DNA of 64,000 nucleotides from Runella rosea (GTDB lineage Bacteria; Bacteroidota; Bacteroidia; Cytophagales; Spirosomataceae). The notes under the pieces were generated by a model. It worked only from the letters and a program-made list of their open reading frames with translations. It did not search any database and was not told the DNA's origin. A program made the translations under genes and the position numbers. Of the stretch, positions 1-64,000 are shown in pieces (position 1 is the first letter of the stretch; each line of letters begins with the position of its first letter). The stretch is from positions 5,511,501-5,575,500 of the forward strand of contig NZ_CP030850.1 of NCBI RefSeq assembly GCF_003325355.1. The letters are read 5' to 3'.

Positions 1-1
1 T

Positions 2-1732
2 GCCTATGAAATGTGGGTGTCGGATGGCACGAGTGCAGGAACAGTTTTGGTCAAAAGCCTGAATCTAAGTTTAGGACTTGAACTGGCCCGTGTAGTACCG
101 ATGGCGCTTGGCACGAGTGTTTTGTTTACGGCTTATAGCTCCGCTTCAGGATTTGAATTGTACCGCACCGATGGGACGCAAGCCAATACCACCTTGGTCA
201 AAGATATGAATACTGAAACGGTCAATTCATCCGTAAATTCATTTGGCCGAGTGGTACATTTTAACAACGCTACGTTTTTTACGGCTAATGATGGCAAATG
301 GGGTACGGAGTTATGGAGGGCCGATAGCACCGCTGCCAATGCGTCGCTGTACGCTGACTTTACCAAAAACACCTCGGAAAGCTTGGGGCATTCGGCTGGG
401 GCAACGGCTTTTTCTACCTACTTTAATAATTTTACCGTTTTTCAAAATGAGCTTTATTGGATGGTCAACGGGCGCTATTTGTGGAAAACTAACGGTGAGA
501 CCGCCCCAACAAAGGTTTTTGATACTTTTGCGCCCACGACCCAAAAAGTGTTGTTTGCCACTCTTAACAATGAACTTTACTTTCTGTCCAACGGACTTTA
601 TAAAAGCAGTCAAAGTGGATTTTATAAAATAACCGATAAAATAACTGGTGCACCCGCCCGGAGCTATTCAGATGCAGATTCCTCCGTAAAAATGATTGCT
701 TACAAAGGGTTTCTGTATTTTGCGGCCCAAGGGTCCGACAGCACGGGCGTTGAATTGTGGCGTACCAACGGTACTGATTCGGCCACTACGCTTGTCAAAG
801 ATATTAATGCTGGGATGGCGAGTTCAATGCCTTACGGTTTTGTGGTGTATAAAGATACCTTGTATTTTATTGCCAATACTGACAGTGCAGGTTATGAACT
901 CTGGCGCTCGGATGGTACGGCGGTGGGTACAAAACTTGTCAAAGATATTTATGTTGGGCCAGCCAGTAGTTTTAGACGAAATCCCTATTTTGAGGAATCC
1001 TACGGGGCGTTGATTATCTATAATGACAAACTCTTTTTTAGGGCGTCAGATGCAACAAATGGTACTGAATTGTGGCAGTCGGACGGTACAGCAGCGGGTA
1101 CAGGATTGGTCAAAGATATTACGTTAGGAACTGGAGGGTCTAATCCTTTTTCGTTGGTAACTTTTAAAAATGAGCTTTATTTTCTTGCCAACCAACAACT
1201 CTGGAAATCGGATGGTACCGCTGCAGGTACCCAACTGCTGAAAAGTACGTTGTTTTCCGACTATCGAATGACCAAAGGCGATAGTTCGTTGTACTTGAAT
1301 GCTTACGAATCTTCTCCCGCACCTAGCCTCCAACATAAGAGCTACGAATTGTACCGTTCGGATGGTACAAACTCGAGTACGTTGCGGTTGACGGACATCG
1401 ACGCGGGAATCCGCAACTCTTCGCCACAATTGGTTTCCACCCATAACGGACGGGTTTATTTTTCTGCCTATCGGGCTGATGTTGGCCGGGAGTTTTGGAG
1501 TATGCGCCCCGAATGCCCGCAGGAGTATATCTTTAGCAATCCCGGTGAAACAACTGCGTCGGGAGCTATCCATCGTTTTAAGGTCATGAATCGAATTGAA
1601 GCCGCGAATCTGCTGCAAACCAACACCGATGTATTCTATCAGGCGGGTAAGTCCGTAGAATTTAAACCTGGCTTTGAGGTCAAAGCTGGAGCGGTATTCA
1701 AAGCGCTGATTGAAGGTTGCGGAACTGACTAG
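2..1732 (+). CDS. ELWxxDGT-repeat surface protein, 5' end outside window
   Basis: The frame is open to the window edge: codons before the first ATG read AYE and complete a repeat (AYEMWVSDGTSAGT), so the true start lies upstream. About nine repeats of the type ELW(R/K)(S/T)DGTxxGTxLVKDI are visible, alternating with segments such as NELYFLAN, which suggests a beta-propeller or similar repeat fold. The last 70 residues form a separate domain with GKSVEFKPGF followed by AVFKALIEGCGTD, a conserved C-terminal pattern of Cytophagales exported proteins that ends in Gly-Cys plus a few residues. I infer a secreted or surface-anchored protein of unknown ligand. The protein at 28893-31448 has a related tail. 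A terminator follows. The repeat family call is firm; the function is not known. Confidence 0.85.
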   Translation, partial: AYEMWVSDGTSAGTVLVKSLNLSLGLELARVVPMALGTSVLFTAYSSASGFELYRTDGTQANTTLVKDMNTETVNSSVNSFGRVVHFNNATFFTANDGKWGTELWRADSTAANASLYADFTKNTSESLGHSAGATAFSTYFNNFTVFQNELYWMVNGRYLWKTNGETAPTKVFDTFAPTTQKVLFATLNNELYFLSNGLYKSSQSGFYKITDKITGAPARSYSDADSSVKMIAYKGFLYFAAQGSDSTGVELWRTNGTDSATTLVKDINAGMASSMPYGFVVYKDTLYFIANTDSAGYELWRSDGTAVGTKLVKDIYVGPASSFRRNPYFEESYGALIIYNDKLFFRASDATNGTELWQSDGTAAGTGLVKDITLGTGGSNPFSLVTFKNELYFLANQQLWKSDGTAAGTQLLKSTLFSDYRMTKGDSSLYLNAYESSPAPSLQHKSYELYRSDGTNSSTLRLTDIDAGIRNSSPQLVSTHNGRVYFSAYRADVGREFWSMRPECPQEYIFSNPGETTASGAIHRFKVMNRIEAANLLQTNTDVFYQAGKSVEFKPGFEVKAGAVFKALIEGCGTD

Positions 1733-1796
1733 AGGCTTATTTTTCGCAATTCAAACTAGCAAAGAAGCAGATACCCATAAATAATACCTAGATAGC

Positions 1797-1830
1797 AGCC
1801 CCGCCGAAGTTGGTTTTGGTGGGGCTTTTT
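1797..1830 (+). terminator. Rho-independent terminator
   Basis: A 9-bp stem AGCCCCGCC/GGTGGGGCT with one G-U pair and a 12-nt loop is followed directly by a T run. It lies 65 bases after the stop of the ELWxxDGT protein and ends that transcript. Confidence 0.85.
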
Positions 1831-1935
1831 GTGGGGAGGCCTCAATCTTTTTAGCACGGAGATTTGACTTATGCTTACCTTTTTTCAACCTTTGACTATC
1901 AATAACCATCAACACCGGCATTATCGCTGATTTAC

Positions 1936-4900
1936 ATGAAAAAGCCTCTGTTTCTATTTCTCTTTTCATTTTTTTGCATTGCAACTTCCTCTTTTGCTCA
2001 AATTACACCACCTTTTTTGCAAAACCCAAATCAACGCTGGGTAGATTCGGTCTTTAACAGCCTGACGCCCGACGAGCGAATTGCGCAGCTTATTATGGTG
2101 GCGGCCCACGGGTATCCGATGAATCCCAAACGAGTCATCATTGACACGACTTTCTCCAACCCGCGCGTGGTGGCGCAGTACATCCGCGATTACAAAGTGG
2201 GAGGCGTTATTTTCTTTCAGGGTGGCCCCGTACAACAGGCGCAATTGACCAATTATTATCAGTCGATTTCCAAAGTGCCGCTGTTAGTAGCGATGGACGC
2301 TGAATGGGGCTTGGCCATGCGCTTAGACAGTGCGGTGCGCTTTCCGTACCAGATGACGATGGGGGCCATTCAGGGCAATGACGATTTGATTTATAGAATG
2401 GGCAAAGCGCTGGCGGCGCAAAAAAAACGCTTGGGTGTCCATATCAATTTTGCGCCTTCGGTCGACGTCAACAACAACGCCAATAACCCCGTCATTAACT
2501 TTCGGTCGTTTGGTGAGAACCCTCAAAAAGTATTTGAAAAATCATACGCGTACATGAAAGGAATGCAGGACGGTGGTATTTTGAGTTCGCTCAAACACTT
2601 CCCCGGTCATGGTGACACAGGCGTTGATTCGCATTTTGAATTGCCCGTCATTGCGCACAACCGCGCCCGGTTGGACTCCGTAGAATTGTACCCTTTTCGT
2701 AAACTCATCGAAAAAGGTGCCGATGGTATCATGATGGCGCACTTGGCGATTCCCGTATTGGATACCGCCAAAAATGTACCGTCTACGCTCTCAAAACCTA
2801 TCGTGACGGGCTTATTGAAAGACCAACTGCACTTCAACGGCCTCATTTATTCTGATGCGATGAACATGAAAGGCTTAACCAAGTATTTCCCTAACGGAAC
2901 AGGCGACGCCAAAGGACTGGAAGCAGGTATGGATGTGCTAGAATTTAGCCCCAACTTACCCGCCGCCATTGCCGAAATCAAAAAATCAATTGCCGAAGGA
3001 CGCATCAGTCAGGCCGAAATAGACGCGCGGGTCAAGAAAGTATTGGCTGCCAAAGCGTGGGTTGGATTGGCTCAATTCAAACCCATTGAAACCAAAAATC
3101 TGATTGCCGATATTAACGACAAAGAATCTGAATTGCTCAATCGTCTGCTCACCGAAAATGCGCTTACGGTCTTGAAAAATGAAGGTTATATTTTGCCGAT
3201 TAAACATTTAGAAAAAGTTACCATTGCTTCCGTTTCTTTAACGGATGCCCCCGCTGCCACGGCGACCACCAAAGATGGTGTCGTAGCCTTGGGAACTCGC
3301 AATGAAACCGCTTCAACCGGCGACCTCACTACGTTCCAAAAAACACTTTCTTTATATACCAACGTAGACCATTTTATCATTCATCCCCAAACCCCCGACA
3401 GCGTGCAATCACGTATTCGGTCGGCGCTGAAAAGCTACGATGTGGTGCTGGTAGGAGCGCACCTCAACAACATTCGTCCTGGAACAAATTATGGGATTAC
3501 GCCCACCACGGCCACGTGGGTAAAAGAGTTGGCCAACAACGGTAATTCAATTATAACGGTTTTTGGTAATGCGTATTCGCTCAATAAATTAGAGGGTATT
3601 TCAAATGCCAAAGCCTTAGTGATGGCTTACCAATTGACGCCGTTTACTGAAGAATTGTCGGCGCAATTGTTGTTTGGAGCCATTCCTGCCAAAGGAAAAC
3701 TCCCCGTGACGGTCAATGCACAGTTTGGCTACGGCGCTGGTTTGGACATTCCTGCCATCGGTCGCCTCAAATACACCATTCCCGAAGAAGTGGGGCTAAA
3801 TAGCCAATGGCTTTCGTTCAAGATTGACTCGCTGGCCAACAACGCCATTGCCCAAAAAGCAACGCCGAGTATCGTGGTTCAGCTGGCCAAAGATGGAAAG
3901 GTATTTTATCGTAAAGCCTACGGAACGCATGTGTATCCGACTCCGCTGAAGATGGTAAATGTGCCGCCGCGTCCCGTTCAGCTGACAGATTTGTACGATT
4001 TTGCGTCGGTGACCAAGATTGCGGGCTCGACCATGGCCTTGGCACGATTGCACAGCGAAGGCAAATTTAATCTGGACGGAACAATGAAAGATTATCTGCC
4101 TGATTATAAAAATTCTAACAAAGCAGATTTGGTTTGGCGGCAGGTACTGACGCATCAGGCGCGCCTCAAAGCCTGGATTCCATTCTGGCGTGATACCAAA
4201 AACGCCGATGGAACTTGGAAGAAGAAGACCTTTAGCTGGGGCAAAACCGCCCATGGGCCGTACACGGTGCAGGTGACGGATAGCTTGTGGTTGCACAAAA
4301 AATACAGTAAGAAAATTTTTGATGCAATCCGCGAATCGCCGCTTAATGAGAAAAAGGAATACATTTATTCTGACTTGTCTTTCATTCTGTACCCGCAGGT
4401 GGTGCAAAACATTACGGGTGTGCCGTTTGAAGATTATTTAAAAACCAACGTTTATCGTAAAATAGGTGCTAATTCGCTGACTTTCAATCCGCGACGCTTT
4501 TATGATTTGAGCAAAATTGTGCCCAGTGAGCGGGATACTTTCTACCGCGAAACGCTCATCCACGGGCGCGTACACGACGAAGGAGCTAGTATGTTGGGCG
4601 GGCTCAGCGGTCACGCGGGGCTTTTTGGTAATGCCAATGACCTCATGAAAGTAACGCAACTGTACCTCCAAAAAGGCAGATACGGCGGTGAGTCGTTTAT
4701 TTCCGAAAACACTATGAACGAGTTTACGAGTTATCAATTCCCTGAGTCGCGTCGTGGTATTGGCTTTGATAAACCTTGTCGGGGGAGAGATTGTGGCAAC
4801 GCCCCCAAAAGTGCCACGGCCATGAGCTACGGCCATACGGGCTATACGGGTATTATGATTTGGAACGACCCCGCCTATAACCTCAACTACGTCTTTTTGT

Positions 4901-5001
4901 CTAACCGTGTGTACCCCACGCGTGACAACAACAAAATTTCTACCCTCAACGTCCGCACGGCCATTATGCAGGTGGTGTATGAGGGGCTGGGGCTTAAATA
5001 A
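1936..5001 (+). CDS. GH3 beta-N-acetylhexosaminidase-like / beta-lactamase-fold fusion
   Basis: This 1021-residue exported protein has a signal peptide ending SSFAQ. Residues about 35-390 are a glycoside hydrolase family 3 domain of the NagZ kind, with RSFGENP, the loop KHFPGHGDTGVDSH (K220-H233) carrying the Asp/His dyad, and the nucleophile Asp307 in SDAMNMKGL. A middle region (about 400-600) resembles the GH3 C-terminal domain. Residues about 625-1015 are a serine beta-lactamase/transpeptidase fold with SVTK (Ser691, Lys694), YSD (Tyr811) and GHTG (His967). The fusion is known in Bacteroidota and is thought to act on peptidoglycan or N-acetylglucosaminides in the periplasm; substrate is inferred. 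The third lactamase motif is HTG rather than KTG, as in esterase-like members. The last 23 codons are echoed downstream at 5064-5132. Confidence 0.9.
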   Translation: MKKPLFLFLFSFFCIATSSFAQITPPFLQNPNQRWVDSVFNSLTPDERIAQLIMVAAHGYPMNPKRVIIDTTFSNPRVVAQYIRDYKVGGVIFFQGGPVQQAQLTNYYQSISKVPLLVAMDAEWGLAMRLDSAVRFPYQMTMGAIQGNDDLIYRMGKALAAQKKRLGVHINFAPSVDVNNNANNPVINFRSFGENPQKVFEKSYAYMKGMQDGGILSSLKHFPGHGDTGVDSHFELPVIAHNRARLDSVELYPFRKLIEKGADGIMMAHLAIPVLDTAKNVPSTLSKPIVTGLLKDQLHFNGLIYSDAMNMKGLTKYFPNGTGDAKGLEAGMDVLEFSPNLPAAIAEIKKSIAEGRISQAEIDARVKKVLAAKAWVGLAQFKPIETKNLIADINDKESELLNRLLTENALTVLKNEGYILPIKHLEKVTIASVSLTDAPAATATTKDGVVALGTRNETASTGDLTTFQKTLSLYTNVDHFIIHPQTPDSVQSRIRSALKSYDVVLVGAHLNNIRPGTNYGITPTTATWVKELANNGNSIITVFGNAYSLNKLEGISNAKALVMAYQLTPFTEELSAQLLFGAIPAKGKLPVTVNAQFGYGAGLDIPAIGRLKYTIPEEVGLNSQWLSFKIDSLANNAIAQKATPSIVVQLAKDGKVFYRKAYGTHVYPTPLKMVNVPPRPVQLTDLYDFASVTKIAGSTMALARLHSEGKFNLDGTMKDYLPDYKNSNKADLVWRQVLTHQARLKAWIPFWRDTKNADGTWKKKTFSWGKTAHGPYTVQVTDSLWLHKKYSKKIFDAIRESPLNEKKEYIYSDLSFILYPQVVQNITGVPFEDYLKTNVYRKIGANSLTFNPRRFYDLSKIVPSERDTFYRETLIHGRVHDEGASMLGGLSGHAGLFGNANDLMKVTQLYLQKGRYGGESFISENTMNEFTSYQFPESRRGIGFDKPCRGRDCGNAPKSATAMSYGHTGYTGIMIWNDPAYNLNYVFLSNRVYPTRDNNKISTLNVRTAIMQVVYEGLGLK

Positions 5002-5015
5002 GGTTTCTATATGCA

Positions 5016-5046
5016 GACTTTCCAAGACTCAAAGTCTTGGAAAGTC
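5016..5046. repeat. Perfect 14-bp hairpin, REP-like
   Basis: GACTTTCCAAGACT is followed by CAA and then its exact reverse complement. There is no T run after it on either strand, so it looks more like a repetitive extragenic palindrome than a terminator. It sits exactly between the gene end and the duplicated 3' fragment. An 11-base half, GACTTTCCAAG, recurs at 56007-56017 beside another long palindrome. Confidence 0.7.
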
Positions 5047-5063
5047 TAATGGCATGGCCTGTC

Positions 5064-5132
5064 AAAACCTCGACCCTCAACGTCCGCACGGCCATTATGC
5101 AGGTGGTATTTGAAGGGTTGGTAGTGAAGTAA
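5064..5132 (+). pseudogene. 3'-end remnant of a second GH3/beta-lactamase fusion gene
   Basis: These 22 codons plus stop encode KTSTLNVRTAIMQVVFEGLVVK, which matches the last residues of the upstream fusion protein (KISTLNVRTAIMQVVYEGLGLK). A 35-base core (5073-5107) is identical to 4942-4976, while the flanks differ at several bases and residues. The divergence at both ends indicates the tail of a former tandem paralogue, the rest of which was deleted, rather than a very recent slip. It has no start codon of its own and is presumed silent. Confidence 0.75.
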
Positions 5133-5151
5133 AACAAAGACACCAGACAAA

Positions 5152-7116
5152 TTGAAACCCACAAAACGCGTGAAAAACCCTTGGATGTATTTATTGTTGT
5201 TTGGCCTTTTTCTGGTGGAGGTCAAACTGCATGCACAAACCAAACAAGCCATTAGCACTTCCCCAAATCTCCCAACCGCTGATAGCCTTTTCAAACTTGC
5301 TGAAAAATATGACAGTGTTGGCGACTCAAAACGAGCCCTGCCATTGTTTGAAAGCAGCTTACCTATTTACCAAAAACTGGGAAAGCAACGGGAAGTTGGG
5401 CATTGTTTTAACTACATCGGGGCAAATTATTACCGCCAAGGTAACCTTTCTAAAGCCCTTGCTTATTTTGAAAAAGGCGTAGCTGCCTATAAAAAGGCGG
5501 GATATAAAAAAGGAGTGGCTGCTTTATTAAACAACGTAGGTGTGATTTATTACAGCATGGGCAATTATCCACAGGCGGTAGAGCTGTATAAACAGACCAT
5601 TTTGATGCAAGAAAAAATTGGGAATAAAAATACGACTGCTACCATTACAGGAAACATTGGAGGTATTTACTCAAAAATAAAAGATTACCCCAACGCCCTG
5701 AAATACTTTAACAAAGCAGATGCCCTTTTCAAAGAGTTAAACGACAAACGAGGAGTCGCCAAAATACTGATGGAGGTGGGTTATATCTCTATGGAGCAAG
5801 GCAATTTTGACAAAGCCTTGAAAGAGTTTGATGAATCACTGACCATTGCTCAAAAAGCGAAAGAAAAAGAGGTAGAAATAGAAGTGCTGTCAAACTTGGG
5901 AGAGTTGTTTTACCGAAAATCAGATTTTCAAAAAGCGTTGTACTACTACAACGACTGTCTAAAAAAAGCTGAAGAAATTGGCAAATTACAGTATAGAAGT
6001 AGCTGTAGCATTGCCATTGGCAATATATTCTATCAACTAAAAAAATACAAAGAAGCCGTTGGAAAATGCAGCGCTGGGCTAACAATAGCCGAAAAAATGG
6101 GTGCAATTTCTATCAAAAAAGATGCCTGCGAATGTCTTTATCATTCTTATAAATCTTTGAACAACAAATCGTTGGCATTGCTGTATTATGAAAAAGTAAA
6201 TGCTTTTGAAGATAGTTTGAACACAAAAGAAGCTTCCAGCCGAATGATGAACATGGAGTTTCAAAAGCAACAGCTGGTGGACAGCATCGCCTTCGTCAAA
6301 AAACAAAGTGTAGCCCAACTCAAACACCAAGCCGAAATACAGGCCCAAGAAAAGCAGCGAAATGTTATCATTGCCTCGTTGGGAATGGTGCTGCTGATAG
6401 CAGGCGGTTTGTGGTATCGGCTGAATTTTGTGAGAAAAGCTAAAGAAATCCTCAAAATTGAAAAAGATCGTTCAGAAGCCTTACTTTTAAATATCTTGCC
6501 CCAAGAAATCGCCGAAGAACTCAAAGCCACGGGCAGCGTCAAAGCCAAAGATTTTGGCTTAGTCTCCATTCTTTTTACCGATTTTCAATCCTTCACACAA
6601 ACCGCCCAAACCATGTCACCGCAGCGATTGGTCGAAGAAATCAATGTCTGTTTCGAGGCGTTTGATAGGATTTCAGAAAAATACCAAATCGAAAAAATCA
6701 AGACCATTGGCGATGCCTACATGGCCGCAGGAGGCATGGCCAATGCCGACGAAAACACCCCCAGAAATGTGGTATTGGCAGGACTGGAAATGCAGGCGTT
6801 TATCGCCCAAAGGGCCATCGAAAACCAACAAGCCCCAAAACCTTACTTTGAAATGCGGCTGGGTATCCACGCTGGGCCGATCGTGGCGGGCATTGTGGGC
6901 GTAAAAAAATTTCAGTACGACATCTGGGGCGATACCGTCAATACCGCCAGCCGTATGGAAAGCAACGGAAGCGTTGGCAAAGTAAACATCAGCGAGGTAT
7001 TCTACGAATTAATCAAAGACGATCCACTTTTCTCCTTTGAATACCGAGGAAACATCAGCGCAAAAGGAAAAGGTGAAATAAAGATGTACTTTGTGGAGAA
7101 GAAAGCTTCCATGTAA
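5152..7116 (+). CDS. TPR-repeat class III adenylate cyclase
   Basis: An N-terminal hydrophobic segment (YLLLFGLFLVEVKLHAQ) directs the first part out of the cytoplasm. Residues about 45-350 hold seven or so tetratricopeptide repeats, then a coiled coil, a membrane helix at about 404-425 (VIIASLGMVLLIAGGLWY), and a cytoplasmic class III cyclase domain at about 465-645. Both metal-binding aspartates are present (Asp477 in LFTDF, Asp521 in TIGDAYM). Lys517 and Asp590 are the adenine-selecting pair, and Asn597 and Arg601 are the transition-state residues, so ATP rather than GTP is the predicted substrate. The architecture suggests an envelope-sensing TPR region controlling cAMP synthesis. The start is TTG at 5152; GTG 5170 or ATG 5185 would keep the signal segment. 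A strong terminator follows. Confidence 0.88.
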   Translation: MKPTKRVKNPWMYLLLFGLFLVEVKLHAQTKQAISTSPNLPTADSLFKLAEKYDSVGDSKRALPLFESSLPIYQKLGKQREVGHCFNYIGANYYRQGNLSKALAYFEKGVAAYKKAGYKKGVAALLNNVGVIYYSMGNYPQAVELYKQTILMQEKIGNKNTTATITGNIGGIYSKIKDYPNALKYFNKADALFKELNDKRGVAKILMEVGYISMEQGNFDKALKEFDESLTIAQKAKEKEVEIEVLSNLGELFYRKSDFQKALYYYNDCLKKAEEIGKLQYRSSCSIAIGNIFYQLKKYKEAVGKCSAGLTIAEKMGAISIKKDACECLYHSYKSLNNKSLALLYYEKVNAFEDSLNTKEASSRMMNMEFQKQQLVDSIAFVKKQSVAQLKHQAEIQAQEKQRNVIIASLGMVLLIAGGLWYRLNFVRKAKEILKIEKDRSEALLLNILPQEIAEELKATGSVKAKDFGLVSILFTDFQSFTQTAQTMSPQRLVEEINVCFEAFDRISEKYQIEKIKTIGDAYMAAGGMANADENTPRNVVLAGLEMQAFIAQRAIENQQAPKPYFEMRLGIHAGPIVAGIVGVKKFQYDIWGDTVNTASRMESNGSVGKVNISEVFYELIKDDPLFSFEYRGNISAKGKGEIKMYFVEKKASM

Positions 7117-7132
7117 ATCAAGGAATTAGCGC

Positions 7133-7178
7133 CGCTGCTGGGGTTTAATTGGGTGATTTTAAGCCCCGACAGCGTTTT
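7133..7178 (+). terminator. Rho-independent terminator after the cyclase gene
   Basis: An interrupted stem pairs CGCTG-GGGG-TTTAA with TTAAG-CCCC-CAGCG around a 10-nt loop (7149-7158) and runs into TTTT. It begins 17 bases after the stop codon. Confidence 0.7.
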
Positions 7179-7256
7179 GGTAAAACCAAGTCTACTTTCG
7201 GTAAAACTCCGTACTTCTTGCCTTTTGATTGCAAAATATCATAGCCTTTTTACACG

Positions 7257-8555
7257 ATGAAACCTTACCTTTTAGTGATGGGCGCAGCTTTCTGGATGGT
7301 CGCTTGCCAACCTGCCGAAGAAGAAACTTCGGCTTTCGCCCCTAAATTCAAGCTCGTTGCTGCCGATACGGTGTATTTCAACAACTTTGTGGACTGCAAC
7401 ATGGCCGAGGCGTGGGTGGGAGATACGTTTCGGATTTTTCCTGGTAAATACGGCGAAGACCCCGTTTGGGGAGAGGCCCACGACTTAAAATTTGCCGATG
7501 GCCGCAACGCTGAAGAGGCCTTCAGACGCAACGCCGAAGAATTTACCGAACCCAAAATGCCGCCTAATGTGCCCATTGGTCAAAAAGGACTGCATGGCGC
7601 GGCATGGTTTGAGACTGTCTATCAAGACCCCAAGGATGCCACAGGAAAAACCCTTTATGCCGTTTATCACAACGAAAACTACCCCGCCACGCTCCCTTAC
7701 GACGCCAAAACGGGCGAAGGCTACATTGACCATAAATGGCCTGAAGGACTTACGGGCCCTCAATCGCCCGCTGCTGTGTGTCGCATCGGTATCATGAAGT
7801 CGGTGGACGGCGGGCGTAGCTGGGACAATCGAGGGCTATTTATCGAAGACCTTCAGCCCCGCATGATTCTCAAACCACACAACATTTCCAAAACCTTTGC
7901 GGGCGGCGTAGGTGACCCTTCTGCGGTAGCAGTAGGCGACTATTTGTACCTGTTTTATGGCGAATACGGCTTCCCGGGCGTGTACGATGAGGCCTCTTAC
8001 AAGCGCGAAGACGAACACAAAGGCCAGTGTATCAGCGTGGCGCGTATTGCGCTCAAAGATTTAGACAACCCCGTTGGCAAAGCCCTGCGTTGGAACGGAA
8101 AAGAGTTTAGTGCGGCCTACAATGGTTTTGGTGCGCCCATTGCTTCATTGCAAATCCCGATGAGCGAAGGCGGCGGACCAGCTTCCTCTCCTACGGGTGG
8201 GTTTCATTGGGGGCCGTCGGTGAGCTGGAACACTTACCTTAATTGTTGGGTGATGCTGATGGGAAAAGTAACGGGTAGTTCTTGGAAAGGTAGTAGCGTG
8301 TATATTTCGTTCAATAAAAACAAAGACTTGGGTGAGGGCAACAACTCCCAAGCATGGACAAAACCCCAATTGTTGCTCGACAAGCCTGGTTTTATTATGT
8401 GGTATCCTTCGCTCCAACCCATGAATACCCCCGAAGACATCGCCAACAAACATACTTGTATGCGTTTGGGCAAGAAGGCGCGCCTCTATATCAAGTACAT
8501 CAAACCCGAAAAAAGTGAATATAAGTCGGAGTATGTGATTGAGTTTGAGAAATGA
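7257..8555 (+). CDS. Predicted lipoprotein with propeller-like fold, family unrecognised
   Basis: A short signal peptide ends in a lipobox (MVACQPAEE), so the 432-residue product should be lipid-anchored at Cys17. The body contains one Asp-box-like stretch (SVDGGRSWDNRG) and segments such as GDPSAVAVGDYLYLFYGEYG and GGFHWGPSVSWNTYLNCWV that resemble five-bladed propeller glycosidase-like proteins (DUF4185 or GH43-like). I do not recognise catalytic residues with confidence. It faces the small lipoprotein gene at 8613 across a 57-base convergent gap. A role in carbohydrate binding or cleavage is only an inference from fold-like patterns. Confidence 0.75.
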   Translation: MKPYLLVMGAAFWMVACQPAEEETSAFAPKFKLVAADTVYFNNFVDCNMAEAWVGDTFRIFPGKYGEDPVWGEAHDLKFADGRNAEEAFRRNAEEFTEPKMPPNVPIGQKGLHGAAWFETVYQDPKDATGKTLYAVYHNENYPATLPYDAKTGEGYIDHKWPEGLTGPQSPAAVCRIGIMKSVDGGRSWDNRGLFIEDLQPRMILKPHNISKTFAGGVGDPSAVAVGDYLYLFYGEYGFPGVYDEASYKREDEHKGQCISVARIALKDLDNPVGKALRWNGKEFSAAYNGFGAPIASLQIPMSEGGGPASSPTGGFHWGPSVSWNTYLNCWVMLMGKVTGSSWKGSSVYISFNKNKDLGEGNNSQAWTKPQLLLDKPGFIMWYPSLQPMNTPEDIANKHTCMRLGKKARLYIKYIKPEKSEYKSEYVIEFEK

Positions 8556-8612
8556 GATGTTGATTTGTCACGCCACCAATAACACTTGTTGTTCTTAAAT
8601 AGTCGTCGTGTT

Positions 8613-9068
8613 TCAGAGGGGCTTAAACTTTAGCGTGAGTTTGGTTACCCGTGGCGGGTCATATACGCTGCTGCGGGTTTCCATTTCAAACCCATCTTCA
8701 TACACGTTGCGCGGGTAGATATTCCAGCCGCCCGTTTTGGTGCTCGTATCCCTCAGAGCAATGACGTTTTGCTTCACATAGGCTTCCCACTGAAACTTTT
8801 TGGTGTCGGTGGCTCCTTTAAAATGGCCCTCAAAACTGCCGTCGGGTAAGAACCGTACCCAATCCATGTACGTATCAAATTCTACCCCGCTGATGTGCGG
8901 TACGCTTTTTCCGTCCTTAAAGATGGGGGCTTCGTCCATCAATATTTCCTGAATTTCCCATTTCGGTACGCTCGTGAGGCGGGTTTGTGCCTCCTGTACG
9001 TTGTCGGCGGGGCGGTGGCAAGCCATGAATAAAAGCAGAAAAAGGAACGAAAAAAGGCGTGAAGTCAT
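8613..9068 (-). CDS. Small predicted lipoprotein, unknown function
   Basis: The 151-residue product starts with a signal peptide and a lipobox (LLFMACHRPAD), which would anchor it at Cys17. The rest alternates short beta-like segments (DWVRFLPDGSFEGHFKG, FQWEAYVKQNVIALRD) reminiscent of small lipocalin-like barrels common in Bacteroidota. No catalytic motif is visible. It is transcribed divergently from the WYL regulator gene with 109 bases between them, so both promoters must lie there. Confidence 0.7.
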   Translation of the reverse strand: MTSRLFSFLFLLLFMACHRPADNVQEAQTRLTSVPKWEIQEILMDEAPIFKDGKSVPHISGVEFDTYMDWVRFLPDGSFEGHFKGATDTKKFQWEAYVKQNVIALRDTSTKTGGWNIYPRNVYEDGFEMETRSSVYDPPRVTKLTLKFKPL

Positions 9069-9177
9069 GGTTTTTTATGAATTTTGAAAATCATACTCAA
9101 TACTATAACGGAATCGGCAGTTTGCAAAATGTTCGCGCAAATTCTGCCGGTCATTTCGTCAAACAGCCTATCCTCTT

Positions 9178-10122
9178 ATGAACCGTATCGACCGACTTAC
9201 CGCCATTTTGATTCAGTTACAAACTAAACGTGTCGTGAAAGCGCAGGAAATTGCCGACCGTTTCGGAATGAGTTTACGTACCGTTTACCGCGACATCAGG
9301 GCCTTGGAAGAAGCCGGTGTACCCATCGGGGCCGAGGCGGGCGTGGGGTATTTTTTGGAAGACTACCATCTGCCGCCTGTTATGTTTACCAACGAAGAAG
9401 CCAGTGCGCTGCTGTTTGGGGCCAAATTGATTGGAAAAATGGCCGACGAATCGTTGCGGCAAGGGTTTGATTCGGCGTTTTACAAAATCAAATCCGTGCT
9501 GAAACGAAACGAAAAAGAGCACTTAGAAGACCTAGAATCTCGCGTGGAGGTGCTAGCACGGCAGCGAGCAGAGCCTTTTTCGGTACATCTGCTCAATCAG
9601 ATTCAACAGGCCATTGTGCGGCAGCAGGTACTAGGGATTGATTACGTTACCAATTTTCATAGCCAGAGTACACAGCGCGAAATTGAACCCATCGGTTTGG
9701 TGCATTACGGTTCTCATTGGCATTTGATTGCCTATTGTCGGCTGCGGGGCGATTACCGTGATTTTAGGGTTGATAGGATTCAAAACCTGACCAATACAGA
9801 GGTATTTTTTCCGAAACAAAACTTACTTACCCTGCAAGCCTACCTTGACCGCCTGCGCGTGGAGGAGCAGCTCGAAGAAGTGACCATTTGGGTGCACAAA
9901 GGAGCGGCGATGTTTATGCAGGAGCAACGCTATACATGGGGATTCCTTTCCGAAGAAGTACACGACAAATACGTCAAAATGACGTTTATGACGCAATTTT
10001 TTGAAGGAATGGGCCGCTGGCTGCTGACGTTTGGTAAGCACGTTAGCGTAGAAAGCCCCCTAAAAATGAAAGACATGATGCACACTTTGGCTCTCGAAAT
10101 TCAGGAGCATTATCTTTCCTAA
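9178..10122 (+). CDS. YafY-type HTH/WYL transcriptional regulator
   Basis: Residues 1-60 form a DeoR-like winged helix (AQEIADRFGMSLRTVYRDI), and residues about 140-215 are a WYL domain (PIGLVHYGSHWHLIAYC, then the basic FRVDRIQNL). A WCX-like C-terminal extension completes the 314 residues, the usual length of this family. WYL domains bind nucleotides or other ligands and control adjacent genes. The VOC and GyrI-like genes downstream on the same strand are plausible targets. The specific ligand cannot be read from sequence. Confidence 0.9.
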   Translation: MNRIDRLTAILIQLQTKRVVKAQEIADRFGMSLRTVYRDIRALEEAGVPIGAEAGVGYFLEDYHLPPVMFTNEEASALLFGAKLIGKMADESLRQGFDSAFYKIKSVLKRNEKEHLEDLESRVEVLARQRAEPFSVHLLNQIQQAIVRQQVLGIDYVTNFHSQSTQREIEPIGLVHYGSHWHLIAYCRLRGDYRDFRVDRIQNLTNTEVFFPKQNLLTLQAYLDRLRVEEQLEEVTIWVHKGAAMFMQEQRYTWGFLSEEVHDKYVKMTFMTQFFEGMGRWLLTFGKHVSVESPLKMKDMMHTLALEIQEHYLS

Positions 10123-10215
10123 AACCCTACTGACATACCGTTGTCACTAACGGGTTGTACCTTTGTTGAAGTTAAATAATCAGTCATTTTAAACCACTTT
10201 AAACAAAACACAACC

Positions 10216-10644
10216 ATGGCAACAGTCAATCCGTATTTGAACTTTTTAGGGAACACTGAAGATGCATTTAACTTTTACAAATCGGTTTTTGGGGGAGAGT
10301 TTGTTGGACTTCAGCGTTTTAAAGACACCCCAGAGGCGGATAAATTATCTGCCGCCGATCAGGACAAAATCATGCATGTAGCCTTGCCTATCGGCAGCAA
10401 TACGATTCTGATGGGAACCGACGCCCTCGAATCTATGGGGCATACGCTTACGCTGGGTAATAATTTGTCGTTGGCCATCGGGGCTGAAAGCAAGGAAGAA
10501 GCCGAAAAAATCTTTAACGGATTGGCCGAAGGTGGCGAAGTTGAAATGCCGCTTCAGGACACTTTCTGGGGAGCCTACTTCGGAATGACAACCGATAAAT
10601 TTGGCATTAAATGGATGGTGAACTTCGACTATCCTCAAAACTAA
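10216..10644 (+). CDS. PhnB-like VOC superfamily protein
   Basis: The 142 residues follow the PhnB/3-demethylubiquinone methyltransferase-like pattern: PYLNFLGNTEDAFNFYKSVF at the start, a MHVALPIG strand, an ILMGTDA loop, then FWGAYFGMTTDKFGIKW at the end. These small proteins of the vicinal oxygen chelate fold often have unknown substrates and are commonly encoded beside YafY regulators. A TACCTTTG element matching the Bacteroidota minus-7 consensus lies at 10158-10165, but no well-spaced minus-33 TTG accompanies it. The next gene follows after 18 bases, so the two are probably co-transcribed. Confidence 0.85.
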   Translation: MATVNPYLNFLGNTEDAFNFYKSVFGGEFVGLQRFKDTPEADKLSAADQDKIMHVALPIGSNTILMGTDALESMGHTLTLGNNLSLAIGAESKEEAEKIFNGLAEGGEVEMPLQDTFWGAYFGMTTDKFGIKWMVNFDYPQN

Positions 10645-10662
10645 ACAAGTACCCATACAGCC

Positions 10663-11115
10663 ATGAATATCAAAGAATCAAAACCCTACAATGCCCTGGT
10701 TTTTCGCGTCAGAACCACCCTTCCAGAATTATCAAACCACGTGGCTCACGTGGCCAAAAATCTCTACCGCGAAGCTGCGCGCCTCGATTTGATGGTTACG
10801 GGGGTCATTCACTGGAATTATTATGGTATTGACGGACAGCCAGATACAAAATTTCTGTTGGAAATAGCACTGCCGATTCAAGAAAAAGAGGTGGTTTCGT
10901 CGGAATTTGAATGGCGGCGTATTGCGGGTTTTAAGTGTGTCTCTGCCGTGTTGGATGGGCCGTGGGAGCAACTGCCCAAAACCTACGAAACCCTCATTCG
11001 TCAACTCCAAGCCCAAGGGCTTCACATGACCGATGAGTGCCGGGAGATGTACATCAATATGGATTTTGAAACGCCAGAAAACAACATCACCGAAGTGCAG
11101 GTGGGAGTTAGGTAA
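10663..11115 (+). CDS. GyrI-like small-molecule-binding domain protein
   Basis: This 150-residue protein has no DNA-binding domain. It matches the GyrI-like/AraC effector-binding fold in outline, with paired repeats beginning NALVFRVRTTLPEL and FKCVSAVLDGPWEQLPKTYETL, and the closing strand MYINMDF. Stand-alone members bind or sequester small hydrophobic compounds. Its position 18 bases after the VOC gene and downstream of a WYL regulator suggests a small ligand-responsive unit. A perfect terminator follows. Confidence 0.75.
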   Translation: MNIKESKPYNALVFRVRTTLPELSNHVAHVAKNLYREAARLDLMVTGVIHWNYYGIDGQPDTKFLLEIALPIQEKEVVSSEFEWRRIAGFKCVSAVLDGPWEQLPKTYETLIRQLQAQGLHMTDECREMYINMDFETPENNITEVQVGVR

Positions 11116-11138
11116 GGTTGAAAGCGGAGCATTATTTG

Positions 11139-11179
11139 GTAAGCGTTAAGCGGATACTCTGCTTAACGCTTACTTTTTT
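11139..11179 (+). terminator. Strong Rho-independent terminator
   Basis: A perfect 13-bp stem (GTAAGCGTTAAGC with its complement) and a 9-nt loop are followed by six T. It closes the VOC/GyrI-like unit and separates it from the convergent cupin-like gene. Confidence 0.92.
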
Positions 11180-11232
11180 GTAAAATGCTCCGTCCAAACT
11201 TTCTAAGAATGCCGTGAAGGTGGTTTTTCAAA

Positions 11233-12072
11233 CTACGCCATGGCTCGTTCGGCGGCTTTTTCTTCTTTCCAATGTTTCCAACGGGGGCCGAGTAGCTTGT
11301 TCATCCCTTTATCCACCACAAAATGCCTGACAATGTTTGACACGCCACGTAGCCGGCTAAACACGCTGTCGTTGGCGCGAAGAGCGATGGAAAAACCACC
11401 GTCTACGTATTGGATAAAGTGCCAAAAAGTAGAGGGGATAAAAATGGTCTCCCCGTGTTCGAGAACCGTATCCCAGCCTACCGCCTTTTTGAAGGCAGGG
11501 TATTTTTTATAGTCAGGATTCAGAACATCCACGTGGCTCTGCACCGTAAAAGGGTGTTGATACAAAAAACGACTTTGGTCCGGAGCAAACAGCGTTACCC
11601 GTTTTCGGGTCTGAAATTGGGTCAGAAAAACCGAAGAGCAGTCTATATCATAGTGTAATTTTACCACTGCGCCCTGCCCTCCAAAAAACATAAAAGGGTA
11701 TTCTTTGACGAACCCTGGCATGATGGTCGGCATTCTGACATCGTCGACGAGTTCGGGGGCGTGTTGGAAGATGTTGTACAAAAACATCCGTAGTTCGGTA
11801 GGCCCCGCTTGAATCAAATCCAAGTATTCGGCAAAAGGCATGTGAACTTTGGGACTCATATAGCCTTTGCCTGCATCGTGGAAGTCATTGCCGAAAAGTG
11901 GTACTTTTAAGTGCCCGTAATTTTGTTTCAAATACTCAAATGTCCACTTTTGGGTAGCGGGCCAATCGGCCGCAAGGTCGCGAAAAACGACTGGACGGGC
12001 GGGCAAAAGGTATTGTTCTCTGAACTCCTCGGGCGTAAGTCCCGAGCGTTTGTCAATCGGCTGTAACTGCAT
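11233..12072 (-). CDS. Cupin/JmjC-like Fe(II)-2-oxoglutarate dioxygenase
   Basis: The 279-residue protein fits the cupin_8 (JmjC-related) family. It opens with RPVVFRDLAADWPATQKW, contains the HxD motif at His140-Asp142 in KLHYDID, and has the distal His218 in IFIPSTFWHFIQ, which together make a 2-His-1-carboxylate iron site. Related enzymes hydroxylate amino-acid side chains, nucleic acids or small molecules; the substrate here is unknown. There is no signal peptide, so it should act in the cytoplasm. A 384-base non-coding gap lies upstream. Confidence 0.85.
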   Translation of the reverse strand: MQLQPIDKRSGLTPEEFREQYLLPARPVVFRDLAADWPATQKWTFEYLKQNYGHLKVPLFGNDFHDAGKGYMSPKVHMPFAEYLDLIQAGPTELRMFLYNIFQHAPELVDDVRMPTIMPGFVKEYPFMFFGGQGAVVKLHYDIDCSSVFLTQFQTRKRVTLFAPDQSRFLYQHPFTVQSHVDVLNPDYKKYPAFKKAVGWDTVLEHGETIFIPSTFWHFIQYVDGGFSIALRANDSVFSRLRGVSNIVRHFVVDKGMNKLLGPRWKHWKEEKAAERAMA

Positions 12073-12456
12073 TGTTATTGATGGCTATTAAGTAAATAAA
12101 ACGATTTTCTAACGTATTGAGTATTTAACAAGTCATACCAACGGTATCACTAAACGTTACTGCTTTTATAGACAGTTTAGGCCGTGTATCCACTTTTCAA
12201 AAACGATTTTTTTTTCAAATTTGTGCCGTCAAGCTGGATAGAATTGAGAAAAAAATGGGAAGAATGTTAGATTTATATCCGAAAAAGAAAAAATAATGGT
12301 AGGGCCTTTGCAGGGTTAAAGGCAGTAAAAGGTTATTCTAACTGCATAAAATTGGAGTTAAATAAAACATAAAGTTGCAAGATTCGGATGAGTCGTTAAA
12401 TTTGGGGACGTTTCTGCTTTTTTATCTAAAACTGTAACTCCAAAACTCAAAACATT
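12073..12456. other. 384-bp intergenic region between divergent genes
   Basis: No credible reading frame is seen. The right end holds a clear promoter for the phosphohexomutase gene (listed separately). The left part must hold the promoter of the cupin-like gene, but I found no well-spaced TANNTTTG element on that strand. The middle is AT-rich with a poly-T stretch near 12210. Confidence 0.7.
12375..12404 (+). promoter_or_regulatory. Bacteroidota-type promoter, TTG-N19-TAAATTTG
   Basis: TTG at 12375-12377 is followed after exactly 19 bases by TAAATTTG (12397-12404), matching the Bacteroidota primary sigma consensus TTTG-N19-TAnnTTTG. It lies 52 bases before the phosphohexomutase start codon. 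Confidence 0.75.
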
Positions 12457-14205
12457 ATGCTCGAAGCTGCTGTACAAACCAAAGTAGACCTATGGCTTAG
12501 CGGTAATTATGATGCCGATACCAAGGCTGATATTCAGCAACTGGTTGATAAACAAAATTTTACGGAACTTACTGACTCATTTTATAAAGACTTGGAGTTT
12601 GGCACGGGAGGTCTGCGTGGTTTGATCGGCATTGGCTCAAACCGCATGAACCAATACACGGTAGGAGCAGCGACGCAGGGATTGGCCAATTATCTGAATA
12701 AAACCTTTGCGGGACAAAAAATCAGCGTAGCCATCGCCCATGATTGTCGCATCAAATCGGATGTTTTTGCGCAGGTGACGGCCAATGTTTTTTCGTCCAA
12801 TGGCATCGATGTTTATCTTTTCAAAGGACTGCGCCCCACGCCAGAATTGAGTTTTGCGGCGCGTCTGCTGGGCTGTAAAAGTGGGGTGGTAATTACGGCT
12901 TCGCACAACCCCAAAGAGTACAACGGGTACAAAGCTTACTGGGACGATGGCTCTCAGGTGGTGGCACCGCATGATAAAAATATCATCGATGAAGTAAACG
13001 CTATTCAGTCCATTGATGATATTAAATTTGGGGGAGATGCTTCCAAAATTCACCTTATCGGTGAAGAAGTGGATGAAAAATACATCGCACAAATCCTTTC
13101 CCTTTCGATTTCAAAAGAAGCCATCAAGCGCCAAAAAGACCTCAAAATAGTCTTTACGCCGATTCACGGAACGGGTGTTACGCTGGTGCCGCAGTTGCTC
13201 GCCAAAATGGGCTTTGAAAATGTGACGGTTATTGCCGAGCAAGCTGAACCGCAAGGAAATGGATACTTCCCAACGGTGGTATACCCCAATCCTGAAGAAG
13301 CAGAAGCCATGTCGATGGCCGTAAATCGCGCCAAAGAAATTGACGCTGACCTCGTAATGGGTACCGACCCCGATGCCGACCGCGTAGGGATTGCCGTCAA
13401 GAACCACCACGGAGAAATTCAATTGCTGAACGGAAACCAAACGGCTACTTTGCTCATCTACTACCTCTTGCAGGCGTGGAAAGAAGCGGGTAAGTTGACG
13501 GGTAAAGAGTTTGTTTGTAAAACCATCGTTACGACCGATCTCATCGACAAAATGGCGGCGGGATACGATGTTAACTGCTACAACACCCTGACTGGATTTA
13601 AATATATTGCGCAGGTAATCAGAGAGTTGGAAGGGCAACAGCAGTTTATTGGCGGTGGTGAAGAAAGCTACGGATACCTCATCGGCGATGCCGTTCGCGA
13701 CAAAGATGCCATTGCAAGCTGTGCCATGATTGCTGAGTTGACGGCCTACGCCAAAGACAAAGGACTGAGCCTTTTTGATTTGTTGATGGAGGTCTATAAG
13801 CAGTTTGGTTTTTATTACGAAGGATTGATTTCATTGACGAAAAAAGGCAAAACGGGCGCCGAAGAAATTCAGCAAATGATGGCCGATTTCCGGGCTAACC
13901 CGCCGCAGTCGATTGCGGGTTCTCCCGTTGTTCGCATTGATGACTATAAATTTTTGAAACGTACCGAAAACGGCACCACTGTCGACATTCCGTCGGGAAG
14001 TATGGGTATTGAGTCGTCAAATGTACTGCAATTCTTTACGGCCGATGGCACCAAATTTACGTGCCGTCCTTCGGGTACCGAGCCCAAAATCAAGTTTTAT
14101 GTGGGCGTAGTTGCCAAGCTAGAACGTAACGAAGACTTTGATGCGGTGTACGAATCATTGAAACAAAAAGTGAAAAATATCGGCGAAGAACTTCACCTGA
14201 AATAG
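12457..14205 (+). CDS. Phosphoglucomutase/phosphomannomutase family enzyme
   Basis: This 582-residue alpha-D-phosphohexomutase interconverts hexose 1- and 6-phosphates in the cytoplasm. All four family signatures are present: the phosphoserine loop TASHNPKEYNGYK (Ser149), the metal loop GTDPDADR (Asp304, 306, 308), the sugar loop GGEESYGYLIGD, and the phosphate-binding RPSGTEPKIKFY near the C terminus. Length and the wide spacing before the phosphoserine fit the PgcA/PGM2-like subfamily rather than the shorter bacterial GlmM. The gene has its own promoter and two hairpins after the stop, so it appears monocistronic. Substrate preference (glucose or mannose) is not decidable here. Confidence 0.93.
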   Translation: MLEAAVQTKVDLWLSGNYDADTKADIQQLVDKQNFTELTDSFYKDLEFGTGGLRGLIGIGSNRMNQYTVGAATQGLANYLNKTFAGQKISVAIAHDCRIKSDVFAQVTANVFSSNGIDVYLFKGLRPTPELSFAARLLGCKSGVVITASHNPKEYNGYKAYWDDGSQVVAPHDKNIIDEVNAIQSIDDIKFGGDASKIHLIGEEVDEKYIAQILSLSISKEAIKRQKDLKIVFTPIHGTGVTLVPQLLAKMGFENVTVIAEQAEPQGNGYFPTVVYPNPEEAEAMSMAVNRAKEIDADLVMGTDPDADRVGIAVKNHHGEIQLLNGNQTATLLIYYLLQAWKEAGKLTGKEFVCKTIVTTDLIDKMAAGYDVNCYNTLTGFKYIAQVIRELEGQQQFIGGGEESYGYLIGDAVRDKDAIASCAMIAELTAYAKDKGLSLFDLLMEVYKQFGFYYEGLISLTKKGKTGAEEIQQMMADFRANPPQSIAGSPVVRIDDYKFLKRTENGTTVDIPSGSMGIESSNVLQFFTADGTKFTCRPSGTEPKIKFYVGVVAKLERNEDFDAVYESLKQKVKNIGEELHLK

Positions 14206-14276
14206 GGGAATTTGATATTTTTTTGAAAAAAGTTTGTAGAAATAAAACAAATTGACGTATATTCACGTTACGTTTG

Positions 14277-14303
14277 AAGTTCCGAAGATACTTCAGAACT
14301 TTT
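14277..14303 (+). terminator. Weak terminator-like hairpin
   Basis: AAGTTC-c-GAAG pairs with CTTC-a-GAACTT around ATA, followed by only a few T. It is the first of two tandem hairpins after the phosphohexomutase gene. Confidence 0.45.
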
Positions 14304-14323
14304 CATCATAGGTTAAGTGTGAG

Positions 14324-14357
14324 AAAAGCCATTCGCATATAGCGTGATGGCTTTTTT
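14324..14357 (+). terminator. Rho-independent terminator
   Basis: AAAAGCCAT pairs with ATGGCTTTT, with an inner CGC/GCG stem around ATATA, and the right arm continues as T to 14357. The GTG and ATG triplets at 14344-14349 lie inside this hairpin, which argues against starting the next gene there. Confidence 0.75.
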
Positions 14358-14466
14358 GTTTTACGTACTCTTCATTATTTTTACAGCTACTTGCCATCCT
14401 AAGAGTAGACACGTTAAAATTGTTTTTAACTTTGACTTCCGGTTTTACCCCACTAATGCTTTCCTA

Positions 14467-16152
14467 ATGAGAAAATCCTTTTTTCTGATTTACCTCTTTC
14501 CTTTTTTTATGTATGCCCAGGGTGTTGATGCCACCTACGAGCGCGAATACAAGCGCGGCGTGGCGTTGTACAAATCGGGGGATTTTGCCTCCGCCATGAG
14601 TGCACTTACCCCATTGACGGCCCGTAAATATACCCACGGCTTGGCGCCTTTTGCACATTATTATTGGTCGTTGGCGGCCCTCAAAACCAATCGTTTGTCG
14701 GAAAGCCGCCAGATGCTGATGCAACTGCGGGAGCGTTTTCCTGATTGGAAAAAAATGGACGATGTACGCTACGTGCTGGCCGATGTGTCTTTTCAGGAAA
14801 AACAGTTTGGGGAGGCATTGGACTACCTAGAGGAAATTTCAACGCCTTCGGTCAAAAAAGAGGCTGAAAATCTAAAGCGCTTTTACGTCAATAAATTACA
14901 GGACATTGCCTACCTCAAGAGCCTAAATCGCCAACATCCTGCCGATAAGACGGTGGCGTTGGCGCTGATTGATATGATTCAGCGAACGTCCAATGAAAAA
15001 TCGGATTTGGAACTATCTGACCAATTGACCAATCGCTTTGGGGTTGTTTCTTCCAAACCTACTTCGCAGGTTACTCCCGTACGTCAAAGTAATAACAACC
15101 TTCAGAAAGGCTATTATAACGTGGCCGTGGCGTTGCCGTTTCGGCTCAAAGAATTCAGCCCAAATCAGCGGGCGCGCACGAATCAATTTGCGTATGATAT
15201 GTACGAAGGGATGAAATTAGCCAAAGCCAAACTGCAGCAAGAAGGCATTTTAGTCAATCTATTTACGTATGATGTCAGCAACGACCCCGAAGAGATGGTC
15301 AACGTAGTCAATAACGCCAATTTTGCGCAAACTGACTTGTTGATTGGCCCAGTTTACAATGAACCTGCCAAGCTGGCTGCTGACTATGCCGAAAGTAACA
15401 ACATATTTTATGTGCATCCAACGAGCCTTGCGACTGATATTTTGGTGAATCATGCCAATACGTTATTGTTGCAACCCTCTTTTGAACGTCAGGCGCAACA
15501 AAGTTTTGATTTTATGCGCTCGCAGCCTTCGACCAACCGTAAATTGGCCATCTATTACGGAGCCACCCGGCGTGATTCTACCCTTGCGGCTTCCTATAAG
15601 ACCAAAGCCACGGAAGCAGGCTACCAAACCATTGATTTTCGGAAGACGCGTGAGAAACTCGACTCAAGTGCTACGATTACAGAAGTAAACAAACCGGGTC
15701 ATGTGGTGGTTTTTAGTAGTACCGAAACGGATGGAAACAAGGTGCTCAATATGCTGAATAAACGGCGAATCAACGTCCCGCTTTTGGCGAGTTCATTGGC
15801 GTTTAACATGCAAAATGTTGTTGCTTCTACCTTGTCAGGACGAGAAGTGTATATTATTGATACTGAGTTTATTGATACCTCTAAGGCGCAGGTAAGAGAT
15901 TTTCAGACAAACTATCTGACCAAACGAAATACGATTCCGTCCATATATGCCATGCAGGGGTACGATGCTCTTTTGTTTTTTGGGCGTTTGTTGCACAAGT
16001 ACCGCAATCAAGTGCGTACTGGACTAGATACGCGGGTTTTTGAGGACGATTATCTGCTTTCAGGATTTAATTATAAGAGTTCAAACGACAACCAAGTCGT
16101 GCCTATTGTGAAAATGGACGATATGCGGTGGGTGTTGGCCAACGGACAATAG
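14467..16152 (+). CDS. TPR plus periplasmic-binding-like protein (LpoA/LivJ type)
   Basis: I place the start at ATG 14467 because it begins a normal signal peptide (MRKSFFLIYLFPFFMYAQ); the same frame is open to 14344, but that part lies in a terminator hairpin and encodes no sensible export signal. Residues about 20-170 are TPR-like helices (YKRGVALYKSGDFASAM). Residues about 215-555 resemble a type I periplasmic-binding fold, with YYNVAVALPF, DLLIGPVYNEPA and MQGYDALLFFGRLLHKY. Such proteins in Bacteroidota are annotated as amino-acid ABC transporter substrate-binding or penicillin-binding-protein activator (LpoA-like); no transporter genes are adjacent, so a non-transport envelope role is more likely. 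It is followed 41 bases later by hemL. Confidence 0.82.
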   Translation: MRKSFFLIYLFPFFMYAQGVDATYEREYKRGVALYKSGDFASAMSALTPLTARKYTHGLAPFAHYYWSLAALKTNRLSESRQMLMQLRERFPDWKKMDDVRYVLADVSFQEKQFGEALDYLEEISTPSVKKEAENLKRFYVNKLQDIAYLKSLNRQHPADKTVALALIDMIQRTSNEKSDLELSDQLTNRFGVVSSKPTSQVTPVRQSNNNLQKGYYNVAVALPFRLKEFSPNQRARTNQFAYDMYEGMKLAKAKLQQEGILVNLFTYDVSNDPEEMVNVVNNANFAQTDLLIGPVYNEPAKLAADYAESNNIFYVHPTSLATDILVNHANTLLLQPSFERQAQQSFDFMRSQPSTNRKLAIYYGATRRDSTLAASYKTKATEAGYQTIDFRKTREKLDSSATITEVNKPGHVVVFSSTETDGNKVLNMLNKRRINVPLLASSLAFNMQNVVASTLSGREVYIIDTEFIDTSKAQVRDFQTNYLTKRNTIPSIYAMQGYDALLFFGRLLHKYRNQVRTGLDTRVFEDDYLLSGFNYKSSNDNQVVPIVKMDDMRWVLANGQ

Positions 16153-16192
16153 GAAATTATATCATCTACATCTAATTAAGTAACAAAAACGA

Positions 16193-17482
16193 ATGCAACG
16201 TACACAAAGTCAGGACCTTTTTGAAAAAGCAAAACAATACATTCCGGGAGGGGTAAACTCCCCCGTGAGAGCTTTTAGGGCGGTGGGCGGCTCGCCAGTT
16301 TTTATTAAATCGGCCAAAGGTCCCTATATCTACGACGAAGACGGAAATCAATATTTGGAATTCATCAATTCATGGGGACCGATGATTTTGGGTCATGCCC
16401 ACGAACTGATTGAAAAGGCGGTTTCGGACGCCATTCAGAACTCATTTTCTTTTGGTGCGCCTACGCGCAAAGAAGTTGAAATGGCCGAACTGATTGTCGG
16501 GATGGTGCCATCGGTGGAAAAAGTCCGGATGGTCAATTCTGGTACCGAAGCCACGATGTCGGCCATTCGGGTGGCGCGCGGCTACACGGGGCGCGACAAA
16601 ATCATCAAATTTGAAGGTTGCTACCACGGTCATGGCGATAGCTTTTTGATTTCGGCGGGTAGTGGCGCGGTTACGATGGGCGTTCCCGATAGTCCAGGCG
16701 TGACCAAAGGCGTGGCCAACGATACGTTGACGGCTCCATTCAATGATTTGCCCGCGTTGGAACAACTCATTGATGCCAATAAAGGCCAAATTGCCGCGTT
16801 GATTTTGGAACCTGTTGTTGGAAACATGGGCTGCGTATTGCCCAATGCTGGTTATTTAGAGGCCATTCGTAAGTTGTGTACCAAAGAAGGAATCGTGCTG
16901 ATTTTTGACGAGGTGATGACGGGTTTTCGGTTGGCCAAAGGCGGCGCGCAGGAGCGCTTCGGCATTGTGCCCGACATGACCACGATGGGTAAAATCATCG
17001 GTGGAGGAATGCCCGTGGGAGCTTATGGTGGTAAGCGCGAAATTATGGATTGTGTTTCGCCTGCAGGGCCTGTGTATCAGGCGGGTACGCTTTCTGGAAA
17101 CCCGATTGCGATGTCGGCGGGATTGGCGATGCTGCGTTATTTGGAAGCGCACCCCGAAGTATATACGCGCCTCGACGAAGTGGGAAATACCATCACCGCT
17201 GGGTTTAAAGCATCACTTCAAAAACTGGGATTAAACTTCACCATCAATCACATCGGGTCGATGTTTACGCTGTTTATGACCGACCAACCCGTCACGGATT
17301 TTACCTCCGCTAAAGCGTCGGATTTACCGCTGTTTGGCCGTTATTTCCAAGCCATGCTTAAGCGCGGGATTTATTTGGCACCGTCGCAGTTTGAAAGCCT
17401 ATTTTTCTCGTATGCCTTGGAAGATGCGCACATTCAGCAGTTGATTGAGGCCAACGAAGAGGCCTTACGTGAGGTGATTTAA
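16193..17482 (+). CDS. hemL: Glutamate-1-semialdehyde 2,1-aminomutase
   Basis: HemL converts glutamate-1-semialdehyde to 5-aminolevulinate in the C5 heme pathway, using PLP in the cytoplasm. The 429 residues are full length. Diagnostic parts include the start FEKAKQYIPGGVNSPVRAF, NSGTEATMSAIRVARG for the cofactor phosphate, FDEVMTGFR, and the PLP lysine Lys267 in TTMGKIIGGGMPVGAYGG. The gene is convergent with the PIN toxin gene, whose stop lies 8 bases away, and no terminator fits between them. Confidence 0.97.
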   Translation: MQRTQSQDLFEKAKQYIPGGVNSPVRAFRAVGGSPVFIKSAKGPYIYDEDGNQYLEFINSWGPMILGHAHELIEKAVSDAIQNSFSFGAPTRKEVEMAELIVGMVPSVEKVRMVNSGTEATMSAIRVARGYTGRDKIIKFEGCYHGHGDSFLISAGSGAVTMGVPDSPGVTKGVANDTLTAPFNDLPALEQLIDANKGQIAALILEPVVGNMGCVLPNAGYLEAIRKLCTKEGIVLIFDEVMTGFRLAKGGAQERFGIVPDMTTMGKIIGGGMPVGAYGGKREIMDCVSPAGPVYQAGTLSGNPIAMSAGLAMLRYLEAHPEVYTRLDEVGNTITAGFKASLQKLGLNFTINHIGSMFTLFMTDQPVTDFTSAKASDLPLFGRYFQAMLKRGIYLAPSQFESLFFSYALEDAHIQQLIEANEEALREVI

Positions 17483-17489
17483 GGCGGTT

Positions 17490-17888
17490 TTACCAGATAA
17501 CTTTTAACCCTTCACTCTCATATTTGTGTACATTTCCATCACAGCTTATGAGAGTGAAGTTATGTTGAATGGCTTGCCAAATAAGCATTTTATCAAATGA
17601 GTCACGATGGTATGATGCTTTGAGATGATGATAAGTAGAAGTAGTTTGGTCGGTCAAAGGAATAATCTTAAAGCCCGTAGATATGGCAGCTTTCGGAAAA
17701 TCTTCAGGTATATAGCCTTCCAATATTAATTTGCCAATGGAATACTTTAATGAGATTTCCCAAAAACTAACAGCGCTTACCAAAATCTCATTTTCAGAAT
17801 TAATAAGCACTTTTTTTGCGGTAGCAGACAACTTCTGTGGCTCTGTTATTGCCCAAATAAGGGTATGGGTATCAAGTAGATAACTCAT
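17490..17888 (-). CDS. vapC: PIN-domain toxin of a type II toxin-antitoxin pair
   Basis: The 132-residue protein is a PIN-fold ribonuclease with the four acidic positions expected: Asp6 in LLDTHT, Glu44 in SFWEIS, Asp96/Asp99 in HRDSFDKML, and Asp117 in SCDGNV. PIN toxins of this kind cleave RNA and are held inactive by the cognate antitoxin. Its start overlaps the end of the antitoxin gene by 4 bases, the classic translational coupling of such operons. All key residues are intact, so it should be active. Confidence 0.92.
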   Translation of the reverse strand: MSYLLDTHTLIWAITEPQKLSATAKKVLINSENEILVSAVSFWEISLKYSIGKLILEGYIPEDFPKAAISTGFKIIPLTDQTTSTYHHLKASYHRDSFDKMLIWQAIQHNFTLISCDGNVHKYESEGLKVIW

Positions 17889-18121
17889 ACACCCAAAAAC
17901 TCTTCTTCGGTCATGCTGAAATCGCTCTGAAAGGTGACTTTTCCTTTGTTTGCCAAAATGCCTAAAGTACGTTTTGCAGGCTTACGCGCTGATTTTGGAA
18001 CGAGATAAGCAACAATTTCCTTTTTTTTTCCAAAAGCAACGGCTATCTCTTCTCCGGCCTGCACTTCCTGGAGTACCTCCGAGAATCGCGTTTTTAAGTC
18101 TCCAACAGTCATTATTTTCAT
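17885..18121 (-). CDS. Phd/YefM-type antitoxin
   Basis: The 78-residue protein begins MKIMTVGDLKTRFSEVLQEV, the helix-strand pattern of Phd/YefM antitoxins that bind operator DNA with the N terminus and the toxin with the disordered C terminus. It precedes the PIN toxin gene and overlaps it by 4 bases. The operator is almost certainly the perfect palindrome 16 bases upstream of its start (18138-18186), through which antitoxin and complex would repress their own transcription. Confidence 0.9.
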   Translation of the reverse strand: MKIMTVGDLKTRFSEVLQEVQAGEEIAVAFGKKKEIVAYLVPKSARKPAKRTLGILANKGKVTFQSDFSMTEEEFLGV

Positions 18122-18137
18122 TTTGCTTATTTTTTAT

Positions 18138-18186
18138 TCAAATGTAGATTTTTCTTGACAACTTGTCAAGAAAAATCTACATTTGA
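18138..18186. promoter_or_regulatory. Operator palindrome of the toxin-antitoxin operon
   Basis: A perfect 23-bp inverted repeat (left arm 18138-18160, right arm 18164-18186) is separated by only 3 bases. Each arm contains TTGACA/TGTCAA and a five-base A/T run. It lies just upstream of the antitoxin start on the minus strand and probably overlaps the promoter. The arms are long for a single antitoxin dimer, so two stacked dimers are possible. Confidence 0.75.
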
Positions 18187-18305
18187 ACGCCTTGACTAAT
18201 TTATACTCTTCCTTTTGAGTCAATGCTGTATTTGTCAATAGGATACGTGTAACGGGGATTGTTTGAAACTGGAATCCAAGTAACATAATTGCAAAAAAAC
18301 AGTCT

Positions 18306-18755
18306 CTAAAATTTCCGAATCACATACACTCCAGTACACAAAAGCACTACGCCTATCAATCTTTGCCAAGTGATGGGGTGAAGCGGGGCACCGAGTAGCC
18401 CAAATTGGTCAATCACCATGGCGGCGATTACCTGCCCCATTAATACCAAAACGGTTACGTTTCCGATGCCTAGCTTGGGCGCAAGCCAAACAACGAGCAA
18501 AACGTAGGTGCCGCCCAAAAGACCACCGATATAGCTCCACTTGGGAGGGGCGGCAAAATGCGTCATGTTGGGGACGGTTTGCCGCGATAACACTATGTAG
18601 GCAGATAGCCCGATGACGGCCACAATAAAGATGGTAAGCGCTGAAAAATAAGGGTTTTGAAGACCTTTGCCCAATGCAGAATTCATGGCACTTTGGAACG
18701 GAATCAACACACCCGCCGTAATGGCGAGCATGATGTACAGAATAGAGTTGTTCAT
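18306..18755 (-). CDS. YdcZ/DUF606-type DMT-family membrane protein
   Basis: About 150 residues with five hydrophobic helices and the family's features: an opening TM segment with GVLIPFQSAMNSALGK, the middle GGLLGGTYVLLVVWLAPKLG, and the end LIGVVLLCTGVYVIRKF. YdcZ-like members of the drug/metabolite transporter superfamily usually act as half-size units that pair; the substrate is unknown. I chose ATG at 18755 because the 23 residues upstream in frame are not hydrophobic in the right way and the family starts at the first TM helix. Confidence 0.85.
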   Translation of the reverse strand: MNNSILYIMLAITAGVLIPFQSAMNSALGKGLQNPYFSALTIFIVAVIGLSAYIVLSRQTVPNMTHFAAPPKWSYIGGLLGGTYVLLVVWLAPKLGIGNVTVLVLMGQVIAAMVIDQFGLLGAPLHPITWQRLIGVVLLCTGVYVIRKF

Positions 18756-18898
18756 TTTCACTTGTCTGAAAGTAACGTTTTTGAGATGACTTAAATGTAA
18801 TAATAAATCAAAGGGAAAACTCAATAACGCCCTTGAAAGATTTGATTAAAAGTAGGCTTTGAGCTTAATAAGCACGATTTAAAAAGCCCATTTACAAG

Positions 18899-18934
18899 AA
18901 CACCCCTGTAAGCTGCCAACTAACAGGGGTGTTT
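18899..18934 (-). terminator. Terminator hairpin after the heparinase-like gene
   Basis: A perfect 11-bp stem AACACCCCTGT/ACAGGGGTGTT with a 13-nt loop lies just beyond the stop of the gene at 18976-20910. The T run is poor in both directions (TTC TTG on the minus strand), so efficiency is uncertain. Confidence 0.5.
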
Positions 18935-18975
18935 CCGTAAAATAAGTGTACGTTTCGCGCTTCAAAAACTGCTTC

Positions 18976-20910
18976 TTAATTCATTCCTATCGTAAATCCG
19001 TACTTTCCTTTTTGGGCCAATGTTTTGTTGGTCAGGATGATACGCTGTACGGGGTGGTTGTCCCACTTGGTTTTGAAACTCACGTATTCCATGCCGTCGG
19101 TAGAAGGTAAGTCGGTAGAAATGCTCCAAAGTTTGGGATCATATTGCAGCGTAACGGTTTGGTTTTTCCACGTCTTGAAGATGACTTTTCCAGGCGTGGC
19201 GGTGTCGATGTCGCAAACGGTCATGAAGATTTGCTGCAACGAATTTGGCTTTTGATTGAGCGCGTAATCGTCGTTGATTTCTACCGTGTTTTTGGCGCGG
19301 TTCAACTTGACGGTACGGTTCCAAGCCGCAATACCAGCGGCTTTGTCGTAGCTCGGCGCAATGTTCATACTCAACGATGATTCTTTGTCGTTAATGGTGC
19401 TTTTTACGTTGGTGGCTTCGTAGCTACGGCCCGCGATTTGTCCTAAGCCGTTGATGATGGGTAGGTTATGGTACTGTGATTGCGTAAACCACAGTTCGTA
19501 GCGCTTGGACGAAAACGTGCGGGCCGTGTAATTCCCACGTCCCGCGTCGATGATGACCGGCTCTCCGTTGGCGTAGAGCAGAAAATCGCCCACGTCGTTG
19601 TGGTTGTGGCTTTCGGCATTGTGGCCGCCGTGGGTCGCCATATAAAAACCGTTGTCGGCGCGGGTGGTCAGTACTTGAATGTCGTTAAACCACGCGTTTC
19701 TTACGGGTTCGTAGCTGCTTTTGGCTGGTTCAATGTTCTTGAAAGTCAGCAGGTTCTGAACCTTTCGCATCCGGTGGAAGCCATTGTTGGAAATGGCCGT
19801 TGGGTATTTCTCGATGGCCCATTTGCCAAACTGTTGCAATTGTGGGTCGTTAATTTTTTGCCCGAAACGATACAGCATGACGCCGTCGGGTTTGAGTTTG
19901 GGGTCGGCATCGGCGAAGTTGACGAAGTAATCGTTCGAAATATGGGTTTTGTACACATACGACGCCATTTTCTGAATCAACGGTTCATTGTAAATGGCCA
20001 CCTTGTTTTTTGTGGCTTCGTCGAGCAATTCGAGGCAGTCAAACACGCAGGCTCCCGCCGCAAACCAATAACTCGGACCTTCGTCGCAGCCACCGTCTTC
20101 GCCCAGTCCGTTTAGGTACAAATCCAATCCTAGCATGGCGCCATGCAGCGATTCAGCACGACGGGCTTCGTCTTTTTCGAGCAGCAGCGTGGCCGTCATC
20201 CAGTTGGACATAATCCACGGATTCCAGTTATTGACCGCATTTTTTTTACTCATCCAGCCATAACGGTCGGGATTTTTGAGCATCGGAATAAATAGCCGTT
20301 GGTTGGTTTCGTGGTAAATGCGCTTACGGATTAGCTTGTTGATTTTATCGAGTTTGTCACCCACAAAATAGTCGGTAAATGCCAAAACGGACGCGGTTTC
20401 GGCGGCAAAAAGATCAACGATATTATCCTCTACGTTGGGCAACCCTGTACCGCTGATGTGGGCGGGAACCCCCCAAAAGCTTTCTTCACAGATGGACCAA
20501 ACGCCGTTGAGAATGGCTTCCGTAAAGCGGCCTTTGTCTTCAATGCTTTCAGCTAAGACCAAATCAATCAACGCGTTACGCTTGCCAAAAGAAATTTTGC
20601 TGTGACGCTCGCGGTCGCCAGAGCGCACAAAGTCAAGCGAAGTTGTTGCCGAGATGGGTTCAAATTTATAATCTAATAAAGCTTCTCCTGCCTTGATGGT
20701 GCGCACAATGACGGAGTCGGGGAGGGCCGCTTTCCACTCGCCAACGGTTTTGGGATAAGGCTTGAATTGATTTTGTGGAATCAGGGATTGTTTGACGGCT
20801 TCCAAGGAGTATTTATTCCCTAAAATGTTGCGCTGGGTGACTTGAGCGTAGCTTTGTAGCAGCCCCCATTGGCTAAATAAAACAATCGTGAGGATAACGA
20901 GTTTTTTCAT
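18976..20910 (-). CDS. Heparinase II/III-like polysaccharide lyase
   Basis: A 644-residue exported protein with a signal peptide (MKKLVILTIVLFSQWGLLQSYAQ). Residues about 60-330 form an alpha-helical toroid typical of alginate/heparin lyases, including WNPWIMSNWMTATLL and DGGCDEGPSYWFAAG with candidate catalytic Tyr. Residues about 380 on carry the beta-sheet heparinase II/III domain with GGHNAESHNHNDVGDFLLY, whose histidines are the family hallmark. It should cleave uronic-acid-containing polysaccharide by beta-elimination in the periplasm. ATG 20910 is preferred over an upstream in-frame ATG because it begins the signal peptide. No SusC/SusD or sulfatase gene is adjacent. Confidence 0.88.
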   Translation of the reverse strand: MKKLVILTIVLFSQWGLLQSYAQVTQRNILGNKYSLEAVKQSLIPQNQFKPYPKTVGEWKAALPDSVIVRTIKAGEALLDYKFEPISATTSLDFVRSGDRERHSKISFGKRNALIDLVLAESIEDKGRFTEAILNGVWSICEESFWGVPAHISGTGLPNVEDNIVDLFAAETASVLAFTDYFVGDKLDKINKLIRKRIYHETNQRLFIPMLKNPDRYGWMSKKNAVNNWNPWIMSNWMTATLLLEKDEARRAESLHGAMLGLDLYLNGLGEDGGCDEGPSYWFAAGACVFDCLELLDEATKNKVAIYNEPLIQKMASYVYKTHISNDYFVNFADADPKLKPDGVMLYRFGQKINDPQLQQFGKWAIEKYPTAISNNGFHRMRKVQNLLTFKNIEPAKSSYEPVRNAWFNDIQVLTTRADNGFYMATHGGHNAESHNHNDVGDFLLYANGEPVIIDAGRGNYTARTFSSKRYELWFTQSQYHNLPIINGLGQIAGRSYEATNVKSTINDKESSLSMNIAPSYDKAAGIAAWNRTVKLNRAKNTVEINDDYALNQKPNSLQQIFMTVCDIDTATPGKVIFKTWKNQTVTLQYDPKLWSISTDLPSTDGMEYVSFKTKWDNHPVQRIILTNKTLAQKGKYGFTIGMN

Positions 20911-21200
20911 GTTGGGATAGAGGTTTGTGAATAATCTAATGTATTCATTCAGCATAAAGAAGGCAAAGGTGAAACCCTGATACTTGAATTTGGCGGGAAA
21001 TAATCAATAGACTTTGTCCCCGACTGGGTGTTTGTTTCCAAAAACTTAAAAAGTCGGCAAAAATGCCCTTATGGTACGGTTCCTCTGGGCGTTAATCTAA
21101 AAAAAGAGTTCGCCATAAGTAAAAACCCGTAATTAGCCGTTTTACTTAATCTACCACTGTTTATTTTTGATTCCGTCTAACATATAACGTTCAATAACCC

Positions 21201-24200
21201 ATGCTTTTAAATAAACAGGCTAAGATTCAACTCTCGGCATCGCTCGGAGTCGCCTTTCTGGTGGTTTCGTGTATGAAAATGCCGCGCAGTAGCCAACCTG
21301 TAATGATCAAAGAAGACCCCACCAAAGCGTTGGCTAAGGCGCGGGAAATTCGCGAAAAAACGGCCATAAAACTGGCCGACGGGTTGCAAATGAGCCTTTG
21401 GGCTTCTGATTCACTCGCTCCCGACCCCGTGGCGATGTCGATCGACGATCAAGGGCGAGTGTACCTCAACCGTACCAACCGCCAAAAGAACTCCGAGTTT
21501 GATATTCGTGGGCACCGCGACTGGATGACGGAGTCTATCGGCCTCCAAACCGTGGAAGACCGTCGGGCGTTTTTGCGGAAAACCTTCGCGCCTGAGCGCT
21601 CTGCCGAAAATTCGTGGCTGGCTGATCTCAACGAAGATGGCTCCCACGATTGGCGTGATTTAGCGGTGGAAAAAGACGAGATTTGGCGCTTGGAAGATAC
21701 CAACAACGACGGAATTGCGGATGTTTCGCTCCGTATTTTAGAAGACTTTTACGAAGAAGTTACCGACGTAGCGGGTGGAATGTTGGTGCGAGCCAAGGAT
21801 ATGTTTGTGGGAATAGCCCCTGATTTGTGGCGGCTCGAAGACCGAAATGGCGATGGTGTCATAGACAAGAAAACTTCGATTAGCCACGGCTACGGGGTCC
21901 ACATCGGTTTTGGCGGCCACGGCATGTCGGGCGTTATTGAAGGACCCGACGGCCGTATTTATTGGAATATTGGCGACATTGGGGCCAACATCACGGCCCC
22001 CGACGGCAAAAAACACGAGCATCCCAACTCGGGTATCATTGCGCGCTCCAACCCCGACGGTAGTGATTTTGAGATTTTTGCCCACGGCCTTCGCAACACC
22101 CACGAGTTTGTGTTTGACGAATATGGAAACCTGATTTCTTCCGACAACGACGGCGACCATCCTGGCGAAAGTGAGCGGTTGGTTCACGTCGTGGAAGGTT
22201 CCGATGCGGGCTGGCGTTCCAACTGGCAGTACGGAAAATATACTGATCCCAAAAACAATAAATACAAGGTGTGGATGGACGAAAAACTGTTTAAGCCCCG
22301 TTGGGACGGACAGGCGGCCTACATCATTCCGCCCATCATGAACTACCACAACGGCCCCACGGGCATGGTTTACAATCCGGGTACAGCTTTGGGCTCAGAT
22401 TGGAAAAAGAAGTTTTTCTTGGTGGAGTTTGTGGGTACACCTACGCGCTCGCACATTTGGTCGTTTGGCCTCAAACCCAAAGGCGCGTCGTTTGAATTGG
22501 ATGGCGAAAAAGACATCGTTAGCGGTATTTTGCCGACGGGTATTAAATTTGGTCCCGATGGTGCCTTGTACGTAGCCGACTGGATTAACGGCTGGGATAC
22601 CAAGAATTACGGTCGCGTGTGGAAACTGGACGTAACCAAAGAAAAGAATGATTTGGCGGCGGTGCGTCAGGAAACCAAACGTCTGATTCAGTTGGACTAC
22701 GCTTCGCAAAGTGCGGATATGCTGTATTCGCTATTGTCGAATGTAGACATGCGAATTCGTCAAAAAGCGCAGTTTGAATTGGTGAGCCGAGGCGCAAAAG
22801 GGGCGCCGATGTTGACCAAAGCCATTGACCAAACCCAAAGTCAGTTGGCACGGATTCACGGCATTTGGGGTGTGGGGCAATTGGCCCGCGTCAACAAAGC
22901 CAATGCGTCGACATTGTTACCTTTATTGAAAGACAAAGACCCCGAAATTATTACGCAGGCGGCCAAAATGCTCGGCGATGCCCGCATTGCCACGGCAGGC
23001 AGTGAGCTGATTCCATTGCTCAAAAACACCAGCCCACGCGTTCGTTTTTATGCCGCTGAGGCCTTGGGCCGCATTGCCTACGCTGATGCCGTAACGCCCC
23101 TGATTGAGATGATTGCAGCCAACAATGACGAAGACGTATACATCCGTCACGCTGGGGTATTGGCGTTGTCGAGAATCGGGAAAGCAGAACCAATGGTCGC
23201 CTTGGCCAACAACCCAAGCAAAGCCCTGCGTACGGCGGCGGTATTGGTGCTAAGACGGATGAAAAATGATAACATCGCGTTGTTTCTTAATGATAAAGAT
23301 GAATACATCGTGGCCGAAGCCGCGCGCGGTATCAACGACGACCTCTCGATTCCGGGGGCGCTACCCGCGTTGGCCGCGAAATTGCAGGACAAAAGCATTA
23401 CGTCGGACGTGATCCTGCGTCGCGCCATCAACGCCGCGTTGCGAGTGGGTACCGATAAGGAATTGGATATGTTGGTGGCTTTTGCGACCCGCACCGACAT
23501 CAAAGATGATGTAAAAGCGGAAGCCCTGGCCACTTTGGGTACGTGGGCGAACCCGTCGGTACTCGACCGCGTGGATGGTCGCTACCGTGGCAAAATCGAA
23601 CGCGACCCCGCTGGCGTACGGACCAAAGTTACACCGCATATCGCTAATTTTCTGAAAGAGAAAAACGCCGAATCACTGATTGCCGTCGCAGGTTTGCTGG
23701 CCGATTTAAAGATTACGAGCGCCAACGCGCAACTGGCCGAACTCTACGATGCCACAACTGACCCCAAGGTAAAAGCCGCGATTTTGCCCGCGCTGAATCA
23801 GCTAAGCTACGCCCAAATGGACGCCCTCATCAAGAAAGGCATGGACGACAAAGACGAAAGCGTGCGTACTGTGGCGTTGGGATTGTTGGACAATAAAAAC
23901 GTAACCAAAGAAAGCTTACCCGCCATCGTGAGTTCTATTTTTACCAAAGGGACGGTGCGTGAGCAGCAAAAAATGCTGGAAGTGTTGGGCAAAATGGAAG
24001 CCGATAAAACGCAGGTGATTTTGGGAGATTTGATTGACCAATTGGCCGCTAAAAAACTCTCGCCGAACCTATCTTTGGAATTGAAAGAAGCCGTAGACGC
24101 CTCGGGTGTGGCGACTTTAAAAACCAAAATGGCATCGCTTAAACCCAATGCTTCGGCCTTGGATGAATACGCCGAAACGATGTACGGTGGCAACCGTTTT

Positions 24201-24605
24201 CAGGGCCGTAACATCTTCAACACCAACTCCACCGCTCAATGCGTGCGTTGCCATGCGGTGGGTGGTACGGGTGGTGCAGTAGGCCCCGCGCTGACCCACA
24301 TTGGTGATGTGCTTACCCGTGAGCAGCTGTTGCAGGCGCTAGTGGAACCAAGTGCGCGCATCGCGCCGGGCTTCGGTTCGGTCTCGCTTACGCTCAAAGA
24401 CGGGCAGGTGGTCAATGGTACCTTGGCGAAAGAAACCGCCGAAGAACTGACCATCAACACCTCCGACGCCGAGCCGTTGGTGATTCCCGTAGCCCGCATC
24501 ACCAAACGCGAAAACATGCCTTCTGGGATGCCACCGATGGGCTCATTACTCTCCAAAAGAGAGATTCGGGACGTAATCGAGTACTTGGCGAATCTGAAAA
24601 AGTAG
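21201..24605 (+). CDS. PVC-type membrane-bound dehydrogenase with HEAT repeats and cytochrome c
   Basis: This 1134-residue lipoprotein (lipobox VVSCMKM) has three parts. Residues about 50-490 are a six-bladed propeller of the putative membrane-bound dehydrogenase type (EIWRLEDTNNDGIADV, GHGMSGVIEGPDGRIYWNIG, GLRNTHEFVFDEYGNLISSDND). Residues about 510-960 are HEAT repeats (IRQKAQFELVSRGAKGAP, RFYAAEALGRIAYADAV). The C-terminal part is a c-type heme domain with CVRCH and the downstream axial-ligand region ending MPSGMPPMGSLLSKREIRDVIEYL. This architecture was first noted in Planctomycetes and Verrucomicrobia and also occurs in Cytophagales. It likely oxidises a sugar or alcohol in the envelope and passes electrons to its own heme; the substrate is unknown. 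Confidence 0.9.
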   Translation: MLLNKQAKIQLSASLGVAFLVVSCMKMPRSSQPVMIKEDPTKALAKAREIREKTAIKLADGLQMSLWASDSLAPDPVAMSIDDQGRVYLNRTNRQKNSEFDIRGHRDWMTESIGLQTVEDRRAFLRKTFAPERSAENSWLADLNEDGSHDWRDLAVEKDEIWRLEDTNNDGIADVSLRILEDFYEEVTDVAGGMLVRAKDMFVGIAPDLWRLEDRNGDGVIDKKTSISHGYGVHIGFGGHGMSGVIEGPDGRIYWNIGDIGANITAPDGKKHEHPNSGIIARSNPDGSDFEIFAHGLRNTHEFVFDEYGNLISSDNDGDHPGESERLVHVVEGSDAGWRSNWQYGKYTDPKNNKYKVWMDEKLFKPRWDGQAAYIIPPIMNYHNGPTGMVYNPGTALGSDWKKKFFLVEFVGTPTRSHIWSFGLKPKGASFELDGEKDIVSGILPTGIKFGPDGALYVADWINGWDTKNYGRVWKLDVTKEKNDLAAVRQETKRLIQLDYASQSADMLYSLLSNVDMRIRQKAQFELVSRGAKGAPMLTKAIDQTQSQLARIHGIWGVGQLARVNKANASTLLPLLKDKDPEIITQAAKMLGDARIATAGSELIPLLKNTSPRVRFYAAEALGRIAYADAVTPLIEMIAANNDEDVYIRHAGVLALSRIGKAEPMVALANNPSKALRTAAVLVLRRMKNDNIALFLNDKDEYIVAEAARGINDDLSIPGALPALAAKLQDKSITSDVILRRAINAALRVGTDKELDMLVAFATRTDIKDDVKAEALATLGTWANPSVLDRVDGRYRGKIERDPAGVRTKVTPHIANFLKEKNAESLIAVAGLLADLKITSANAQLAELYDATTDPKVKAAILPALNQLSYAQMDALIKKGMDDKDESVRTVALGLLDNKNVTKESLPAIVSSIFTKGTVREQQKMLEVLGKMEADKTQVILGDLIDQLAAKKLSPNLSLELKEAVDASGVATLKTKMASLKPNASALDEYAETMYGGNRFQGRNIFNTNSTAQCVRCHAVGGTGGAVGPALTHIGDVLTREQLLQALVEPSARIAPGFGSVSLTLKDGQVVNGTLAKETAEELTINTSDAEPLVIPVARITKRENMPSGMPPMGSLLSKREIRDVIEYLANLKK

Positions 24606-24633
24606 GAGTACGCCTTTATCCGTTCAAAATAGT

Positions 24634-24671
24634 AACCGCCGCAGAGCCCAAGCTTTGCGGCGGTTTTTTTT
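24634..24671 (+). terminator. Strong Rho-independent terminator
   Basis: A perfect 10-bp stem AACCGCCGCA/TGCGGCGGTT is followed by seven further T. It begins 29 bases after the stop of the dehydrogenase gene. Confidence 0.93.
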
Positions 24672-24809
24672 GTGTCCAACAGGGAGTTTTGTCAGTTTTA
24701 GTCAATGAATTGACAATTAAATTTTTGAAAAAAACACACTTTTGACAAAAGAGCAAGCGTTTATTGAATGCATGAACGTTATTAGTAAAACGTAACAGCT
24801 TGAAACAAA

Positions 24810-25871
24810 ATGAAGAACTTCGCCTTGTTTTTGATCAACGTTATCATTCTATCTTCCTGTAGAAAAAAGAGCGAATATCCAATCGGGCCCAATCCTCCAT
24901 TTGAAAACTGTAAAATCCTGCCAGATATTTCCCCCCCTCCGGGATTTAAATTAAACAACAAACAATCCGTTGATTTTAATGGTCGATTGAAAGAAATTCA
25001 ATTGATTGATGGAAAGGTAGGATATGCTCTAGGCGTAAATAGCGCCGGGGGATATGCTGAACTGTTTAAAACAGTTGATGGAGGAAATTCCTGGGTAGAT
25101 TTAAAACTCCTTTTGAGAGAAAATCCAAGATGTATGTTTTTTTTGAATGATAAAGAAGGGTTTATTTCATGCTTTGGGGGGAAGGGAGATTTACTTAAAA
25201 CAGTAGATGGAGGCGTCAATTGGGTGAAACAGACTTATCCGAATCTGGAGGGAAATATGAATCACATCCAAAGCGATAAACATTCTGATTTATATGCGAT
25301 TTTATCGGGATTAAACACCAATACAGTTCTGATTAAATCGAAAGATAAAGGTAATTCGTGGGTAATTATAAATGATTCTTCGGAGTTAGGATTTTCTTTA
25401 GTTACGTTTAGTTTCAAGATTTTTGAAGATAGAATTTATATTTCAGGCAAAAATGGGGTAATAATAGTGACCGATTTGAATGGGAAAGAAATTGAGAAAA
25501 TTGTAACCAATGCGTCAAATATTTATGATTTCGAAATAATCGATAAAGACAATATAGTAATGTCAGCTTCTGGAAAAATAATAAAAACAACGGATGGCGG
25601 GAAAAAATGGAGTGCGACTTACAACAGAAGTGCCAGAATTGTCGATTTTTGGAATCCTAATGAAGGTATAATGATATTAAACAAAAGCTATTGTGCAACG
25701 GATGTTTATCAGGCAAATGATATAATAGCGTATACAAAAGACGGTGGTTTGACTTGGGATGAAAGTGCTGAGGCCACTAATGTTATGTCAGATTATTCAG
25801 ACAATCAACTTCTTACTGATAAAGGATATATCCTGTTAATTGGGAACAATATTTTTGTATTGGATAGATAA
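24810..25871 (+). CDS. Asp-box/YCF48-like repeat lipoprotein, low GC
   Basis: The 353-residue protein has a lipobox (ILSSCRKKSE) and repeated Asp-box-like motifs: TVDGGNSW, TVDGGVNW, SKDKGNSW, TTDGGKKW and TKDGGLTW. These recur at roughly blade length and predict a beta-propeller resembling YCF48/sialidase-like repeat proteins. No catalytic residues of sialidases are evident. Base composition is clearly more AT-rich than the genes on either side, which suggests recent acquisition or relaxed constraint. Function is unknown. Confidence 0.8.
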   Translation: MKNFALFLINVIILSSCRKKSEYPIGPNPPFENCKILPDISPPPGFKLNNKQSVDFNGRLKEIQLIDGKVGYALGVNSAGGYAELFKTVDGGNSWVDLKLLLRENPRCMFFLNDKEGFISCFGGKGDLLKTVDGGVNWVKQTYPNLEGNMNHIQSDKHSDLYAILSGLNTNTVLIKSKDKGNSWVIINDSSELGFSLVTFSFKIFEDRIYISGKNGVIIVTDLNGKEIEKIVTNASNIYDFEIIDKDNIVMSASGKIIKTTDGGKKWSATYNRSARIVDFWNPNEGIMILNKSYCATDVYQANDIIAYTKDGGLTWDESAEATNVMSDYSDNQLLTDKGYILLIGNNIFVLDR

Positions 25872-25962
25872 CTGGTAAATTTATATGTACGGAAATTAAG
25901 GTTAGATAAGCTAAATTCCAAACCGGAGAAGATTTCAACAAAAACATTTCCCCCAACTAACC

Positions 25963-26032
25963 TACCGCTTTCCAAGAATGATTTTCCGCAGGGGGGCGTG
26001 TCGTCGGGCAGGGTTAGGAATTGAAAGCGGTA
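25963..26032. repeat. Long-range inverted repeat in non-coding gap
   Basis: TACCGCTTTC (25963-25972) is matched by GAAAGCGGTA (26023-26032) across a 50-base G-rich loop. The surrounding 288 bases (25872-26159) contain no gene that I can support. This could be a structured leader or degraded repeat; evidence is limited. Confidence 0.35.
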
Positions 26033-26159
26033 ACGAGGGCCTTGACTACATTGGGGAGTTATTTTTTAGAATGAGTTGAGTGTACAGGTATCCCGATAGC
26101 TGGATTTTAAAATTCTCAGTTTATTTTCTAATTTGCCTGTTACTGCCCAATCCTCAGCT

Positions 26160-27827
26160 ATGCGATTATTGTTTGTTTGTCTAAGCCTGTTGCTGTCATT
26201 ACCCCTGTTGGCCCAAAAACGCTTTCACTACCGGACTTCCGACGAATTGCAGTCCGTCGAGTCATTCGTTTACTGTCGGGTGGATTCTTCCAAGGTGATG
26301 GGTTTTGATCAAATACGCAGGTTGCCGGAAGAGGCATTTATGTTAAATACCAAAAATTTTCTCAATTTTGGCAATACCGAATACCCCATTTGGTTACGGA
26401 TTGATGTAGAAAATCAATCTGATGAGGCGCTATACCTGATTCAGGAATTGCACGATGTGCGGCTGTTGGATGTGTTTTTGGTTGATACGAACGATTCAAT
26501 TCGATCATGGTACACAGGGGCGATGCGGCCGTTTGGTGCGCATTTTCTCAAACGCAGCAATACCGTTTTTGACTTAGGGAAATCGCCCAAACGAATTTAC
26601 CTACGTCTACAAAATACAAGTGTGTATGTTCCGCTGAAAATCGGGAATATCCAAGCCATTTCCAATTATTTACACAAGTACGATTTGTTGTATGGCGGTA
26701 TTTACGGCGTTTTATTGGCGCTCATGTTTTACAATCTGTTCGTTTTTGCGGTCACCCGAGACCGGGTTTTTCTTTATTATTTTTTCTACATTTCATCGTC
26801 GGGGTATATCATTTTCAAAGCCGATAATCATCATCAGGAATTTGTCTTCCACCAAATTTCCAATTTCAGTTCTGATATCAATCTCTCGTCGGCCATAACG
26901 TTGTTTTTTATTATACTGTTTGCCAATGCTTACCTGAGAATGAAGGAGTTGGCTCCCAAATTCTTTTGGACCCTGGTTGTGTTGTGGCTGCTTTGTCTCG
27001 TATTGCTGCCCTTCGAATGGTTTCCTTATCAAGGATGGGTGAATGATATCTTTCAATTGTTGGTGATCTCCATCATGTTGGTGCTTTTGGGAGCAAGTCT
27101 CTATATCCATTTTCTGGGTTTCAAGCATGCACGGTACTTCGTATTGGCTTTTGGCTTCTACATTTATGGCGTGGTGAATGTACTTTTGGGTTTTATGGGC
27201 ATTGTATCAATGAACAACCTGCGAGCGGCCTACATCTATCAAATTTGCTCGGTCTTGGAGGCGTTGTTCTTTGCTTTTGCCGTTGCCTACCGTTTCAATA
27301 CGTATCGAAAAGAAGCCAAAGATGCCCGGGAAATTGCGTTGAAACGCTCGCAGGAGCATGAGGAACTGTTGCTGAAAAACAGTCAGTTGTTAGCCGAGAA
27401 GTTGCAGATAGAACAAAATATCAAATCCCATCAAAACAATAAAGACGTCAATCAACTGCTCCAACAGATCCAATCGGGCAGTCAGTCTATCCGAAAAATT
27501 TCCATTCCCACCGTCGAGGGTGTTATTCTGTTTCCTGAGCAGGATATCAATCGTTTGGAAGCCATGGGTAGCTATTGTATGATCTATTTGAGTGGCAATA
27601 AGAAAATCACTACTTCCAAACCGATGTCTCATTTTGAACAGATGATCGACGGAGAACAATTTATGCGGATCCATAAATCTCATATTGTAAACCTGAATAA
27701 TGTGGTTCGGTACATTCGGGGCGAAGGAGGGACGGTCGAGATGAAAGATAAGAGCGAAGTTCCTGTTTCGAGAAGGTTGAAAACGGAGTTGTTGCAAAGG
27801 TTGGCCATTGAACAACCTGCCGTTTAG
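26160..27827 (+). CDS. 7TM-DISM receptor with C-terminal LytTR domain
   Basis: After a signal peptide (MRLLFVCLSLLLSLPLLAQ) comes an extracytoplasmic 7TMR-DISMED2-type sensor of about 150 residues, then seven membrane helices (starting LYGGIYGVLLALMFYNLFVFAV), a coiled coil (about 390-440), and a LytTR DNA-binding domain (about 455-545) with AMGSYCMIYLSGNKKITTSK and FMRIHKSHIVNLNNV. It would sense a ligand outside the inner membrane and bind DNA directly, a one-component membrane-bound regulator. ATG 26160 is chosen over TTG 26133 because the signal peptide starts there. Targets are unknown; the small genes just downstream are candidates. Confidence 0.88.
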   Translation: MRLLFVCLSLLLSLPLLAQKRFHYRTSDELQSVESFVYCRVDSSKVMGFDQIRRLPEEAFMLNTKNFLNFGNTEYPIWLRIDVENQSDEALYLIQELHDVRLLDVFLVDTNDSIRSWYTGAMRPFGAHFLKRSNTVFDLGKSPKRIYLRLQNTSVYVPLKIGNIQAISNYLHKYDLLYGGIYGVLLALMFYNLFVFAVTRDRVFLYYFFYISSSGYIIFKADNHHQEFVFHQISNFSSDINLSSAITLFFIILFANAYLRMKELAPKFFWTLVVLWLLCLVLLPFEWFPYQGWVNDIFQLLVISIMLVLLGASLYIHFLGFKHARYFVLAFGFYIYGVVNVLLGFMGIVSMNNLRAAYIYQICSVLEALFFAFAVAYRFNTYRKEAKDAREIALKRSQEHEELLLKNSQLLAEKLQIEQNIKSHQNNKDVNQLLQQIQSGSQSIRKISIPTVEGVILFPEQDINRLEAMGSYCMIYLSGNKKITTSKPMSHFEQMIDGEQFMRIHKSHIVNLNNVVRYIRGEGGTVEMKDKSEVPVSRRLKTELLQRLAIEQPAV

Positions 27828-27924
27828 AAATTAGATTCCGCAGTTCAGAAACCGGAATTGTTTTGAGGGCAAAAAGCCGAATACTTTTAGGGCGAATTAG
27901 TATTTCATCCTAAAACCTCAAACG

Positions 27925-28287
27925 ATGTCAAAATCAGCCAAAACGGTTCTGTTTTTTAGCTATTACCTTTTTATTGTAGGGCTTGAACTTACGTTTATTC
28001 CTAACGTCTTCACCAAAACCGCCCAATTGCCCGAAGCCCACGAGCCTTACATCCGAGTAGTGGGGATCCTGGCGTTTCTTCTGGGCGTGTATTATTATCA
28101 ATCTGCCAAAAACGACCTCACGCCTTTCTTCAAAACCACCATTACCGGCCGTTCGATTTATTTTTTAGGAGCAGTGGGCTTGGTCGTTTCCCAAATTGCG
28201 CCGCCTGTTTTTGTTGCCTTCGGCGTGATTGATTTGCTGGGTGCGATTTGGACGTGGCGAACGCTGAAAAGCGAAGGGAAAATGTAA
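27925..28287 (+). CDS. Small four-helix membrane protein, unknown function
   Basis: The 120-residue protein has about four predicted membrane helices (VLFFSYYLFIVGLELTFIP, VVGILAFLLGVYYY, SIYFLGAVGLVVSQIAP, VFVAFGVIDLLGAIWTW) and no catalytic motif. I do not recognise the family with certainty; it resembles small DoxX/DUF4345-like membrane proteins. It lies 97 bases after the LytTR receptor gene and 44 bases before the next gene, so the three may form one transcript. Confidence 0.75.
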   Translation: MSKSAKTVLFFSYYLFIVGLELTFIPNVFTKTAQLPEAHEPYIRVVGILAFLLGVYYYQSAKNDLTPFFKTTITGRSIYFLGAVGLVVSQIAPPVFVAFGVIDLLGAIWTWRTLKSEGKM

Positions 28288-28331
28288 GTCTTTCATCAAA
28301 AAATAATTTCACTCAAAACAACCCTATTTTT

Positions 28332-28757
28332 ATGAAAACAATCCTCATTACCGCGCTTTGTTTTATTGCCCTGTTGCCCACGGCCTTCGCTCAAACGCAG
28401 GCGGAAAAACTTTTTGAGGCAAATGCAGAAGAATACCGACAAAACCCGATGAAGAACATTATGGATCGAGCCACTGAGGACTATGTGCTGATTTCGGGTA
28501 CGGGTTATATAGCGAATAAAGCACAGATTGTGGCTTTGTTTAAAAATGTAAGCAGGGTAGAGGTAAGTTTCAAAGACCTGAAAGTGCGCCAGTTTGGAAA
28601 CATAGTCATTGCCACGGGAAGAGAACATTCGGTAAGGCATTACAACGACGGTACACCGGATATGACCACCGATTATCTTTCGACCTATGTCTATGAAATC
28701 AGAGGAGACGGATTGGTTTCCCTGAGCGGGCAACACACAGTCCCTGCTGCAAAATGA
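28332..28757 (+). CDS. Exported NTF2-like/DUF4440 protein
   Basis: ATG 28332 begins a signal peptide (MKTILITALCFIALLPTAFAQ); the longer in-frame version would overlap the preceding gene and bury this signal. The mature part of about 120 residues has the SnoaL/DUF4440 pattern of an NTF2-like cone fold, with YVLISGTGYIANKAQIVALF, VRQFGNIVIATGREH and YVYEIRGDGLVSLSGQHT. Such proteins bind small molecules or act as simple enzymes; no specific activity can be assigned. Confidence 0.82.
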   Translation: MKTILITALCFIALLPTAFAQTQAEKLFEANAEEYRQNPMKNIMDRATEDYVLISGTGYIANKAQIVALFKNVSRVEVSFKDLKVRQFGNIVIATGREHSVRHYNDGTPDMTTDYLSTYVYEIRGDGLVSLSGQHTVPAAK

Positions 28758-28820
28758 CTTTTTGCTTTGAAAGCTATGATTTCGCCGTAGAGCCTATCCG
28801 AGCACCCGAACGCTTTCGGG

Positions 28821-28868
28821 ATCCGTGTTATCTGTGTCCCCCTTTTTTAGCACACGGATGACACGGAT
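28821..28868. repeat. Imperfect inverted repeat of the ATCCGTGT type
   Basis: ATCCGTGTTATCTGTGT (28821-28837) pairs with ACACGGATGACACGGAT (28852-28868) with two mismatches around a short T-rich loop. Each arm is itself two tandem 8-9 base ATCCGTGT-like units. I recall similar ATCCGTGT repeats from intergenic regions of Cytophagales, so this is probably a dispersed repeat; it could also serve as a transcript end between convergent genes. Confidence 0.55.
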
Positions 28869-28892
28869 GTTCTAGCATTGATTTAGACGGAT

Positions 28893-31448
28893 TTAATTAC
28901 TGCACGCCACATTCGCCCCAATTTTTGCCTCAAAATACTTCCCCATGCCCCTTGCCTCAAAGCCCGGCGATAAAAGGATGGCATTGGGTGCTTTGAAATC
29001 TACGGCACCGGCGGGGGCGAGGATCTTCGCGGTGGAAGTGATAGTTTGAATGGCCCCGCCCGTATAGGTGGGCGAGTCTATGGTGCCTGTGATGTGACTT
29101 GTAGCTACTTGTGAGGGCGTATTGCCCAAAAACTCATACGCTCCCATGTCGGCAGTGCCGTTGAAATTTCTAGGATTTCGATCTAAATCTAAGGGGCTGA
29201 TGTCGGTGTTTGTGCCTGCATTGATGGCTTTGCTGCACCATTTTAGGCGATAATCTCCTGCATCACTCCGCACCGTATTTGCTACCGGACTTACAAACTG
29301 TGGATTGGTAGTACCCACCAAATTGCCATTGGCAGTGCTGGTTTCGCCTTGTATTAAGCTGTTGGTGAAGGTATTAGTTGTAGCCGCTTGTATAGTATTT
29401 GAAATTCCAACATTAGCATTGTCTTTTATGATAGTGTTCTTTATTGTATTATCAAAAGGGGTAGAACTAAAATTGGTGGTAATGGATATCCCATTGATAC
29501 CATTTGAAGCGATAGTGCAATTGATAATATTTAAATCCGAATAGTAATTTATAAAAGAAATTCCGTGTTGCCCATTATTAGCAATCAAGCAATTTTGATA
29601 ATTTGAAGTCCCTTCATCGTCATATATTCCACTGCCACTGTTTCCTGTTATTATGCAATTTGCGACTACTTTATTTGAATTTCTAATATTTAAGCCTTCT
29701 TCATTATCTGTTATTCTGCAATTACTTATTTTGCAGTTTACGGAGTTGCCAAATATACCATCATAACGCCCCCCAATGACTTTAAATCCATCAAAAACAA
29801 CGTCATTGCCAATATTTACAACGAAATAAGAATTATCATTTCGATTTGAGGTAAAAACAAAAGGGGTGTCATTGCTTCCTAAATCGCCTGAAAGGGTAGT
29901 TTCATTAGTGCTATTTATCAATGCCAAATTGCGTTTGTTGATGCTTTTTTCAGTTCCCGCAAAACCACCGTAAATTCTCATCCCCGATAGGATATTGAAA
30001 TTATCATTGATATTGTTTGTGGTAGAAGATTTGTAAGCTGAGGTACCTTTGGCTACATAAATTTCAAAAAGATCGTTGCAGGTATTATCTGTTAGAGCAG
30101 ATCGTAGGTTATCATAGGCATTTGCCCAAGAACTACCATTTTTGTTGCCAATATTAGGTGTATTATTCACATATTTCACCTGCCCTGTTACAAAATTGGA
30201 GGCATCGCCTGTTTTGGCAAAGTTGTTTAATGTACCGTTATTGGCACTATTTGAGGCTTCGTTTATTTGGCTAATGAGGGTATTTGTGCCATGCGGTACG
30301 CCATTGCTGAAATTATAAGCAGCTTGTAAATTGGTAGCATTGGGGGTTTTGCAAAAGCGTTCATCGGCTAATTGTGTGGCGGTTTTGGCAACATTCCAAA
30401 TGCGTATTTCGTCTATTTCACCTTTGAAGTACCTCCCCTGAATACCCCTCACCCCAATGTATAAGGGTGAATTGTTAGTGGTAGTTGCATTCGTGTTATC
30501 AGTTACACTACCTTGCAAAATGCCATCTATATACAAACTCATGGTTTTAGGACTGCCGGATGCTACTGTCATGGCTACATGATGCCATTGGCCATCATTT
30601 ATTTTGGCAGTTGACATAATATTAGGGCCATTTGTGCCATCGTATCTGGCAATTTGTACTTTCCCGTTGTTAGCTCCTGCGGTTTGATTCAAATAACGCA
30701 TAACAAACGGATAGCCACCTGTTCCATCCCATTTTTCAAGAAAGTCATTGTCTTGCTGCCCAATATCTGTTTGCGTAGGGTCAGGCTTTACCCAACAAGT
30801 TACGGTAAACTCTTGATTGGCGGCAAAGTTGCCAACATTATTTGGTATCGAAACATAATCATTAACCCCATCCAAATGGAGGGCTACGTTTTGCGGGGTA
30901 TTGTCGCCTACCATAATTCCGGCAAGTGTTAGAAAGGCGGCAGGGCTTGGCGTAGTTGGAAAAGTGGCAGCTATCGAAACAATGTATTCATTTTCGTTTC
31001 CGGTAACGCTAAACCCTACAAAAGCACCACTGTTAAAGCCCCCCGTTTGGGTAGCCGTATTTCCCAAATTTGTGGTAGCTGTTAGTTGTATATCGTCAGA
31101 CGTAGGATTACCAAAGGTATTAAGTGCCACTGGTTGGCAAGAAAATTTTCGCACATTATTTCCATGCAGTTGAATGGAAATGGGGGTATTGGCGGTATTG
31201 GTAGAAATAGCGTTACTTCTATTGGTAATTCCCCCCACCGCCGAAACGGCGTAGCTAAAAACATTCTGAGGCGAAGGCCCCAACACCAAGTAGGGATTGG
31301 CTTGCACGCCATTAGAGAAGCCTTGCTGCGTAAAAGCATAGCCACCAATGCCATAAAAAGTGTTTCTCTGAGCAAAGTTGAAGGCTTGAATTTGTGCCTG
31401 TACTGCCCACGAGCAGGAAATGAAGAGGAAAAGGAATGAGATTTTCAT
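28893..31448 (-). CDS. LamG / right-handed beta-helix surface protein with Cys-ending tail
   Basis: The 851-residue protein starts with a signal peptide (MKISFLFLFISCSWAVQAQ). Residues about 190-355 form a LamG/concanavalin-like jelly roll (ALHLDGVNDYVSIPN, WHHVAMTVASGSPKTMSLYI, GEIDEIRIWNVAKT). Residues about 425-750 are a right-handed parallel beta-helix with repeated N-I-x-N-C-x-I turns (ISNCRITDNEEGLNIRNSN, VANCIITGNSGSGIYDDE). The last 80 residues resemble the C-terminal domain of the protein at the window start, with ILLSPGFEARG and a final ACSN. It is likely exported and displayed, binding or acting on polysaccharide. It is the last gene of a minus-strand series running from the LytTR gene at 34408. 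Confidence 0.87.
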   Translation of the reverse strand: MKISFLFLFISCSWAVQAQIQAFNFAQRNTFYGIGGYAFTQQGFSNGVQANPYLVLGPSPQNVFSYAVSAVGGITNRSNAISTNTANTPISIQLHGNNVRKFSCQPVALNTFGNPTSDDIQLTATTNLGNTATQTGGFNSGAFVGFSVTGNENEYIVSIAATFPTTPSPAAFLTLAGIMVGDNTPQNVALHLDGVNDYVSIPNNVGNFAANQEFTVTCWVKPDPTQTDIGQQDNDFLEKWDGTGGYPFVMRYLNQTAGANNGKVQIARYDGTNGPNIMSTAKINDGQWHHVAMTVASGSPKTMSLYIDGILQGSVTDNTNATTTNNSPLYIGVRGIQGRYFKGEIDEIRIWNVAKTATQLADERFCKTPNATNLQAAYNFSNGVPHGTNTLISQINEASNSANNGTLNNFAKTGDASNFVTGQVKYVNNTPNIGNKNGSSWANAYDNLRSALTDNTCNDLFEIYVAKGTSAYKSSTTNNINDNFNILSGMRIYGGFAGTEKSINKRNLALINSTNETTLSGDLGSNDTPFVFTSNRNDNSYFVVNIGNDVVFDGFKVIGGRYDGIFGNSVNCKISNCRITDNEEGLNIRNSNKVVANCIITGNSGSGIYDDEGTSNYQNCLIANNGQHGISFINYYSDLNIINCTIASNGINGISITTNFSSTPFDNTIKNTIIKDNANVGISNTIQAATTNTFTNSLIQGETSTANGNLVGTTNPQFVSPVANTVRSDAGDYRLKWCSKAINAGTNTDISPLDLDRNPRNFNGTADMGAYEFLGNTPSQVATSHITGTIDSPTYTGGAIQTITSTAKILAPAGAVDFKAPNAILLSPGFEARGMGKYFEAKIGANVACSN

Positions 31449-31555
31449 AGGTTAAAAGCCCTCTATCTCCTAAGGGGGAAGTTAAGGAATTTATTGGTTT
31501 ATCTATGCAATTTAGTGAATAGAAGCTTAAAATATACCCTTGGGAATGAGTCGTT

Positions 31556-31867
31556 TCATTGCTTTATCACCAATACATTAATATTTGTACCACCCGTTAT
31601 TGTACCATTGTATTCCCGTCGGATTTCCCAAACGGCTCCGTCCCATTTGGCATAATAACTGGTACCCGTACCTCTACCAGTACCTGTGGCACGGGTAACA
31701 AATATCAAATCAGTTTGGGCGGTAGTAACTCTTGGAATAAATATTCCTTTGTTTGTAGTATTTACTTCGATAATCGCAGCGTTACTTGAAGATACCGTAA
31801 CACTCTGCCCAAAGGCCGTAAAAGCGACTAAAAATGTAATACTGAGGGTGATAAATGTTTTTATCAT
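31556..31867 (-). CDS. Small exported protein with tail-fibre-like motif
   Basis: The 103 residues include a signal peptide (MIKTFITLSITFLVAFTAFGQ). The mature part has TTNKGIFIPRVTTAQTDLI and SYYAKWDGAVWEI, matching the KGxLIPRxTTAQR...WDGxxW pattern that is common in long Bacteroidota surface proteins, here reduced to a single short domain. A hairpin nearly identical to the one between the two large paralogues lies upstream, and the beta-helix gene lies downstream. It may be a pared-down member of the same secreted set. Confidence 0.75.
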   Translation of the reverse strand: MIKTFITLSITFLVAFTAFGQSVTVSSSNAAIIEVNTTNKGIFIPRVTTAQTDLIFVTRATGTGRGTGTSYYAKWDGAVWEIRREYNGTITGGTNINVLVIKQ

Positions 31868-31906
31868 GGGGGTATTTTGATTTGTTTTTTAATTTTTTGT
31901 GCAGCC

Positions 31907-31952
31907 AAAAGCATTTGTTGGAGCGAATTTTAAATCGCTGACAGATGCTTTT
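31907..31952. repeat. Two-tier hairpin, copy 1 of a duplicated spacer
   Basis: An outer 11-bp stem (AAAAGCATTTG with CAGATGCTTTT, one wobble) encloses an inner AGCGA/TCGCT stem. The same structure with matching flanks occurs at 32977-33026. It may end transcription of the gene above it or stabilise its 3' end. The surrounding spacer sequence is duplicated too. Confidence 0.7.
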
Positions 31953-31982
31953 AAATGAAATCAATAGATGAAATAAGAGTTT

Positions 31983-32951
31983 TTATTCCTTATATGTAAC
32001 AAGTATTCTTATGGGTTTATTAAGAATATTAGCCCCGCTATTCAAGTAAACTTCGATAAAAGTGTGGTTAATTAAATAAGAATAACTAACTCCGTCTCCC
32101 CGAGGAAAGCGAGGTGGAATTTGTGAAAGTAATCCAGATTCTATGGCTTCCACAAAAATAGCTACATCAAGTATTTTGTTTGGAGTTAATCCATGAGGCA
32201 CAAATGTAGAACCACCATCTGCAACAGCTGTATTAAAGCCGGTAATTTCCTTTTGTTTAATGGCAGGGGCAGCAGAACCTAATTTGGTAAAACCATTTAC
32301 TTCTAATTTAGCACCGGGAAACGCCCCTATCCCTACATTACCAGTTCCGGTAATTCGCATCAATTCGTTTGAATTAGTTGTGCTTGTACCCGCATAGAAG
32401 ACATGACTATTATTTAAAGAAGGGATTTGATACCTGAGTGTCTGGGCATTTACGCCAAAACCCATGAATTGATTTTCATTGTTTGCATCTTCATAAAGCA
32501 ATATTCTACGGTTATTATTGGTATTGCTGAAAGATAATTCTCCGTTTGGAGTGCTTGTACCAATGCCCACGTTGCCGTTTTCGGCTATTCTCATTCTTTC
32601 ACGCACAAAGGCACTATTGAATGGTGTAGTGTTAAATAAGATTTCTGTTCCAAAATTAATGATATTAAAATTCCCGGAAGCTCTAAACTCAATTGATGCG
32701 TTAGGGGTTGTGGTAAAGAAACTTCCACCATAACCATAACCATACATACCAGCCAGTATTTTATTATTTAAAGTAGCTGTCGGAGAGGAAGAATTTCCCT
32801 CACTATGGTATCCAGAAAAACTTGCTATCTGACTGCCATAAGTACGTAATGAAACTTGATTGGACGAGGTAGGCACAAGCGTAATGCTTTGCCCCAAGGC
32901 AGTACAAATAGTAAAACAGGCAATGCCAAAGGTGATAATTGTTTTTTTCAT
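31983..32951 (-). CDS. Secreted tail-fibre-like repeat protein, copy A
   Basis: A 322-residue exported protein (signal peptide MKKTIITFGIACFTICTALGQ) with two GNVGIG motifs (ENGNVGIGTSTPNGELSF, GTGNVGIGAFPGAKLEV) that are typical of trimeric fibre-like surface proteins in Bacteroidota. Residues 1-226 are identical to copy B (33049-34029) except Ser33/Leu33. From about residue 227 the two C-termini diverge to roughly family-level similarity (PHGLTPNKILDVAIFVEA against PHGLTPSKILSVNIFVEA). There is no chaperone domain of the S74 peptidase kind. The pattern suggests a constant stalk with a variable tip; the function (adhesion, recognition) is inferred. Confidence 0.85.
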   Translation of the reverse strand: MKKTIITFGIACFTICTALGQSITLVPTSSNQVSLRTYGSQIASFSGYHSEGNSSSPTATLNNKILAGMYGYGYGGSFFTTTPNASIEFRASGNFNIINFGTEILFNTTPFNSAFVRERMRIAENGNVGIGTSTPNGELSFSNTNNNRRILLYEDANNENQFMGFGVNAQTLRYQIPSLNNSHVFYAGTSTTNSNELMRITGTGNVGIGAFPGAKLEVNGFTKLGSAAPAIKQKEITGFNTAVADGGSTFVPHGLTPNKILDVAIFVEAIESGLLSQIPPRFPRGDGVSYSYLINHTFIEVYLNSGANILNKPIRILVTYKE

Positions 32952-32976
32952 GGGGGTATTTTGATTTTTTATGCAG

Positions 32977-33026
32977 CCAAAAGCATCTGTTGGAGCGAAT
33001 TTTAAATCGCTAACTGATGCTTTTGG
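32977..33026. repeat. Two-tier hairpin, copy 2 of a duplicated spacer
   Basis: CCAAAAGCATC pairs perfectly with GATGCTTTTGG and encloses AGCGA/TCGCT. It lies between the stop of copy B and the start of copy A and is nearly identical to 31907-31952, so the duplication unit included the spacer as well as the gene. Confidence 0.75.
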
Positions 33027-33048
33027 ATAATAAATAATTTCTTTGTTT

Positions 33049-34029
33049 TTATTCCATGTAAGTAATGAATACTTTTATGGGTTTCGATAAAATATTTCCA
33101 GAGGTTGTATTAGTAAGCGTTAATTCAATATTGGTCGGTGTAACAGCATAACTATATAGCATTTCGGCAGAACCTACATAATTCGGTGGAGTTTGATAGA
33201 GCAAACCTGAAAAGCTTTCAACAGCCTCTACAAAAATATTTACAGAAAGTATTTTTGAAGGGGTAAGACCATGAGGCATCAATCTACTGGCACCCTCAGA
33301 AGATGGTGTATTAAAACCGGTAATGAGCTTTTGTTTGATGGCAGGGGCATCGGACCCTAATTTGGTAAAACCATTTACTTCTAATTTAGCGCCGGGAAAC
33401 GCCCCTATCCCTACATTACCTGTTCCGGTAATTCGCATCAATTCGTTTGAATTAGTTGTGCTTGTACCCGCATAGAAGACATGACTATTATTTAAAGAAG
33501 GGATTTGATACCTGAGTGTCTGGGCATTTACGCCAAAACCCATGAATTGATTTTCATTGTTTGCATCTTCATAAAGCAATATTCTACGGTTATTATTGGT
33601 ATTGCTGAAAGATAATTCTCCGTTTGGAGTGCTCGTACCAATGCCCACGTTGCCGTTTTCGGCTATTCTCATTCTTTCACGCACAAAGGCACTATTGAAT
33701 GGTGTAGTGTTAAATAAGATTTCTGTTCCAAAATTAATGATATTAAAATTCCCGGAAGCTCTAAACTCAATTGATGCGTTAGGGGTTGTGGTAAAGAAAC
33801 TTCCACCATAACCATAACCATACATACCAGCCAGTATTTTATTATTTAAAGTAGCTGTCGGAGAGGAAGAATTTCCCTCACTATGGTATCCAGAAAAACT
33901 TGCTATCTGACTGCCATAAGTACGTAATAAAACTTGATTGGACGAGGTAGGCACAAGCGTAATGCTTTGCCCCAAGGCAGTACAAATAGTAAAACAGGCA
34001 ATGCCAAAGGTGATAATTGTTTTTTTCAT
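33049..34029 (-). CDS. Secreted tail-fibre-like repeat protein, copy B
   Basis: The 326-residue product is the tandem twin of the gene at 31983-32951. Signal peptide, both GNVGIG repeats and the central region are the same to within a single residue over about 226 residues, and the DNA differs at only a handful of positions, including silent ones. The last 100 residues differ strongly (FSGLLYQTPPNYVGSAEMLY here, SGLLSQIPPRFPRGDGVSY in copy A), yet both keep a final strand KPI(R/K)(I/V). It is the first of the secreted genes after the LytTR gene, which ends 46 bases upstream. Confidence 0.85.
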   Translation of the reverse strand: MKKTIITFGIACFTICTALGQSITLVPTSSNQVLLRTYGSQIASFSGYHSEGNSSSPTATLNNKILAGMYGYGYGGSFFTTTPNASIEFRASGNFNIINFGTEILFNTTPFNSAFVRERMRIAENGNVGIGTSTPNGELSFSNTNNNRRILLYEDANNENQFMGFGVNAQTLRYQIPSLNNSHVFYAGTSTTNSNELMRITGTGNVGIGAFPGAKLEVNGFTKLGSDAPAIKQKLITGFNTPSSEGASRLMPHGLTPSKILSVNIFVEAVESFSGLLYQTPPNYVGSAEMLYSYAVTPTNIELTLTNTTSGNILSKPIKVFITYME

Positions 34030-34075
34030 GAGTATTTGATTTGTTTATATTGATATTTTGTGGTGAAAAGAAAGT

Positions 34076-34408
34076 TTAAGACAACACAGCTACTTTTACC
34101 ATTGTGCGTTTTCGTCGAGATACTTGTGCCAAGAAGCCATCGGTCATTTCTACGTAATATCTGTCAAAAGCTCTGATGTAGTGGTGGTTGAGTAGGTGTT
34201 GTTTGTTTACGCGCACAAACGTGTCGGGCAGCAACGATTCATAAAACCCAATACTTTTGGATGTGAGGATTTTGCGGCCATCGGCCAGTACAAAATGGGT
34301 GTAGTTGCCGCTGCCTTCGAGCCGTACGATGTCGGTAATGGGCAGGTGTACGGTTCCGCGTAAAATAGTGAGGGTGTGGGAAGCAGAGTTTGAGCTAAAT
34401 GCGGTCAT
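34076..34408 (-). CDS. Stand-alone LytTR DNA-binding protein
   Basis: The 110-residue protein is nearly all LytTR domain, with LPITDIVRLEGSGNYTHFVL, GRKILTSKSIGFYESLLP and FVRVNKQHLLNHHYI, but no receiver or membrane part. ATG 34408 directly follows a possible GTG. Such free LytTR proteins in Bacteroidota regulate neighbouring operons. Here the secreted fibre-like genes follow on the same strand after 46 bases, and the NarL-type two-component genes lie divergently. Without a receiver, its activity may depend on level or on heteromeric partners. Confidence 0.87.
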   Translation of the reverse strand: MTAFSSNSASHTLTILRGTVHLPITDIVRLEGSGNYTHFVLADGRKILTSKSIGFYESLLPDTFVRVNKQHLLNHHYIRAFDRYYVEMTDGFLAQVSRRKRTMVKVAVLS

Positions 34409-34463
34409 CACCTATTTTGAGTATATTTGATATCACAAAATTGTTCATTTAGTACAGTGCAAT

Positions 34464-34527
34464 CAATCACCCTACGGGGTGAAATCACCACGCCTTTTTT
34501 CTGAAATACCACCCCAAAGGGTGATTG
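34464..34527. repeat. Paired CACCC palindromes, REP-like
   Basis: CAATCACCCTACGGGGTG (34464-34481) and CACCCCAAAGGGTGATTG (34510-34527) form an inverted pair with two mismatches, and each arm is also a small hairpin on its own (CACCC/GGGTG). This double-hairpin form fits repetitive extragenic palindromes mobilised by RAYT transposases. It occupies the divergent promoter region between the LytTR and response-regulator genes, so it may also affect their transcription. Confidence 0.65.
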
Positions 34528-34571
34528 TAGATTTGTTTTGTAAACAATAGTTTTGTAAAATTTTATAGGCT

Positions 34572-35213
34572 ATGAAGAAGGCAATGATTGCGATGATTGA
34601 AGACAATAAGATCATCCGAGAAAATATCATGAAGTTTATCGGATTCCACGAGGAGTTTGAGGTAGTTTTGGGGGTAGGCAGTGCCGAGTCGTTCTTCCAC
34701 GAAATCAAGTCCAACCCTAAGATTCAGATTGACATCTTGCTGCTGGATATTGGGCTGCCTGGTATTTCGGGGTTGGAGGCCTTACCGCAACTGCTCCAAT
34801 GGAAGCCCGACCTAAACGTCATTGTACTTTCTACCTACGAAGAAGAAGACATGATTCTGAAGGCGTTGTGTTCGGGGGCGTGTTCGTACATTTCCAAAAA
34901 AGCAAGCCTAAGTGAAATCGTAGAAGCCATCAGAATCGTGCTCAACGGTGGCTCGTATATGTCGCCGAGCATTGCCCGCGAGATCATCAACCACCTCATG
35001 GGTGGGCGGGTGAGCAAAGCCAGCATACTATCGGATAGGCAAAAAGAGATTCTGCAAAAATTGGTGGACGGCAAAAGCTATCAGGTCATTTCAGAAGAGC
35101 TTTTTATTTCGGTAGAAACCGTGCGGACGCACATCAAAAAAATGTACAAGGTACTGCACGTAAACAACAAAACAGAAGCAATCAATATGTACATGAAAGG
35201 CCATATTGGCTAA
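34572..35213 (+). CDS. NarL/FixJ-family response regulator
   Basis: The 213 residues combine a receiver domain (acidic pocket EDN near residue 10, phospho-acceptor Asp59 in LLLDIGLPG, Lys in SKKASLSE) with a LuxR-type helix-turn-helix at the C terminus (LSDRQKEILQKLVDG, ISVETVRTHIKKMYKVL). It is followed 33 bases later by a large sensor kinase on the same strand, its likely partner. Targets are not known. Confidence 0.94.
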   Translation: MKKAMIAMIEDNKIIRENIMKFIGFHEEFEVVLGVGSAESFFHEIKSNPKIQIDILLLDIGLPGISGLEALPQLLQWKPDLNVIVLSTYEEEDMILKALCSGACSYISKKASLSEIVEAIRIVLNGGSYMSPSIAREIINHLMGGRVSKASILSDRQKEILQKLVDGKSYQVISEELFISVETVRTHIKKMYKVLHVNNKTEAINMYMKGHIG

Positions 35214-35246
35214 TTTTCCACTGCTCTCAATAAGCCTATTCTACCA

Positions 35247-38200
35247 TTGAAAAAAAACAAACCTCTCTCGTTTTCTGTATACAAATCACTGATTTTTAGT
35301 TTTTTAGGGGTGTTGTTGGCTTGTGGTCAAAGAGCTGATTCAAAACGAGAGCAGCCTTCTTTAAAAATATATCCCGCCAAGTTGCGTCAGATTGCGCTCG
35401 ATACCATGCCGCCATCCGAGACGCTTCCCATTGGTAAAATAGAGACCCTACCGCTCGGAAAACCCGCTGAAGTATCTCTTCCAAATTATACAAAACCAAT
35501 CAAATGGAAAACTGTAAAAGTTGGTAACCCTATAGTATATACGTTAGGTCTGGGTTCAATGCCTTCACCAACAAAAGTCCCTGCTATTCATAAGCCATTT
35601 CGTGCTGGAAAACCCCAAATCAATCCTGCCAAACCGCCTTACAGCAAAGACCACAATCCATTCAGTTTTACTATTTTCGGACTAAAAGAAGGGCTGGTCG
35701 AAAACCAAATCCACCAGATATTCCAAGACAAAAAAGGAAACCTTTGGATGGGGTCTTACAATGGGGTTTCAAAATACGATGGTCATACTTTTGAAAATTA
35801 TAGTCAGAAAGAAGGATTGGCGGACAACTTCTATCAATGCGGCCTCGAAGACCACGAAGGCAATATTTGGCTGTGTTTTAGGGGTGGTGTTACAAAATTT
35901 GACGGAACCTATTTTACAAATTATACCACCAAAGAAGGACTCAGCCATAACACCATTGAGGCCATTAGAGAAGACTCAAAAGGCAATTTATGGTTTGGTT
36001 CGGTAGGTGGCGGTGTGTCAATGCTTGAACCCAAACGCCATACTTTTACTCATTTTGGGCCCAAGCAAGGAATGGGAGCAGATGTTTATGGCATCATCGA
36101 AGATAAAAAAGGAAATATGTGGTTTGCCACCTACGACGCGGGATTAGTAAAGTATGACTTCAAAAGTTTTTCAAGATTTGGCTATGCGCAGGGGCTTCCT
36201 TATAATGTGATCATGGATTTAAAAGAAGACCGCTCGGGCAATATCTGGTTGGCTATGTGGACGGGCGTAACAAGGTTTGATGGCACCCATTTTCACCATT
36301 TAACAGGCAACCACGAAAGATATACCAGCAAAATTTCGATAGACAACGACAACAACGTTTGGTTTGGGGCACAGCCGGGGGGTGTTTATAAAATTGACAA
36401 CGCTCGGGCCAACATCACAAAAATCACAACCCAAGAAGGCTTGCCCAACGACTACGTGATGTGTTCGCTGGCCGACAAAGACAACAACCTGTGGTTTGGT
36501 ACCAACGATGGGCTTGTAAAATACAGCCAATTGGTGCACAACCTAACCCCCAAAAACGGCCTTATCGCTGCGGAGATTGCCTGTGTTTTGAAAGATAGGA
36601 CCCAAAATATATGGGTGGGCACTTATAACGGAGGCATTTCAAAGATTGATTTTGGCACCCAGAAGATTAGAAACTTTTCGCCCAAAGAAGGTTTGAGCGA
36701 TGCTGATATTACGAGCATGATGCAGGATAAAGCGGGCAATATTTGGTGTGGAGCGAATTATTCAACTATGTTTCGACTCAATGCTGATGGCAAAACGATC
36801 ACCCATTTCAGGGATAGTGGCAGCTATATTGTTTGTATTTTTGAAGATGGGGCGGGCAATATCTGGTATAGTTCGAGAGATAAAAATGGGGTTTTTAGAA
36901 TCAATGGCAACACCAATACGGTTACGCGGTTTGATATGAAACAGGGCCTCCCGCAACATCAAGTAGTACGAATTTGGCAGGATAGTGGCGGCAATATGTG
37001 GTTTTGTACATTCAATGGCGCATCAAGACTCGACAAAAATGGCAGGCTATTGAGCAATTTTACCGAAAAAGAGGGCTTTAGGTTGAGTGTTGTCGAAAGT
37101 ATAGCAGAAGATAAGTATGGGAATTTTTGGTTTAGCGATATCGCCACCGGTATCACTCACCTCAATCTCAAAAACAAAACTTTTATACATTTTACCGAAA
37201 AAGAAGGATTAAGTAACAATACCGTTTTTGGTATTTTGAAAGACCCATCGGGTAATTTATGGTTTAATACGCGCAATGGTCTCAGTAAATTGTCGAGCGA
37301 AGTAGTGCGGCAATTGGCTTCTAATGAGCCACTTTCCAAGCCCATCTATTTCAAAAACTACGACTCTGAACAAGGTTATCTGGGTTTTGGCGCGGGTAGG
37401 TTTGATATTGTACAAGACTCAACGGGCAAAATCTGGCTTCCAATGGTGGACAGACTGACCATCTTTGACCCCAAAGAAGAAACCCTCAAAAACGATAAAC
37501 CCAACGTAGAGCTCTCAAAAGTGAAGCTGTTCAACGAATCTGTTGTTTGGGCAAAAGACACCACCTATGTCTTAAAAAATGGTTTAATTGTGGATGATTT
37601 TCACTTTGAAAGTCTGTCTAAATGGAATAATATCCCCGAAAAATTGCAATTGTCGTACGATAACAATTACCTTAATTTTGAATTTGTGGGTATTAACACC
37701 AATACTCCCCAAAAAATGATTTATCAATATACGTTGGAGGGCCTCGAAAAAACGTGGAGTGTACCCTCGGCACGTTCAGAAGCTTCCTACGGAAATCTTC
37801 CCCCCGGCAATTATACTTTCAAAGTAAAAGGCATGAACAGCGATGGTAATTGGAGCGCAGAAACAGCGTATGCGTTTTCGATACGCCCCCCCCTGTGGCA
37901 AACTTGGTGGGCCTACCTGCTGTATTTGGTGGTTATTTCGACTTTGGTATATTATTACTTTATTCAGAGGGTACAAAACCGACTCAAAAAAATCCGCGAG
38001 TTGGAGCAGATTCGCACCCGTATTTCGAGCAATCTACACGACGAAGTCGGCTCTATCCTGTCGGGTTTGGCCATGCAGTCGGAGATGTTGGCCATCACGT
38101 CGTTGAGCAGCGAGAAAGATACCCTGATGGAGATTAGCCACATGAGCCACGAGGCCATGGAGCGTATGAGAGATACAGTCTGGGCCATAGACTCACGCAA

Positions 38201-38585
38201 AGACCGCTACGAAAACCTCATAGATAGAATGAGGGCATTTGCCGAAAAGAACCTCCATTTAAAAAATATCAATCACACTTTTAGGCTCGAATTAGAAGAT
38301 GCCAAGAGGTTTATAGACCCCGAAAAACGCCAAAATATCTACCTGATTTTCAAAGAAGCCATCACTAATATCTGCAAGCACGCCGATGCCAAGCGTGTCA
38401 GCATCTTGTTCAAACAGGAAAAAAACGGTTTATATCTTCTCATTCACGATGATGGTGCTCAAAAACCCATCACCAATAGCGACGGGTTGGGGCTAAACAA
38501 CATGAAAATGCGCGCCAAAAATATAGGTGCAGCCTTGACTATTTCATACGATAAAGGCTTCAAGGTCGAGTTGGTGATGGGTTAG
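35247..38585 (+). CDS. Two-component propeller sensor histidine kinase
   Basis: The 1112-residue protein starts at TTG 35247 with a lipoprotein-like signal (FLGVLLACGQ). Residues about 150-720 hold around a dozen two-component propeller repeats (GNLWMGSYNGVSKYDGHTF, GNIWLAMWTGVTRFDG), making two seven-bladed propellers. A Y_Y_Y domain (about 795-875, ending PPGNYTFKVKGMNSDGNWS) leads to a single membrane helix. The cytoplasmic part has a HisKA_3 domain with phospho-acceptor His931 in NLHDEVGSILSG and an HATPase domain with DGLGLNNMKMRA. Relatives sense polysaccharide fragments in the periplasm. It forms an operon with the preceding NarL-type regulator. There is no fused receiver, so it is a classical rather than hybrid sensor. 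Confidence 0.93.
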   Translation: MKKNKPLSFSVYKSLIFSFLGVLLACGQRADSKREQPSLKIYPAKLRQIALDTMPPSETLPIGKIETLPLGKPAEVSLPNYTKPIKWKTVKVGNPIVYTLGLGSMPSPTKVPAIHKPFRAGKPQINPAKPPYSKDHNPFSFTIFGLKEGLVENQIHQIFQDKKGNLWMGSYNGVSKYDGHTFENYSQKEGLADNFYQCGLEDHEGNIWLCFRGGVTKFDGTYFTNYTTKEGLSHNTIEAIREDSKGNLWFGSVGGGVSMLEPKRHTFTHFGPKQGMGADVYGIIEDKKGNMWFATYDAGLVKYDFKSFSRFGYAQGLPYNVIMDLKEDRSGNIWLAMWTGVTRFDGTHFHHLTGNHERYTSKISIDNDNNVWFGAQPGGVYKIDNARANITKITTQEGLPNDYVMCSLADKDNNLWFGTNDGLVKYSQLVHNLTPKNGLIAAEIACVLKDRTQNIWVGTYNGGISKIDFGTQKIRNFSPKEGLSDADITSMMQDKAGNIWCGANYSTMFRLNADGKTITHFRDSGSYIVCIFEDGAGNIWYSSRDKNGVFRINGNTNTVTRFDMKQGLPQHQVVRIWQDSGGNMWFCTFNGASRLDKNGRLLSNFTEKEGFRLSVVESIAEDKYGNFWFSDIATGITHLNLKNKTFIHFTEKEGLSNNTVFGILKDPSGNLWFNTRNGLSKLSSEVVRQLASNEPLSKPIYFKNYDSEQGYLGFGAGRFDIVQDSTGKIWLPMVDRLTIFDPKEETLKNDKPNVELSKVKLFNESVVWAKDTTYVLKNGLIVDDFHFESLSKWNNIPEKLQLSYDNNYLNFEFVGINTNTPQKMIYQYTLEGLEKTWSVPSARSEASYGNLPPGNYTFKVKGMNSDGNWSAETAYAFSIRPPLWQTWWAYLLYLVVISTLVYYYFIQRVQNRLKKIRELEQIRTRISSNLHDEVGSILSGLAMQSEMLAITSLSSEKDTLMEISHMSHEAMERMRDTVWAIDSRKDRYENLIDRMRAFAEKNLHLKNINHTFRLELEDAKRFIDPEKRQNIYLIFKEAITNICKHADAKRVSILFKQEKNGLYLLIHDDGAQKPITNSDGLGLNNMKMRAKNIGAALTISYDKGFKVELVMG

Positions 38586-38637
38586 GGAGGGGAACCTCTT
38601 CCAACTGCAATTCGCGGCCATAATTTGAGCACTACAT

Positions 38638-38675
38638 AAACAAAAAAGAAGGCGCTAACGCCTTCTTTTTTGTTT
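38638..38675. terminator. Bidirectional Rho-independent terminator
   Basis: A perfect 17-bp stem (AAACAAAAAAGAAGGCG with its complement) around CTAA has A-rich left and T-rich right arms, so it can end transcription from both sides. It separates the kinase gene from the convergent TrpB2-like gene. Confidence 0.9.
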
Positions 38676-38762
38676 ATATGATTGATAGTTAAGCGAATGT
38701 TTCCGTTAGTGTCATTGCCTGATTTTACAGCTAACGATTAACGGATAACAATTAACTCATAC

Positions 38763-40133
38763 TTAAATACTTGGATAGTCCGCTAACTCTTTCAGGCCCG
38801 ATTTCAGTTCTTCATCGGTCAGGAAGTGGTCGGAGAGTTTTCCGTCGAAATAATCCATGTAGGCCTGCATATCTAAGAAACCGTGTCCGCAAAGGTTGAG
38901 CAGAATGGTTTCGGATTTGCCTTCTTCCTTGCAGCGTTGGGCTTCCCGGAATACCTGCGCAATGCCGTGCGTGGCTTCCGGCGCGGGAATGATGCCTTCG
39001 GCTTTGGCAAAAGCTATGCCCGCCTCAAAGCACTCCAACTGCTGAATGGCATTGGCTTCGATCAAACCGTCTTTCAAGAGTTGCGAACAAAGCACCGACG
39101 CACCGTGGTAGCGCAGTCCTCCCGCGTGGATAGCCGCAGGACGGAAATTGTGCCCTAAAGTGTACATCGGCAATAACGGCGTAAAGCCGGCCGAGTCGCC
39201 GAAGTCATAGCGGAATTCGCCTTTGGTCAATTTAGGGCACGACGCCGGCTCTACCGCAATGGCGCGTACTTTTTTGCCCTGCGTGAGGTTTTGGTGCAGG
39301 AACGGAAACGAAATCCCCGCAAAATTGGAGCCACCGCCCAAAGGTGCAATGACGATGTCGGGAAAATCGCCGGCTTTTTCCATTTGTACCAAACACTCCT
39401 GTCCGATGATGGTTTGGTGCATCAATACGTGGTTCAACACGCTGCCGAGGGCGTATTTGCAGTTTTCGTCCTGCACGGCACACTCGATGGCCTCGGAAAT
39501 GGCAATGCCCAAACTGCCGGGTGTATCAGGATATTGCGCCAATATTTTGCGCCCCGATTCGGTCAATTCAGAGGGTGAAGGGTAAATTTTGGCTCCAAAC
39601 GATTCGATCAACGCTTTGCGATATGGCTTTTGATTATAGCTGATGCGCACCTGAAACACCTCACATTCAATATCAAACATCTGACACGCAATAGCCAGGG
39701 CCGTGCCCCACTGTCCCGCACCTGTTTCGGTGGTGATGCGCTTGACGCCCTCCATTTTGTTGTAGTACGCCTGCGCCACTGCCGTATTTGTCTTGTGGCT
39801 ACCCGATGGGCTTACCCCTTCGTATTTGTAGTAAATTTTGGCGGGTGTATCCAGCATTTTTTCGAGTCGATGCGCCCGAAACATCGGTGTAGGCCGCCAC
39901 AATTTATAGATTTCGCGTACTTCTTCAGGAATTTCAATGTAGCGTTCCTGCGAGACTTCTTGCTTGATGAGTTCCATCGGAAACAACGGCGCCAAGTCGG
40001 CCGGTCCTACGGGCTGCTTCGTGCCGGGATGAAGCGGCGGCAGCGGTTTGTTGGGCATATCTGCCTGAATGTTGTACCAATGTCTCGGAATTTCATCTTC
40101 CGACAGCAGGATTTTGTACTGTTTTTCGGCCAT
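38763..40133 (-). CDS. trpB2: TrpB2-like PLP-dependent tryptophan synthase beta chain
   Basis: The 456 residues fit the TrpB2 subfamily, longer at the N terminus than TrpB1, with the opening YNIQADMPNKPLPPLHPGT and RPTPMFRAHRLEK. PLP binds Lys114 in GSHKTNTAVAQAY, and the phosphate loop is PLGGGSNFAG. It condenses indole and serine to tryptophan; TrpB2 proteins often work without a TrpA partner, perhaps salvaging indole or acting on other substrates. No other trp genes are nearby. A bidirectional terminator closes it. Confidence 0.92.
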   Translation of the reverse strand: MAEKQYKILLSEDEIPRHWYNIQADMPNKPLPPLHPGTKQPVGPADLAPLFPMELIKQEVSQERYIEIPEEVREIYKLWRPTPMFRAHRLEKMLDTPAKIYYKYEGVSPSGSHKTNTAVAQAYYNKMEGVKRITTETGAGQWGTALAIACQMFDIECEVFQVRISYNQKPYRKALIESFGAKIYPSPSELTESGRKILAQYPDTPGSLGIAISEAIECAVQDENCKYALGSVLNHVLMHQTIIGQECLVQMEKAGDFPDIVIAPLGGGSNFAGISFPFLHQNLTQGKKVRAIAVEPASCPKLTKGEFRYDFGDSAGFTPLLPMYTLGHNFRPAAIHAGGLRYHGASVLCSQLLKDGLIEANAIQQLECFEAGIAFAKAEGIIPAPEATHGIAQVFREAQRCKEEGKSETILLNLCGHGFLDMQAYMDYFDGKLSDHFLTDEELKSGLKELADYPSI

Positions 40134-40263
40134 GATAATTGGAATTAAGGGTTTTTAAAATTTGCCGCTAAACATAAAAAGTATTTTTATGAGGCACAAT
40201 GAAAATGCTCAGTATTTGTTTGACAATCCTGACAGGGTTCATGACTGCCGCCGATAGAGGTTG

Positions 40264-40965
40264 TTAATCCTCAAAACTGTACAGATACGGTGCCTTATGG
40301 GCCTTGCCCAAATATTGCTTTTCGTGGCGTTTTAAAATCTCCAGACTGAGCATTTTTCGTTGAAATGTAGTCCGGCGAATTTTTTCTCCCAAAATGGCCT
40401 CGTACACTTTTTGCAGGTCGTTCATGGTAAATCGGGCGGGCAATAAATTCATGCCGACCAATTTACGGTCCAAATTGTCGCGCAGGGTTTGCAGGGCTTT
40501 GGCTACGATGTCGGCGTGGTCGAATATAAGCGGAGGTAGCGCATCAATGTCGTACCACTCACACGAATCCGATAGAGCATCGGGTTGGGGGACTACCTCT
40601 TTGTAATCAATCAAGGCATAATATGCCACTGAAATGAATCGGTCGAGCAACCATTCATATTTCTCCAAAGAATAGTTGCCAGATTCCAAAATCGTTTGCA
40701 TGATTTCGGGTTTATAGCGAGCGGTATCTCCGAACGTATAAAATTGCTCCAAATAGATATTGTCCAGCCCCGTACGCTCTTTCAATCCTCTCCGGACGGC
40801 GTCGTTTAGGTTTTCGTTACGTTGTACAAAACCGCCAGGCAACGCAAAGAACCCAGTATTATGGTACTCCATGATTAAGATTTTCAGCGCGCCTCCCGAA
40901 AACCCAAACACCACCGAGTCGAAGGCAATATTCGTTAAAAAGTCTTTTTGGTCCACTAATCCCAA
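40264..40965 (-). CDS. NrtR/AraR-like regulator with degenerate Nudix domain
   Basis: Residues about 10-140 are a Nudix fold and about 150-230 a winged helix (FTMNDLQKVYEAILGEKIRRT, then FQRKMLSLEILKRH). The Nudix box reads GGFVQRNENLNDAVRRGLKE then RTGL: the REUxEE core is RGLKER, so two metal-binding glutamates are missing and hydrolase activity is unlikely. Bacteroidota use such proteins (for example the AraR type) as sugar-responsive repressors. It is divergent from the esterase series with 119 bases between, including an inverted repeat. The start is TTG 40965 or GTG 40956; an in-frame stop lies just upstream. Confidence 0.87.
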   Translation of the reverse strand: MGLVDQKDFLTNIAFDSVVFGFSGGALKILIMEYHNTGFFALPGGFVQRNENLNDAVRRGLKERTGLDNIYLEQFYTFGDTARYKPEIMQTILESGNYSLEKYEWLLDRFISVAYYALIDYKEVVPQPDALSDSCEWYDIDALPPLIFDHADIVAKALQTLRDNLDRKLVGMNLLPARFTMNDLQKVYEAILGEKIRRTTFQRKMLSLEILKRHEKQYLGKAHKAPYLYSFED

Positions 40966-41042
40966 TGATTTAGTTCAATTTTTTGTGGCAATCTACCAAT
41001 TTTTTCAAAAATAAATAGGGAATTTTCAAAAAGTGAATTATT

Positions 41043-41063
41043 ATTGTCACAAATTGAGACAAT
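41043..41063. promoter_or_regulatory. Candidate operator between Nudix-type regulator and esterase operon
   Basis: ATTGTC and GACAAT form an inverted repeat around 9 bases (ACAAATTGA), 21 bases before the first esterase start codon. Position and symmetry suit a repressor site for the divergent regulator, but the arms are short. Confidence 0.45.
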
Positions 41064-41084
41064 GAATAAAATTAACCCAAGAAA

Positions 41085-42719
41085 ATGAAAAGAAAAGGCT
41101 ATTTGTTAGGAGTGCTTTGCTTGTTGAGCGGTGCTGTTCTGGCACAAGGAAACAACTCCTTTGCGGTACAAGCAACCGTTGAAAATGGAATTATTGAAGG
41201 GAATTACGATACTAAAACGGGCATTCAAACTTACTTTGGCGTACCGTTTGCGAAGCCACCCGTCGGTAATCTGCGCTGGAAAGCTCCCCAACCCGTCGAT
41301 AACTGGCAAGGCGTAAAGGAAACCAAAAAATTTAGCCCTCGTCCCATGCAGAAAATTGTATTTGGGGATATGAATTCCCGGTCCAACGGCCTGAGCGAAG
41401 ATTGTCTATATCTCAATGTTTGGACGCCTGCTAAACGCAACACCAAAGGGTTGCCAGTGTTGTTGTACTACTACGGAGGGGGCAATGCCGCTGGCGATGG
41501 CTCCGAGCCACGCTACGATGGCGAGGCGATGGCCAAGAAAGGAATAGTGGTCATTACGTGCAATTACCGTCTCAATATTTTTGGATTTTTGGCGCACCCC
41601 GAACTGTCGGCCGAGGCACCTTACAAAGCATCGGGCAATTATGGAATGTTGGACCAGTCGGCTGCTTTGAAATGGGTACAGAAAAACATTGCCGCTTTTG
41701 GAGGTGACCCTAAAAAAATCACCATCGCGGGTGAGTCGGCAGGCTCAATTGCCGTCAGTATGCAAATGTCTTCGCCCTTGTCGCGAGGGCTCATCGCAGG
41801 AGCTATCGGCGAAAGCGGTGCGGGTATCAATCCCACTATGGCTCCCGTGCCCTTGGCCGATGCCGAAAAAATGGGCGTGGATTTCTTAAAAAAATCTGGC
41901 GTGGCAAGCCTCAAACAACTGCGAGCGTTGTCGTCAAGAGAGGTATACGAGCTGTTTGATGAATCAAAAATGTTTGGCTTTCCCATCGTCATTGATGGGT
42001 ATTTTCTTCCTAAAACCATCCCTCAAATCTTTGCGGCCAAAGAACAAGCGCAGGTGCCGTTGTTGTTGGGCTGGAACTCCGCCGAAATCCCTGGCATGGC
42101 CTTCATGCAAGGCCAGCCGTATAAAGAGGAAAACTACGTAGCGCGGGTGAAAAAGGAATACCCGAATGATTTTGAAGAAGTGCTGAAACTATATCCGCAC
42201 GGTTCGGAAAAAGAAATTGAACTTTCTGCCACGGCATTGGCCGCCGACCGGTTTATCTCTTATAGTACATGGAAATGGTTTGATTTACACCGTAACAACA
42301 GTGCCCAGCCGGTGTATCGCTATTTATACAGCAAGCTGCGCCCAGAGTTGGTGGATAAATCATTGACTTCAGGCCTAGCGGGAGGAACCGTAAGAGCCGA
42401 TGGCCCCGCACCCAAAGCACCCAAGGCCGTAGGCGCTCCGCACGCCTGCGAAATCGAATATTGCATGGGTAATCTGCACCTTGTGAAAGATTATGCTTGG
42501 ACCGCCGATGACTATAAAGTCTCGGATACGATGCTCAATTTCTTTGCCAATTTCGTGAAGACTGGCAATCCCAACGGCGATAAACTCCCCGAATGGCCCG
42601 TTGCCAAAGCGGGAGATGCTACGCCGCCCGTGATGATTTTGGATACGGAATCCAAAGCCGAAAAAGCGACAAATGATGCGCGTTATTTATTTTTAGACAG
42701 AGCCTACGGGAATAAATAA
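41085..42719 (+). CDS. Secreted type-B carboxylesterase, first copy
   Basis: The 544-residue protein has a signal peptide (ending GAVLAQ) and the carboxylesterase type-B alpha/beta-hydrolase layout: FGVPFAKPPVGNLRWKAP, SEDCLYLNVWTP, the nucleophile elbow IAGESAGS (Ser218), an acidic residue in GWNSAEIPG, and catalytic His453 in APHACEIEY. It would hydrolyse carboxyl esters in the periplasm or outside. It heads a series of hydrolase genes divergent from the Nudix-type regulator and is followed after 40 bases by a paralogue. Confidence 0.92.
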   Translation: MKRKGYLLGVLCLLSGAVLAQGNNSFAVQATVENGIIEGNYDTKTGIQTYFGVPFAKPPVGNLRWKAPQPVDNWQGVKETKKFSPRPMQKIVFGDMNSRSNGLSEDCLYLNVWTPAKRNTKGLPVLLYYYGGGNAAGDGSEPRYDGEAMAKKGIVVITCNYRLNIFGFLAHPELSAEAPYKASGNYGMLDQSAALKWVQKNIAAFGGDPKKITIAGESAGSIAVSMQMSSPLSRGLIAGAIGESGAGINPTMAPVPLADAEKMGVDFLKKSGVASLKQLRALSSREVYELFDESKMFGFPIVIDGYFLPKTIPQIFAAKEQAQVPLLLGWNSAEIPGMAFMQGQPYKEENYVARVKKEYPNDFEEVLKLYPHGSEKEIELSATALAADRFISYSTWKWFDLHRNNSAQPVYRYLYSKLRPELVDKSLTSGLAGGTVRADGPAPKAPKAVGAPHACEIEYCMGNLHLVKDYAWTADDYKVSDTMLNFFANFVKTGNPNGDKLPEWPVAKAGDATPPVMILDTESKAEKATNDARYLFLDRAYGNK

Positions 42720-42759
42720 CGAATCAATTTAACCTATCAGTTTTACTACTTATTAAACG

Positions 42760-44367
42760 ATGAAAAGATTCATTTTTCCACTTTTACTGGCCGTAAGTTG
42801 TGTGTCACAACCTATACAGGCTCAACTTCAAACGGGCGAGAATGTAGCCGTCACTAATACCGATGCGGGCAAAGTGAGGGGCTATATTCACAACGGAATC
42901 TTTACGTATAAAGGTATACCGTATGCAGAGGCTAAGCGTTTTGAAGCACCCCAAAAGCCAAAGCCTTGGAGCAATGTACGCAGCTCAATGACCTACGGCC
43001 CCGTGGCTCCTCTTATGGATCCAACGACCTCTGTGATGGACGAATCTGAGTTTGTTTTTAACCACAATTGGGGCTTTACAAGCGAAGATTGTATGCGCAT
43101 CAACGTTTGGTCGCCAGGTATCAACGACGGCAAAAAACGTCCCGTTTTGTTCTGGATTCACGGAGGAGGTTTTACGGCAGGTTCTTCGCAAGAATTACCT
43201 TCTTATGATGGCGAAAGTTTGGCTAAAAAAGGAGACGTCGTTGTGGTTTCTATCAACCACCGCTTGAATATTTTAGGCTATTTGGACTTGTCAGCTTATG
43301 GCGATAAATACAAACAATCGGCCAATTTGAGCGTATTGGACATGAAGGCCGCCTTGGAATGGGTAAAAACAAACATTGCAAACTTTGGCGGTGACCCAAA
43401 CAACGTAACTATCTTTGGTCAATCGGGCGGAGGTGCCAAAGTAAACACACTAATGGCGATGCCATCGGCAAAAGGTTTATTCCATAAAGCCATCAATCAA
43501 AGCGGGTCTTTTCGTGCGGCTATGCTCGACAAAAAAACGACCCAAGCCATTGGCGCAGAAGTGCTAAAAGAACTTAACATTGCTGCTGACAAAGTGGACG
43601 ATGTTCAAAAAGTACCTTTCCAAGTCCTGAGCGACGCAGGCAAAAAAGCCCTCAAAACCATCGCTGACAAAATGAAAGCAGAAGGGAAACCAGTTATTGG
43701 CTTTGGTTTGAGTTGGGGGCCAAGCGTAGATGGCGAGGTTCTTCCTTATCAATTGTTTTCCAATGAAGCCTTTGAACTTTCAAAAAACATTCCTTTGCTC
43801 ATTGGAACCACTAAAAACGAATTTGCCGCTTTTCGTGCAGCACCTGCCAACAGTACTCCAGAACAAGTTCTGGAATTGGTAAAGAAAACGTATGGTGACA
43901 AGGCCGATGCGTACGTGGCGGCGGCAAAAAAAGCTTTCCCAGAAGATACAAAACCCTCTGCCATTTTGGATATTGACGTAATGTTTCGTCCAGGAGCGGT
44001 CGTGCAGGCCAAGCAAAAATCGTCATTGGCAGGCGGGGCTCCTGTCTATATGTTCATGTTCACGTGGCAGTCGCCTGTGATGGATGGGAAATACAAAGCT
44101 GTTCATTGCATGGAAATTCCATTTGTATTCAACAACATTGCGCGTTGCGAAGAAATGACTGGCGGCGGGAAAGAGGCGTACGTATTGGCCGATAAAATGA
44201 GCCAATCTTGGATTAATTTTGCTAAAACGGGCAATCCAAACCATGCAGGACTTCCAAAATGGGAGCCTTATACGGCAGAGAAGGGAACAACCATGTTTTT
44301 CGACAATAAATGCAACATTCGTTATCACCACGACGAAGAGTTGATGAAAGTCGTTGCTGCACAATAA
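42760..44367 (+). CDS. Secreted type-B carboxylesterase, second copy
   Basis: A 535-residue paralogue of the preceding protein with signal peptide ending IQAQ. It has YKGIPYAEAKRFEAP, SEDCMRINVWSP, the oxyanion stretch WIHGGGFTAGSS, nucleophile Ser222 in FGQSGGGAK, Glu in GTTKNEFAAF, and His449 in VHCMEIPFVF. The elbow differs from the first copy (GQSGG against GESAG), so substrates probably differ. It lies 40 bases downstream of the first copy and is probably co-transcribed with it; a hairpin follows. Confidence 0.92.
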   Translation: MKRFIFPLLLAVSCVSQPIQAQLQTGENVAVTNTDAGKVRGYIHNGIFTYKGIPYAEAKRFEAPQKPKPWSNVRSSMTYGPVAPLMDPTTSVMDESEFVFNHNWGFTSEDCMRINVWSPGINDGKKRPVLFWIHGGGFTAGSSQELPSYDGESLAKKGDVVVVSINHRLNILGYLDLSAYGDKYKQSANLSVLDMKAALEWVKTNIANFGGDPNNVTIFGQSGGGAKVNTLMAMPSAKGLFHKAINQSGSFRAAMLDKKTTQAIGAEVLKELNIAADKVDDVQKVPFQVLSDAGKKALKTIADKMKAEGKPVIGFGLSWGPSVDGEVLPYQLFSNEAFELSKNIPLLIGTTKNEFAAFRAAPANSTPEQVLELVKKTYGDKADAYVAAAKKAFPEDTKPSAILDIDVMFRPGAVVQAKQKSSLAGGAPVYMFMFTWQSPVMDGKYKAVHCMEIPFVFNNIARCEEMTGGGKEAYVLADKMSQSWINFAKTGNPNHAGLPKWEPYTAEKGTTMFFDNKCNIRYHHDEELMKVVAAQ

Positions 44368-44405
44368 ACTTCATTTACCTATCAAAGTTCAATTTTTTCG
44401 TTCAT

Positions 44406-44433
44406 CGTCAGTGAGTTGTATAACTCGCTGGCG
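44406..44433 (+). repeat. Intergenic hairpin, possible processing site
   Basis: CGTCAGTGAGTT pairs with AACTCGCTGGCG (12 bp, three wobbles) around GTAT. It has no T run, so it may be a transcript stabiliser or processing site within the esterase operon rather than a terminator. Confidence 0.5.
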
Positions 44434-44512
44434 GTGAAACTCAACGTTAAATCAACACTGTTTATTAACGAAAAAAGGCAGATTTTACGCAATTAAACTT
44501 TCCTTTCAAAAC

Positions 44513-45703
44513 ATGAAAAAATCGTTTGTTTTACTTTTTAGCCTAGTATTGAGTCATTTGGCTTTTGCTCAGGAAGCGCTTTTCAATGCCGCCGACCTAA
44601 AGTCGCCCGAAATCAATGCTGATAAAACGGTTACGTTTCGCTTTTTTGCTCCAAAAGCAGACTCTGTTTTTTTAACAGGTGATTTTCTGCCTACCATGAA
44701 AGTCAAATCACGTTTTGGTTTGGTGGATGTGCCCAAACCTGCTTTGATGCAAAAAGATGCCAAAGGTGTCTGGACTTTTACTTCCGACGCCCTCGCCCCT
44801 GAATTGTATTCGTATTCGTTTACGGTGGATGGTCTTCGTAGTATCGACCCAAACAACCCGTTTTTAAATCGTGATGTAGCTACCGTTACTAATATTTTTA
44901 TTGTGGGAGGGCCGCAGGCTGACTATTACAAAGTTAATGCTATCCCACATGGTAGCGTAACCCGACGTTGGTACGACTCCCCTGGCCTTGGTATAGACCG
45001 CCGAATTACTATTTATACCCCTCCAGGTTATGAAAGTAGCAACGCTACCTATCCAGTGCTTTATTTATTGCACGGTGCAGGTGGCGATGAAGAGGCTTGG
45101 ATAGCCCTCGGACGCACTGCACAAATCATGGATAATCTTATAGCTCAAGGCAAAGCGAAACCAATGATTGTGGTAATGCCAAATGGGAATGCGTCGCAAG
45201 ATGCCGCCCCAGGCGAAGGAAACACAGGCTTCTACAAACCGCAATTTATGGCGCCTCGTACTATGGAGGGTTCTTATGAAGGTGCTTTTATGGATATTGT
45301 AAAATTTGTAGAGAAAAACTACCGCGTGAATGCCAAAAAAGAAAGCAGAGCCATTGCAGGCTTATCCATGGGCGGTTTTCATTCAATGCACATTTCAAGG
45401 TTTTATCCGAATACGTTCGACTACGTTGGTTTGTTTTCCGCAGCCATTATGCCCCGTGAAGATGCCACCGCAAAGGTTTATAGCAATATTGACGAAACCT
45501 TGAAAGTACAAAAAGAAAACGGAACCAAACTCTATTGGATAGCAATCGGTAAAACCGATTTCCTTTACCAAGCCAATGTAGATTTCCGTAAAAAATTAGA
45601 TGGTATGGGGATGAAATACGAATATGTGGAATCAGAAGGTGGGCATATTTGGAGAAACTGGAGGGTATATTTAAGCCAATTTGTTCCGAAATTATTTAAT
45701 TAA
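44513..45703 (+). CDS. CE1-like esterase with N-terminal E-set/CBM48-like domain
   Basis: After a signal peptide (ending LAFAQ), residues about 25-125 form an Ig-like E-set domain (TVTFRFFAPKADSVFLTGDF, YSYSFTVDGLRSIDPNNPF). The rest is an esterase-D-like hydrolase with YPVLYLLHGAGGDEEAW, nucleophile Ser285 in AGLSMGGFHSM, and His in ESEGGHIWRNW. The two-domain form matches feruloyl or acetyl xylan esterase-like CE1 proteins of Bacteroidota, which remove ester groups from plant polysaccharide. Position in an esterase series fits that role. Confidence 0.9.
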   Translation: MKKSFVLLFSLVLSHLAFAQEALFNAADLKSPEINADKTVTFRFFAPKADSVFLTGDFLPTMKVKSRFGLVDVPKPALMQKDAKGVWTFTSDALAPELYSYSFTVDGLRSIDPNNPFLNRDVATVTNIFIVGGPQADYYKVNAIPHGSVTRRWYDSPGLGIDRRITIYTPPGYESSNATYPVLYLLHGAGGDEEAWIALGRTAQIMDNLIAQGKAKPMIVVMPNGNASQDAAPGEGNTGFYKPQFMAPRTMEGSYEGAFMDIVKFVEKNYRVNAKKESRAIAGLSMGGFHSMHISRFYPNTFDYVGLFSAAIMPREDATAKVYSNIDETLKVQKENGTKLYWIAIGKTDFLYQANVDFRKKLDGMGMKYEYVESEGGHIWRNWRVYLSQFVPKLFN

Positions 45704-45779
45704 TCAGGAAAAGATAGGCACGTTTTTCTTTTATTAAAAACTTACAAAACCTTCATTCATTATTAAACCCCAATCACCA

Positions 45780-46778
45780 ATGAATACACAAATATCCCGC
45801 CGCGATTTTATGGCAATGGCTTCGCTCACCGCAATGGGTGGATTAATGAATTTCAATAAAGCATGGGCATTAGGCGAGAAACCTAACTCTAAATTCAAAG
45901 GAGTTCAGATTGGGGCCATTACTTATTCGTTTCGTAGTATGCCCCACGACGTAGATAAATTGATCCAATTTTGCATTGATTCCAACCTGAGTGCCATCGA
46001 ATTGATGGGAGATTCGGTGGAAGAATACGCTGGAAAACCAAAATCACCTGTTCGGATGGGTCCCCCGCCCGCAGGAGGTGGACGCCCGCAACTGACCGAC
46101 GAACAACGCGCTCAGTTGGCGGAGTACAACAAGCAGGTAGCCGAATGGCGCAGTACGGTTTCGATGGATAAATTCAAAGAGGTGCGTAAGAAATTCGACA
46201 AGGCAGGTATCTCTATCTATGCTTTCAAACCTAACGCTTTTGGGGTAAACAACACCGACGCCGAAGTAGAATACGGTATGAAAGTTGCCAAAGTATTGGG
46301 AGCAACCTCTGTGACACTAGAACTACCCACCGATCCAAAACAGACGCAACGCCTAGGAGATTTGGGGGCTAAAAACAAGGTGTATGTAGGTTACCACAAC
46401 CACACCCAAGCTACTGATACCCTGTGGGATAACGCATTGGCGCAGTCTCCCTATAATTCGATTAACTTTGACTGCGGGCACTACCTTGCAGCAGGTGGTA
46501 AAAACACCAAAGAGGCGCTCATGAAGTTTATCGAAAACAAACATGACCGTATTTCGACCATGCATTTGAAAGACCGCACCACACCTGAGCACGGAGCAGG
46601 CAACTTGGTTTGGGGAACGGGCGATACTCCTATTCGTGAGATTTTGTTGATGATTCGCGACCGTAAATACAAATTTCCCGTTTCGGTAGAGCTTGAGTAC
46701 CAAATTCCTGAAGGTTCTGACGCCGTCAAAGAAGTGGCAAAGTGCGTAGCTTTTGCCAAAAATATTTTGATGAGCTAA
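45780..46778 (+). CDS. Tat-exported sugar phosphate isomerase/epimerase-like TIM barrel
   Basis: The start carries a twin-arginine-like signal (SRRDFMAMASLTAMGGLM), which predicts export of a folded metal enzyme. The body follows the xylose isomerase-like (AP endonuclease 2) TIM barrel: GAITYSFRSM, AIELMGD, VTLELP, the metal-ligand region VGYHNHTQ, INFDCGHYLAAG, MHLKDRT, and the final VSVELEYQIP. Members isomerise or epimerise keto sugars and related compounds. It is probably secreted to the periplasm to work on products released by the adjacent esterases. Confidence 0.88.
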   Translation: MNTQISRRDFMAMASLTAMGGLMNFNKAWALGEKPNSKFKGVQIGAITYSFRSMPHDVDKLIQFCIDSNLSAIELMGDSVEEYAGKPKSPVRMGPPPAGGGRPQLTDEQRAQLAEYNKQVAEWRSTVSMDKFKEVRKKFDKAGISIYAFKPNAFGVNNTDAEVEYGMKVAKVLGATSVTLELPTDPKQTQRLGDLGAKNKVYVGYHNHTQATDTLWDNALAQSPYNSINFDCGHYLAAGGKNTKEALMKFIENKHDRISTMHLKDRTTPEHGAGNLVWGTGDTPIREILLMIRDRKYKFPVSVELEYQIPEGSDAVKEVAKCVAFAKNILMS

Positions 46779-46842
46779 GGCATTTTTTGTCATGCCGACC
46801 ACAGGACGGAGCCGCCCGTACGGGCATCTACCACTACTACTC

Positions 46843-46879
46843 ACCCTCCCGAAAGTTTTAAACTTTCGGGAGGGTTTTT
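46843..46879 (+). terminator. Rho-independent terminator inside the hydrolase series
   Basis: A perfect 15-bp stem (ACCCTCCCGAAAGTT with its complement) around TTA is followed by TTTTT. It splits the series after the isomerase gene, so the esterase/sulfatase/CitMHS part downstream needs either readthrough or its own promoter. A GCCCGTACGGGC palindrome lies just upstream at 46814-46825. Confidence 0.88.
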
Positions 46880-46893
46880 AATAAACTAACCCA

Positions 46894-47922
46894 ATGAAAA
46901 AAATACTTTTTTTACTCCTAATCTTAAACTCCTCCATCGGGGTGCAGGGGGCTTTTGCCCAATCGGGCAAAGTTGTCAGCTTTGTGCTCAACTCAAAAGC
47001 ACTCCAAAACACAGGAGGCGAAGACCCTAACCGTAAGGTGTCGATTTATCTTCCACCCAATTACGACGGTTCTTCGCAGCGTTATCCTGTCATTTACTAC
47101 TTACACGGCTTCATGGGAAAAGATAACATTTTCGCCCAAATGCAAGCCATTTTGGATGAAGGCATAAAACGCAATAAAATTCGCCCGTTTATTTTTGTTC
47201 AAGCTGACCACTTTACGCTTTATGAAGGAAGTTTTTATTCAAACTCTTCATTGACAGGAAATTGGGATGAGTTTGAATCAAAAGAGCTGGTCGAATACGT
47301 GGACAAAAACTTCCGAACCCTTGCGACTCGCGAAAGCCGTGGCATTGCGGGGCATTCGATGGGAGGCTATGGCGCCTTCAAAATAGGGATGCTTCATCCA
47401 GAGGTTTTTAGTAGCATTTACGCCTTGAGTCCAGGGTTATTGGCAATGGTCAAGGAATTTGGACCCAACAGCCCCTCATTCAAGGAAGTACAAAACGTAA
47501 AAACGCAGGAAGATTTAAAGAAAACCTATTATCCAAAAGTGTTGGTAGCCGTTGCTCGGGCGTGGTCGCCCAATCCCAACAAACCTCCGTTTTACTGTGA
47601 TTTCCCATTTAGCTACGAAGGTGATAAAATGATAGTGAATCAGGCAGTTTTGGAAAAATGGGAGGCCAATATGCCTGTTTATATGGTCAACAAATACGCT
47701 GATAATCTACGTAAACTAACCGCCATCAAACTCGATTGGGGGCGCAATGACTCACCCCGTTTTCCCATCCAAATCGGGATGCTGAGTCAGCGGTTAGAGA
47801 ATCTTGGCATTAATCACTACGCAGAAGAATACATTGGCGACCATGGCAATAAAATCTGGACTACCGATGGGCGGGTTTTGAATGATTTGTTGCCGTTTTT
47901 TAATGATTATTTGAAATTTTGA
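46894..47922 (+). CDS. Secreted CE1-like esterase
   Basis: A 342-residue alpha/beta hydrolase with signal peptide (ending GAFAQ). It shows VSIYLPPNYDGSSQRYPVIYY with YLHGFMG, the nucleophile Ser155 in AGHSMGGYGAFK, and catalytic His in YIGDHGNKIW. It is of the esterase-D/feruloyl-esterase type but lacks the E-set domain of its relative at 44513. It is followed 12 bases later by the sulfatase start, which implies coupled expression. Confidence 0.88.
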   Translation: MKKILFLLLILNSSIGVQGAFAQSGKVVSFVLNSKALQNTGGEDPNRKVSIYLPPNYDGSSQRYPVIYYLHGFMGKDNIFAQMQAILDEGIKRNKIRPFIFVQADHFTLYEGSFYSNSSLTGNWDEFESKELVEYVDKNFRTLATRESRGIAGHSMGGYGAFKIGMLHPEVFSSIYALSPGLLAMVKEFGPNSPSFKEVQNVKTQEDLKKTYYPKVLVAVARAWSPNPNKPPFYCDFPFSYEGDKMIVNQAVLEKWEANMPVYMVNKYADNLRKLTAIKLDWGRNDSPRFPIQIGMLSQRLENLGINHYAEEYIGDHGNKIWTTDGRVLNDLLPFFNDYLKF

Positions 47923-47934
47923 TAATTGTCATTT

Positions 47935-49566
47935 ATGAAAAAGCTAACTCTTTCTATCGCTGCCTTAGCGGTCATTGCTATTGGTATATTTTCGTTCAGA
48001 CAAGTTAATGAGAAAAAACGTGGTAATGCGGCACGCCGACCCAATATCGTATTCATCATGTCAGACGACCATGCGTATCAGGCGATTTCGGCGTATGATA
48101 CAAGGCTTACGCAAACCCCAAATATTGACCGAATTGCCAAGGAAGGGATGCTTTTTAGCAACGCTTGCGTCACCAATTCTATCTGTGCGCCATCGAGGGC
48201 CGTGATTTTAACGGGAAAACACAGTCACCTGAATGGGAAAATTGATAATAACTTCCCGTTTGACACTACCAATATTACCTTCCCTCAGCTACTTCAGGCC
48301 AATGGCTACGAGACGGCAATGTTTGGGAAATTACACTTTGGAAATAGTCCCAAAGGATTTGACGAGTTTAAGATTTTGCCCGACCAAGGCGACTATTACA
48401 ACCCTGACTTTATCACCAAAAAAGAGGGTAGAAAGAAAATCATGGGCTATGTCACGGATATTATCACGGACATGACACTCAACTGGTTGGGAAAAGAAAG
48501 AGACAAAGAAAAACCGTTCTTTTTGGCTTATTTGCACAAAGCGCCTCACCGCGAATGGCTTCCTGCCGAACGCCATTTCAAGGAATTTATCAACAAAAAA
48601 TTTCCTGAGCCTACCACGCTTTTTGACAACTATGACGGTCGCGGAAGTGCCTCTAAGCAAGCCGAAATGAACCTTCTGACGCACATGAACTGGGCGGGTG
48701 ATTCCAAAATCAAGCCCGAAAACATGGATAAATTGGGCATCAAAGAGTCGCATCCATACGATAAACGCAATTATAACTACACAGTTGGACGAATGAATGC
48801 CGAGCAGCGAAAAGTGTGGGATGCAACTTACGACAAAATGAACGAAGAGTTCATTAAAAACTATCCCAAAATGAGCGAAACCGACAAAATGAAATGGCGG
48901 TACCAACGCTATATGCAAGATTATTTGGGCTGTATCGCTTCAGTAGATGAAGGGGTAGGCAAAGTGTTAGACTTTCTGAAAGCGAATGGCCTAGAAGAAA
49001 ATACTATCGTCGTCTATACCTCTGACCAAGGTTTTTATTTGGGCGAACACGGCTGGTTTGATAAGCGTTTTATCTTCGACGAGTCCTTTAAAACACCTTT
49101 GTTGGTAAAATGGCCTGGGGTCATTAAGCCTGCTTCTAAAAATAGCCAAATGGTGCAAAATCTGGACTTTGCTCAAACTTTTTTGGAAGCTGCGGGTGTA
49201 AAACCTCCTGCCGATATGCAGGGTGAAAGTTTGATTCCTATTTTTAAAGGGCAAGGCAAAAATTTCAGGGACGCGGCCTACTACCATTATTACGAATATC
49301 CAGGTATTCACATGGTGAAACGGCACTACGGAATTGTAACCGAAAAATACAAGTTGGTTCACTTTTATTATGACGTCGACGAATGGGAGTTATATGACCG
49401 TGCCAACGACAAAAATGAGCTTAAAAACGTCTATAACGACCCCAAATATGCCAACATAAAAGCAGAAATGCACAAAAAATTGGCGGCACTTCGTGTCAAA
49501 TACAAAGATTCCGAAACACTGGATAAGATGTATATTGAAAAGTACAAACAACTAAAAAAGGGCTAA
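47935..49566 (+). CDS. Type I sulfatase
   Basis: The 543-residue alkaline-phosphatase-fold protein begins with an export signal or anchor (LTLSIAALAVIAIGIFSF). It has VFIMSDDHAYQAISAY for calcium binding and the formylglycine motif CAPSRAVILTGKHSH with Cys84 (CxPSR), then TSDQGFYLGEHGWFDKRF. It removes sulfate esters in the periplasm after Cys84 is oxidised by a maturase encoded elsewhere. The C-terminal YYHYYEYPG and ELYDRANDKNELKN fit the N-sulfoglucosamine/heparan-type branch, but specificity is not settled by this. ATG 47935 is preferred over TTG 47926. Confidence 0.92.
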   Translation: MKKLTLSIAALAVIAIGIFSFRQVNEKKRGNAARRPNIVFIMSDDHAYQAISAYDTRLTQTPNIDRIAKEGMLFSNACVTNSICAPSRAVILTGKHSHLNGKIDNNFPFDTTNITFPQLLQANGYETAMFGKLHFGNSPKGFDEFKILPDQGDYYNPDFITKKEGRKKIMGYVTDIITDMTLNWLGKERDKEKPFFLAYLHKAPHREWLPAERHFKEFINKKFPEPTTLFDNYDGRGSASKQAEMNLLTHMNWAGDSKIKPENMDKLGIKESHPYDKRNYNYTVGRMNAEQRKVWDATYDKMNEEFIKNYPKMSETDKMKWRYQRYMQDYLGCIASVDEGVGKVLDFLKANGLEENTIVVYTSDQGFYLGEHGWFDKRFIFDESFKTPLLVKWPGVIKPASKNSQMVQNLDFAQTFLEAAGVKPPADMQGESLIPIFKGQGKNFRDAAYYHYYEYPGIHMVKRHYGIVTEKYKLVHFYYDVDEWELYDRANDKNELKNVYNDPKYANIKAEMHKKLAALRVKYKDSETLDKMYIEKYKQLKKG

Positions 49567-49596
49567 AGTACTTGAATTAAAAACTTCTAATTACCA

Positions 49597-50892
49597 ATGC
49601 TTTCCCTCCTCGGTTTTGCTACGATTCTCGTCTTTTTGGCAGTCATCATGTCAAAAAAAATGTCAGTGATGACTGCCCTAGTCATTACGCCCGTCGCTTT
49701 TGGGCTAATGGCGGGCTTTAATCCCAAAGAACTCGGCGATTTTGCCTTGGCGGGTATAAAGCAAGTAGCACCAACGGGGGTATTGCTGATGTTTGCGGTG
49801 CTATACTTTGCCACCATGCTCGATGCAGGTCTGTTTGATCCCGTCATTGCGGCCATTGTCAGGTCGGTCGAAGGCGACCCACTCAAAGTGATTATGGGAA
49901 CAGCCATTCTCACCATGATTGTTCACCTCGACGGCGACGGTACTGCGACTTTTATGATTGTGTTGTCGGCATTTTTACCCATTTACAAACAACTAAAAAT
50001 CAACCGAAAAATCTTGGCGAGTATCGTTGCGTTAAGCGTAGGGCCGTTACATTTGGTGCCTTGGTCTGGAACTTCTGCCCGGGCCATTTCTACGCTCAAA
50101 AGCGACGCCGTTCATATTTTCAATCCAAACATTCCTGCCATTATAGCGGGTATTGTTTGGGTACTTTTTGTAGCGTATTGGTTTGGGCAAAAAGAAAGAA
50201 AGCGTCTCGGAATCATTGAGTTTGAATACAGTCACAAAGACAATCTAAGTACAGAACAGCAGTATTTGCGCCGCCCCAAACTGCTCATTATCAACGCTAT
50301 CCTTACCATCGCGCTTATTGTAGCCTTGACCAAAGGATGGCTTCCCGCCCCTGTTTTGTTTGTAATAGCTAGCATGTTTGCTTTGCTGATTAACTACCCA
50401 AAACTCGCTGATCAACAGAAGGTTGTCAAAAGCCACGGCACCAATATATTTTTGGTTTCGAGCATGATTTTTGCCGCAGGCATCTTTTCGGGGATTCTTA
50501 CGGGTGCCAAAATGATTGACGCCATGGCAAATTCATTGGTAGCGCTCATTCCTCACCAACACGCCAGTTGGCTGCCTACCCTGACCGCACTCACGAGCCT
50601 GCCTGCCAGCATTCTTTTTACTCCCGATGCCTATTACTTTGGGGTGGTTCCCATTTTGAGCCAAACCGCTACCCAATTTGGCCTTGACCCACTGGAAATT
50701 GGACGGGCTGCATTGCTTGGGCAAATGACTGTTGGCTTTCCCATCAGTCCGCTCACGGCATCCACTTTCTTGCTAGTAGGTCTTGCAGAAGTGGATTTAG
50801 GCGAACACCAACGCCACACATTTTTCTGGGCGTGGGGCACAACGATTGTAATGACGTTGATCGCGCTTTTGACGGGCTCAATTCATTTGTAA
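49597..50892 (+). CDS. CitMHS-family citrate/H+ or metal-citrate transporter
   Basis: The 431-residue membrane protein has about 11-12 helices and the CitMHS landmarks: ITPVAFGLMAGFNPKELGDF, HLDGDGTATFMIVLSAFLP, PWSGTSARAISTLK and the C-terminal GFPISPLTASTFLLVGLAEVDLGEHQR. The family takes up citrate with protons, often as a metal complex. Following a sulfatase by 30 bases, it probably imports a carboxylate released by the locus; the exact substrate is inferred. The transposase gene begins 2 bases after its stop. Confidence 0.9.
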   Translation: MLSLLGFATILVFLAVIMSKKMSVMTALVITPVAFGLMAGFNPKELGDFALAGIKQVAPTGVLLMFAVLYFATMLDAGLFDPVIAAIVRSVEGDPLKVIMGTAILTMIVHLDGDGTATFMIVLSAFLPIYKQLKINRKILASIVALSVGPLHLVPWSGTSARAISTLKSDAVHIFNPNIPAIIAGIVWVLFVAYWFGQKERKRLGIIEFEYSHKDNLSTEQQYLRRPKLLIINAILTIALIVALTKGWLPAPVLFVIASMFALLINYPKLADQQKVVKSHGTNIFLVSSMIFAAGIFSGILTGAKMIDAMANSLVALIPHQHASWLPTLTALTSLPASILFTPDAYYFGVVPILSQTATQFGLDPLEIGRAALLGQMTVGFPISPLTASTFLLVGLAEVDLGEHQRHTFFWAWGTTIVMTLIALLTGSIHL

Positions 50893-50894
50893 AA

Positions 50895-51539
50895 ATGGAA
50901 AAATTTCAGAATAAATACCGTATTGCATCTGCACGTGCCTCTTGGTGGGATTATGGGTGGAATGGCGCCTATTTTATAACGATTTGTACAAAAAATCGCG
51001 AACATTTTTTTGGTAAAATAGTCAATCGTAAAATGCAATTATCATCCATCGGTGTCCTCGCCGACGTTTTTTGGCACGAAATTAAAAACCATGCAAAAAA
51101 TATTGAATTAGGGGCATTTGTGGTTATGCCAAATCATATTCATGGGATTTTGATTTTGGATAAACCTGAAAATGAATCGTTTACCAACGAAAACGTTGGT
51201 AATAACGAAAATGTTGGTAATAACAATAACGTTGGTAATAACGTAGAGACAAGGCATGCCTTGTCTCTACAATCGACGATACAACCGCAAACCCCTGCCC
51301 AACAACGGTTTCAAAATCAGGGACAGAATACCGTGTCATCCATCATTGGTTCGTACAAATCGGCCGTTACAAAACATTGTAATCGGCTGCAACTAACCGA
51401 TAATGACGGGGTAGAATTTGGTTGGCAATCTAGGTTTCATGACCATATAATCCGAAACGATGCCGAATACCAACGCATTAACGATTATATCGAAAACAAC
51501 CCCAAAAATTGGGACAACGATAAATTTCATACATTGTAG
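50895..51539 (+). CDS. REP-associated tyrosine transposase (RAYT), IS200-like
   Basis: The 214-residue protein is a Y1 transposase of the REP-associated type: an opening GAYFITICTKNREHFFG, the HUH motif PNHIHGILIL (His81, His83), catalytic Tyr154 in SIIGSYKSAVTKH, and the closing WQSRFHDHIIRNDAEYQRI. It probably cuts and joins single-stranded DNA at palindromic repeats. The middle (residues about 90-130) is unusual, with a VGNN tandem repeat and VETRHALSLQ, which is encoded by a perfect 28-nt palindrome. A second palindrome copy supplies the TAG stop. ATG 50895 is chosen over an in-frame extension into the CitMHS gene. Confidence 0.9.
   Translation: MEKFQNKYRIASARASWWDYGWNGAYFITICTKNREHFFGKIVNRKMQLSSIGVLADVFWHEIKNHAKNIELGAFVVMPNHIHGILILDKPENESFTNENVGNNENVGNNNNVGNNVETRHALSLQSTIQPQTPAQQRFQNQGQNTVSSIIGSYKSAVTKHCNRLQLTDNDGVEFGWQSRFHDHIIRNDAEYQRINDYIENNPKNWDNDKFHTL
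51195..51242 (+). repeat. 18-bp tandem repeat inside the RAYT gene
   Basis: Units beginning GTTGGTAATAAC occur at 51195, 51213 and 51231 (the last partial), encoding VGNNEN, VGNNNN, VGNN. They abut the left edge of the 28-nt palindrome. Length is a multiple of three, so copy-number change would keep the frame. Confidence 0.85.
51243..51270. repeat. Perfect 28-nt palindrome within the RAYT reading frame
   Basis: The sequence is GTAGAGACAAGGCA followed at once by its exact reverse complement. It reads VETRHALSLQ in frame and disrupts the usual RAYT spacing between the HUH motif and Tyr154. A copy with one mismatch lies at the gene end. Confidence 0.88.
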
Positions 51540-51563
51540 AGGCAAGGCATGCCTTGTCTCTAC
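51536..51563. repeat. Second palindrome copy that contains the RAYT stop codon
   Basis: The same 28-nt element with one change in the left arm (GTAGAGGCAAGGCA) overlaps the 3' end of the gene; bases 51537-51539 are the TAG stop. No T run follows, so it is a REP-type element and not a terminator. Confidence 0.85.
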
Positions 51564-51589
51564 TACAATACAATGGGTAATAAATAACC

Positions 51590-52948
51590 ATGAAACAAAC
51601 AATCAGGATAGGCTGCGGGGCAGGTTTCTCGGGCGATAGACTCGAACCCGCCGTAATTCTAGCCGAACAAGGAAATTTAGATTATTTGGTGTTAGAATGT
51701 TTGGCCGAACGTACCATTGCCCTTGCCCAAAAACGAAAACGTGCCGACGCTACCAAAGGCTACGACCCCCTGTTGGAACGGCGTATCGAGCATCTGTTGC
51801 CCATTTTGGTCAAAAATAATGTTTGTCTCATTACCAATATGGGCGCAGCAAACCCCATTGAAGGTGCAAAGAAAATACTAGAAATTGCCCAAAAACAAGG
51901 TGTTCGCGTAAAAGTAGCGGCCGTCATCGGCGACGAGTTGAGTGAAAAGTTAAAAGAGATGAGTGATGAGATTTTTACGTTCAATAATGAAGATTTTGCC
52001 ATAAACCTCATTAAAAACCACTCATCTCATAACCCTCCATTCTCCCCGCTCATTTCCGCCAATGCGTACATGGGTGTTGAGGGGATTTTGGAAGCGTTGA
52101 AGACAGAGGCACAAATCATAATCACGGGAAGAGTCGCTGACCCATCGTTGTTTTTAGCACCGATGATACACGAGTTTGGATGGGCTACCGACGATTATAA
52201 TTTGTTGGGACAAGGTACGGTAGTAGGGCATTTGTTGGAATGTGCGGGGCAAATAACGGGTGGCTATTTTGCCGACCCAATCACAAAACCTGTGACAAAC
52301 ATGGACACCTTGGGACACCCCTTTGCGGATGTTTTTGCCGATGGTTCGGCCATCATTGGCAAGGTAGAAGATACGGGGGGAGTCGTTAATCTGGCTACGG
52401 TCAAAGAACAATTATTGTACGAAGTCGTCAATCCTTATGCTTATCTAACCCCCGATGTTTCGGCAAATTTTACGACGGTACAATTGGAAGAAATTGCCGA
52501 AAACCAGGTCAAAGTGTGGGGTGGAACAGGCCATGAGAAACCCCCGACACTCAAGGTAAGTGTGGGTTATCAGGCTGGTTTTCTAGGAGAAGGCGAAATT
52601 TCGTACGCAGGTCATAATGCACTCGCAAGGGCACAATTAGCAGGCGATACCCTCGAAAAAAGGCTCAAAGCCGATTTCCCCGATTTACGAACAGATTATG
52701 TTGGTGTTTCGGCTATTCATCGAACTGATTTTGAACGCCAAATTGAGCCTTATGAAGTGAGATTACGCCTAGCCTCCAACGCCGACACAGCCCAAAAAGC
52801 TGCCCTAATTGGCGAAGAAGTAGAAGCCCTTTACACCAATGGCCCTGCAGGAGGTGGCGGCGCCAGAAAATACGTTACCGAACTTGTCGGAATTGTATCG
52901 GTTTTGGTGGATAGAAAAAATGTGATTCCAGAGATAGTATTATTTTGA
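51590..52948 (+). CDS. AtuA-family protein (DUF1446)
   Basis: The 452 residues match the acyclic terpene utilisation AtuA/DUF1446 family, with IRIGCGAGFSGDRLEPA, CLAERTIALAQKRK, ITGRVADPSLFLAP, YFADPITKPVTNMDTLGHPF and NGPAGGGGARKY near the end. In Pseudomonas AtuA belongs to citronellol/geraniol catabolism, but most relatives have unknown roles, often beside carboxylate transporters. The usual C-terminal companion domain is encoded here as a separate gene 2 bases downstream. It probably acts on a small carboxylic acid imported by the CitMHS protein (inference). Confidence 0.9.
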   Translation: MKQTIRIGCGAGFSGDRLEPAVILAEQGNLDYLVLECLAERTIALAQKRKRADATKGYDPLLERRIEHLLPILVKNNVCLITNMGAANPIEGAKKILEIAQKQGVRVKVAAVIGDELSEKLKEMSDEIFTFNNEDFAINLIKNHSSHNPPFSPLISANAYMGVEGILEALKTEAQIIITGRVADPSLFLAPMIHEFGWATDDYNLLGQGTVVGHLLECAGQITGGYFADPITKPVTNMDTLGHPFADVFADGSAIIGKVEDTGGVVNLATVKEQLLYEVVNPYAYLTPDVSANFTTVQLEEIAENQVKVWGGTGHEKPPTLKVSVGYQAGFLGEGEISYAGHNALARAQLAGDTLEKRLKADFPDLRTDYVGVSAIHRTDFERQIEPYEVRLRLASNADTAQKAALIGEEVEALYTNGPAGGGGARKYVTELVGIVSVLVDRKNVIPEIVLF

Positions 52949-52950
52949 AT

Positions 52951-53256
52951 ATGAAACTATACCAAATTGCCCATAGCCGTGCAGGAGATAAGGGTAATAT
53001 CTCCACCCTTTCGTTGATTCCGTACGACCCGAAAGACTATGAACATCTGTGTGAAAAAGTAACGGTAGAAAGGGTTAAAGAGCATTTAAAAGACATCGTT
53101 TCAGGTGAAATTGTACGGTACGAAATGTCAAATATTTCGTCGTTACTATTTGTTTGTCAAAATGCCTTACTAACAGGCGTAACGACCTCATTAGCAATAG
53201 ATACACACGGAAAAGCATTGAGCTATGCGTTGTTAGAAATGCAGATTGAGCCTTAG
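52951..53256 (+). CDS. AtuA-related small protein (companion domain)
   Basis: The 101-residue protein (AHSRAGDKGNISTLSLIPYD, LKDIVSGEIVRYEMSNISS, LLFVCQNALLTGVTTSLAID) corresponds to the small domain that in longer AtuA proteins is fused to the DUF1446 part. It begins 2 bases after the AtuA stop, so the two should be translated together and form a complex. ATG 52951 is preferred over TTG 52945, which overlaps the upstream stop. It is convergent with the MFS gene, with only one base between the stops. Confidence 0.88.
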   Translation: MKLYQIAHSRAGDKGNISTLSLIPYDPKDYEHLCEKVTVERVKEHLKDIVSGEIVRYEMSNISSLLFVCQNALLTGVTTSLAIDTHGKALSYALLEMQIEP

Positions 53257-53257
53257 T

Positions 53258-54454
53258 TTATTTCATCCTAAATAAAATCACAAAAGCCGAGAGGGCGGTC
53301 AGACCACCGACGCCAAGGATGGACGCGTCAACCCCCAGTGCATCGGCAACGATACCCGTGAACAAAGCCCCGATGGCATAGCCTAAATCTCGCCAAAATC
53401 GAAAAGTACCGAGACTTTCGGCGCGTTGGAGGGGATTGGTGTACTCAGAAATAGCGTTCAGAAAAGTGGGATAAACAAGTGCCGTTCCCATCCCTAAAAA
53501 TATTCCAATCAGGGTAAATTGGAGAAAGTTACTGGCCCAAATCAATGCCACGATACCGACGGCTTGGAGGAGCATTCCCCAAAATAGGAGCATTTTTTTT
53601 GCGTAGATGTCTGAAAGTTTGCCCGTGACCAACTGACTCAGTCCCCAAACCGAGGGGTAAACGGCGGTCAAAATGCCGATTTGGGCGGGCGTGAAGTGCT
53701 TGGTTAGCAGAAGCAACGGCAGTATTCCCCAAATCATGCCGTCGTTGAGGTTGTTGATTAAACCCGCTTGGGTGATGGCACCCAATGATTTGTGTCGAAA
53801 AGTAGTATCCCAAAACGGACTTTTTAGCGTTGGGATACTACTTTTTTGGTTTTCTTTTGAAACATGCTGACGGGTATCTTTGACAAACAATAAAGTCAGC
53901 ACTAAACCCATGGTGGCAAATCCAATACCCAAATAAAAAGGATACGGTCTAACTCCATAACGTTCAGAGATATAGCCCGTCAGGAAGGCCACTAGTCCTA
54001 CCGAAAGATAACCCGCAAATTCGTTGATGCCGACCGCGAGCCCCCGATTTTTGTCGCCGACGAGGTCAATTTTCATCATCACCGCCGCACTCCAACTCAA
54101 CCCCTGATTTATACCTAATAGGATATTGCCAAGCACAATCCACGACCAACTCGGTGCATAAATCAGAATAAACGGCACGGGTAAGGCAAACAGCCACCCA
54201 ATCACCAATAGCCTTTTTCGTCCCAACGAGTTGGCGAGTTTACCCGTAAAATAGTTAACAATGGCTTTTGTAATGCCAAACGTAACGATGAATGATAAAA
54301 GCGCGGTTTTGGAAGCGATGCCAAATTCTTGTTCGGCGAGTTGTGGCAGAATCGAGCGTTCAAGCCCAATCATGCCGCCCACAAAGGCATTGATGATGAC
54401 CAGAAGGGCAAATTGCCGCCAGTTTTCTTTGAGTCCTAATTGAATGGTTTCCAT
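53258..54454 (-). CDS. MFS transporter
   Basis: A 398-residue major facilitator protein with about 12 membrane helices. The first half has the loop motif FTGKLANSLGRKRLLVIGW and the second GKLSDIYAKKMLLFWG, the duplicated MFS signature A. It resembles efflux or metabolite carriers, but no substrate can be assigned. A Crp/Fnr-type regulator gene lies upstream on the same strand, 86 bases away, and may control it. Confidence 0.9.
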   Translation of the reverse strand: METIQLGLKENWRQFALLVIINAFVGGMIGLERSILPQLAEQEFGIASKTALLSFIVTFGITKAIVNYFTGKLANSLGRKRLLVIGWLFALPVPFILIYAPSWSWIVLGNILLGINQGLSWSAAVMMKIDLVGDKNRGLAVGINEFAGYLSVGLVAFLTGYISERYGVRPYPFYLGIGFATMGLVLTLLFVKDTRQHVSKENQKSSIPTLKSPFWDTTFRHKSLGAITQAGLINNLNDGMIWGILPLLLLTKHFTPAQIGILTAVYPSVWGLSQLVTGKLSDIYAKKMLLFWGMLLQAVGIVALIWASNFLQFTLIGIFLGMGTALVYPTFLNAISEYTNPLQRAESLGTFRFWRDLGYAIGALFTGIVADALGVDASILGVGGLTALSAFVILFRMK

Positions 54455-54540
54455 GTGGGAATGTTAATTTCCCCACAAAGGTCAGCCCCCTGACAACGGA
54501 TTCCTTTTACATTTGTTAAATAATCGAAACGTCAACGCGG

Positions 54541-55107
54541 TTATTTGAGGGTGGCGCGAATTCGGCTGAGGCTCACTTGTGTGATGCCCAGAAAGGACGC
54601 AATGTATTTGAGCGGTACGCGTCGTAGGAGGTCGGGGGCTTCGTGCAGCAGGGCAGAATAGCGCTCTTCGGCGGTATGAAATTGCAGACTTTCCATGCGA
54701 TTGACGGTTTCGACGTAGCCCTTTTCGAAGATTTTCCGAAAGAGACGCTCAATGGACGGGTGAATATCGTAGAGCCTGAAAAGTTGGGTTGCGTTGATGG
54801 CAATAAGCTCGGCATCTTCTACGATTTGAATGGCCTTGCGCGACGGTTTTGTTGTAAAGAGACTCTCCACGCGGGCAATAATGCTATTTTCAAAAGAGAA
54901 CGACTCCGTGATGTCGATGCCATCTTTGTAATAATAAATGCGCGCAATGCCCTTTTTTACAAAGTAAATGGTGCGGCAAGTATGACCGATGGGTTGTAGT
55001 TCCTCGTTTTTTTTGAGATTAATCACCGAACATATCTCCCGAATAGCTGCTTGTGCCTCGGTCGGTAACGGTTGAAACTGAGCAAAAAAACGAAAAAGTG
55101 TCTCCAT
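54541..55107 (-). CDS. Crp/Fnr-family transcriptional regulator
   Basis: The 188 residues form a cyclic-nucleotide-binding-like sensor domain (LKKNEELQPIGHTCRTIYFV, RIYYYKDGIDITESFS) and a C-terminal helix-turn-helix (VPLKYIASFLGITQVSLSRIR). There are no iron-sulfur cysteines, so it is not an Fnr proper; the beta-roll lacks the full cAMP pocket, as in most Bacteroidota members. ATG 55107 is preferred over an in-frame start 13 codons upstream. It probably controls the MFS gene downstream. Confidence 0.88.
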   Translation of the reverse strand: METLFRFFAQFQPLPTEAQAAIREICSVINLKKNEELQPIGHTCRTIYFVKKGIARIYYYKDGIDITESFSFENSIIARVESLFTTKPSRKAIQIVEDAELIAINATQLFRLYDIHPSIERLFRKIFEKGYVETVNRMESLQFHTAEERYSALLHEAPDLLRRVPLKYIASFLGITQVSLSRIRATLK

Positions 55108-55316
55108 TTTGTAAAGATAATGGAAGGGGCCTAAAAGTGGGAACAAAGAAAAAATGAAGGTAATAGCAAAACAAATGATGATAGGTTATGAAGGTGTTTA
55201 TAGGACCGTAAAATAGAAAAATAAGTACGTTTTCGGAGGTAGAAAGTAGATAAAGGAGTGGGTTGGTGTTTTATTTTTTTAATGAAAGAGATTCTAACGT
55301 TTATCATTATTTTACG

Positions 55317-55994
55317 ATGAAAGAAGTAAATGCCCCACGACCTAAAAACAGATTAGGGCTTTTAAATTTGCTGGTGGTTGTGCTTTCCATTTATGTTTTA
55401 GGCGCACTGACCATTGATACCGTTTACGTGTTGCCCAAAGAAACATCATTGCTGTTGAACTACATCGACAATGCCATTTGCGTTTTTTTCTTTGTTGAAT
55501 TCTGCATTCGGTTTTATCAGGCTGAAAACAAACGACAGTTTATGCGTTGGGGTTGGATTGACCTCATTTCCAGCATTCCGATGGTTGATTTTTTGCGGGC
55601 TGGAAGGCTCCTGCGGCTCATCAGATTGCTACGCCTCATTCGCGCTTTTCGGTCTATTCATCAGTTGCTTCACCACCTTTTTCATAACAAAGCGCAGGGC
55701 GCGTTTACTTCCGTTGCCATCCTTGCGGTTTTGTTGATTATTTTTTCGGCCATCGGTATTTTGCAGGTTGAAAAAGACCCTAACAGCAACATCAAAACCG
55801 CTGAAGATGCGCTTTGGTGGGCGTATGTTACCATCACAACCGTTGGCTACGGCGATAAATACCCAGTCACGACCGAGGGTCGGCTGATTGCGGTGGTTTT
55901 GATGACGGGTGGGGTAGGCCTTTTTGGGACTTTCACGGCCTATGTTGCATCGTGGTTTGTCATTCATCCCACCAACAATGAAGAAGAAAAATGA
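55317..55994 (+). CDS. Kv-like voltage-gated potassium channel
   Basis: The 225-residue protein has six membrane helices. The fourth carries repeated arginines (RAGRLLRLIRLLRLIRAFR) as in a voltage sensor, and the pore has the K+ selectivity filter TVGYGDKY (residues 175-182). It should form a tetrameric, voltage-responsive potassium channel in the inner membrane. There is no C-terminal regulatory domain. ATG 55317 is preferred over TTG or ATG further upstream because the family starts close to the first helix. Confidence 0.92.
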   Translation: MKEVNAPRPKNRLGLLNLLVVVLSIYVLGALTIDTVYVLPKETSLLLNYIDNAICVFFFVEFCIRFYQAENKRQFMRWGWIDLISSIPMVDFLRAGRLLRLIRLLRLIRAFRSIHQLLHHLFHNKAQGAFTSVAILAVLLIIFSAIGILQVEKDPNSNIKTAEDALWWAYVTITTVGYGDKYPVTTEGRLIAVVLMTGGVGLFGTFTAYVASWFVIHPTNNEEEK

Positions 55995-56034
55995 TGGGGC
56001 AAAAAAGACTTTCCAAGTTTGGTTAAGTGCTTGA

Positions 56035-56090
56035 GCGTAAATTTGGGGAGTGCGCTGTTGGACCGACTGACGCATTCCCCAAATTTATGC
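56035..56090. repeat. 20-bp palindromic stem in convergent gap
   Basis: GCGTAAATTTGGGGAGTGCG (56035-56054) pairs with CGCATTCCCCAAATTTATGC (56071-56090), two wobbles, around a 16-nt loop. No T run follows in either direction. It lies between two convergent genes and could protect both transcript ends or be a mobile repeat. The GACTTTCCAAG half-element of 5016 occurs 18 bases to its left. Confidence 0.65.
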
Positions 56091-56097
56091 GGAACCC

Positions 56098-58137
56098 CTA
56101 ATAGCTCAATCCATCCCCAAATTTAAAGAGTGCGTAGCCTTTGTTTTCGAGATGACCAGGTACGTCTGACTTGTTTTCGACCACGGCCTGTTCAGAAATA
56201 GGGGTCGAAAATGGCATCTTGCCCGTGGGCTTAAATGTTCCGCTTATGATGTCAATCAGGGCATCTGGCGTGGTGCCGAAGGTCGCCAAAACGGTCTTGG
56301 TGTTATCAATATCTAATTCATTAATCACCCACGGACTGGTATAATTAATGGCCACAATGGTGGGTTTGCTTTTGATAAGTTCATTGACGTGAGCCACGTC
56401 GATTTTGTTTTTGGAAAGGCTCAATTCAATCGGTTTGCCAGCAGAGCTAAACAGACTTCCGCCGCTCGGAATCAGCCACAGCAGCACTGCATCGGCTTCT
56501 TCTTTGGTGGCCACAAACTCAATCGTGGGGTGGGTAGAGGTTGGTTTATAGACCGTTACTGGGTTGGGTGTGCGTCCGTTGTTGTAATAGGTTTCAAAAT
56601 AAACTTTCGTGCGGCGCGCCGTGGTTTGGGCTTTGAGGGGCAGCAATTTAGAGTCGTTACGGAGCAGCACGATGGATTTGCGTAAGGCCAAATCACCTTT
56701 TTTCTGAAACTCGGCATTGCCCACTATTTTAGCGGCGGCTTCGGTATCCACGTACGGGTTTTCAAAAAGGCCGAGTTCAAATTTTTCTTTCAATAATCGG
56801 CTGATGGATTCGTTGATTCGCTCTTCTTTGACCAAGCCTTTTTTGACCGTTTCCAACAAAATAGCAGGGTCGGCACCGCCCGAAAAAATATCAACGCCCG
56901 CGTCAATGGCTTTTTGGTAGCGCTCAATAATCGTGAGGTTTTCTACGCCCCAAGGCATCATGTCAATGGGGCCAGTATCGGAGTTGATAATGCCTTTGAA
57001 ACCCAGTTTTTTACGTAATAAGTCGTTGATAATGGCCTTGTTGTATGAGAATCCCACGGCTTCCATGTTCTTGTCTTTTGGGGCCGAATAATACGGCATG
57101 ATGGAAGAAGTGCCCGCTTCGATGGCCGCTTTGAAAGGCTTCAAGTGGTACTCAAACATTCCGCCCGGATAATGCGCAAATTTGCCCCAATCAAAGTGTG
57201 AGTCTTGTCCATCGACCTGCGGGCCGCCGCCAGGGAAGTGTTTTGTGGTCATAGCGACCGAGTTTTTACCCAGTTTAGTGCCTTGAAAACCCAACACAAT
57301 TTCGCGAATCATGTTGGCCGATAAATCGGCGTCTTCGCCAAAGGTGCCCTCCGCGCGCTGCCAGCGGGGTTCGGTGGCCAAATCGGCCATGTACATATAG
57401 CCTTTGCGTAAGCCCACCGCCGACCATTCTTGGGCGGCAATTTCGGCAAACTCACGGGTCAGTTTCAAATCTCGCATGGCCGCCATACCCAATTCGCCGG
57501 GCCATTTAGAAAATACCGTGGTGCCCACGCTCAAACCGACAGAGGCGTCAATCGTCACGTGGTTGCGTGGGTTTGACGCGACAATGGCAGGAATTCCCAA
57601 ACGGGAAGTTTCGCACAACGCCTGTAAATTATTGGCCCAATCAGCCATGATTTTGGCGGAGGTATTGGCCCGTAAAATAAAATGACGTAGGTGGAAATTC
57701 ATTACCCCTTTGGTAGTACCCGCCGCCGACATCATTGGCGTTGGCAAAGGTTTGCGGGTAAACATATTATTCGGTTGTACTAAATCTTCTTCATTGAAAT
57801 CACTCGTAATTTCTCCCCTTGTTGCATTGGCTTGAAACGCTTGGTCGCCTTTCAAACGCGTTGTGCTGATGATCATAAAGCCGATTTTTTCCTCTATCGT
57901 CATCTGAGAAACCAAGTCGTTGATTCTGACTTCATTGGACAATCGCCAGTCTTCGTATTTGTCGAGTTTGCCGTTTTTATTTAAATCTTTAAATTGTAAT
58001 CCGTTAACGGTCAATAACTTTGCTGAACGGTGTCCGAGAGACGGCTGCGTTTTGAACTGCGCCCAAACCGTGTTGAAAGCAAACAGCAGTGCTCCTATAT
58101 GAAGCCATAGCGTGGAAAGCAATTTAGTAGATTTCAT
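56098..58137 (-). CDS. Glycoside hydrolase family 3 enzyme with EF-hand-like loop
   Basis: A 679-residue exported protein (signal peptide ending NTVWAQ). Residues 51-64 form a calcium-binding EF-hand-like loop (DLNKNGKLDKYEDW). The GH3 barrel has TEPRWQRAEGTFGEDADL, the conserved Lys-His in TTKHFPGGG, and nucleophile Asp387 in GIINSDTGPIDMM. The C-terminal GH3 domain includes KSIVLLRNDSKLLPLK. It cleaves beta-linked glucosides, xylosides or similar in the periplasm; which one is not decidable. It is divergent from the LacI gene at 58425, which has a palindromic site between, so it is the likely target. Confidence 0.92.
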   Translation of the reverse strand: MKSTKLLSTLWLHIGALLFAFNTVWAQFKTQPSLGHRSAKLLTVNGLQFKDLNKNGKLDKYEDWRLSNEVRINDLVSQMTIEEKIGFMIISTTRLKGDQAFQANATRGEITSDFNEEDLVQPNNMFTRKPLPTPMMSAAGTTKGVMNFHLRHFILRANTSAKIMADWANNLQALCETSRLGIPAIVASNPRNHVTIDASVGLSVGTTVFSKWPGELGMAAMRDLKLTREFAEIAAQEWSAVGLRKGYMYMADLATEPRWQRAEGTFGEDADLSANMIREIVLGFQGTKLGKNSVAMTTKHFPGGGPQVDGQDSHFDWGKFAHYPGGMFEYHLKPFKAAIEAGTSSIMPYYSAPKDKNMEAVGFSYNKAIINDLLRKKLGFKGIINSDTGPIDMMPWGVENLTIIERYQKAIDAGVDIFSGGADPAILLETVKKGLVKEERINESISRLLKEKFELGLFENPYVDTEAAAKIVGNAEFQKKGDLALRKSIVLLRNDSKLLPLKAQTTARRTKVYFETYYNNGRTPNPVTVYKPTSTHPTIEFVATKEEADAVLLWLIPSGGSLFSSAGKPIELSLSKNKIDVAHVNELIKSKPTIVAINYTSPWVINELDIDNTKTVLATFGTTPDALIDIISGTFKPTGKMPFSTPISEQAVVENKSDVPGHLENKGYALFKFGDGLSY

Positions 58138-58291
58138 AGGTTATGCGTTTTTGAAGTTGAGGTTTGGTTAAGTATAATTAAACCAAGGTACAGTTTGAAC
58201 GATTAGGGAATTTATCCCGCTTTTTTTGTTGATTTTATGTCTATTAGAATGTATTTACAAGAAAAGATACGTTTATTTTTGAAAATCTTAA

Positions 58292-58317
58292 CGCAAACGT
58301 TCCCGAAAACGATTGCG
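58292..58317. promoter_or_regulatory. LacI-type operator between GH3 and LacI genes
   Basis: CGCAAACGTT and AACGATTGCG form an inverted repeat with one mismatch around six bases (CCCGAA). The AACG/CGTT-rich halves and symmetry are typical for LacI-family sites. It lies midway in the 287-base divergent gap, which also holds a TATTTTTG element (58373-58380) before the LacI gene. Confidence 0.65.
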
Positions 58318-58424
58318 CTAATCAGAACATTTCAATAAAAAATGTAAAAATACCTAACTATCTTGTTGTACTTATTTTTGCATGATTTGGAGAGTAATAT
58401 GACTTTTTTAAGATAGTACCTAAG

Positions 58425-59444
58425 ATGAAAAAAACGACCATCAAAGATATTGCCCGGGAACTCAACGTTTCTACCTCTACCGTTTCTAGGGCGTTGCGGG
58501 ACAGCTTTGAAATCGGGGCTGAGACCAAACAGCGAGTATTGGAACTGGCTAAACGTCTAGATTATACGCCAGACCCCGTGGCGTTGAGCCTGTTGAGTAG
58601 CCACAGCAACGACATTGGGGTTATTGTACCCGATATATCCAATCCTTTTTTTGCCTTGGTCATTGCGGGCATTGAAGATGTGGCTTTTGCGCAAGGCTAC
58701 CATGTGGTGATTTACCAAAGCCACGACAACTACGAACGTGAGGTGATGAACGTCAGGCACATTGCCAATCGCCGTAAAGATGGGATGTTGGTTTCGTTGG
58801 CTACGGGTACCCAAGATTATGCCCATTTTAAAGCTCTTCACGAACAAGGCTTCCCCATTGTATTTTTTGACCGTATTTGTGACGAAATAGATACCCACAA
58901 AGTATCGGTAGATGATTTTGAAGGGGCCTATCAAGCCACCGAACACTTGATAAAGCAGGGGTGCAAAACAATCGCGCATATCTCTGGCCCGCCCAATTTA
59001 CTCATCAGCCGCCGTCGACTACACGGCTACCGGTCGGCATTGCTTGACTATAAAATACCCATTATGGAGGACATCATTATGTCGTCTGAATACAATTCTC
59101 AGGAAGCCCTCATTATCACGCGTAGGTTGTTGGGTGGCTCGGTCAAAGTAGACGGTATTTTTGCCTCTAGCGACAACATCGCTATCGGTTCTCATGCAGC
59201 CATTACAGAAGCAGGATTATCCATGCCGCACGACATAGCGCTGATTGGGTTTTCGGATTTGCCCATCACTAGCCTGCTCAACCCTCCCTTGAGTACCGTA
59301 GCGCAGCCTGCGTTTGAGATGGGGCGATCGGCGGCTGAATTGCTGATTAATCTGATCAAAAATCCAAAAGATGATAGGGTTTCTATTTCAAATGTTTTGA
59401 GAACGGGTTTGGTCGTCAGAGAATCATCTTTGAAGATTCAATAA
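58425..59444 (+). CDS. LacI-family transcriptional regulator
   Basis: The 339-residue protein has the LacI helix-turn-helix and hinge (TIKDIARELNVSTSTVSRAL), then the periplasmic-binding-like effector domain with DIGVIVPDISNPFFALVI, CKTIAHISGP, DGIFASSDNIAIG and IALIGFSDLP. It should bind a sugar and control the divergent GH3 gene through the 58292-58317 site. Its C-terminal region resembles the decayed fragment at 63308-63615, probably from a related regulator. An esterase/SGNH gene follows downstream and may be a further target. Confidence 0.94.
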   Translation: MKKTTIKDIARELNVSTSTVSRALRDSFEIGAETKQRVLELAKRLDYTPDPVALSLLSSHSNDIGVIVPDISNPFFALVIAGIEDVAFAQGYHVVIYQSHDNYEREVMNVRHIANRRKDGMLVSLATGTQDYAHFKALHEQGFPIVFFDRICDEIDTHKVSVDDFEGAYQATEHLIKQGCKTIAHISGPPNLLISRRRLHGYRSALLDYKIPIMEDIIMSSEYNSQEALIITRRLLGGSVKVDGIFASSDNIAIGSHAAITEAGLSMPHDIALIGFSDLPITSLLNPPLSTVAQPAFEMGRSAAELLINLIKNPKDDRVSISNVLRTGLVVRESSLKIQ

Positions 59445-59580
59445 ACTTGTAACAAAAGTCGATTTATATCAGGCAGAATGTCCTAAAATGGATTGAATTT
59501 GTCGATAATTGATTACTTTTTCCTACAATTTTTGCTTATTTATCCGCAGTTTTGTACAAAAAAAATACCTAAAATTACCA

Positions 59581-61146
59581 ATGAAGACAGCTATCTACGC
59601 GCTTATTGCCCTTCTGACCCTGACTGGAGCAACGGGATATACACAACAGGTAATCCAATTGTATGAAGGAAAAGCACCCGGCTCAGAAAGTTGGACTTGG
59701 GGAGAAAAGGAGAGCGTGAACAATGCCTTTAAGACCAGAACTGTCTATAACGTATCGCAACCCACGTTGACTGCTTACTTGCCCAAACCTGAAATCGCAA
59801 CGGGAACGGCGGTGATTGTGGCTCCAGGTGGGGCTTTTCACATTCTTTCCATCGACAGCGAAGGGATTGAGGTCGCCAAGTGGTTGAACTCCAAAGGTGT
59901 GGCGGCATTTGTGCTTAAATATCGACTGGTGCGCAGCCTGACCGATGACCCCGTGGCGGAACTGATGCCCAAAATGCGGGATTTTAAGAAACTCGACGAA
60001 GAAAACGCACCCGTGGTAGAAATGGCCGTAGCCGATGGCAAAAAAGCGATTGAATATGTGAGAACACACGCCAAAGAGTTGGACATTTTACCCAATCAAA
60101 TCGGCATTATGGGCTTCTCGGCGGGAGGGGCGTTGACCTTGGGTGTGGGATTGAGCTACACCGCCGCCAATCGTCCAGATTTTATTGCGCCGATTTATCC
60201 CAAAACGGATATTTTTGGGGAAATAAAAGTGCCCGCTGATGCCCCGCCCGCGTGGTTTTGTGCCGCGTCTGACGACCAACTAGGCTTTGCCCCGCATGCC
60301 ACGGCCTTGTACGATGCCTGGATTGCGGCCAAAAAAATCGCGGAATTACACATTTACCAAAAAGGAGGACATGGTTTTGGCATGAACAAACAGAAAATCC
60401 CTACTGATACGTGGTATGAGCGCTTTGGCGAATGGATGAAATTGCAGGGTTACCTGAAAAAACTGCGTCCTTCTGCGTTGGATTTGAAATACTCGGAAGA
60501 GCAGATTGCGAGTTTTCAACGCAACGACTGGGCTTATTTGAGCCGTTATGCCGAAGCCAATAAAAAGCTACCGGCTCCTAAAGCCGATGAAAATCGGGTG
60601 GTATTTCTGGGGAATTCCATCACCGAAGGCTGGGTGAACAAACAACCTGAGTTTTTTGCCAAAGGCAACTACATTGGTCGGGGTATCAGTGGGCAAACTT
60701 CACCGCAAGCGTTGTTGCGGTTTCGACCCGATGTGGTGGAACTGAAACCTAAAGTGGTGGTTATCAACATCGGTATCAATGATATTGCCGAAAATACAGG
60801 TCCGTACAACCCCGAATTTACGTTGGGAAACATCGCTTCGATGGTCGAAATTGCGAAGGCCAACCAAATCAAAGTCGTGCTGGCGTCGGTGCACCCCGCG
60901 TTTGAGTTTCCGTGGCGGAAGGAAATTGCGGATGTTCCTAACAAAATTATTCAACTGAACGAACGCTTAAAAGCGTATGCCCAAAAGAACGGGTTGGTGT
61001 ATTTGGATTATCATGCCGCAATGAAAGACGGTCGCAATGGTATGAGCCCCGAAATAGCGGGCGACGGCGTTCATCCTACCTTGGCAGGGTACCAAATTAT
61101 GGCTCCGCTGGCCGAGAAGGCGATTGCAGAGGCGTTGAAAAAATAG
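59581..61146 (+). CDS. Bifunctional alpha/beta-hydrolase plus SGNH/GDSL esterase
   Basis: After a signal peptide (ending GYTQQ), residues about 55-300 form an alpha/beta hydrolase with GGAFHIL, nucleophile Ser180 in GFSAGGAL and His in GGHGFGM. Residues about 335-520 form an SGNH hydrolase with all four blocks: FLGNSITEGW (Ser346), GRGISGQTS, NIGINDIA and DGVHPTLAGY (Asp495, His498). Fusions of this type are deacetylases or other carbohydrate esterases; both active sites look intact, so two ester types or two positions may be served. ATG 59581 begins the signal peptide and is preferred over upstream in-frame starts. Confidence 0.92.
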   Translation: MKTAIYALIALLTLTGATGYTQQVIQLYEGKAPGSESWTWGEKESVNNAFKTRTVYNVSQPTLTAYLPKPEIATGTAVIVAPGGAFHILSIDSEGIEVAKWLNSKGVAAFVLKYRLVRSLTDDPVAELMPKMRDFKKLDEENAPVVEMAVADGKKAIEYVRTHAKELDILPNQIGIMGFSAGGALTLGVGLSYTAANRPDFIAPIYPKTDIFGEIKVPADAPPAWFCAASDDQLGFAPHATALYDAWIAAKKIAELHIYQKGGHGFGMNKQKIPTDTWYERFGEWMKLQGYLKKLRPSALDLKYSEEQIASFQRNDWAYLSRYAEANKKLPAPKADENRVVFLGNSITEGWVNKQPEFFAKGNYIGRGISGQTSPQALLRFRPDVVELKPKVVVINIGINDIAENTGPYNPEFTLGNIASMVEIAKANQIKVVLASVHPAFEFPWRKEIADVPNKIIQLNERLKAYAQKNGLVYLDYHAAMKDGRNGMSPEIAGDGVHPTLAGYQIMAPLAEKAIAEALKK

Positions 61147-61174
61147 GATTGGCAAGATTTAAAAAAATTGATGC

Positions 61175-62083
61175 GTGAAAAACAGCACTGTTCCGATACT
61201 GAACCCGTTTGAAATGGGACAAATCCATTTCGACGCCCAGCTGGCGTGGCAAACGTTGTTCACGTCGACGCACCATTTTTTTCACATCAATCGTCTCGAA
61301 GAGTACAAAGACATGATGAAGTTTCCGCTGCCGCCGCACCGGAAAATGGTCTTTGATTTTGTGTTTTTGACGAGCGGAACCAGCGTTCGGAGCAAAGGAT
61401 TGGATAGTTATCAATTTGGAGCCAATACGTTTTTCTTTTTGCCCGCCTATCAGATTACCGCGCACAAATCTATGAGCCAAGATGCCAAAGGATTTTATTG
61501 CCACTTTGATAGTGAGGTTTTGACCAAAAACTTTCAATCCAAAGACCTGTTTGCCGACTATTCGTTTCTTCAATTTATTGGTAATCCGTTGGTGACTATT
61601 GACGAAGAAACCACGCAAACGATTTTATTTATTCTGTACCGGCTCGAAAAAGAATACAAAAAGAGTGATTCGCCCGATTTTAGCATTGTGCAAGGGTATT
61701 TGCTCGCGTTGATGTCCGAAATCAAACCGTTTGTGAAAACCGAGCAAAAAGTGAAAATCAACGCCGCTTCGCAGATTACGGAAAAATATAAAAGTGCGCT
61801 GGCGCAGTACAGTTATCAAAAACAAAAAATCAGGGATTATGCCGATATTCTTTCGGTGACGCCCAACCACCTCAACAAGTGCGTAAAGGCCACGACGGGC
61901 AAATCCGCCCACGATTTGCTCGATGATATGCTCCTGTTGGAAGCCAAGGTAATGCTAAAACAGACGGGCCTTTCGATTGCCGAAGTCGCTTTCAGAATCG
62001 GGAAAACTGAATTGAGTGATTTTGGCCGTTTCTTCAAACAAAAAACGGGATTTACCCCGGGAGAATACCGAAAAAAAGACTGA
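61175..62083 (+). CDS. AraC-family transcriptional regulator
   Basis: The 302-residue protein has an N-terminal cupin-like sensor (FDFVFLTSGTSVRSKGLDSY) and a C-terminal pair of helix-turn-helix units (IRDYADILSVTPNHLNKCVK, IAEVAFRIGKTELSDFGRFF). The second ends FKQKTGFTPGEYR, the AraC signature. The start is taken as GTG 61175; a nearby ATG at 61171 is in another frame and stops early. It follows the esterase fusion gene by 28 bases and probably shares its transcript. Confidence 0.9.
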   Translation: MKNSTVPILNPFEMGQIHFDAQLAWQTLFTSTHHFFHINRLEEYKDMMKFPLPPHRKMVFDFVFLTSGTSVRSKGLDSYQFGANTFFFLPAYQITAHKSMSQDAKGFYCHFDSEVLTKNFQSKDLFADYSFLQFIGNPLVTIDEETTQTILFILYRLEKEYKKSDSPDFSIVQGYLLALMSEIKPFVKTEQKVKINAASQITEKYKSALAQYSYQKQKIRDYADILSVTPNHLNKCVKATTGKSAHDLLDDMLLLEAKVMLKQTGLSIAEVAFRIGKTELSDFGRFFKQKTGFTPGEYRKKD

Positions 62084-62101
62084 AAAGAAGGGAGTGTTTG
62101 G

Positions 62102-62148
62102 AAAAATTCGGATAGGGCTATATGAGGTTCAGAATAGTCCTATCCGAA
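62102..62148 (-). terminator. Terminator after the RraA-like gene
   Basis: TTCGGATAGGGCTAT pairs with ATAGTCCTATCCGAA (one wobble) around a 12-nt loop. On the minus strand the stem is followed by TTTTT, so it terminates the RraA-like gene and may also halt the AraC transcript. Confidence 0.82.
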
Positions 62149-62155
62149 CAATACA

Positions 62156-63109
62156 TTATTTTTTAGCTTCTAAATACGCGTTCAGTTCTTTGCGCGGCAT
62201 GGGAAGTTTGTTGTCGGGTAGGCTACGCAAATAATCATGAAATTCTTTGTTCATCTGCGCGGTATACTCGCTGTCTATCTGGCCAGTTGTCCAATCGCCG
62301 GCCTTATTGCGCATGATGCCGTATACGTGACGAAGGTTGCTGATTTCTGCTTCTAGTACGATTCCTTCTACCAAATAGGCGGGTAGAAAAAGGGTGCCAT
62401 ACGGGCTGGCATACACCACATCGCCTGGCAAAACCGTGGCGTCGCCGATTCGGATGGGGGCATTAATTGAGGTCAACATAACTTCATTGATGGCGGATGG
62501 GTGATTGCCCAAAATCCATCCGTTAAATCCTTCCACTTTCTGGATTTCTTGTAAATTTCGTACGCTGCCCCAAAATACTACGCCCCGTTTTGATTTTGAG
62601 TAAATAGAATTGGCCAATCGGTCGCCAATCAATGTTCCCTCATTCATTTTTGCAAAACCATCGGCCACGTATACATCTCCATCTTTGAGCATCTCAATCG
62701 GCCAGACGTTTGACAGTGCTTTGTCGCCGTGACCTTCGGCCAATCCTACTTTTCGGATGACATCCCCAAAATCGGGCCGTTGTGGCATGTATTGCGCGGT
62801 CACTGCGCGTCCGGTCATGATGGTATTTTTGTCGGGATTGACCATCATCCAATTCCCTTGGTATTGGTTATTAAATTTGTGCTTTTTTAAACCGCCCCAA
62901 GCGTGGGTCAACACCACCTTTTTGAGTCTTTCCAGTAAATCGTCTGATACATAGGGTCTTCCGTCGGGTAGTCGTTCTCCTTTCCATTGTGGTGTAAGGG
63001 AGATGATGTATTCACGATTCATCGCAACCCTGTTGTATTGGGCATTGGCATTAATGCTGTTGCAAATAAGAATGGTAAAAATGAATAAACCAGAAAGAAC
63101 GCGTCGCAT
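62156..63109 (-). CDS. Exported RraA-family protein
   Basis: The 317-residue protein has a signal peptide (ending NANAQ), then the RraA/demethylmenaquinone methyltransferase-like fold with DGDVYVADGFAKMNEGTLIGD, VVFWGSVRNLQEI, APIRIGDATVLPGDVVYA and DYLRSLPDNKLPM at the end. RraA-fold enzymes are aldolases of 4-hydroxy-4-methyl-2-oxoglutarate type or RNase E inhibitors; an exported form cannot be an RNase E regulator, so an aldolase or lyase on a sugar acid is more likely. Function is inferred. Confidence 0.87.
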   Translation of the reverse strand: MRRVLSGLFIFTILICNSINANAQYNRVAMNREYIISLTPQWKGERLPDGRPYVSDDLLERLKKVVLTHAWGGLKKHKFNNQYQGNWMMVNPDKNTIMTGRAVTAQYMPQRPDFGDVIRKVGLAEGHGDKALSNVWPIEMLKDGDVYVADGFAKMNEGTLIGDRLANSIYSKSKRGVVFWGSVRNLQEIQKVEGFNGWILGNHPSAINEVMLTSINAPIRIGDATVLPGDVVYASPYGTLFLPAYLVEGIVLEAEISNLRHVYGIMRNKAGDWTTGQIDSEYTAQMNKEFHDYLRSLPDNKLPMPRKELNAYLEAKK

Positions 63110-63307
63110 AGTTATGGATTTAAAGGTTTGTTTGGCTACCTACATTGTAATACTCAATCGTACCAAATTTACTGTTTTATTGGTGCTGAAATTGAAAATA
63201 TTTCTTGATATTGTACAGTTTAGGAGTGAACTTGATGTGATTCCTAGCCTTAGGAAAAACTGTGGAGTAGCGGCTATTTGAGACATTGGGTTTGTTTGTC
63301 AACCAAG

Positions 63308-63615
63308 GTAAATCTAAAATATGCGAAGCGTAACGATTGAATATTCCGAATGATGTGAAAATTATTACCTTTTCTAACTCTTATACCGCCCTTTTTTTGA
63401 ATCCTTCTTTAACCACCGTTACCCAGCCTGCGTATGAAATGGGCCGAGAAGCCGCCGCTGTTCTTTTTAAGTTGATTCAGAAAAAAAAGCCAGCTTCTCC
63501 TATTGAAAATAGAGTATTAAACTCAGTATTGATTGCCAGAAATTCAACAAAAAGCGAATTAGCCCGTCAGGAAGACCTGAAAAGAGAAAGTATTTGCCGT
63601 TTACAGAGCAGTTAG
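63308..63615 (+). pseudogene. Decayed C-terminal fragment of a LacI-family regulator
   Basis: From TTG 63337 the frame encodes the last 90 residues of a LacI effector domain (IPNDVKIITFSNSYTALF, TVTQPAYEMGREAAAVLFKLI), closely matching the end of the regulator at 58425. An in-frame stop lies at 63331. The codons just upstream in another frame read LKYAKRN, the expected preceding helix, so a one-base deletion near 63335 restores continuity with NIPNDV. No DNA-binding domain is present, so it is not functional as a regulator. Confidence 0.7.
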
Positions 63616-63822
63616 TCCTTTTTTTATGTTAAAAATGGAGCTAAGAGCTGTTTGGCCTCATTTACTATAAAATAAAGCCTTTCTTATGGTAAAATATAAA
63701 AAAATGGATTGATTTTGCGGATTAATGGCGTCTTTTAGACTAACGCTAACGTGTTTATTTATTGAAACTTTGCATTGAAAAATAGAACTATTTAAAGCAG
63801 TATCCAATCTTAAAAACATACG

Positions 63823-64000
63823 TTGGTGGCAAAGAATCCGCATTACTTTTCGCAATTGGCGCACGTGGAGGTTTATTCTCCCGATATTGAAAAATCAATT
63901 CACTTCTTCAAAGAAATTGTTGGATTGGACGAAACAGGCCGGGAGGGCGACTCTGTCTACTTCAGGGCTTGGGGAGATTATTTTCATCACACCCTCAAAA
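63823..64000 (+). CDS. VOC-superfamily (extradiol dioxygenase-like) protein, 3' end outside window
   Basis: The frame from TTG 63823 (or GTG 63826) stays open to the window end and encodes PHYFSQLAHVEVYSPDIEK then SIHFFKEIVGL, the first betaalphabetabetabeta module of a vicinal oxygen chelate protein with a candidate metal-ligand His in LAHVEV and another in YFHHTL. An in-frame stop lies at 63811, which fixes the start close to here. Enzyme type (catechol 2,3-dioxygenase or glyoxalase-like) needs the missing part. Confidence 0.8.
   Translation, partial: MVAKNPHYFSQLAHVEVYSPDIEKSIHFFKEIVGLDETGREGDSVYFRAWGDYFHHTLK

What the first reader, a model, noticed from the sequence alone, without database searches (positions are those of the whole stretch)
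31983..34029. Twin secreted proteins with constant body and abruptly variable C-terminus
Two tandem genes encode proteins identical in 225 of the first 226 residues and nearly identical in DNA, then diverge sharply in the last 100 residues. Purifying selection alone would not give silent-site identity in one part and strong divergence in the other, so either a recent duplication was followed by tip replacement or gene conversion keeps the body uniform. Fibre-like GNVGIG motifs suggest a stalk with an exchangeable recognition tip. With the LytTR gene just upstream, this could be a small surface-variation system.
Basis: partly seen in the sequence, partly recalled or inferred. Interest (0 to 1): 0.75.

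Follow-up and report, generated by a model that had tools for sequence, protein, structure and literature searches.

The report
Twin fibre genes with overwritten stalks
Two neighbouring genes of a Runella bacterium make phage-like fibre proteins whose different tips are the old, inherited part, while their shared stalk is a recent replacement present in both genes, the reverse of a fixed stalk with swapped tips.

Summary
In detail: genes B (33049-34029, minus) and A (31983-32951, minus) agree in 225 of 226 residues up to a hinge; their tips are 57% identical. Runella sp. CRIBMP has both genes at the same locus. Tips match by position (B 96%, A 77% amino-acid identity; dS 0.26, 0.31) and leaders at about 89%, but stalks only at 46-50% and 21-22% in their two halves, while the two window stalks differ at 3 of about 148 silent sites. 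Informative sites: 163 of 163 before the hinge group by species, 66 of 67 after it by position. So old tips stayed and a new signal-plus-stalk block sits in both genes, most likely through gene conversion. Gene C lacks its stalk but keeps both ends; another locus in three other Runella genomes shows an exchanged middle module. Two control genes show no such drop. No spare tips were found in the genome. The stalk is related to a Bdellovibrio MAT fibre; the tip domain is shared with phages. Donor, polarity and adhesive function are inferred.

The parts
34076..34411 (-). LytTR DNA-binding-domain gene (111 aa, GTG start), upstream of the twins, possible regulator
   Evidence: Pfam LytTR 2.8e-12; an orthologue stands in the same place in CRIBMP
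34030..34075 (-). Leader of gene B, orthologous, outside the replaced block
   Evidence: 41/46 identical to the CRIBMP leader; unlike the leader of A
33370..34029 (-). Gene B signal and stalk (codons 1-220): the replaced and homogenised block
   Evidence: 99.2-100% nt identity to A in three parts, but 46% (first stalk half) and 22% (second half) aa identity to CRIBMP B; residues 40-141 match Bdellovibrio fibre Bd1334 (PDB 8OML), E 2.4e-13
33326..33371 (-). Gene B hinge FTKLGSDAPAIKQK, where the signal changes from species to position
   Evidence: breakpoint between columns 658 and 703
33049..33369 (-). Gene B tip domain
   Evidence: 96% aa to CRIBMP B tip, dS 0.26, dN 0.018; AlphaFold pLDDT 88
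32952..33048 (-). B-A intergenic stretch with hairpin
   Evidence: 86/97 aligned bases identical to CRIBMP, one gap of 12 set aside; fold z -6.7
32292..32951 (-). Gene A signal and stalk, the twin of B's
32248..32293 (-). Gene A hinge
   Evidence: breakpoint between columns 658 and 703
31983..32291 (-). Gene A tip domain
   Evidence: 77% aa to CRIBMP A tip, dS 0.31, dN 0.140
31868..31982 (-). A-C intergenic stretch with similar hairpin
   Evidence: 104/115 aligned bases identical to CRIBMP, a gap of 7 set aside; fold z -4.3
31556..31867 (-). Gene C (103 aa): signal and C-terminal end only; the stalk of the 308-aa CRIBMP orthologue is missing
   Evidence: both ends align to CRIBMP C, with about 63 nt here in place of about 678 nt there; the full-length form is also in G012

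Best explanation
A small operon-like cluster (LytTR gene, B, A, C) of a Runella species encodes short secreted fibres: signal, beta-rich stalk of the phage-fibre / MAT type, and a roughly 100-residue C-terminal tip. SHOWN: the tips and leaders of A and B match the sister species by position; the whole signal-plus-stalk block, from the start codon to the hinge, differs from that of the sister species and is nearly identical in A and B. INFERRED: in this lineage one gene acquired a new stalk by recombination, and gene conversion then copied it into its neighbour, with ends in two stretches that the copies share (around the ATG, and the roughly 45-bp FTKLGSDAPAIKQK hinge). Gene C lost its stalk. 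INFERRED function: trimeric surface or released fibres carrying two different binding tips on a common, replaceable shaft; uniform shafts would let both use the same anchor or let the two chains co-assemble.
For: Segment divergences, four genes: tip wB-rB 96% aa, dS 0.26; tip wA-rA 77%, dS 0.31; first stalk half wA-wB dS 0.01, window to CRIBMP dS 1.34-1.41; second half 21-22% aa. Informative sites: before the hinge 163 of 163 group by species, after it 66 of 67 by position. Leaders and intergenics 41/46, 86/97 and 104/115 aligned bases identical to CRIBMP. Of 5 other related genes in the own genome, 2 were compared with CRIBMP: 90-nt windows stay at 72-99% and 90-99%, while the A/B stalk runs at 31-78% in 45-nt windows; so the stalk is replaced and not merely fast. 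Recurrence: rA-rB share their second stalk half (92.5% aa, against 52-55% in first half and tip); at a second locus, G004 against G010 and G001 falls to 40.5 and 41.4% nt in one block bounded by GNVGIG-type motifs, with 75-88% in the other five segments; gene C lacks the stalk of its orthologues. Fibre nature: phmmer to Bd1334 E 2.4e-13 and T5 L-shaped fibre E 0.004; PHROG tail-fibre families; tip domain in 13 viral contigs; tip model with weak matches to phage and pyocin fibre ends.
Against: The stalk donor was not found. Only one other species has the pair, so the order of events rests on parsimony: CRIBMP A and B look like old paralogues (dS 0.77 in the first stalk half) and gene C is full length in two species, but a replacement on the CRIBMP side of A and B is not excluded. 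Gene conversion is inferred; import of an already homogenised pair would look the same. Tip A is not strongly conserved (77% aa, dN 0.140 to dS 0.31), so 'fixed tip' fits B far better than A. The 514-aa control is not even along its length: 72-81% at nt 90-450 against 89-99% after it, and the closest partner changes there. The full-length AlphaFold model is poor (pLDDT 49). Surface display, trimerisation and binding were not tested. In another genome with two tip genes side by side (G385) the proteins before the tips differ but for about 97 nt at 71% identity, and L103 (G1025) showed no direct repeat of 60 nt or more, so homogenised stalks are not general.
Confidence: 0.75

Rival explanations
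1. Recent duplication of one gene followed by replacement of the tip of one copy.
For: Twin stalks at 99% nt identity with abrupt divergence at the hinge are what this predicts inside one genome.
Against: Both tips, in the same order and with their own leaders and 3' intergenic stretches, are already in CRIBMP at 96% and 77% aa identity, so two genes with two tips predate the species split, while the stalk identity does not.
Confidence: 0.03
2. Horizontal import: the stalk regions of both genes came from an unsampled strain where the stalks were already alike, with no conversion in this lineage.
For: The new stalk has no close source in 13 genomes of the genus (non-self matches at most 53% identical), and a related stalk module sits in a tail-gene region of the same genome.
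Against: It needs separate crossovers at matching places in each gene, since the B tip and B-A intergenic stretch between the two stalks are orthologous to CRIBMP at 93.4% nt and 86/97. It only moves the homogenisation to another strain.
Confidence: 0.15
3. Surface-variation system: tips are switched from silent cassettes or by a programmed recombinase.
For: Modular fibres, a regulator next door, shared hinge sequences.
Against: DNA searches of the own genome with gene B and with the A tip find only these two copies; tips match by position between two species. No recombinase was looked for.
Confidence: 0.05
4. Phage remnant: the genes are decayed tail-fibre genes with no function in the host.
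For: Stalk and tip are phage-fibre-like; gene C is shortened.
Against: Frames intact, secretion-type N-termini by inspection, tip B under purifying selection (dN 0.018, dS 0.26); none of the four neighbours scanned in Pfam (C, the Laminin-G gene, LytTR, response regulator) looks like a phage gene; gene order held in CRIBMP.
Confidence: 0.1

Closest known systems
Mosaic adhesive trimer (MAT) fibres of Bdellovibrio bacteriovorus, in particular the pair Bd2133 / Bd1334 (PMC10769870; abstract, sections 10-13 and 16, and one passage of section 43 seen)
   Same: Secreted fibre with a beta-rich stalk related in sequence to Bd1334; pairs with a shared fibre and different non-S74 C-terminal tips; the paper infers that the C-terminus was exchanged.
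   Different: Here 322-326 aa against typically about 1,000 aa in the paper; no sequence match of the tips to any solved chain; comparison between species shows the stalk, not the tip, as the exchanged part; not a Bdellovibrio.
Phage tail fibres, including T5 L-shaped fibre and R-type pyocin fibre ends
   Same: Stalk matches; tip domain in 13 viral contigs and one phage species, PaV-LD (two records); the tip model gives weak fold matches to pyocin and AP22 fibre ends and to an H-type lectin.
   Different: Secretion-type N-terminus (by inspection), bacterial locus without recognised tail genes; fold matches are below Z 8 and may mean only a common arrangement.
Concerted evolution of paralogues by gene conversion (for example Opa or tuf genes; recalled, no call)
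   Same: Near-identical tracts with diverged ends, grouping by species in the tract and by position outside.
   Different: The tract is one module of a fibre with ends at the start codon and at the stalk/tip hinge, and the homogenised sequence is itself foreign to the sister species.

Membership tests
MAT superfamily | Stalk homologous to MAT beta-helical fibre | tested here: met
   phmmer to Bd1334 (8OML) E 2.4e-13, residues 40-141
MAT superfamily | Conserved beta-rich domain of about 130 aa right after the signal peptide (all 21 B. bacteriovorus MATs, per section 10) | not tested
   the sequence of that domain was not compared
MAT superfamily | C-terminal S74 domain or an alternative independently folding tip | tested here: met
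   no Pfam family, so no S74, in A or B at E up to 10; a separate tip domain is predicted at pLDDT 88
MAT superfamily | Length: typically about 1,000 aa, shorter ones 626-843 aa, in the paper | tested here: not met
   322 and 326 aa
MAT superfamily | Trimer on the cell surface | not testable with these tools
   monomer prediction only; full-length model poor
Silent-cassette or shufflon-type tip variation | Further tip copies in the genome | tested here: not met
   only the two known copies at DNA level
H-type lectin / pyocin fibre foot fold | Tip shares the fold | tested here: inconclusive
   VIA-align Z 5.0 (2ccv), 5.7 (6ct8), 5.1 (4mtm); best Z 6.5

The most novel reading that the evidence does not exclude
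Fibre families may diversify 'from the handle end': tips are kept as binding specificities, while the shaft is repeatedly replaced with phage-fibre modules and conversion spreads the new shaft to the tip genes of the cluster, so that they are re-shafted together. Shared fibres with different tips, as in Bd2133/Bd1334, would then not by themselves show tip swapping.
Probability: 0.3. Interest if true: 0.7.

Novelty: new variant of a known kind. Interest (0 to 1): 0.52.

Why it matters
A shared stalk with different tips within one genome was read as tip exchange in the MAT paper (PMC10769870, section 13 and the Fig. 5 legend in section 12). Here a sister species shows that the same picture arose by overwriting the stalk above old tips. 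That gives a simple test (compare tips and stalks by position between species) for MAT fibres, phage fibres and other modular adhesins, and it points to pressure on shafts, for example from anchors, phages or predators, as a possible driver of their evolution.

Tried and rejected
Silent tip cassettes: DNA searches of the own genome found only the two known copies. A plasmid source: no match in the plasmid collection. A direct viral relative of gene A: 10 stretches matched a pattern, none confirmed. A close source of the stalk in the genus: non-self matches are at most 53% identical. A dispersed hairpin repeat: the core 18-mer, with up to 1 mismatch, occurs twice in the own genome and in none of the 12 other genomes of the genus, so it is a local element; in CRIBMP the fold is weaker, z -2.2 and -3.4. 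Homogenised twins elsewhere: tip searches matched 16 of 390 (order, profile A3), 11 of 395 (class, A5) and 3 of 395 (phylum, A5) genomes, the sets overlapping. Of tip pairs within about 3 kb outside Runella in those lists I examined two: G385, where the proteins before the tips differ but for about 97 nt at 71%, and G1025, with no direct repeat of 60 nt or more. The full-length structure model (pLDDT 49) was not used. Fold search of the tip: no PDB match at E 0.001 or better; families not listed are not excluded. Only 2 of 5 other related genes of the own genome served as controls. Fetched but not read: L029-L035 (7 of 15), L093-L097 and L099 (6 of 11), L102. Literature: seven searches; their listings showed no paper on stalk replacement under fixed tips or on such Runella fibres; only PMC10769870 was opened (abstract, sections 10, 11, 12, 13 and 16, and one passage of section 43).

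Full report
CHECK OF THE OBSERVATION. Genes B (33049-34029) and A (31983-32951) lie in tandem on the minus strand, with a LytTR-domain gene upstream (34076-34411) and a short gene C (31556-31867) downstream. Their first 226 residues are identical but for one (residue 34). In DNA, codons 1-220 differ at 3 of about 148 synonymous sites, while the tips (97 aligned codons) are 57% identical in protein with dS 1.06. Identity begins at the ATG; the two leaders differ. In the own genome gene B DNA matches only itself and gene A, in a contig of 6.8 Mb.

THE SISTER SPECIES. The search for related loci returned the same locus in Runella sp. CRIBMP (L036; the same contig as G011:C53). Gene order is held: sensor kinase, response regulator, LytTR, B, A, C, and a Laminin-G / beta-helix gene. 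The genomes are placed in one genus, so the window is from a Runella species by inference. Segment by segment: tip wB-rB 96.0% aa, nt 93.4%, dS 0.26, dN 0.018; tip wA-rA 76.8% aa, nt 84.2%, dS 0.31, dN 0.140; cross pairs of tips 55-57%. First stalk half (codons 23-135): wA-wB 99.1% aa; window to CRIBMP 46-50%, dS 1.34-1.41; rA-rB 52%, dS 0.77. Second half (136-220): wA-wB 100% aa; window to CRIBMP 21-22%; rA-rB 92.5%, dS 0.52. Of informative sites in the four-gene codon alignment, 163 of 163 before the hinge group by species and 66 of 67 after it group by position, one supporting the third grouping; 0 of 10,000 permutations reach the contrast. Caveats: sites are treated as independent, and because the window stalks are almost identical, the position grouping is nearly impossible there; the weight lies on the large divergence between species in the stalk against the small one in tip and leader.

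FLANKS AND CONTROLS. Leaders and intergenics of B, A and C are 41/46, 86/97 and 104/115 aligned bases identical to CRIBMP, gaps set aside. Of the 5 other related genes in the own genome, two were compared with CRIBMP and G012: the 514-aa gene is 87.8% identical to CRIBMP with 90-nt windows of 72-99%, lowest at nt 90-450, where the closest partner also changes; the 292-aa gene is 95.8% with windows of 90-99%. The A/B stalk runs at 31-78% in 45-nt windows. So the first control is not even along its length, but neither falls near the A/B stalk, and the block there was replaced.

RECURRENCE. (a) CRIBMP's own pair shares one stalk module (second half, 92.5% aa). Its dS (0.52) exceeds that of the orthologous tips (0.26-0.31), so this sharing is probably older than the species split. 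(b) Gene C: CRIBMP and G012 have a 308-309-aa form, 288 of 313 alignment positions identical; the window form is 103 aa, with both ends orthologous and about 63 nt in place of about 678 nt. So 3 of 3 genes of the cluster differ from CRIBMP in their stalk. (c) At another locus, G010, G001 and G004 carry an orthologous gene with the same tip family; G004 against the other two falls to 40.5 and 41.4% nt identity in one middle block that starts after one GNVGIG-type motif and ends at the next, while the other five segments, from the upstream 200 nt to the tip, stay at 75-88%.

WHAT THE PARTS ARE. By inspection the N-terminus is a secretion signal (no predictor run). Stalk residues 40-141 match the Bdellovibrio MAT fibre Bd1334 (PDB 8OML, E 2.4e-13) and, weakly, the T5 L-shaped fibre (E 0.004); a PHROG tail-fibre family matches A at 1.8e-8 and B at 4.7e-9; 11 phage records match the stalk, all under 60% identity. 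The second stalk half is related to CRIBMP gene C (56%) and to a 349-aa gene (50%) in a prophage-like region of the same genome; of 8 proteins of that region scanned, two matched tape-measure and head-protease families, and the 349-aa gene itself matched none. The tip matches no solved chain by sequence and no Pfam family convincingly (of 18 members two had single weak matches, best E 0.026). It occurs in 13 viral contigs, in Planktothrix phage PaV-LD, where one of two records calls the protein head decoration protein, and on proteins of very different length in scattered relatives (16 of 390 genomes of the order). The tip model (pLDDT 88) best matches an unnamed viral entry, G9BWE7 (38% identity, TM 0.82; probably the PaV-LD protein, by inference), and, weakly, pyocin, AP22 and H-type lectin folds (Z 5.0-5.7), which may be only a common arrangement.

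INTERPRETATION. Shown: tips and leaders are positional orthologues; the signal-stalk block differs from the sister species and is almost identical in the two window genes. Inferred: replacement in one gene and gene conversion to the other, ending in stretches that the copies share (around the ATG, and the hinge). In silent-site terms the homogenisation is recent, about 0.02 against 0.26-0.31 for the species split. Inferred function: short trimeric adhesive fibres with two tips on one common shaft, perhaps controlled by the LytTR protein.

AGAINST. No donor; only one sister species with both genes; order of events by parsimony; tip A itself changes fairly fast (dN 0.140 to dS 0.31); no experiment; and no homogenised stalks in the two tandem tip pairs outside Runella that I examined.

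RELATION TO KNOWN SYSTEMS. MAT fibres are the closest relatives (PMC10769870; abstract, sections 10-13 and 16 and one passage of section 43 seen). There Bd2133 and Bd1334 share 75% in the fibre with different tips, and the paper infers an exchange of the C-terminus. The Runella locus shows that such a pair can also arise by overwriting the stalk. It works like a short MAT fibre; strict membership is not claimed, because the length differs and the N-terminal domain was not tested.

Noticed in passing
L026 7746-8795 (G000:C1, near 6,622,745): A prophage-like region (tape-measure and head-protease families) holds a 349-aa gene whose middle is related to the second stalk half of genes A and B.
   Followed up: partly
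window 28893-31448: 851-aa secreted protein with Laminin_G_3 and beta-helix domains next to gene C; G012 has two such genes side by side and no match to the A and B tips.
   Followed up: no
window 31900-31952 and 32972-33024: Two nearly identical intergenic hairpins upstream of C and A; the 18-base core (up to 1 mismatch) occurs nowhere else in 13 genomes of the genus.
   Followed up: partly
L028 7300-8178, L091, L092: The 292-aa tip-family gene is 100% identical in DNA between CRIBMP (G011) and G012 but 95.8% to the window, suggesting recent exchange or close kinship of those two.
   Followed up: no
L023, L025, L024, alignment A4 columns 900-1020: A second mosaic patch: G010 against G001 falls to 73-79% there while G010 against G004 stays at 83-88%.
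   Followed up: no
L027 7810-9354, alignment A6 columns 90-450: The 514-aa related gene has a more diverged stretch in which the closest partner of each sequence changes, another possible exchanged segment.
   Followed up: no
G000:C1:35128-35445 and G000:C1:6790809-6791126: Two distant places match gene B with identical scores and frame lengths (439 aa), probably a duplicated fibre gene.
   Followed up: no
L080 3778-6312 and L079 5038-6309: Two viral contigs share the tip and a short stretch before it on otherwise different fibre proteins, so modular exchange may occur in phages too.
   Followed up: no
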